From positions 1 to 24,783 of the IMG/VR virus record IMGVR_UViG_3300023176_004546: a stretch of 24,783 nt of DNA. One strand, written 5' to 3'. Source of the stretch: a virus. Below, piece after piece: positions 1-24,783 of the stretch. The number at the start of each line of letters is the position of its first letter. The stretch's first letter is position 1. The translations under genes and the position numbers were made by a program. The notes under the pieces were generated by a model. It saw only the letters and a list, made by a program, of their open reading frames with translations. It was not told where the DNA came from and did no database searches.

Positions 1-927
1 AATGTTGGTAGCAATGCGTTGGTTGTAGATAGTAGTGGGAATGTGGGGATTAAGACAAGTAGTCCTAGTGCAACACTTCATGTTGATAGTCAAAATACTA
101 CTGCTCCATCTTTAACATTTGGTGCAACATCTGGTCAAATATTTCAAAATGAAAATAGTGAACTTGCGATTGGTCTTTCTAATTCTTCTCCATTTCCACT
201 TTATATACAAGGAAGAACAAATCTTAATGCTGCTAGAGATATTGTTATAAATCCTTTAGGTGGGAATTGTGGGATTGGGACGAGTTCTCCTATCCGTAAG
301 CTTACTGTATCTCAAGCTGGTACTGCTGAATTTGTCCTGCAAGACACTACTCGTACAGTCGATGGTAGAAACTTTCGTATATATTACGGCGGCGGTGGTC
401 TTGCTTTTGGGACTCTGAATGATGCTGGAACCGCTGGCACAGATCGAATGCTTATCGACTCCAGTGGGAATGTTATAATCAACAATTTAGGAACGGGAAC
501 CGTATATTCAAACAGTGGAGTATTAACAAACACAAACCCTTCAGACTTAAATTTAAAAGAAAATGTTGTTGAAGTCAGTTATGGGCTTTCAGAGGTAAGG
601 CAACTCCGACCAGTTGAATTTGATTGGATTGCTGATGAAGCAGATAAGCACGAACTTGGGTTTATTGCACAGGAGGTTCAGTTAATCATCCCTGATTTGG
701 TCAATACTTATGAGCGCATTACTAATGAAGAAACAGGCGAAACAGAAATTGGATATGGGTTAGAAAGCACTCAATTTATTCCGGTTTTAGTCAAATCCAT
801 CCAAGAACAACAAGCACTAATCGAATCTCAACAGTCCCAAATTGACACCTTGACAACCAAAACTCAAGAACAAGATTTCACAATAGCAAGTTTGATCTCA
901 CGAATCGAAGCACTAGAGAACCCATAA
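1..927 (+). CDS. Tail fibre protein, C-terminal part, with S74 intramolecular chaperone
   Basis: The frame is open from base 1, so the N-terminus lies outside the window; the internal TTG at 19 is unlikely to be the start. The visible part begins with repeats of the type SGNVGI.TSSP...LHV (codons near 40-90 and again near 260-310), a beta-rich fibre motif. The last ~130 residues are a peptidase S74 / endosialidase-type chaperone. Its SDLNLK motif (Ser codon 541, Lys codon 556) matches the Ser/Lys pair, five residues apart, used for autocleavage. The core ELGFIAQEV and a final heptad-rich coiled coil (about codons 790-920) also fit. In this family the chaperone drives trimerisation of the fibre and is then released by cleavage before the Ser. 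Probable role: receptor-binding fibre. Family call is firm; receptor unknown. Confidence 0.88.
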   Translation, partial: NVGSNALVVDSSGNVGIKTSSPSATLHVDSQNTTAPSLTFGATSGQIFQNENSELAIGLSNSSPFPLYIQGRTNLNAARDIVINPLGGNCGIGTSSPIRKLTVSQAGTAEFVLQDTTRTVDGRNFRIYYGGGGLAFGTLNDAGTAGTDRMLIDSSGNVIINNLGTGTVYSNSGVLTNTNPSDLNLKENVVEVSYGLSEVRQLRPVEFDWIADEADKHELGFIAQEVQLIIPDLVNTYERITNEETGETEIGYGLESTQFIPVLVKSIQEQQALIESQQSQIDTLTTKTQEQDFTIASLISRIEALENP

Positions 928-935
928 AAAAATAC

Positions 936-964
936 TTGACAATTTATTTTTTCTATAGTAGAAT
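936..964 (+). promoter_or_regulatory. Sigma70-type promoter (TTGACA / 17 bp / TAGAAT)
   Basis: A perfect -35 hexamer TTGACA at 936-941 and a -10-like TAGAAT at 959-964 are separated by exactly 17 bp, within an AT-rich gap just after the tail-fibre stop. A start near 971 would give a ~35-nt leader with AGGAG at 995-999 before the ATG at 1005. This is a host-polymerase promoter, expected for early or middle phage genes, and it marks the start of a separate transcription unit after the late fibre gene. Confidence 0.72.
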
Positions 965-1004
965 ATATTTTCATTCTTGATAATTCCTTTCTCCAGGAGA
1001 TGTT

Positions 1005-1196
1005 ATGATTCTGAAAGATGTTCCTAGAACTGCATTGTTTCTCACCGAATATGAAGCCAATCAAATCAAACCCAAGATTGGGTTTCCTGCCAAGATTATT
1101 GAAATAGAAGACCTTTCTTCTGAGCGTGATAGATTTGTTGTTCAGTATGGAAGAATAGAAAAGAAAGAATTTATTCCTCTTGGGTATGTGATATGA
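1005..1196 (+). CDS. Small protein of unknown function (63 aa)
   Basis: ATG at 1005 follows AGGAG at 995-999 by 5 nt. It is the first gene after the sigma70-type promoter. Its stop overlaps the next start (ATGA at 1193-1196), which points to translational coupling with the downstream oxygenase gene. The 63-aa product is a mixed-charge soluble protein with no membrane segment, no cysteine and no motif I recognise. A segment rich in K, I and E near residues 20-40 (FPAKIIEIEDL) suggests a small beta fold, but this is a guess. It could be an accessory subunit of the next protein or an unrelated early protein. It is a real gene by start signal, coupling and strand, with no assignable function. Confidence 0.7.
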   Translation: MILKDVPRTALFLTEYEANQIKPKIGFPAKIIEIEDLSSERDRFVVQYGRIEKKEFIPLGYVI

Positions 1197-2320
1197 AACC
1201 ATGGCAGAAAGGTCTGGACTTAGATTATCTGATTGCTCAGACAAAAAGATTTTCACATTATAATTCATTCAGCCTTTCGCCTTTTTCTGAAGTCAAAAAG
1301 AATAACATTCCTGATATGTTATTAAATGATACATTCCGATGTATTGATGATGTTTGTGTGTTCACACAAAGAACTGTAAAGATGCCATCAAACATCAACA
1401 TGTATCAGAATGTTTGCTTTGGACAAAAGATGAAAGATGATGTTGTCATTGAGAATCTTTCTTTTGAAAACTTTGACCGTGGTCAGTTGTTTGTTGAATA
1501 TCTGAATGACATTAAGCAACCAACATGGATTGAAACTTGGACAGAAGATGAACCAACAAATGCAATACTGAAATCATCCAATGCAAAAAAGATTGGTACA
1601 AAAATTTCAACCTTTGCAGAACTAAAAGATTATTGGTTTCTTGATGTTGCAAGTTTTTTTGGTGGTCGTGACCATCCAGTTGTGCCGGACTATGAATTCT
1701 ATAATTTAGCAAAGTTGAAATTGAATTCTTCTTTGATTGAACCATTGGTGAATTCTATTCAGACCAAACTGAATATTCTTCCTGAATTCATTAATCATTA
1801 TTCTAATTACAACAAAGGTAAATCTTGGTCTGCAATTTCTTTGCGGGGTTATCGTCCTGAACCAGAGTTCATGACAAAGCCTTCAGAGATGAATAATAAA
1901 TGGAAAGAAGAAAATAAAGACTTGCAATTTGAGATGCAAGATACTACACTATACAAAGAGTTTCCAGAAGTCCGTGAACTTGTTAGCATGTTGAATGCTG
2001 AAGAGATTCACAGAATACGCTTCATGAAACTTTCAAAAGGTCAGGGTGAACTGCAAAGACACACCGACCTTGTTGATGAAGACAGCGGAATTGCAAATGG
2101 CAAACTGATGCGAATTCATTTTCCTATTGTCACCAATGAGAATGTTCTGTTTAATTCTTGGAGAGTTACAGGTGAGAAACAAACCGAACATATGAAAACA
2201 GGTGAAGCATGGTTTCTTGATACAAGAAAACCACATCGTGCAATCAATGGTGGAGAAGAAGACCGTATACATCTTGTGATTGATGTTGTTGCAAATGAAT
2301 CTGTACGGAGTTTATTGTGA
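1193..2320 (+). CDS. Fe(II)/2-oxoglutarate oxygenase, aspartyl/asparaginyl beta-hydroxylase-like
   Basis: A 375-aa protein. The C-terminal part (about residues 270-367) carries the double-stranded beta-helix signature of Asp/Asn beta-hydroxylases: HTD (H290, D292) as the first two iron ligands, a MRIHFPI strand, then GEAWFLDTRKPHRAIN with H348 as third ligand, and R358 in DRIHLVID as the expected 2-oxoglutarate-binding Arg. The usual catalytic residues are therefore all present. The N-terminal ~200 residues are a separate region; ILKSSNAKKIGTKI (125-138) faintly recalls the acyl-CoA end of GNAT acetyltransferases, but I cannot confirm that. The gene overlaps its neighbours at both ends (ATGA, then GTGA). 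The family acts on protein or peptide side chains, and phage members have unknown substrates. The oxygenase call is firm; substrate and N-terminal fold are open. Confidence 0.8.
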   Translation: MKPWQKGLDLDYLIAQTKRFSHYNSFSLSPFSEVKKNNIPDMLLNDTFRCIDDVCVFTQRTVKMPSNINMYQNVCFGQKMKDDVVIENLSFENFDRGQLFVEYLNDIKQPTWIETWTEDEPTNAILKSSNAKKIGTKISTFAELKDYWFLDVASFFGGRDHPVVPDYEFYNLAKLKLNSSLIEPLVNSIQTKLNILPEFINHYSNYNKGKSWSAISLRGYRPEPEFMTKPSEMNNKWKEENKDLQFEMQDTTLYKEFPEVRELVSMLNAEEIHRIRFMKLSKGQGELQRHTDLVDEDSGIANGKLMRIHFPIVTNENVLFNSWRVTGEKQTEHMKTGEAWFLDTRKPHRAINGGEEDRIHLVIDVVANESVRSLL

Positions 2321-3099
2321 ATGCATTGTTTGAAGATACTGCTGATGATTATCTGAAACTGATAGGAGATTGGAAAGATCCTTGGCCAGAACCTGTGATA
2401 CAAGAACATGATGGTTATCTTGTTGTGCGTGATGACTTATTGAATGCAGGGTCTAAAGTTAGATTTCTGGATTATCTGATAGGTTCTAAACCAGAGATTA
2501 ACGAATGGGTCTTTGGTTCGTGTCCTGCAACAGGATATGCCCAGATTAGTTTGCCTATTGCATGTCGGAGACATTCAAAGAAAGCAGTGTTGTTCATGGC
2601 CAAACGAGACATGAACAACTTACATCCATATCAACAAAGAGGTCTAGAAGAAGGTACCATTTATCATTGGATAGAGAATGGTATGTTACCTGTCACACAA
2701 AAAAGAGCAAAAGATTATGCGGCAGCAAATTCAGACAGAATGGTTCTTCCCTTAGGTTTGGAACATCCTACAGTCCTTGCAAGTATTATTAAAGTTGCAC
2801 AGAATCTTTCGATTACACCAAAAGAAGTTTGGACGGTTGGTTCAAGTGGAACATTGAATCGTGGATTACAGTTAGCCTGGCCTGATGCAAAGATGAATGT
2901 TGTCAGTGTTGGACATTCTATGAAACCTCATGAAATAGGAAGAGCGACACATTATAAATCACCATACAAATTTGATAAACCAATCAAGGAAAAAGAAATG
3001 CCACCATATCCTAGTGCACCAACTTATGATGCAAAAGTTTGGCCTTTTGTGAAAGAATTTGCTTCACCAGGTTCTTTAATTTGGAATGTTGGATCATGA
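2317..3099 (+). CDS. Probable PLP-dependent enzyme, fold type II (ACC deaminase/tryptophan synthase beta-like)
   Basis: A 260-aa protein starting at GTG 2317, overlapping the previous stop (GTGA). The pattern fits fold-type II PLP enzymes. VVRDDLLNAGSKVRFLDYL (residues 36-53) resembles the cofactor-lysine segment of ACC deaminase-like proteins, with K47 as candidate Schiff-base Lys. A central helix after ATGYAQISLPIACRRHSKKAV resembles the substrate-loop region. GSSGT (175-179) sits where the glycine-rich phosphate loop is expected. The end, SPGSLIWNVG, resembles the closing strand FWHTGG of that family. At 260 aa it is shorter than typical (about 320-340). I infer the family from pattern recall only; a phosphoribosyltransferase-like or inactive protein is possible. 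Coupling with the oxygenase upstream suggests a shared pathway, perhaps amino-acid-based modification; the substrate is unknown. Confidence 0.52.
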   Translation: MNALFEDTADDYLKLIGDWKDPWPEPVIQEHDGYLVVRDDLLNAGSKVRFLDYLIGSKPEINEWVFGSCPATGYAQISLPIACRRHSKKAVLFMAKRDMNNLHPYQQRGLEEGTIYHWIENGMLPVTQKRAKDYAAANSDRMVLPLGLEHPTVLASIIKVAQNLSITPKEVWTVGSSGTLNRGLQLAWPDAKMNVVSVGHSMKPHEIGRATHYKSPYKFDKPIKEKEMPPYPSAPTYDAKVWPFVKEFASPGSLIWNVGS

Positions 3100-3278
3100 C
3101 AGAAGAACTGATTAAACAACATCAAGAAAAAATTCAGTCATTGAATCATTTACTTGAAGAAGCAAGAAAGAGATATGATTGGGTAGCATACGAAAAAATT
3201 TTTCAAGAGAAGACTACTCTTGCAGTTGAATTGAGAGAATTACAGGTCAGTCTAAATAAAACTTTAACCAATTCCTAA
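3096..3278 (+). CDS. Small coiled-coil protein of unknown function (60 aa)
   Basis: The start is ATG at 3096, overlapping the previous stop (ATGA), continuing the chain of coupled genes; an earlier in-frame start would run deep into the preceding gene and is unlikely. The 60-aa product is almost entirely predicted helix, with leucines and isoleucines at heptad-like spacing (IKQHQEKIQSLNHLLEEARK, then LAVELRELQVSL). It is strongly charged. It probably forms a small coiled coil or helical hairpin. I recognise no family. Its position suggests it could partner the enzymes upstream, but that is inference from coupling alone. Confidence 0.68.
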   Translation: MTEELIKQHQEKIQSLNHLLEEARKRYDWVAYEKIFQEKTTLAVELRELQVSLNKTLTNS

Positions 3279-3279
3279 C

Positions 3280-3492
3280 ATGGGGTTGCATATGTTTGCA
3301 GAATCAGTTGGTACTATTGATGATATTCAAGGTAGACTTAGAAAACAATATTGGTTAATTGATCATAGTCATGGAAATTATTATGTTGGTAAAATATTTC
3401 GTTATGATGATGAGGTAAAACCAGAAGTTCGGCAATTGAAAGTAGGTGACATTATTGATATAGATGATCGTTATTCTCTTCAAAGAGCCTAA
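3280..3492 (+). CDS. Small protein of unknown function (about 66-70 aa)
   Basis: Two starts are possible. ATG 3280 has no Shine-Dalgarno sequence in front of it. ATG 3292 has GGGG at 3282-3285 about 6 nt upstream and gives a 66-aa protein beginning MFAESVGT; I favour 3292 slightly but report the longer frame. The product has aromatic and beta-prone segments (QYWLIDHSHGNYYVGKIF) followed by VGDIIDIDDRYSL, which looks like a small beta-barrel or SH3-like fold; this is only an impression. No catalytic motif is visible. It lies between two other small genes in the same direction, 1 nt after the preceding stop, so it is probably cotranscribed. Confidence 0.62.
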   Translation: MGLHMFAESVGTIDDIQGRLRKQYWLIDHSHGNYYVGKIFRYDDEVKPEVRQLKVGDIIDIDDRYSLQRA

Positions 3493-3506
3493 GGAGTTTA
3501 TTTGTT

Positions 3507-3881
3507 ATGAAAAAGTTTTCAAAAAAAGAAATTGAAAAACTTCAACGTGAACATAAGCAGTATAATAAAGAGATGCGGCAAATTCATTGTCACAGTCTGC
3601 AAAAGACTTTTGATGAATTTGTCGCTTATCGGTTTGGTAAATCTCTTCCCATCAGAAAAAAAGTATCCACACTTTCTCAAGAAGTTCCTATCTATCAGCG
3701 TGAGACTGAAAAAGTTTCCAGTATGAATTCTTTTGGTAAGATTGGTCTTGTAACAAAAGTGAAACAATCTAATAAATATACAGGAGACTTAATTCAAGGT
3801 ATTGGTGTAATGCACAAGTCAAATGCAGTGCCTGTTATAAATAGTAATGTAGCAAAGGACTTGGCATCAATGCGTAGATAG
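3507..3881 (+). CDS. Conserved phage protein of unknown function, MHKSNAVPV motif
   Basis: ATG 3507 follows AAGGAG at 3491-3496 by 10 nt, a good ribosome binding site. The 124-aa product begins with a very basic helical region (MKKFSKKEIEKLQREHKQYN), has a central segment PIYQRETEKVSSMNS and ends YTGDLIQGIGVMHKSNAVPV plus DLASMRR. I recall this tail (YTG, then MHKSNAVPV, then MRR) in many small hypothetical proteins of marine podo- and myoviruses, without a known function; the recall should be checked by search. No membrane segment. The basic N-terminus could bind nucleic acid. A TATAAATA octamer at 3836-3843 lies inside its 3' end and might serve the next gene. Confidence 0.75.
   Translation: MKKFSKKEIEKLQREHKQYNKEMRQIHCHSLQKTFDEFVAYRFGKSLPIRKKVSTLSQEVPIYQRETEKVSSMNSFGKIGLVTKVKQSNKYTGDLIQGIGVMHKSNAVPVINSNVAKDLASMRR
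3836..3843 (+). promoter_or_regulatory. Possible intragenic T4-type late promoter (TATAAATA)
   Basis: An exact TATAAATA octamer, the T4 late-promoter -10 element, lies inside the upstream coding region 50 bp before the membrane-protein start at 3893. In DNA this AT-rich a few exact matches are expected by chance, so the position before a possible lysis gene is the only extra support. Confidence 0.3.
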
Positions 3882-3892
3882 AAAGGAGCGTC

Positions 3893-4171
3893 ATGGATAC
3901 CGAAATGATCAAACAGTTAGTTGATGTCGGTGGGACATTAGCTGCACTAGTGGCATGTTTTTGGTATATTAAATTCTTGACGGAAAGACATGAAGTTGAA
4001 AGAAAACTATGGATGGACAAGGATACCGAATCAGATAAGGCTCTTAGGGAATTGCTTACTGATTCAAATAGAATTCTTGGAGACATGAAAAATGTTTTCA
4101 ATGAACATACTCTGCTGTTGCAACAATTGTTGGACAGAAAAATTGAAAGAAGTAGTAATAGACAAGGTTAA
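3893..4171 (+). CDS. One-pass membrane protein with charged helical tail, possible holin-like (BhlA/UviB-type layout)
   Basis: ATG 3893 follows AAAGGAG (3882-3888) by 4 nt. The 92-aa product has a short N-terminus, one hydrophobic segment (about residues 9-29, with GGTLAALVACFWYIKFL), then a long charged, coiled-coil-prone tail (ERHEVERKLWMDKDTES onward). This layout of one N-terminal membrane helix plus a charged cytoplasmic helix is that of BhlA/UviB-type holin-like proteins and some phage membrane-associated coiled-coil proteins. No catalytic motif is visible. A possible late promoter lies 50 bp upstream. There is no endolysin gene next to it, so a lysis role is unproven; it could instead modify the host membrane. 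Membrane topology is a sound inference; the holin label is weak. Confidence 0.7.
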   Translation: MDTEMIKQLVDVGGTLAALVACFWYIKFLTERHEVERKLWMDKDTESDKALRELLTDSNRILGDMKNVFNEHTLLLQQLLDRKIERSSNRQG

Positions 4172-4173
4172 TA

Positions 4174-4779
4174 ATGAATACATCAAAGATTATTGTTGCA
4201 CTTGATAATTATTCACCATATATGGCAAGAGAAATCATTGCCAAATATAGTCAACAAGTGTATGGTTTTAAAATGAATCATACACTTTATCCTTACATTG
4301 GGAAAGAATATAATAATGTTTTTTGTGATTATAAGTTATACGATATTCCAAGTACTGTTTGTAATGTTATTGAACACTTGATTGATAGTGGTGCTGAAAT
4401 GGTGACTGTTAATATGAATAATAATCTTGCAGTGTTTGAAGCCATTGAACAGTACTCTGATAAGATAAAACTTCTTGGTGTTACTGCATTGACAAGTTGG
4501 GATCATAATGATCCTAATTCTATTCATCGTCAAGAGATTGGTAATATGTATGATCGCACAACATGGATTATGGAGAAGTACAATTTTTGGGGTATGATTT
4601 GTTCTCCACGAGATTTAAAATTATTAAAAAATGTTACAAGACTAAAAAAGATTTGTCCTGGAATTCGTAATGCGGATGACGGTAAACAAGATCAGGTAAG
4701 AACTGCAACACCAGAAGAAGCATTTGAAAATGGTGCAGACTATCTGGTGATGGGTAGAAGTTTCTTTAAATCTATATAA
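4174..4779 (+). CDS. pyrF: Orotidine-5'-phosphate decarboxylase
   Basis: A 201-aa protein that decarboxylates OMP to UMP, the last step of de novo pyrimidine synthesis. The family signatures are in order: ALDN (D11), GFKMN (K33), the catalytic DYKLYDIPSTV (D52, K54, D57 of the DxKxxD motif), VTALTS (103-108), the CSPRDL segment (143-148), PGIR (162-165), DQVRTATPEEA (173-183) and VMGRSF (192-197). All catalytic positions are therefore kept. The usual VHA after the sixth strand is replaced by VNMNNN. It is shorter than E. coli PyrF (245 aa) but covers the full barrel. DxKxxD enzymes of the hexulose-6-phosphate synthase branch were considered, but PGIR and the closing Gly-Arg favour OMP decarboxylase. 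It lies 2 nt after the membrane-protein gene. It probably raises UMP supply for phage DNA synthesis. Confidence 0.9.
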   Translation: MNTSKIIVALDNYSPYMAREIIAKYSQQVYGFKMNHTLYPYIGKEYNNVFCDYKLYDIPSTVCNVIEHLIDSGAEMVTVNMNNNLAVFEAIEQYSDKIKLLGVTALTSWDHNDPNSIHRQEIGNMYDRTTWIMEKYNFWGMICSPRDLKLLKNVTRLKKICPGIRNADDGKQDQVRTATPEEAFENGADYLVMGRSFFKSI

Positions 4780-4814
4780 GACTCTTGCGGGATGTTCCCT
4801 CAAGCTGTCTTATA
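4775..4814 (+). other. Extended hairpin overlapping the pyrF stop codon
   Basis: TATAAGAC (4775-4782) pairs perfectly with GTCTTATA (4807-4814). Inside it, CTTG (4784-4787) pairs with CAAG (4801-4804), and GGGA (4789-4792) with TCCC (4796-4799), closing on a TGT triloop. That makes 16 base pairs with only one 1x1 and one 1x2 internal loop. There is no T-run after it, so it is not a standard intrinsic terminator. It covers the pyrF stop (4777-4779) and competes with the tRNA-like fold starting at 4787. It may act as a processing site, an mRNA 3' stabiliser or a switch. Confidence 0.6.
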
Positions 4815-4872
4815 AGCAGTCGGCAAATTTGGGGGTGGTGCCACTGAGGTTCAATTCCTCCATCCCGTACCA
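4787..4872 (+). tRNA. tRNA-like element, tentative anticodon UAU (Ile), aberrant D-arm
   Basis: The 5' GCGGGAT (4787-4793) pairs with ATCCCGT (4862-4868) as a 7-bp acceptor with one G-U, followed by discriminator A and an encoded CCA (4870-4872). A canonical T-arm sits directly before it: GAGG, loop TTCAATT (4850-4856), CCTC, with one mismatch at the outer pair. GCTGT/GCAGT (4804-4808, 4816-4820) around the 7-nt loop CTTATAA form an anticodon arm reading UAU. Only 10 nt lie where a ~19-nt D-region should be, and about 24 nt with a GGCA/TGCC stem replace the variable loop. It is either a decayed or D-arm-deleted tRNA, or a tRNA mimic. The acceptor plus T-arm plus CCA are strong; the anticodon and function are uncertain. 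Confidence 0.45.
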
Positions 4873-4887
4873 AAATTTAAATTAATC

Positions 4888-6084
4888 ATGCATCAACCAA
4901 CATCCCAAGGTGACCAAAACACTTTTACACAAAATCAATCTAAAGAATTTTATATTAGTAATACTTCTACAAAATTTTATCAAAGGTCACCAAAAATAAC
5001 TTTTAATTTTAATAAATGGACAATTAGCTGGTGGACTAATGTTAATTCTGAAAAGATTATTCCTAAATTTGGAATTTATGGAGTTGAATCTAATTCTATA
5101 AGAATAATGCATAACATTCAATTATTCAAAGGTAATCTTTGTTATAACGGTATTATAAATGATTATAATTATGAAGGAAGTTATGAATATCATATTAAAA
5201 ATGATTTAAGTTATTTAAATAGATGGAATCATCATGTAATAATTTTTGATACTTCTAAAAATTCTTTTGAACAGATAAGATGGATTTATAATGATGTTGA
5301 GATTAAATTAATAGAAACTGCTGATTTAACAGAAGAAGAATTGAAACAACCAAGACTTTTGCAGAAAAAGGAATTTATAGAATCATTTAAATCTCCTTTT
5401 CCCATTTCAGGATCTGTTGTAGCAGAAATGGAAAGCGGACCATCAAATATTGTATATGATAAATACGGAATTCGGCCTTTTGCAAAAAATATGAAGGTTT
5501 GGTTTGGTGTTTCAGTTGAAGAAAAAATATTATTGTCAGAAGTAAGTGATGGTATACAAAATACTTATACTATGTTAAAACCAGAAAATGATATATCAAT
5601 TTATTATGATAAATCTGAATCTGATTCTTTTAATATTATTCCTCATCCTGAACGTGATACAAAAATAGTAAATCCAGAAACAAATTTTGAATTTTTTCCT
5701 TTCAAAAATAAAATTCAAATAATATTAATTCCTAGTAAAATATTATCTGAAAATGATACAGATAATATTATTACGGAAGACAATAATCATATAATTTTAG
5801 ATAATTCATTTCCTAATGAAAATTCTATTATATCGGTCAAAGAGAAAACCGATAATAATCCTATAGGCTCTATTGCAGATATAAAATTTTATGATGGTTA
5901 CGATAATACTACATATGGTAGCAATGGATTTTATTTAACATTTAATCCATCCGACATCAATACGACAACAGATGTATTTGGCATTCCTATTTCTATTCCA
6001 GATCCATATGGAAGTTCAGTAGAAGTTCCACCTGATTATTATGCTGATGCTTCTGGTTCAGGTAATCATTGGTTAATAAGTTGA
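4888..6084 (+). CDS. Concanavalin A/LamG-like phage adhesin, divergent
   Basis: A 398-aa protein resembling phage tail proteins with a laminin-G/concanavalin-A jelly roll. FNKWTISWWTNV (about residues 45-57) and LNRWNHHVIIFDTS (110-123) match the strands usually written as 'FTFSTWVKR' and 'WYHIVVAVDT'. Near the end, IADIKFYDGYD and GSNGFYLTF followed by DASGSGNHW match the closing 'GTNGFYLKF...DSSGNGNDW' block. The protein stops five residues after the GNHW motif, where relatives usually continue, so the C-terminus may be truncated or naturally short. Around residue 292 it carries DNIITEDN, shared with gp7. No Shine-Dalgarno sequence precedes ATG 4888, which lies 15 nt after the tRNA-like element. 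Codon use is even more AT-rich than its neighbours. It probably binds host glycans; the virion location is unknown. Confidence 0.68.
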   Translation: MHQPTSQGDQNTFTQNQSKEFYISNTSTKFYQRSPKITFNFNKWTISWWTNVNSEKIIPKFGIYGVESNSIRIMHNIQLFKGNLCYNGIINDYNYEGSYEYHIKNDLSYLNRWNHHVIIFDTSKNSFEQIRWIYNDVEIKLIETADLTEEELKQPRLLQKKEFIESFKSPFPISGSVVAEMESGPSNIVYDKYGIRPFAKNMKVWFGVSVEEKILLSEVSDGIQNTYTMLKPENDISIYYDKSESDSFNIIPHPERDTKIVNPETNFEFFPFKNKIQIILIPSKILSENDTDNIITEDNNHIILDNSFPNENSIISVKEKTDNNPIGSIADIKFYDGYDNTTYGSNGFYLTFNPSDINTTTDVFGIPISIPDPYGSSVEVPPDYYADASGSGNHWLIS

Positions 6085-6101
6085 ATCTTTGAAGAAAAAA
6101 C

Positions 6102-6130
6102 TTGACATGTAAAATTATTTGATGTATTCT
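6102..6130 (+). promoter_or_regulatory. Sigma70-type promoter (TTGACA / 17 bp / TATTCT)
   Basis: TTGACA at 6102-6107 and TATTCT at 6125-6130 are exactly 17 bp apart, in the gap after the adhesin stop. The -35 context (run of A, then ACTTGACA) resembles that of the promoter at 936. It would start transcription near 6137 and serve the small genes at 6172 and 6404. Confidence 0.68.
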
Positions 6131-6171
6131 ATTCTTGTGTTGATTAGTTATGAAAACTATTTGGAGTAGAT

Positions 6172-6417
6172 ATGTCAAGGACAACAAGAAGCCACGATAT
6201 TCTTTTCAAACGTAGTTGCTTTCGCAAACCTCGCTGCGCTCGTGCTCTTCGGTATTCCAAAGATGAATTTGGAATTCGCAAAGGAGCAATCCCTCCAACA
6301 GATTATGCTGACATTGATTATTCTTCTTTCAGAGAAGATTGGTTTTTGAAAACATATTTTGTTCCTGTTACTCGCCCATCTGTTACTGATTTAGGAGAAG
6401 AAAATGACAACTCATGA
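6172..6417 (+). CDS. Small basic protein of unknown function (81 aa)
   Basis: ATG 6172 follows GGAG at 6163-6166 by 5 nt and is the first gene after the sigma70-type promoter at 6102. The N-terminal third is very basic (SHDILFKRSCFRKPRCARAL), followed by an acidic/aromatic part (DYADIDYSSFREDW). Two cysteines (residues 16 and 22) lie in the basic part. The start of the gene uses more GC-rich codons, such as CGC and CGT for Arg, than the surrounding genes. No known family recognised. A nucleic-acid-binding early protein is conceivable from charge and promoter, but that is inference. It overlaps the next gene by 14 nt. Confidence 0.66.
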   Translation: MSRTTRSHDILFKRSCFRKPRCARALRYSKDEFGIRKGAIPPTDYADIDYSSFREDWFLKTYFVPVTRPSVTDLGEENDNS

Positions 6418-6691
6418 ATTTGGTGAACTTCAAAATCTTTCTTCTATGTATGACTTTGCTGATGGCACAAAGGCAGAGCAATACATCAAAACTTTTGAAA
6501 ACGGTTATACAACTTCTACTATCCGTCACACTCATTCATATGGTGGCAATCAAGGACTATATGAAGTTGGACTGTTAGATTCTAATGATAATTTTGTTTC
6601 AGTAGAACACATTACTGGAGATGATTCGGTTGTTGGTTTCTTGACGGCCGAAGAAGTTAAGGAAATTCTGAATAAGGTTTCTATGTTGTGA
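6404..6691 (+). CDS. Small protein of unknown function (95 aa)
   Basis: ATG 6404 has AGGAG at 6393-6397 with 6-nt spacing, and the gene overlaps the preceding one by 14 nt, so both are probably translated from one message from the 6102 promoter. The 95-aa soluble product has a beta-prone middle (TIRHTHSYGGNQGLYEVGLL) and a helical C-terminus (TAEEVKEILNKVSML). No catalytic or metal motif stands out beyond one HTH tripeptide. No family recognised. A T4-type late promoter begins 2 nt after its stop, so this gene ends the early-type unit before the baseplate block. Confidence 0.68.
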   Translation: MTTHEFGELQNLSSMYDFADGTKAEQYIKTFENGYTTSTIRHTHSYGGNQGLYEVGLLDSNDNFVSVEHITGDDSVVGFLTAEEVKEILNKVSML

Positions 6692-6692
6692 A

Positions 6693-6700
6693 TATAAATA
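6693..6700 (+). promoter_or_regulatory. T4-type late promoter (TATAAATA) for the gp5 block
   Basis: Exact TATAAATA in the 34-bp gap before the hub gene. T4-like late genes use a gp55-type sigma that reads only this -10 element. Its intergenic place directly before the first baseplate gene, with GGAG and ATG 26-33 bp downstream, makes it credible. Confidence 0.65.
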
Positions 6701-6725
6701 GTTGTTCATAGACTTGGAGTTTTTT

Positions 6726-7982
6726 ATGGACAACTATTCTTATTTTATGGGTCGGGATGGATTCGTCTGGTGGATTGGTGTTGTTGAAGACCGTGATGAT
6801 CCTGATTTGATTGGACGTGTTAGGGTACGATGTCTTGGTTATCACACTGATGATTTTCAAGACATTGCCACCGATGATCTCCCATGGGCTCATGTAATCC
6901 TTCCTCCTACGGCTCCTTACGGAGCAATGCACAATTTGACACCTGGAATGTGGGTTATGGGTTTCTGGAGAGATCCACAATCTATGCAAGAACCTGTTGT
7001 CATTGGTGCACTTCCAGGTTATCCTTCATCTGGTCCAAATCCCGCAAAAGGATTTTCTGATCCAAACGATCCAGGAGCACCTGATCCGCAGATCGGAAAA
7101 TACAAAATCACTCCTGACTATGGTCCGTATCCAACAAGAGTTGGAGAACAAGACACATCTCGCCTTGCAAGAGGAAGAACAGAACCTCATCCAGAAATAG
7201 CAGAAAGAGATGGTCTAGCAACATCTTCTGTTCCTACAGCAAATGGAACACCAATCATAAAAGTTGGTGTCGCTCCTGCGGAAAAAGATTTTACAGAAAA
7301 ATATTTTGATGCTGTAAATGAATCAACAAGCACAACTTGGAACGAACCCAAAGCATCTGATTTGTCTCTTAAAGGACAAGATTTAGATAACAAATATTAT
7401 ACAGAATCTGCAGAAAATAAAGGTGCTGTTGGCGGCAAGAATGCTGAAACTCTAGAAGACAGAACACCTACAATCAAAAGAAGACAAACTGAATATCCAT
7501 ATAACAGAGTTTATGAATCAGAATCAGGACATATTATTGAAATAGATGATACGCCTTTTGCGGAAAGAATGTATCGTAAACATCGGACAGGAACATTCCA
7601 AGAATGGGATGCTGATGGAAATTCAGTAACAAGAATAGTTTCAAACAATTATACGATTGTGGCTGGAACAGATTTCGTGAATGTTAAAGGAGATGTTAAT
7701 CTGACCATTGATTCAAATTGTAAGACATATATTAAAGGTGATTGGGATATTCAGGTTGACGGAAATAAAACTGAAACTGTTAAAGGAAATGTTATTGAAA
7801 CATATTCTACTGAAGACAAATATACACACACAACAACCGTCAATGGAACAAGAAACGAAACGGTGACCAAAGCAGTTACCGAAACTTATGTATCAACACA
7901 AACAACAGCGGCTGGCGGAAAAATTAAAATAACATCCGGTCCAGAAATTGATATGGATGCAGGAGTTATTAATCTAAACTAA
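6726..7982 (+). CDS. gp5: Baseplate hub/spike protein gp5-like (OB fold plus beta-helix, no lysozyme)
   Basis: I choose ATG 6726, which has GGAG at 6716-6719 and 6-nt spacing, over upstream TTG 6702; this gives 418 aa. Residues 1 to ~100 are the gp5/VgrG-type OB fold: FVWWIGVVEDRDDPDLIGRV, then DLPWAHVILP, GMWVMGFW and EPVVIGALPG. A low-complexity Pro/Gly linker follows (about 100-260). From about 265 comes SGHIIEIDDTP, then a triple-stranded beta-helix needle of short repeats (TIVAGTDFVNVKGDVNL, DIQVDGNKTETVKGNV) ending IDMDAGVINLN. T4 gp5 (575 aa) has a lysozyme domain between the two; none is visible here. The protein forms the trimeric needle at the tail tip, capped by the PAAR protein encoded just downstream. 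Confidence 0.88.
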   Translation: MDNYSYFMGRDGFVWWIGVVEDRDDPDLIGRVRVRCLGYHTDDFQDIATDDLPWAHVILPPTAPYGAMHNLTPGMWVMGFWRDPQSMQEPVVIGALPGYPSSGPNPAKGFSDPNDPGAPDPQIGKYKITPDYGPYPTRVGEQDTSRLARGRTEPHPEIAERDGLATSSVPTANGTPIIKVGVAPAEKDFTEKYFDAVNESTSTTWNEPKASDLSLKGQDLDNKYYTESAENKGAVGGKNAETLEDRTPTIKRRQTEYPYNRVYESESGHIIEIDDTPFAERMYRKHRTGTFQEWDADGNSVTRIVSNNYTIVAGTDFVNVKGDVNLTIDSNCKTYIKGDWDIQVDGNKTETVKGNVIETYSTEDKYTHTTTVNGTRNETVTKAVTETYVSTQTTAAGGKIKITSGPEIDMDAGVINLN

Positions 7983-7992
7983 GGAAAAAAAT

Positions 7993-8088
7993 ATGTGTAA
8001 TAATCCAAAATGTAAATGTAAAAATTGTAAATGTGAAGATGAATGTACATGTGATGAAGTAAATCCTTGTGGATTGGAGTGCAAATAA
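7993..8088 (+). CDS. Cysteine-rich microprotein, metallothionein-like (31 aa)
   Basis: A short gene between hub and spike tip. ATG 7993 follows AAGGA (7981-7985) by 7 nt, and the TAA at 8086-8088 shares one base with the next ATG. The product has nine cysteines in 31 residues, at positions 2, 7, 9, 12, 14, 18, 20, 26 and 30. They form CxC pairs (7/9, 12/14, 18/20), one CxxC (9/12) and CxxxC (14/18, 26/30), with Lys and Asp/Glu between them and no aromatic residue. That composition is that of metallothionein-like metal-cluster proteins. The next gene's ribosome binding site lies within its 3' end, so they are translated together. Possible roles: metal delivery to the PAAR tip, host metal or redox buffering, or a small zinc protein. 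It is real by start signal and tight packing; function is inferred. Confidence 0.68.
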   Translation: MCNNPKCKCKNCKCEDECTCDEVNPCGLECK

Positions 8089-8435
8089 TGCCACCAGTAG
8101 CAAGAAAGGCGGTAACTGAACCAGTATTTACAGTACATCCGGCTGTATTGGATGCAGATCCAGAAGATGGTTGTGTATGTGATGTACTTCCTATTGTAGT
8201 AGGAACATTAGCAGGTTCCGGAGATGTATTCGCAAATAGTATTGGTGTTGTAAGAGCAGGAGACCCTGTATTGCCTCATACATTTCCTTGTGCTTGTGCA
8301 TTACATCCACCTCCTCTCGCAACCTTTAGTGGAACAGTTTTTGCAAATGGGAGAAACATTGGAAGACAAGGTGACTTATATGCTTGTGGTGCAGTTATAT
8401 TGGCTGGATCGGGTAACGTATTTGCCGGAGGTTAG
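8088..8435 (+). CDS. PAAR-type spike tip protein (T4 gp5.4-like)
   Basis: I choose ATG 8088, with GGAG at 8076-8079, over an upstream in-frame start; this gives 115 aa. It shows the PAAR repeats: GSGDVFANSIGVVRAGD (43-59), GTVFANGRNIGRQGD (82-96) and a final GSGNVFAGG. H17, H64, H73 and Cys at 29, 31, 68, 70 and 100 offer metal ligands; PAAR tips hold an Fe or Zn ion near the apex. The cysteines (GCVCD, PCACALH) exceed what the usual three-His/one-Cys site needs. The protein sharpens the gp5 needle that pierces the outer membrane. It follows the Cys-rich microprotein with a 1-nt overlap, and the next gene starts immediately after its stop. Confidence 0.87.
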   Translation: MPPVARKAVTEPVFTVHPAVLDADPEDGCVCDVLPIVVGTLAGSGDVFANSIGVVRAGDPVLPHTFPCACALHPPPLATFSGTVFANGRNIGRQGDLYACGAVILAGSGNVFAGG

Positions 8436-8690
8436 ATGGCAACAAAAAGAAGAATAAGAAAAAGAGATAACAGAACACAATATATAGTTGTATTTCAAGA
8501 CCTTTATAATGTAAATCGTTATGGTGGATTGATTCGTGCAGTATCATATGAAAATGCAGAATTTATGGCTAGTTGTATTTGTGGAATTGTTATTGGAGAA
8601 ATAGATCCGGAGACTGGTGAAGAATTTTATTATGAAGACAAGGTAGAAGAATTGAATGAACATACTTTGCGAGATACATGGATGTATTGA
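8436..8690 (+). CDS. Small basic protein of unknown function (84 aa)
   Basis: ATG 8436 directly follows the PAAR stop, and GGAGG lies at 8428-8432 inside that gene's end, so the two are coupled. The 84-aa product starts with a strongly basic stretch (MATKRRIRKRDNRTQYIVVF), then a compact region with two Cys (SCICG, 47-51) and an acidic end (DPETGEEFYYEDKVEELNEH). No known family recognised. Its place between the spike tip and gp25 suggests a tail-assembly or minor baseplate role, but it could also be unrelated. A late promoter follows it immediately. Confidence 0.7.
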   Translation: MATKRRIRKRDNRTQYIVVFQDLYNVNRYGGLIRAVSYENAEFMASCICGIVIGEIDPETGEEFYYEDKVEELNEHTLRDTWMY

Positions 8691-8698
8691 TATAAATA
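8691..8698 (+). promoter_or_regulatory. T4-type late promoter (TATAAATA) for gp25-gp6-gp7
   Basis: Exact TATAAATA starting one base after the preceding stop and 19 bp before ATG 8717, in the only gap of this stretch. AGGAG at 8704-8708 follows. Placement before the wedge genes supports a real late promoter. Confidence 0.65.
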
Positions 8699-8716
8699 AA
8701 CGTAGGAGTATTTTAT

Positions 8717-9154
8717 ATGTCAACTAGCGCCTACATAGATGCACAATCAACTAATCTTTCAAAAAGAAGTGCAAGAGTTTATAAAGACCTTAATCTTAAT
8801 TTTTTAGCACATCCTGTCAAGAAAGATATACAAAGATTGTATGATGTAGAATCCGTCAAAAGAAGTGTACGCAATCTTGTAAATTTAAATAGATTTGACA
8901 AACCTTTTCATCCAGAAATATTTGCTGGTGTTCGTGAATTATTATTTGAACCAGTTTCTCCTTTTGTTATTGATATTTTACAATCACAAATAGAAAGTGT
9001 ATTGAATGTTTATGAGCCAAGAATTGATTTAAGTTCTGTGATTGTCACAGATAATTCTGATAGAAATGAATATATTATTACCATTGAATTTTTTGTCATT
9101 AATACACCTGCTGAATTAGTAACATTAGAAACGATATTGCAGAGAGCAAGATAA
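8717..9154 (+). CDS. gp25: Baseplate wedge protein gp25
   Basis: ATG 8717 follows AGGAG (8704-8708) by 8 nt. The 145-aa protein belongs to the GPW/gp25 family: a DLNLNFLAHPVKKDIQRLYD start, then SVKRSVRNLVNLNR and the hallmark FDKPFHPEIFAGVRELLFEP (about residues 59-78), followed by helical ISQIES-type and beta segments. T4 gp25 is 132 aa. gp25 is an EPR-motif wedge component that nucleates sheath polymerisation and sits next to gp6 and gp53 in the inner baseplate. It lies directly before gp6 (3-nt gap), as in many T4-like and P2-like baseplate loci. Confidence 0.92.
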   Translation: MSTSAYIDAQSTNLSKRSARVYKDLNLNFLAHPVKKDIQRLYDVESVKRSVRNLVNLNRFDKPFHPEIFAGVRELLFEPVSPFVIDILQSQIESVLNVYEPRIDLSSVIVTDNSDRNEYIITIEFFVINTPAELVTLETILQRAR

Positions 9155-9157
9155 AAA

Positions 9158-11014
9158 ATGGCAACCAATCCAAGAAGATTTCAGGTAACAGAATTAGATT
9201 TTGATGATATAAAATCTAATCTTAAAACATTTCTGAAAGCACAAACTGAATTTACCGATTATGATTTTGAAGGTTCAGGAATGAATATTCTTCTGGACAC
9301 TTTGGCCTATAATACGCATTATTTAGCATACAATGTGAACATGGCGATGAATGAGGCCTTTTTGGATAGTGCTCTTCTACGTTCTTCTGTTGTTTCTCAT
9401 GCTAAGACTTTGGGATATACTCCAAGGTCTGCCAGAGCACCAGTTGCATATATTGATGTAACTTTAAACGATAACATTTTAATTAATGCTACATTAGAAA
9501 AGGGAACTGTTTTCACAACATCAGTAGATGAAGTGGATTACACTTTTGTTACCAATTCAGATTATACAATTGGAAGAGTGAACGGAATTCTTACGTTTAC
9601 AAATGTGCCTATCTATGAAGGTACATTAATCACAACAACATATACTGTTAATAAATTGAATGCCGATCAAAGATTTATGTTGGCGTCAGACAGAGCAGAC
9701 ACAACTACTCTTAAAGTTTCTGTTCAAAATTCTTCTTCTGATACAACCACAACGGTATATAATTTAGCCGAAGATATTTCTACTGTTACTGGAGACCAAT
9801 CATCATATTTTTTACAAGAAGTAGAGGATGGAAAGTTTCAAGTTTATTTTGGTGATGGTGTAGTCGGTCAAGAATTGTCAGATGGAAATTTAGTAATTCT
9901 TGAATATGTTGTTACAAACAAAGCTGCTGCAAACTCTGCAAGTGTATTTTCTGCTCCAGGAGATATTAATAGTGTAAACAACATAACACTATCTACAGTT
10001 GCTGCAGCGATTGGAGGAGCCGAACCAGAAACTATTAAATCGGTTAGATATAATGCTCCTCTTGATTATTCTTCACAGGGTAGAGCAGTAACCATTGATG
10101 ATTATAAATTAATCATTCCCAGAATATATCCAAACACTACATCTGTTCAAGTATGGGGTGGTGAAGATAATGATCCGCCAAGATATGGAGAAGTTTTTGC
10201 TTCCTTAAAGACTCCAAACAATACTAATCTGACAGAATCACAAAAAGAAACAATCATTAGAGGATTGGACAAATATAATATTGCATCTATTAGAGTTTCT
10301 ATTTTAAATCCAGAAATTACATATTTAATTGTGAATTGTACTTTCAAATATAATTCTAGCAAAACTACAAAAACAAAAGATGATTTGGAAACTATTGTAA
10401 GAAATACTATTAATGAATATAGTGATGTTGACTTGGAAAAATTTGATGGAGTTTTTAGATATTCAAAACTTTCTAGAACAATTGACAATTCCGATACATC
10501 TATTCTCTCAAATGTAATGAGAGTGAAGATGAGAAAATCTTTTACACCTTTGATTAATAGTTCCACACAACAATACATTTTAAAATTTTCAAATCGCCTT
10601 TATCATCCACATGATGGACACAATGCAATGTTTGGAGGTATTACAGAATCTTCTGGCTTTAGAATAGCAAGCAATGCAAACACAGTTTATGTTGATGATG
10701 ACGGAATAGGAAATTTACGATTATATTATTTGGTTTCAGGCTCACAAAGAATTTACATTGATAATCAAGTTGGGTCTATTAATTATGTTACAGGAGAATT
10801 AATTTTATTTTCTTTGAATATAGAATCCACATCAAATACAGATGGTACTGTAAGTTTTACAATGATTCCAAATTCTTATGATGTTGCACCAGTGAGAAAT
10901 CAACTAATAGAAATTGATGCTAATGAACTTTTGGTCACAGGTCAAGTAGATACAATTGACACAGGAAATTCTATAGCAGGTACAGATTATACAACCACTG
11001 GAGTATTGTATTGA
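9158..11014 (+). CDS. gp6: Baseplate wedge protein gp6
   Basis: A 618-aa protein (T4 gp6 is 660 aa). The N-terminus matches the family: FRVTELDFDDIK-like start, FLKAQTEF, GSGMNILLDTLAYNTHYLAYNVNMAMNEAFLDSA and LRSSVVSHAKTLGYTP (residues ~15-95). The middle has the gp6/J-type arrangement FQVYFGDGVVGQELSDGN and SQGRAVTIDDYKLI with a ferredoxin-like fold. gp6 dimers link the wedges into the inner ring of the baseplate, the element that changes diameter when the sheath contracts. The start has no strong Shine-Dalgarno sequence and lies 3 nt after the gp25 stop, so translation is probably coupled. The last ~150 residues are less conserved beta structure. Confidence 0.92.
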   Translation: MATNPRRFQVTELDFDDIKSNLKTFLKAQTEFTDYDFEGSGMNILLDTLAYNTHYLAYNVNMAMNEAFLDSALLRSSVVSHAKTLGYTPRSARAPVAYIDVTLNDNILINATLEKGTVFTTSVDEVDYTFVTNSDYTIGRVNGILTFTNVPIYEGTLITTTYTVNKLNADQRFMLASDRADTTTLKVSVQNSSSDTTTTVYNLAEDISTVTGDQSSYFLQEVEDGKFQVYFGDGVVGQELSDGNLVILEYVVTNKAAANSASVFSAPGDINSVNNITLSTVAAAIGGAEPETIKSVRYNAPLDYSSQGRAVTIDDYKLIIPRIYPNTTSVQVWGGEDNDPPRYGEVFASLKTPNNTNLTESQKETIIRGLDKYNIASIRVSILNPEITYLIVNCTFKYNSSKTTKTKDDLETIVRNTINEYSDVDLEKFDGVFRYSKLSRTIDNSDTSILSNVMRVKMRKSFTPLINSSTQQYILKFSNRLYHPHDGHNAMFGGITESSGFRIASNANTVYVDDDGIGNLRLYYLVSGSQRIYIDNQVGSINYVTGELILFSLNIESTSNTDGTVSFTMIPNSYDVAPVRNQLIEIDANELLVTGQVDTIDTGNSIAGTDYTTTGVLY

Positions 11015-11015
11015 G

Positions 11016-14000
11016 ATGAGTTCTACTATTCAAAATAAAATTTCATCATTAATACAAACTCAATTTCCTGAGTTTATACAAAATGACCATGTACAATTTG
11101 TACAGTTTCTAAAATATTATTATCAATTTTTAGAATCTGGAAAATTGACTATTGAAGGTGTTAATAGTTTTATTAAAATTGAAACGAACACACTTAATTA
11201 TGTTTTAGATCAAAACGATGAAAAGATTGTTCTTGAAGAATCCACAATAAAATTTAAGATTGGTGAAACAATTGTTGGGCAAACATCTGGTGCTCAAGCA
11301 AAAGTTCTTGTTGATGATTTTGACCGCAATTCTTGTATTTTTATTTCTGCACAGCAATTGTTTATTCCTGGAGAAACAGTTGTTGGACAAACCTCTGGTG
11401 CTAAATCAGCTGTCATTTCCTATCAAGCAAATCCCGTTCAGAACATTCAACAGTTTTTAGACTATGTTGATGCTGATTATACAGTAACAAATTTTTTAGA
11501 TAAGTTTCGTGATGCTTTTATGACTTCTTTGCCAAGCACTTTGGCATCAGGAATATCAAGAAGAAATTTGATCAAAAATATTAAAGATTTGTATGCAGCA
11601 AAAGGAACAACTGACGGACACAAATTATTCTTTAGAATATTGTTTGATGAAGAAGCGACAATCTTATATCCAAGAGATAATATTCTTCGTGCTTCAGATG
11701 GTGTTTGGTCTACAGATAAAATTTTAAGAGTTATTGAACTTGGAAATTCTAATTTTACAAATTTAATTGGGCAAAGAATTTACACACTAGATTCAGCTGA
11801 AAGAATTGTTTCTAGTGCGGTTGTTGTTACAGTTGTAAAGTTTAGAGAAGGATCAAACTTAATTGCTGAATTGAGTTTAGATGTTGATAGTATTGATGGT
11901 ACATTTAATGTTGGTGATTTTGTTTATGGTATTGATAGTGTTTTAGATATACAAATTAGAGCTGAAGTTCAAAGTATTGTTACTGGATCAAATATTACTG
12001 ATGCTGGATTTAATTATAAAGTAGATGATAGAATAATATTTGGTTCTGGTGGAAATAATGCTGCTGTTGCAAAAATAGATTCTGTAGGATCTGGATCTAT
12101 TGATGAAATTATGATTGAAAGTGGTGGTAGTGGATATGAAATAGGAGATAAATTAAGTTTTGATACTACTGACACAGAAGGTGTTGGTACTGTTGCAAAA
12201 GTATCTGTAGTCGGTGGTTCTTTTTTATTAGAAGATGCTACCGATCCTTTTCATATGGTTACAGAAGATGAAGATAATATTATTACAGAAGACAATCTTT
12301 ATTTACAACTAGAAACTAATTTAGATTCTGATTCATATTTAATAAAAGAAAATTTAGACACCATTATTATTGAGCCAGGTACTTTTTCTGAAGCAGTGGA
12401 TGATACTTCATGGCATGATGAAGTTGGAGAAATTACAAGAATTAAAATAATTAATGGTGGTTATGGATACACTTCTTTACCTACAGTATATTTTGACCTT
12501 GAAGTAAGTCAAACCAATCCTACTCCAACAAATGGAACAGGTGCAAATTTATTTGCACTTTCTACTAGAACACCTGGTATTGGTCATGCTCAAGGTATAG
12601 CGATTACTAATTTCGGTTTACAATATACATCTTCTCCACCTATTAGTTTCATAACTAATTTGATTGTTAAGAATGTAACAGGATCTTTTTCTGCCGGTGA
12701 TGATTTAGTTAGCCATCCAGGAACAGTAACTAATTATGATGCTTCCAGAAGATTATTGAGATTAAATACTTCTGGTAACTTTAAAAAGGGTGATATAGTA
12801 CAAGGTATTGCAGGTCAAGCTGAAGTACATTTTAATGGTACTGGTACTGCTGAATCTATTGTTGGAACAATAGGAACTACAGTTGGAAATTTTGTGAATG
12901 AAAGAGGAAAAATTTCCAATGATGCAATGAGATTACAAGATAGTTATTACTATCAAGATTTTTCCTATGTTGCAAGACTAGGACAGTCAATCAATGAATG
13001 GAGATACAGTCACAGAAAAGCAGTTCATCCTGCTGGATGGAATGTATTTGGAGAAGTATCATTTTCTACATTATTGTTAGCTAGACCTACTGTAATGCAA
13101 TCAACTGCTGTTGATGGTATTCCATTGCTTGATTTTGAAATGTTCTTCTCTAGAGTGTTCGGTAGAAGACTTGGAACAAAAACTGATGGTACTGAAAAAT
13201 CACAAAATTCAAATGCAGATAAACAAGATCCAGATAACTTATTACCAGATGAACGTGATGTAACCCTGACAAATGAAACATTTGTAAGATTAAATACTAA
13301 CAGAGGTTCACATCGTAATGGTTCTACTTTGGGTGATTTGGTACGATATGCATTTGCTGTTCCACCTCTTTTGACAAATGAAATTGCATATGATTATTTT
13401 GATCCTGGTGGAAGAAGAATTACAACTTCTTATAATCAAAATACTCTTGCTGAAGCCGATGCTCTTTTTGCTAATATTACCAAAGATTTATTTCCAATAA
13501 ATCAGTTTAAACAATACACAATCAAAGCTGTATCTGATTATTTCTTTTTAAAATTAGATGATGGTTTAGGTAATAAAGGCGGAAAGATTCTTCTAGAAGA
13601 TTATACTGATGCATATCAGTTTATAACAGAAGACCGTCTTGAAAATATTATCACCGAAGATGGTTTTAATCTTATAGGAGAAGAAGCGTCGGATGGATTC
13701 TTACAGACAGAAGAATTAGGAACACCTGAAAATGCTTTTAAAGTAAAACTCAACATTCCACCTCCTTCTGAAATCAGAGTTTATAAACCATATGATTGGA
13801 ATGTTTTTGGTAATGTTTCTTTTTCTACTGTATTAAGGCTACGTCCGACAATTATTCAAACCATCATTGATGAGACAGCAACTGTTGTTGATGTTCTAAA
13901 TGTGGAAGTTGATTATTCAACTAGATTGAATGTTGGTGCTAATACCATTGTACAAGTAAGTACAACATTGAAATTGAGTGATAATGCGGGTGCATTGTGG

Positions 14001-14270
14001 AAAGGTTCTTCTCTTGCAAACTTACCAAAATATGCATTTGTTGAATCTCCGGCTTCTGCTGATGAAGTCACATTGTATTCAATCTACCAATTCAAAGACC
14101 GTACCATTAAATCAGTTTCGGATTATTTCTTCTTGAAACTTACAGATGATGATAAGATAGTTTTGGAAGATTCTGGAGGATATCTGCAATCAGAACAACT
14201 GGGTATTCCGGATGAAGCATTCAATGTAAAAGTGAATGTTCCTCCAAGAGCTGAAATAGTAACTACATAA
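11016..14270 (+). CDS. gp7: Baseplate wedge protein gp7-like
   Basis: A 1084-aa protein (T4 gp7 is 1032 aa), 1 nt after gp6. The N-terminus, with FPEFIQNDHVQFVQFLKYYYQFLES and NLIKNIKDLYAAKGTTDGHKLFFRILFDEEATILYPRD (about 180-220), matches the C-terminal half of T4 gp7, where a helical arm ends in 'STKGIEASYKFLFKVLYNEE'. The T4 N-terminal propeller domains are absent. Instead there are beta modules: two GETIVGQTSGA-type repeats (83-93, 119-129), GGSGYEIGD and GGYGYTSLPTVYF repeats, NIITED motifs (from 421 and 877), and a C-terminal duplication (W675 and W928 units, each with SDYFFLKL). It probably initiates wedge assembly by binding gp8 and the DUF4815 protein, as gp7 binds gp8 and gp10 in T4. 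The gene order 6-7-8 supports the call. Confidence 0.78.
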   Translation: MSSTIQNKISSLIQTQFPEFIQNDHVQFVQFLKYYYQFLESGKLTIEGVNSFIKIETNTLNYVLDQNDEKIVLEESTIKFKIGETIVGQTSGAQAKVLVDDFDRNSCIFISAQQLFIPGETVVGQTSGAKSAVISYQANPVQNIQQFLDYVDADYTVTNFLDKFRDAFMTSLPSTLASGISRRNLIKNIKDLYAAKGTTDGHKLFFRILFDEEATILYPRDNILRASDGVWSTDKILRVIELGNSNFTNLIGQRIYTLDSAERIVSSAVVVTVVKFREGSNLIAELSLDVDSIDGTFNVGDFVYGIDSVLDIQIRAEVQSIVTGSNITDAGFNYKVDDRIIFGSGGNNAAVAKIDSVGSGSIDEIMIESGGSGYEIGDKLSFDTTDTEGVGTVAKVSVVGGSFLLEDATDPFHMVTEDEDNIITEDNLYLQLETNLDSDSYLIKENLDTIIIEPGTFSEAVDDTSWHDEVGEITRIKIINGGYGYTSLPTVYFDLEVSQTNPTPTNGTGANLFALSTRTPGIGHAQGIAITNFGLQYTSSPPISFITNLIVKNVTGSFSAGDDLVSHPGTVTNYDASRRLLRLNTSGNFKKGDIVQGIAGQAEVHFNGTGTAESIVGTIGTTVGNFVNERGKISNDAMRLQDSYYYQDFSYVARLGQSINEWRYSHRKAVHPAGWNVFGEVSFSTLLLARPTVMQSTAVDGIPLLDFEMFFSRVFGRRLGTKTDGTEKSQNSNADKQDPDNLLPDERDVTLTNETFVRLNTNRGSHRNGSTLGDLVRYAFAVPPLLTNEIAYDYFDPGGRRITTSYNQNTLAEADALFANITKDLFPINQFKQYTIKAVSDYFFLKLDDGLGNKGGKILLEDYTDAYQFITEDRLENIITEDGFNLIGEEASDGFLQTEELGTPENAFKVKLNIPPPSEIRVYKPYDWNVFGNVSFSTVLRLRPTIIQTIIDETATVVDVLNVEVDYSTRLNVGANTIVQVSTTLKLSDNAGALWKGSSLANLPKYAFVESPASADEVTLYSIYQFKDRTIKSVSDYFFLKLTDDDKIVLEDSGGYLQSEQLGIPDEAFNVKVNVPPRAEIVTT
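13026..14270 (+). repeat. C-terminal internal duplication in the gp7-like gene
   Basis: Two diverged copies. Copy 1 begins at HPAGWNVFGEVSFSTLL (W675, codons from 13026) and contains AVSDYFFLKLDD and FLQTEELGTPENAFKVKLNIPP. Copy 2 begins at YDWNVFGNVSFSTVL (W928) and contains SVSDYFFLKLTDD and YLQSEQLGIPDEAFNVKVNVPP at the very end. Copy 1 is about 60 residues longer between the conserved blocks. Confidence 0.75.
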
Positions 14271-14279
14271 ATAGTCTAA

Positions 14280-14296
14280 AAAAGAATGGTTCTTTT
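14280..14296 (+). terminator. Weak AT-rich hairpin after gp7, possible terminator
   Basis: AAAAGAA (14280-14286) pairs with TTCTTTT (14290-14296) around TGG. The stem has one G-C pair only and its own T-run as 3' arm, so it would be a weak bidirectional terminator at best. It sits between the gp7 stop and the late promoter for gp8. A variant late element CATAAATA at 14266-14273 overlaps the gp7 stop just before it. Confidence 0.25.
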
Positions 14297-14320
14297 ACTA
14301 TTTGAATTATCATCATTTGA

Positions 14321-14328
14321 TATAAATA
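14321..14328 (+). promoter_or_regulatory. T4-type late promoter (TATAAATA) for gp8
   Basis: Exact TATAAATA in the 81-bp gp7-gp8 gap, 24 bp before ATG 14352 and followed by AAGGGA at 14337-14342. It is intergenic and correctly spaced to the gene start, the same arrangement as at 6693 and 8691. Confidence 0.65.
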
Positions 14329-14351
14329 TAAATTAAAAGGGAATAAAAATT

Positions 14352-15818
14352 ATGGCCGCTATTATTACTGAAAAGTTTCGCCTTCACAATGCGGAACAAT
14401 TCTTAGAATCATTTTCTGAAGCATCTTCCAACAATTATTATTTGTTTATTGGTAAAAGTTCTTCATATACATCAGGAACAACTGGTGGTGATGATAATTC
14501 TCCTCCTGTTCCAAATGATGATATTGTAAATGAATTTAGGGCATGGGATGCAATGCTTGCATCAAAATTAATTTCATCTACTGATGTTGCGTATGTTATA
14601 CCAAGAAAAAATTGGTCAAACAACACAAGATATGATATGTATAAGCACAACATCAGTCCATCAAATCTTGCTTCTTCATCAGCTTCTTCTCTTTGGGAGT
14701 CAGATTTTTATTTCATGACTTCTCAATATAAAGTTTATAAAGTTCTTGATAATGCAGGTGGAGCAACATATTCAGGTGCAGAACCCACATCCACACAAAC
14801 TACACCATTCTTTTTGGGTGGATATTATTTAAAATATATGTACACTGCATCAGCATCATATATCACCAAATTTTTGACAAATGATTTTATTCCTATTGAA
14901 GAAGATACTACTGTAACCAATGCTGCAATTTCCGGTGCAATTGAAGTTGTAAGTGTAGAAGGTGGTTCTGGATATGATGATGGCACTTATTATTCTCCTA
15001 TTGATGGTGATGGTTCAGGAGGAATTGTCCAGATAGTAATTACGGGTGGTGTAGTTCAAAGATTTGGTAGTACAAATTTCACAGAAATTTATGCCAAGGG
15101 TACAGGTTATACATATGCTTCTGTTGATTTGAATGATGTGTATTCTGATACAGGACTGACAAGTGCTGCATCAGTTGGTGCTGGAACAGGCGCTTCAATC
15201 ACACCAATCATTTCTCCTTATGGTGGTCATGGATCTAATGTTTATGCAGAGATGGGTGGGCATTATGTAATGATGAATGCAAAATTATTGCAAGCAGAAG
15301 GTGATGATTTTACTGTTGCAAATGATTTTAGAGAAGTTGGTATTGTTGTGGATCCTTATGAATACGGAACAACAACATTATACACTGCTGCTACTGCAAG
15401 ACAATCTTTTGCTGTAAAACTTGCAGCCGCACCTTTGACTGATTTTTCTATTGATGAAAAAATTACACAAGCAAATACTGGTGCGGTTGGTAGAATTGTT
15501 GATTGGGATGCCACGAATAATATCATTTATTATTTGCAAGAATATTATGCTGATTATGGATTGAATACAAGTGGCAATTATGTAGCATTTACTGGAACTG
15601 ATATTATTACAGGTTCGGCATCAGGCGCAAACGGAACACCATCAACTCTTACGGGTGCCATTGCATTGACTAATGGAAATAATATAAATTTTACGAATGG
15701 TTATTCAAATCCTGAATTAGAACCATATAGTGGAAAAATTGTTTACAATGAAAAACGCAGACCTATTTCAAGAGCTGCGGATCAGACAGAAGATATTAAA
15801 ATTATTGTTGAATTCTGA
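14352..15818 (+). CDS. gp8: Baseplate wedge protein gp8-like
   Basis: ATG 14352 follows AAGGGA (14337-14342). The 488-aa product is longer than T4 gp8 (334 aa) but matches it at both ends. The N-terminus has EKFRLHNAEQFLESF, then YYLFIGKSSSY, and AYVIPRKNWSNNTRYDMY, matching T4 'DAVIPRRDWGDTRYPDPY'. The C-terminus, YNEKRRPISRAADQTEDIKI, matches T4 'YMENRPPIIMAMDQTEEINI'. The additional middle part contains glycine-rich GGSGYDDGTYYSP and GAVGRIVD modules like those in gp7. gp8 dimers lie at the wedge's outer part and contact gp7 and gp10. A late promoter precedes the gene. Confidence 0.88.
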   Translation: MAAIITEKFRLHNAEQFLESFSEASSNNYYLFIGKSSSYTSGTTGGDDNSPPVPNDDIVNEFRAWDAMLASKLISSTDVAYVIPRKNWSNNTRYDMYKHNISPSNLASSSASSLWESDFYFMTSQYKVYKVLDNAGGATYSGAEPTSTQTTPFFLGGYYLKYMYTASASYITKFLTNDFIPIEEDTTVTNAAISGAIEVVSVEGGSGYDDGTYYSPIDGDGSGGIVQIVITGGVVQRFGSTNFTEIYAKGTGYTYASVDLNDVYSDTGLTSAASVGAGTGASITPIISPYGGHGSNVYAEMGGHYVMMNAKLLQAEGDDFTVANDFREVGIVVDPYEYGTTTLYTAATARQSFAVKLAAAPLTDFSIDEKITQANTGAVGRIVDWDATNNIIYYLQEYYADYGLNTSGNYVAFTGTDIITGSASGANGTPSTLTGAIALTNGNNINFTNGYSNPELEPYSGKIVYNEKRRPISRAADQTEDIKIIVEF

Positions 15819-15837
15819 GAACTGAAAGTATTAATAA

Positions 15838-18800
15838 ATGGAAAATACCAATTTAAATGTTAATCCATATTATGATGATTTTTCTGAAGATAGTAATTTT
15901 CACCGGGTGTTGTTTAGACCAGGTTATGCTGTACAAGCGAGAGAATTAACACAACTACAAACTATTCTTCAAAATCAAATTGAAAGACATGGTAGATTTG
16001 TTTTTAAAGAAGGAACAGTTGTAATTCCAGGCGCTCTTGGTTTTACAACTGATTATTATGCTGTAAAAATTCAATCAACATTTTCTAATAATGATATATC
16101 AGATTATATAAGTGAATATGTTGGTACAAAAATTACAGGAACAACATCTGGAGTAGTGGCTGATGTTATATCAGTAGAACCTGCCACTACAACAGATGAA
16201 ATTACTCTTTTTGTAAAATACAAAGAATCTGGAACTGATAATGTTACCTCTAGATTTGTTGATGGTGAAAATATTTCTTCCAATGCATCTGTTGGTGGAT
16301 TTGGAATAGGAATTGATTCTGCTACACTTGTAACAACTAATGCTACTGCAACAGGATCATCAGCAAATATTGAAGAAGGTGTATATTTTATTAGAGGACA
16401 TTTTGTAAAGGTTTTAAAACAAAGAATTATTCTTGACAAATATACAAACACACCATCATACCGTGTTGGTCTTCTTATTACTGAAACATTAGAAACTCCT
16501 GAAGAAGATACAACTTTATTAGATAATGCACAAGGATCTTCCAATTTAAATGCAAAAGGTGCACACCGTCTTAAAATCTCATTGACATTGGCAAAGTTAG
16601 GATTGTCAGATGAAAATGATGAAAACTTTGTAGAACTTTTGCGATTAAAAAATGGTGTTGTACAGGAGAAATCAAGAACAACAGAATTTTCTATTTTAGA
16701 AGAAACTCTTGCAAGAAGAACCTATGAACAAAATGGTGATTTTATTGTTAAACCATTTGATGTACAGATAAGAGAATGTTTGAATGATGGATTTAATAAT
16801 GGTGTATATCAAGAGGGAGATATTACTGAAAGTGGAAATGTTGCTTCTGAAGACTTTTTGACATTTCAAGTATCACCAGGTAAGGCTTATGTTCGTGGAT
16901 ATGAAGTAGAATCCATTGCTCCTAAATTTATTGATGTAAGAAAACCAAGATCAACTGATAGTTATAATGGAGCAATCACTCCTGTTGAAGTTGGAAATTA
17001 TGTTGTTGTAAATAATGTGTACAGTGCACCAGAAATATCTCCTTATATTAGTGGTAGTATTGATGAGCCATATAGAGTTATAGAATTGTATGATACACAA
17101 AATACAACTCCAGGTGCATCTAATGGAACAAAAATAGGTTATGCAAGATCAAGAGCATTTGAAAACATAATTCCGTCTGGCACAAATGTTTTTGATTCTG
17201 ATGCCACATTTAAGTTATATCTTTTTGATATACGAATGTTTACTAGACTTACTTTGAATGGAACACCTGCCAATGGTATTGTTCAAGGTGCAAAAATAAC
17301 TGGTATAACATCCAAAGCAACAGGATTTGTTACAAGTGATTCATCAGGAACAAATGTTGTTCTTACTACAGTAACTGGTAATTTTCTTGTTGGCGAATCT
17401 ATCAAATCAACTTCAGCCACTACAGCTGATGAAATTTTAGATGATGGTGCTACTGATTTAACTATTCAATCTATTAATATTTCAGATTTTAGTTCTGTAA
17501 AACAAGTTTATATGCCAAATGGTAATACAATTGATTTTACAGCAGATGTTGTTCTTCAAAATTCTTTTAATCTTACTGGATTTGTAACCAATTCTGGAAC
17601 AACTATTAATGGTTTTCAAACTATATTTTCTACTGAATTAAGAACAGGAGATGTAGTTTCTTTTCCATCTGGAGCTTCTGGTGCTCTTGAAGATAGAGTT
17701 GTCACTGTAGTTAGTGATACAGAATTGACTATTCCAACCGTTCTCTCCAATACTGTTACATCAGTAACTGCTACAAGAAAGAGGTCTCAATTAGTAGATC
17801 AAAATAAAAATCTTCTATTAAGAAAACTTCTTAAAAAATCTATCAAAACTCTTAAAACAGAAAACAATAGTGGAGTTTCTGATAGTACAGTTACCATCAG
17901 AAGATCCTTTGTAGGACAAACAAACAGTACAGCTGGTGAATTAGCATTTACTGTAGGATCAAATGAAACATTTGATGCAGTAGATAATATCAACTATAGT
18001 TTGGTAATATTGTCACCTGGAACCGGATCAGGTGTTGCTGGTCAGATTGTGAATTTGAATGATGTATCTGTTCAAAATAATTCTAATAGTTTGACAATTA
18101 CTTCTGCTGCTATTTTTGGTAACGGTGCAAGTGTTAGATTAATAGCGACTGTTACAAGAACCATAGTAGAAGAAAAGACTAAAAACAGAAATCGTATGAC
18201 TATGGTTTTGGTAGATAATGATGGAATTACACATGCGGCTGAATATGGAACTTCTGCACACCATAAAGAAATAAGTTTAGGTTATGCTGATGTTTTAAAA
18301 GTACATGCGATTTATGATTCAGAAGATGCTGGTACAGATCCAGTTTTGCCTCAATGGACGTTGGCAAGTAGTACAAGTGTTTTTATCAAAGGAGAAATAA
18401 TTACAGGACAAACATCAGGTGCTAAAGGTAGAATTATTAATCCTTCTGGTAATATAACTTTTATTCCTCTTAATACTATTTCATTCTCTTCAGGCGAAAC
18501 AATTAAAGGTGGAGAAAGTCAAGTAACAGCTGTTCTAGATACATTTACTGCTGGATCAAAAGATATTACAAACAGATATGTTCTTGATACAGGACAAAGA
18601 GATAATTATTACGATATTGGAAGAATTGTTAGAAAATCGGATTCTGTAGAACCAATAGGCAGATTGTTGGTTGTTTTTGATTATTTTTCACATATTGGTT
18701 CTGGAGATTTTTTCACAGTTGATTCTTATTCTACTATTGACTATAAAGACATTCCAACATACACTGCTACAAGAGTAGATCCAGAAGTGAGAGAACCCAC

Positions 18801-21800
18801 AGGTGAATATGATTTAAGGGATACAGTTGATTTTAGACCTAGAGTAGCTGATGCTACATTCTCTTCTCCAACAGTACAAGTTCAAAATCAAGATGCTCAC
18901 AAAGTAACGGGAATGTCATTTAATTTTCAAGATAGAAAATTTTTTGGAGATGGTGTTTCTGTAATAAACATTCCAAAAGACAATTCAAATTTTGGATATG
19001 ATTTTGAATATTATCTAGGTAGAATTGATTCATTCACAATCACACCTACTGGTGAGTTTAAAGTTATTCAAGGAACTCCATCTGAAAATCCTGCTCCTCC
19101 AAAAATGGCAGAAGGTGGATTGAAACTTGCAGAAAACAATGTGGCTCCTTTCATGGTGAATGTGAAAGATGCAATCACAAATAAAGAAGTCAAAAAGAAA
19201 TATACTGCTGCTGATTTAGGTAAACTTGAATCAAGAATATCAAATATTGAATATTATACTGCTTTAAATTTACTAGAAAAAGATGCTCAATCATTTGAAA
19301 TAATAGATGAAAATGGTTTGAATAGATTCAAATCAGGATTTTTGGTTGATAACTTTACCGGACATTCTGTTGGTGATGTTTTACATCCAGATTATAATGT
19401 TTCAATTGATATGGAAAATAGAGAATTACGACCTAAATTTTATATGAAAGGTATTTCTCTTTTAGAAGAAAATACAACTGATGCAGAAAGGTCAAATGAT
19501 TTTTATAGAAAAACAGGTGATCTAATTACACTTCCTTATGAAGATGTAGTCACTGTTCAACAGCCTTTTGCTACAAGAGTTGAAAATCTAAATCCAGTTT
19601 TGAATTTTTCTTGGAATGGAGTTTGTAAACTTTCACCTTCTGGTGATGAATGGTTTGAAGTGAATCTTCTACCAGATTTGATTGTCAATAGAGAAGGTAA
19701 TTTTGATACGGTTTTCGCTCAAAACAGAAATGCTATTGGAACTGTCTGGAATTCATGGCAGACCCAATGGAGTGGTCAAATACAAAGAACGAACAATACA
19801 CAATGGAGTGGAAGACAGCTTATACAAAGAACTGTCACAACAGAAACAGGTGTTAGTACCAGATCAGGAATTCAAACTTCTGTTGTTGCACAGATAGATG
19901 AGCAATCTTTGGGTGAAAGAGTTATTTCTCAGGCACTCATACCATTTATTCGTTCTAGAAATGTAACATTTAATGTTACAGGAATGAAACCAAGAACCAG
20001 AGTTTATCCTTTCTTTGATAGAACTAATATTGCTGCTCATGTTACACCAAGTGGCGGAAATGCTGGAGATGCATTGATCACTGGAGCATCTGGATCTTTG
20101 CAGGGTACATTCTTAATTCCGGATCCAAATGTAAGAGGTAATCCACAATTCAGAACAGGTGAAAGATTATTCAGACTTACATCTGATGCAAATAATGGAG
20201 AAACCAATGTAGAAACATTTGCTCAAGCCATATATTCTGCAACTGGTATTTTGAATACTGTTCAAGAAACAATCATTGCAACAAGAAATGCAAGAGTTGA
20301 AGTAAGAGATGTTTCTCAGACAACAAATAGCACCCGGCAGACTGTACAACAAAGAACAATTGCTTGGAGAGATCCAATTGCTCAATCTTTCACAGTAAAT
20401 ACCGATGGTGGTGAATACATCACAAAATTAGATGTATTCTTTTCACAAAAAGATGATGACATTCCGGTAACCTGTCAAATCAGAGAAATGGTAAATGGAT
20501 ATCCTGTTTTAAATGTTTTGCCATTTGGTTCAACAACATTAGAATCAAGTCAAGTATCTGTTTCTGAAGATGCATCTGCTGCTACTACATTTACTTTTGA
20601 TTCTCCTGTATATCTAAAAGAAGGTATTGAATATTGTATTGTATTACTGACCAATTCTGACAAATATTTGGTTTGGATTTCTAGAATGGGTGAACAAGAG
20701 GTAAGTGGTACAAGATTAGTTTCTGAACAGCCTTATCTTGGTGTACTTTTCAAATCACAAAACAATTCAACTTGGTCAGCGTATGATTTTGAAGATTTGA
20801 AATTTACACTTTACAGAGCATCATTTAATACATCAGCAACTGCTAATGTTGTATTTCATAATGATGACCTTCCTGTGAAAACACTAGATGAAAATCCAAT
20901 CAGAACTTTTGCGGGTAGCAATATTGTAAAGATTTATCATCAGAATCATCATATGTATCATACATCAAATAATGTACAAATTTCTGGTGTAACTTCTGAT
21001 GATGGTGTTAATTTAAATGGTATTCCATTGACTGAAATTAATGCTACTCATTCTTCTATAAGTAATATTGAAATAGATTCTTATACAATTACTGTGACAA
21101 CAAACGCAACCGCAAGTGGATTGAGTGGTGGATCTTCTGTTACTGCAACAGAAAATGCGTTAATGGATCAAGTACAAACTCTTTTTCCTGTAATTGAACA
21201 TCCTGAAACATCTATCTCATTGAAAATGGCCTCAACTTCTGGGACATCACCAGACGGCAATCAAGTGCCATTCTTAAAAGATGCTACTATTAATGCAAAA
21301 TCAATTACGATAAACGAAAATTATTATTTCACTAATCCAAGAATGATATGTTCAGAGTTGAATGAAACTAATGAATTGAGTGGTTCTAAATCATTGGATT
21401 TAATTTTTACAATGGAAACAACTGTTGATAATTTATCACCAATAATTGATACAGATAGAAAAACATTGGTTGCGGTCACAAATAGACTGAACAATGTTTT
21501 AACTGATGCTGACATTTATCCTTCAGAAGAATTCATAACAGCAAATGATCCTGAGGGTGATAGTCTTGAAACAGTATATGTCACTAAAAAAGTTCAACTA
21601 AAAACTCCTGCTTTGGCCATTAGAGTTATTCTATCGGCTGTGCAATTGGCATCTTCTAACATTGAGGTTATGTATAAAACACTCCGGTCTGATGATGCAA
21701 GTGACTTTGATGAAATTGGTTGGACATATTTTAATACAAATGGTGATCCTGATACTTTTGTCAATTCTTCTACTACAAATGATGATTTTCTAGAGAGGGA

Positions 21801-21921
21801 ATATACTGTAAATAACCTTGAAGAATTTATTGCATTTGCTATTAAAATAAGAATGAGAGGTACAAACAGTTGTGAAGTTCCAAGAATTAAAGACCTCAGA
21901 GCAATTGCGCTGGCAACATAA
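15838..21921 (+). CDS. Giant baseplate/tail structural protein, DUF4815-type
   Basis: A 2027-aa protein, the largest in the window, in the position of T4 genes 9/10. The N-terminus (NPYYDDFSEDSNFHRVLFRP, then YAVQARELTQLQTILQNQIE and FKEGTVVIPG, residues ~7-65) is the DUF4815 signature of marine T4-like phages. Residues ~96-105 and ~852-862 repeat the GxxITGxTSG motif found in gp7. Near 1340-1400 comes the segment GIQTSV, then SLGERVISQALIPFIRSRNV and YPFFD. Near 1511 comes DPIAQSF followed by a beta domain (DVFFSQKDDDIPVTCQIREM, SEQPYLGVLFKSQNNSTW). These blocks are familiar in cyanophage virion proteins. It probably forms the baseplate periphery and holds tail fibres. There is no strong Shine-Dalgarno sequence before ATG 15838. 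The exact T4 counterpart is uncertain. Confidence 0.8.
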   Translation: MENTNLNVNPYYDDFSEDSNFHRVLFRPGYAVQARELTQLQTILQNQIERHGRFVFKEGTVVIPGALGFTTDYYAVKIQSTFSNNDISDYISEYVGTKITGTTSGVVADVISVEPATTTDEITLFVKYKESGTDNVTSRFVDGENISSNASVGGFGIGIDSATLVTTNATATGSSANIEEGVYFIRGHFVKVLKQRIILDKYTNTPSYRVGLLITETLETPEEDTTLLDNAQGSSNLNAKGAHRLKISLTLAKLGLSDENDENFVELLRLKNGVVQEKSRTTEFSILEETLARRTYEQNGDFIVKPFDVQIRECLNDGFNNGVYQEGDITESGNVASEDFLTFQVSPGKAYVRGYEVESIAPKFIDVRKPRSTDSYNGAITPVEVGNYVVVNNVYSAPEISPYISGSIDEPYRVIELYDTQNTTPGASNGTKIGYARSRAFENIIPSGTNVFDSDATFKLYLFDIRMFTRLTLNGTPANGIVQGAKITGITSKATGFVTSDSSGTNVVLTTVTGNFLVGESIKSTSATTADEILDDGATDLTIQSINISDFSSVKQVYMPNGNTIDFTADVVLQNSFNLTGFVTNSGTTINGFQTIFSTELRTGDVVSFPSGASGALEDRVVTVVSDTELTIPTVLSNTVTSVTATRKRSQLVDQNKNLLLRKLLKKSIKTLKTENNSGVSDSTVTIRRSFVGQTNSTAGELAFTVGSNETFDAVDNINYSLVILSPGTGSGVAGQIVNLNDVSVQNNSNSLTITSAAIFGNGASVRLIATVTRTIVEEKTKNRNRMTMVLVDNDGITHAAEYGTSAHHKEISLGYADVLKVHAIYDSEDAGTDPVLPQWTLASSTSVFIKGEIITGQTSGAKGRIINPSGNITFIPLNTISFSSGETIKGGESQVTAVLDTFTAGSKDITNRYVLDTGQRDNYYDIGRIVRKSDSVEPIGRLLVVFDYFSHIGSGDFFTVDSYSTIDYKDIPTYTATRVDPEVREPTGEYDLRDTVDFRPRVADATFSSPTVQVQNQDAHKVTGMSFNFQDRKFFGDGVSVINIPKDNSNFGYDFEYYLGRIDSFTITPTGEFKVIQGTPSENPAPPKMAEGGLKLAENNVAPFMVNVKDAITNKEVKKKYTAADLGKLESRISNIEYYTALNLLEKDAQSFEIIDENGLNRFKSGFLVDNFTGHSVGDVLHPDYNVSIDMENRELRPKFYMKGISLLEENTTDAERSNDFYRKTGDLITLPYEDVVTVQQPFATRVENLNPVLNFSWNGVCKLSPSGDEWFEVNLLPDLIVNREGNFDTVFAQNRNAIGTVWNSWQTQWSGQIQRTNNTQWSGRQLIQRTVTTETGVSTRSGIQTSVVAQIDEQSLGERVISQALIPFIRSRNVTFNVTGMKPRTRVYPFFDRTNIAAHVTPSGGNAGDALITGASGSLQGTFLIPDPNVRGNPQFRTGERLFRLTSDANNGETNVETFAQAIYSATGILNTVQETIIATRNARVEVRDVSQTTNSTRQTVQQRTIAWRDPIAQSFTVNTDGGEYITKLDVFFSQKDDDIPVTCQIREMVNGYPVLNVLPFGSTTLESSQVSVSEDASAATTFTFDSPVYLKEGIEYCIVLLTNSDKYLVWISRMGEQEVSGTRLVSEQPYLGVLFKSQNNSTWSAYDFEDLKFTLYRASFNTSATANVVFHNDDLPVKTLDENPIRTFAGSNIVKIYHQNHHMYHTSNNVQISGVTSDDGVNLNGIPLTEINATHSSISNIEIDSYTITVTTNATASGLSGGSSVTATENALMDQVQTLFPVIEHPETSISLKMASTSGTSPDGNQVPFLKDATINAKSITINENYYFTNPRMICSELNETNELSGSKSLDLIFTMETTVDNLSPIIDTDRKTLVAVTNRLNNVLTDADIYPSEEFITANDPEGDSLETVYVTKKVQLKTPALAIRVILSAVQLASSNIEVMYKTLRSDDASDFDEIGWTYFNTNGDPDTFVNSSTTNDDFLEREYTVNNLEEFIAFAIKIRMRGTNSCEVPRIKDLRAIALAT

Positions 21922-21935
21922 GATAGGTATTTAAA

Positions 21936-22178
21936 ATGGGCGCATTTGTAAAGGTGGAAGGACATTCTGATTTAGAAAGAGATAAAAATTCAAACGCTAT
22001 TATCAATACAAATTTTTCAGCATATGAAGCAGCTAAGAAAAGAGCAACCGCTGAAAAAAGAAAAAATGATGATATTAGGGATGCAATAAGAGATATAAAT
22101 ATTCTAAAGAATGAGATGAAAGAAATTCGTTCACTTTTAATAAAAATGGTAGAAAGCAAAAACAATGGCAATTCATAA
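21936..22178 (+). CDS. Small conserved virion-cluster protein (VKVEGHSDL type)
   Basis: An 80-aa protein starting at 21936, 14 nt after the giant structural gene. The N-terminus FVKVEGHSDLERDKNSNAIIN is a pattern I recall in small proteins encoded next to the DUF4815 gene in cyanophages. The rest is a charged helix, probably a coiled coil (AAKKRATAEKRKNDDIRDAIRDINILKNEM). No enzyme motif. It is likely a minor tail protein or assembly chaperone for the neighbouring fibre proteins; function is inferred from position only. It overlaps the next gene by 14 nt. An exact TATAAATA lies at 22094-22101 inside it. Confidence 0.78.
   Translation: MGAFVKVEGHSDLERDKNSNAIINTNFSAYEAAKKRATAEKRKNDDIRDAIRDINILKNEMKEIRSLLIKMVESKNNGNS
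22094..22101 (+). promoter_or_regulatory. Possible intragenic T4-type late promoter (TATAAATA)
   Basis: Exact octamer within the upstream coding region, 64 bp before the tail-fibre-like gene at 22165, which has no intergenic promoter because it overlaps its neighbour. A chance match is quite possible at this AT content. Confidence 0.3.
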
Positions 22179-23334
22179 TATCCCAGCAAGTTCTACATTT
22201 GAAGAATGGAGAGTAGACTATAATAGTCTATCAGTAGATTTAGGTGATTTTAATGCAGGTGTGACAGGTAGTATTGCATCTGGTTCTGCTACACACACTA
22301 CAGCTGAGAATGCAGTAGAATCATTAGTTGTTGACATAAATTCTATTCTTGATGGAACCCACCAATTTACTGGTGAAGTCACCTTTCAATCAAATGTAAA
22401 TATTAATGGAGACCTTACACTTGATGGTAATATTACCATTGGTGACCAAACTTCAGATACTCTCACCATTACTGCTGGACTAGATAGTAATTTAATTCCT
22501 GATGCTACTAACACTTATGACATAGGATCTTCATTAAAGGGTTGGAGAAATCTTTTTGTTACAACAGAAGCTACTCTTGCATCAGCAAAAGTTTCTGACC
22601 TTACATCTGACAGAATTGTTCTTGCTGGTGTAGATGGTGCATTGGAAGATGATATAAATTTTACCTTTGACGGGACAACATTAAACATAGGACCAACCGG
22701 AGAATTTACTGTTGATGTTGCTTCTGGAAACACACAAGTCAAAGGTACTCTTGATGTAGATGGTCAAGGAACAATTTCTAGTTTGAATGTTCAGGATTTA
22801 ACTGATAATCATATTGTATTATCTGGACTGAATGGTGAATTAGAAGAAGATGCAAATTTTACTTTTGATGGAACTACATTTAATATAGGTTCCGCAGGAG
22901 AATTTACTGTTGATGTTGCTTCTGGAAATACTTTTATTAATGGTACATTGGAAACAAATGGTCAAGCAACACTTGCTACAGTTGTTGTCGAAAATTTAAC
23001 TTCTGGAAGAATTGTTCTTGCTGGTACAAGTAGTGCATTAGAAGATAATACAAATTTGACTTTTAATGGAACTACACTGACCGTCACTGGAGACATTTCT
23101 GCACAAGATTTGTATGCATCAAATATTGTTTATTTGCAAGGAACAACTGGTTCCACAAGCACAACAACTGGTACACTGATTGTTTCTGGTGGTACTGGTA
23201 TATCTGAAAATCTTTATGTTGGTGGTGATATTAATGCAACTGGTGCTATTAATGCTAGTTCTGTTAATGTGAGTGGCGGAGAATCTTTAGCAACAACAGG
23301 ATTTTCTATCGCAATTTCTGTTGCGCTGGCGTAA
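22165..23334 (+). CDS. Tail-fibre-like protein with 66-aa tandem repeats
   Basis: A 389-aa protein overlapping the previous gene by 14 nt. The N-terminus (MAIHNIPASSTFEEWRVDYN, then SLSVDLGDF) is a pattern typical of marine T4-like structural proteins and probably attaches to the baseplate. Next comes a beta-helix start, VTFQSNVNINGDLTLDGNITIGD, then a spacer NTYDIGSSLKGWRNLFV, a motif common to phage fibre proteins. Three tandem repeats with a period of exactly 66 aa follow (from 22597, 22795 and 22993), each built as LTxxRIVLAG, ALEDDxNFTFDGTTLNIG, GEFTVDVASGNT. The end is Gly/Ala/Ser-rich and lacks a chaperone domain. Predicted elongated trimeric beta-solenoid. Role: short tail fibre or virion appendage; the receptor is unknown. 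Confidence 0.78.
   Translation: MAIHNIPASSTFEEWRVDYNSLSVDLGDFNAGVTGSIASGSATHTTAENAVESLVVDINSILDGTHQFTGEVTFQSNVNINGDLTLDGNITIGDQTSDTLTITAGLDSNLIPDATNTYDIGSSLKGWRNLFVTTEATLASAKVSDLTSDRIVLAGVDGALEDDINFTFDGTTLNIGPTGEFTVDVASGNTQVKGTLDVDGQGTISSLNVQDLTDNHIVLSGLNGELEEDANFTFDGTTFNIGSAGEFTVDVASGNTFINGTLETNGQATLATVVVENLTSGRIVLAGTSSALEDNTNLTFNGTTLTVTGDISAQDLYASNIVYLQGTTGSTSTTTGTLIVSGGTGISENLYVGGDINATGAINASSVNVSGGESLATTGFSIAISVALA
22597..23090 (+). repeat. Tandem repeats, period 198 bp (66 aa), 2.5 copies
   Basis: Copies start at 22597, 22795 and 22993, exactly 198 bp apart. The protein blocks IVLAG/IVLSG, LEDD/LEED/LEDN, FTFDGTTLNIG and GEFTVDVASGNT recur at the same offsets. The third copy keeps only its first half. 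The DNA has diverged at many third positions, so the duplication is not recent. Confidence 0.85.
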
Positions 23335-23339
23335 AGTCT

Positions 23340-23347
23340 CATAAATA
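23340..23347 (+). promoter_or_regulatory. Variant T4-type late promoter (CATAAATA)
   Basis: CATAAATA, one base off the late consensus, starts 5 nt after the preceding stop in the 37-bp gap before ATG 23372, followed by AAGGA at 23356-23360. The position is right for the gene at 23372. Confidence 0.45.
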
Positions 23348-23371
23348 GAATTATAAAGGAAAGATAGTAGA

Positions 23372-23716
23372 ATGGCAAATAATTTTAAAAATGCTGGTGC
23401 AAGTGGTGTTAGTACATCAAGTGGTTCACCAACTACAATTTATACATCAAATAATGGTGGTGCTGTAAATTCCATTCTGATTGAATTGGATGTGGCAAAC
23501 ACAGGAACAAGTGCTGTTGCGGCATCAGTTCTTTTGTATGATACTTCTGCTTCGGCATCATATCATATTGTCAAGGATGCTCCAATTCCTGCTGGATCTA
23601 CGATGAAAGTAGTTTCTGGACAAAAAATTGTTTTGAATGGAGATGATGAAATTAGAGTTCATGCTACTGCTGCAACAGTAGATGTTGTGGCCTCAATCCT
23701 AGAGGATGTAAGCTAA
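23372..23716 (+). CDS. Virion structural protein, small beta-sandwich type (114 aa)
   Basis: ATG 23372 follows AAGGA (23356-23360) by 11 nt. The 114-aa product is beta-rich: NNFKNAGASGVSTSS, SPTTIYTSNNGGAVNSIL, ELDVANTGTSAVAASVLLYD, then HIVKDAPIPAGSTMKVV and KIVLNGDDEIRV. This pattern (VANTG, VKDAPIPAGS, KIVLNGDDEIRV) is familiar from small structural proteins in the tail-fibre clusters of cyanophages and pelagiphages. The fold resembles a jelly-roll accessory or decoration protein. Exact virion location unknown; a trimeric tail or neck ornament is possible. A variant late promoter precedes it. Confidence 0.75.
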   Translation: MANNFKNAGASGVSTSSGSPTTIYTSNNGGAVNSILIELDVANTGTSAVAASVLLYDTSASASYHIVKDAPIPAGSTMKVVSGQKIVLNGDDEIRVHATAATVDVVASILEDVS

Positions 23717-23717
23717 A

Positions 23718-24086
23718 ATGTCATACATAGGTTATCCGTACGTTACTGACCAAGCATATAATCTAGAATTTGAAGGTCAATACGTCAAAATACCAAACGG
23801 AACAACTGCACAAAGGTCTACTATTCCAGTTGCAGAAGCAGGAATGTTTCGGTTCAATACAGATGAAAGTTCCTTTGAAGGATATGATGGTTCTGAATGG
23901 GGTAGTATTGGTGGTGGATTTGAAGGCGCATTCACTTTAGCAAATTCAACAGTACAAACAATCTATCTATCAGCATTGCCATTCTATCTTGAGAATGGCA
24001 ATTTTTCACCAATTTGTTTGAAAGCAGGTGTAGTTCCTTTCTTACTTGCTGATGGAGTAACAGAAATAGAATATAAGGTAAACTAA
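23718..24086 (+). CDS. Tail-fibre-associated protein (FNTDESSFEGYDG motif)
   Basis: ATG 23718 is preceded by AGAGGA (23701-23706) with 11-nt spacing, inside the previous gene's end. In the 122-aa product, PNGTTAQRSTIPVAEAGMFR followed by FNTDESSFEGYDGSEWGSIG (about residues 26-70) is a very common short module of phage tail fibres and spike collars; it normally lies at the end of a beta-helical shaft. Here it forms most of a stand-alone protein with a hydrophobic, beta-rich C-terminus (LPFYLENGNFSPICLKAGVV, then PFLLADGVTEIEYKVN). Probable role: short fibre or collar subunit that assembles with its neighbours. It lies 1 nt after the preceding stop, so translation is coupled. Confidence 0.72.
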   Translation: MSYIGYPYVTDQAYNLEFEGQYVKIPNGTTAQRSTIPVAEAGMFRFNTDESSFEGYDGSEWGSIGGGFEGAFTLANSTVQTIYLSALPFYLENGNFSPICLKAGVVPFLLADGVTEIEYKVN

Positions 24087-24087
24087 A

Positions 24088-24708
24088 ATGGCAAATGTAG
24101 AATTAGTAAAAGCAATCAAAAATGGTAATGTTGTTACCAGTCTAGGAGAATTGGCAGCAGGTGATACTGTTACTATGAAAGGTGATGGAAGTACAGTTGC
24201 AGGTGCATTGGCTTTAAACAATGCTGCAAATACATTTTCTACAACTCTTCAATCAGGTGCAGTTTCATCCAATGTTACATTTACACTTCCTACTGCTGAT
24301 GGTACACCAAATCAAGTTATAAGAACAGATGGAAGTGGAAATCTTTCATTTGTGAATGATACCGATACAGGTATTGTTAGTGTACAAGAAGATACAAGTC
24401 CTGTGCTTGGTGGCAATCTTGATGTAAATGGAAATTCTATTGTCACTGCTTCAAACGGAAATGTTACATTCCAACCAAATGGAACAGGAGTTGTTGACTT
24501 TAAAAATGATAATACACAAGTAAGTGAAGTGAGATTGTATTGTGAATCAAACAATTCTCATTATGTAGCAGTAAAATCTGCTGCTCACGCTAATCTTAGT
24601 AGTAGTGGAAGTGTGACTTTGACATTACCAGCAGAAACAGGAACAGTTTCAACTCAATCTTATGCAACAGGAAAAGCAGTTGCATTCTCAATCGTCTTTG
24701 GCGGATAA
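24088..24708 (+). CDS. Tail-fibre-like protein, beta-structured (206 aa)
   Basis: ATG 24088 follows AAGG (24075-24078) and starts 1 nt after the preceding stop. The 206-aa product is made of typical phage-fibre motifs: NVTFTLPTADGTPNQVIRTD with GSGNLSFV, SPVLGGNLDVNGNSIVTASN, and GTGVVDFKNDN. It ends VTLTLPAETGTVSTQSYATG plus KAVAFSIVFGG. The 'TLP..DG..NQV..TDGSGNLSW' and 'PVLGGNLDVNG' blocks are widespread in marine phage tail fibres. The 'AxGKAxAxxIVFGG' C-terminus is a recurrent terminal tag. No S74 chaperone domain. Probably a small trimeric fibre subunit; receptor unknown. Confidence 0.78.
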   Translation: MANVELVKAIKNGNVVTSLGELAAGDTVTMKGDGSTVAGALALNNAANTFSTTLQSGAVSSNVTFTLPTADGTPNQVIRTDGSGNLSFVNDTDTGIVSVQEDTSPVLGGNLDVNGNSIVTASNGNVTFQPNGTGVVDFKNDNTQVSEVRLYCESNNSHYVAVKSAAHANLSSSGSVTLTLPAETGTVSTQSYATGKAVAFSIVFGG

Positions 24709-24730
24709 TTTTATAAAAGGAAAATAGAAA

Positions 24731-24783
24731 ATGACAAATATTGTAAATGTAGCTTCTATCTATGGACGTATAGCACATATCGC
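24731..24783 (+). CDS. Start of a further virion protein gene, cut by the window end
   Basis: ATG 24731 follows AAAGGAAA (24716-24723). Only 17 codons are visible, giving MTNIVNVASIYGRIAH. I recall similar starts (TNIVNVASIYGKT) in small structural proteins of cyanophage tail clusters, which fits the location, but the fragment is too short to assign a function. Confidence 0.6.
   Translation, partial: MTNIVNVASIYGRIAHI

Follow-up and report, generated by a model that had tools for sequence, protein, structure and literature searches.

The window, by which is meant the whole stretch of DNA analysed (24,783 nt of a contig of a marine T4-like phage from IMG/VR), carries a short open reading frame (ORF) rich in cysteine codons between the genes of a central spike and of a spike-tip protein. 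The features of this region, with the evidence behind them, are:

6693..6700, + strand: putative T4-type late promoter -10 motif TATAAATA, upstream of gp5 and 26 nt before the gp5 ATG
6726..7982, + strand: gp5-like central spike (OB and trimerisation needle); Pfam Gp5_OB PF06714, E 9.5e-12; PHROG 430, E 1.3e-74
7981..7985, + strand: Shine-Dalgarno sequence AAGGA of the microprotein gene, overlapping the gp5 stop codon, 7 nt before the ATG at 7993
7993..8088, + strand, stop codon included: nine-Cys, 31-aa microprotein gene (MCNN family); ORF, conservation, pN/pS and family alignment
8086..8090, + strand: TAATG stop/start overlap, putative coupling of microprotein to PAAR; sequence
8088..8435, + strand: PAAR spike-tip protein, 115 aa, 5 Cys and 3 His; PF05488, E 1.8e-09; PHROG 281, E 3.4e-21
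8436..8690, + strand: 84-aa protein, function not assigned, last gene of the unit; ORF list, PHROGs search and gene order in relatives
8691..8698, + strand: next putative late promoter motif, before gp25, starting the following unit

The product of the ORF, MCNNPKCKCKNCKCEDECTCDEVNPCGLECK, lacks histidine and has cysteines at positions 2, 7, 9, 12, 14, 18, 20, 26 and 30 (9/31, 29%) in CxC/CxxC/CxxxC spacing. Its start lies 10 nt beyond the gp5 stop codon (TAA, 7980-7982), while its own stop codon (TAA, 8086-8088) and the PAAR start codon at 8088 have one A in common, and a GGAG-type Shine-Dalgarno sequence of PAAR sits within the ORF. The initial annotation had described a 31-aa, nine-Cys ORF with a proper ribosome binding site, a stop base shared with the next start and an adjoining PAAR protein with five Cys and three His; every detail checked, coordinates, Cys count and spacing included, was found to be correct. 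Among the 173 small ATG ORFs of the window it is the richest in Cys (29% against 16% for the next best), the large proteins encoded in the window contain 0.3% Cys, and 40 Markov-shuffled windows gave one ORF with at least 25%.

Late motifs were found at 6693 and 8691, and gp5, the microprotein, PAAR and the 84-aa gene therefore probably form one late transcription unit, transcribed from the promoter at 6693, with a motif count in the window little above chance (5 against 3.05 expected). Downstream of the 84-aa gene follow gp25 (PF04965) and then a gp6-like wedge protein. Pfam identified no lysozyme domain in the gp5 of the window, and phmmer showed 4jiw/4jiv and T4 gp5.4 (4ku0, 5iv5) to be the PDB relatives of its PAAR. 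A late promoter belonging to the family genes themselves was rejected, as TATAAATA occurs within 150 nt upstream in 0 of 117.

To study the conservation of the locus, relatives were fetched by gp5 alone or by PAAR alone, the microprotein not being used as query, and the clade to which the window belongs is here called clade A. Every clade-A locus covering the gp5-PAAR interval, whether fetched by gp5 or by PAAR, has kept the microprotein, and a chance origin of the ORF is untenable because it is kept in loci that were not selected on it. In locus L020 it has diverged to the shortened version MCNNKNCKCHDCKCENCKCLQ, which retains seven Cys and overlaps PAAR over a longer distance, the PAAR ATG still being within the ORF. 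A comparison of synonymous and nonsynonymous rates, proposed already with the first annotation, gave for the 31-aa form pN 0.014, pS 0.195 and pN/pS ~0.07 (six distinct nucleotide versions), and the Cys residues are kept under synonymous change, TGT and TGC being exchanged. RNA folding around the PAAR start was equal to that of shuffled sequences (z -0.01), and from this together with the purifying pattern of change it follows that selection acts on the protein. The ORF at 7993-8088 is a genuine, selected protein gene.

The window microprotein belongs to a large family of phage proteins with the pattern MCNNxxCxCxxCxCx(x)CxCx5CxC. When viral contigs in IMG/VR were scanned with a DNA pattern for MCNxxxCxCxxCxC, at least 120 stretches matched, and together the matches listed and the earlier loci gave at least 69 distinct complete proteins, of which 49 out of 69 have exactly nine Cys and 59 a third CxC. 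As the search pattern fixes M1, C2, N3 and four Cys, evidence was taken from the other positions only: in the family alignment, with consensus MCNNExCKCENCTCDPCECxxENPCGCx, C18 is invariant and C20 conserved in at least 90%, Cys codons swap between TGT and TGC, and six other family groups show pN/pS of 0.11-0.45. Members are 19-38 residues long with ~24-37% Cys in most cases, and the tail beyond the pattern contains 24% Cys, is rich in Asp, Glu and Pro and has F, Y and W each below 1%. A Shine-Dalgarno-like motif precedes 108 of the 120 family genes listed. When 257 Gb of cellular genomes were scanned for the more stringent MCNN pattern, four matches appeared, two of them (L165 and L167) with the same neighbouring genes as phage loci; the family is thus spread widely among phages, and cellular genomes all but lack it.

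The window microprotein matched no family in PHROGs or Pfam, four members matched none in NCBIfam and a PDB sequence search with microproteins gave no match, with not every library tried with every member. A tBLASTn search with the 31-aa protein returned nothing from isolate phages, where the BLAST low-complexity filter can hide such a sequence. Two refuting conditions named in the initial annotation, a lack of homologues at this locus in related phages and Cys codons that are not conserved, were contradicted by the loci fetched with gp5 and PAAR. DNA searches for isolate phages with two members gave chance matches only, and five phage records scanned with the pattern contained no member, so that no isolate phage with the gene came out of these searches. 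The MCNN proteins thus make up a so far uncatalogued and probably new family, common in viral contigs yet absent from the libraries used; a length below the limits of gene callers, together with low-complexity masking, can lead to a widespread gene family being overlooked.

The family was found in about nine gene neighbourhoods and is not specific to PAAR. The arrangements, apart from others whose neighbours are unassigned, are:

A: gp5-microprotein-PAAR
B: RNR-glutaredoxin-PHROG 527-58 aa-PAAR-microprotein
C: tail-fibre-like protein-microprotein-homologue of window ORF 23372
D: Hsp20-microprotein-small unassigned genes-M15-type endolysin-DNA polymerase
E: IscA-IscA-IscU-microprotein, spacing 48-56 nt
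F: cytidyltransferase-microprotein-SNase-IscU
G: small terminase-microprotein
H: cell-wall hydrolase-microprotein-large terminase

Within 1.5 kb of the microprotein gene, 123 loci showed Hsp20 in 33 cases, PAAR in 29, IscU in 26, SNase in 17, IscA in 15 and glutaredoxin (Grx) in 11, counts that are not independent since many loci are close relatives and loci fetched by gp5, by PAAR and by the pattern are mixed. Representatives of the IscU, IscA and Grx neighbours were confirmed by Pfam. The variety of neighbourhoods suggests that the gene is a mobile accessory which inserts into late and metabolic operons, with some preference for genes concerned with metals, namely those of PAAR tips and of Fe-S assembly.

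Composition, Cys spacing, Cys number and the coil prediction together point to a metallothionein-like protein, and the reading that we favour, with some reserve, is that the window protein may be a phage metal-thiolate microprotein of this kind, buffering or donating metal and made late together with PAAR. Like metallothioneins (mammalian beta-domain, fungal 7-Cys MT, bacterial SmtA/BmtA) it is tiny, with Cys making up about a quarter to a third of the residues, serial CxC and CxxC motifs and few or no aromatics; the 29% Cys of the window protein lies within the ~20-35% of such small proteins, and the Cys positions are under selection (pN/pS 0.07-0.45). The three-metal beta-domain of metallothionein has nine Cys, as has the window microprotein, and the fungal protein has seven, as have short members of the family. 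An AlphaFold2 model predicts coil only (mean pLDDT 75), which is compatible with a metallothionein, and a Foldseek search of this model against the PDB gave no match.

What distinguishes the microprotein is its invariant MCNN start, its being phage-encoded and the lack of a match to the Pfam models Metallothio_Pro and Metallothio. For PF02069, the bacterial family of SmtA and its relatives, no match was found in Pfam scans at a threshold as loose as E 10 or with the model itself on this genome, and for PF00131 none in six records carrying the family; these results count against the metallothionein-like reading, limited by the fact that HMMs perform poorly on queries this short and rich in Cys. 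In size and Cys content the microprotein resembles PF02069 proteins, the small Cys-rich metal binders of the bacterial world, but it lacks His, whereas His ligands are common in bacterial metallothioneins and SmtA folds around a zinc-finger-like site (PMC10612145). The neighbourhoods also speak both ways: the metal-linked PAAR, IscU, IscA and Grx (29, 26, 15 and 11 of the 123 partly related loci) fit a metal-binding protein, while Hsp20-lysis, terminase and tail-fibre genes as neighbours show no evident connection with metals, the IscU enrichment comes from a biased query and the arrangements are phylogenetically few. A literature search found no phage metallothioneins.

In the metallothionein-like reading the Cys thiolates would bind a small soft-metal cluster, nine Cys being suited to a cluster of three Zn/Cd or of Cu(I), and the microprotein would serve the infected cell, during the late phase, as a buffer or donor of metal and thiols. 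It would be translated just before the PAAR tip protein and coupled to it, and its synthesis would thus accompany that of a protein presumed to require a metal ion, so that the tip could be supplied with metal locally. A plausible specialised use would be the delivery of metal to PAAR in this phage and, in others, to the proteins of Fe-S assembly. A wider and tentative extension, to which we give little weight, is that marine phages may have a metallothionein class of their own, a mobile micro-metallochaperone that in some lineages loads the spike tip with metal and in others serves phage-borne Fe-S assembly; if so, the metallation of phage tails would be tied to how the infected cell manages its metals. 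Should the microprotein bind metal, it would offer a concrete molecule for testing how phages supply metal to their spike tips, and for tests of how phages manage host Zn, Cu and Fe, including the debated idea of iron in tails.

PAAR tips bind zinc via His and Cys (PMC10715212), and the initial annotation had suggested a metal chaperone or a metal-cluster partner for the spike tip. A real gene with a metallothionein-like product that always accompanies two PAAR types was indeed found, but as a general function the proposal is not supported, most members being located away from PAAR. A dedicated chaperone or structural partner, delivering Zn or Fe to the tip or sharing a metal cluster with it, is the strongest of the other explanations, though still an unlikely one. 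The microprotein is present in 7/7 PAAR-sampled clade-A loci with upstream sequence, where its translation appears coupled to that of PAAR, and in 9/9 loci of an unrelated PAAR type (type B), 154-165 nt downstream of PAAR. The accompaniment is not mutual: most members have no PAAR within 1.5 kb, in 19 of the 37 longer records that contain a member or are related to the family (these are fragments) no PAAR occurs, and no microprotein was found beside the PAARs of the T4-like phages L017 and L033-L042, nor any MCNN member beside the other phage PAARs examined. Nor can the Cys-richness of PAAR be the general cause of the association, since the type-B PAARs have 1-3 Cys. The locus comes close to the T4 gp5.4 and T6SS PAAR tips in that the adjoining gene is a PAAR with T4 gp5.4 among its PDB relatives; the microprotein itself is not a PAAR.

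The close gp5 relatives L006-L010 and L018-L022, beside whose PAARs no microprotein was found, have, in place of the five-Cys PAAR that follows gp5, another PAAR with a single Cys that lies upstream of gp5, and in relatives without the microprotein and the downstream PAAR a homologue of the 84-aa protein directly follows gp5. The microprotein and the five-Cys PAAR may hence have come in together as a cassette, in favour of a role at the tip. A joint loss of microprotein and PAAR in these loci was ruled out by the different PAAR upstream of gp5. Compared with the order in the window, these loci show a swapping of tip proteins at the spike locus.

Fe-S genes of the nifU type are known in marine viruses (PMC8940887), and no description of the microprotein alongside viral Fe-S genes was found in the literature searched. 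Among IscU-sampled loci 19/80 had a member against 0/80 of gp32-control loci with equal bases (Fisher p 1e-6), an enrichment biased upward, as the IscU query was taken from a microprotein-bearing locus and several loci are near relatives; the association in the sampled loci is suggestive. A helper of Fe-S biogenesis, acting as iron or sulfur carrier or as thiol partner of phage IscU, IscA or glutaredoxin with the PAAR site incidental, would account for arrangements E and F and for the microprotein lying within ~1.5 kb of IscU in 10/10 longer contigs with IscU. The order glutaredoxin-PHROG 527-PAAR-IscA, with PAAR between glutaredoxin and IscA and the microprotein absent, at 3482-4621 of the 278-kb contig L033, also fits such a helper. 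The link is carried by two arrangements only, no IscU was found in clade-A contigs including those of 26-30 kb (fragments), and serial CxC is closer to metallothioneins than to known Fe-S carriers; the microprotein shares a neighbourhood with the marine phage Fe-S genes (nifU/iscU, HesB/IscA) but is neither an enzyme nor a scaffold of that set. We regard this function as improbable for the window protein.

Slightly less probable again is a thiol or redox buffer, or a Cys store for the infected cell, in which metal binding would be incidental; the stress-linked neighbours glutaredoxin and Hsp20 and the Cys content of ~24-37% in most members agree with it, while the exact spacing CxCxxCxC and the Cys number argue for a defined coordination geometry and not for bulk thiols. 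A Cys-rich leader peptide regulating the next gene by attenuation or by coupling through Cys-tRNA supply, as could be imagined from the TAATG overlap and the PAAR Shine-Dalgarno sequence inside the ORF, is very improbable in view of the purifying selection at protein level with free third positions, of an RNA fold no better than shuffles, for which an attenuator was rejected, of the many unrelated genes that members precede, often with a Shine-Dalgarno sequence of their own and a gap, and of the arrangement B members lying downstream of PAAR.

When analysing the remainder of the window, a gene resembling orotidine 5'-phosphate decarboxylase was found at 4174-4779 (PF00215, E 1.7e-24) in this T4-like phage contig, possibly an auxiliary gene of pyrimidine synthesis, and an aspartyl/asparaginyl beta-hydroxylase-like protein (PF05118) at 1193-2320, relatives of which precede the microprotein by ~3.5 kb in several loci of the Hsp20 type. 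Positions 19-927 encode the C-terminal part of a tail fibre, including an intramolecular chaperone domain (Peptidase_S74), and the largest gene of the baseplate/fibre region, at 15838-21921, encodes a 2027-aa protein with DUF4815 stretches. In the loci L080, L061, L111 and L117 the microprotein is followed by genes starting with MKTFK/MKTFR...E, which may resemble the capsid-targeting start of T4 internal proteins.
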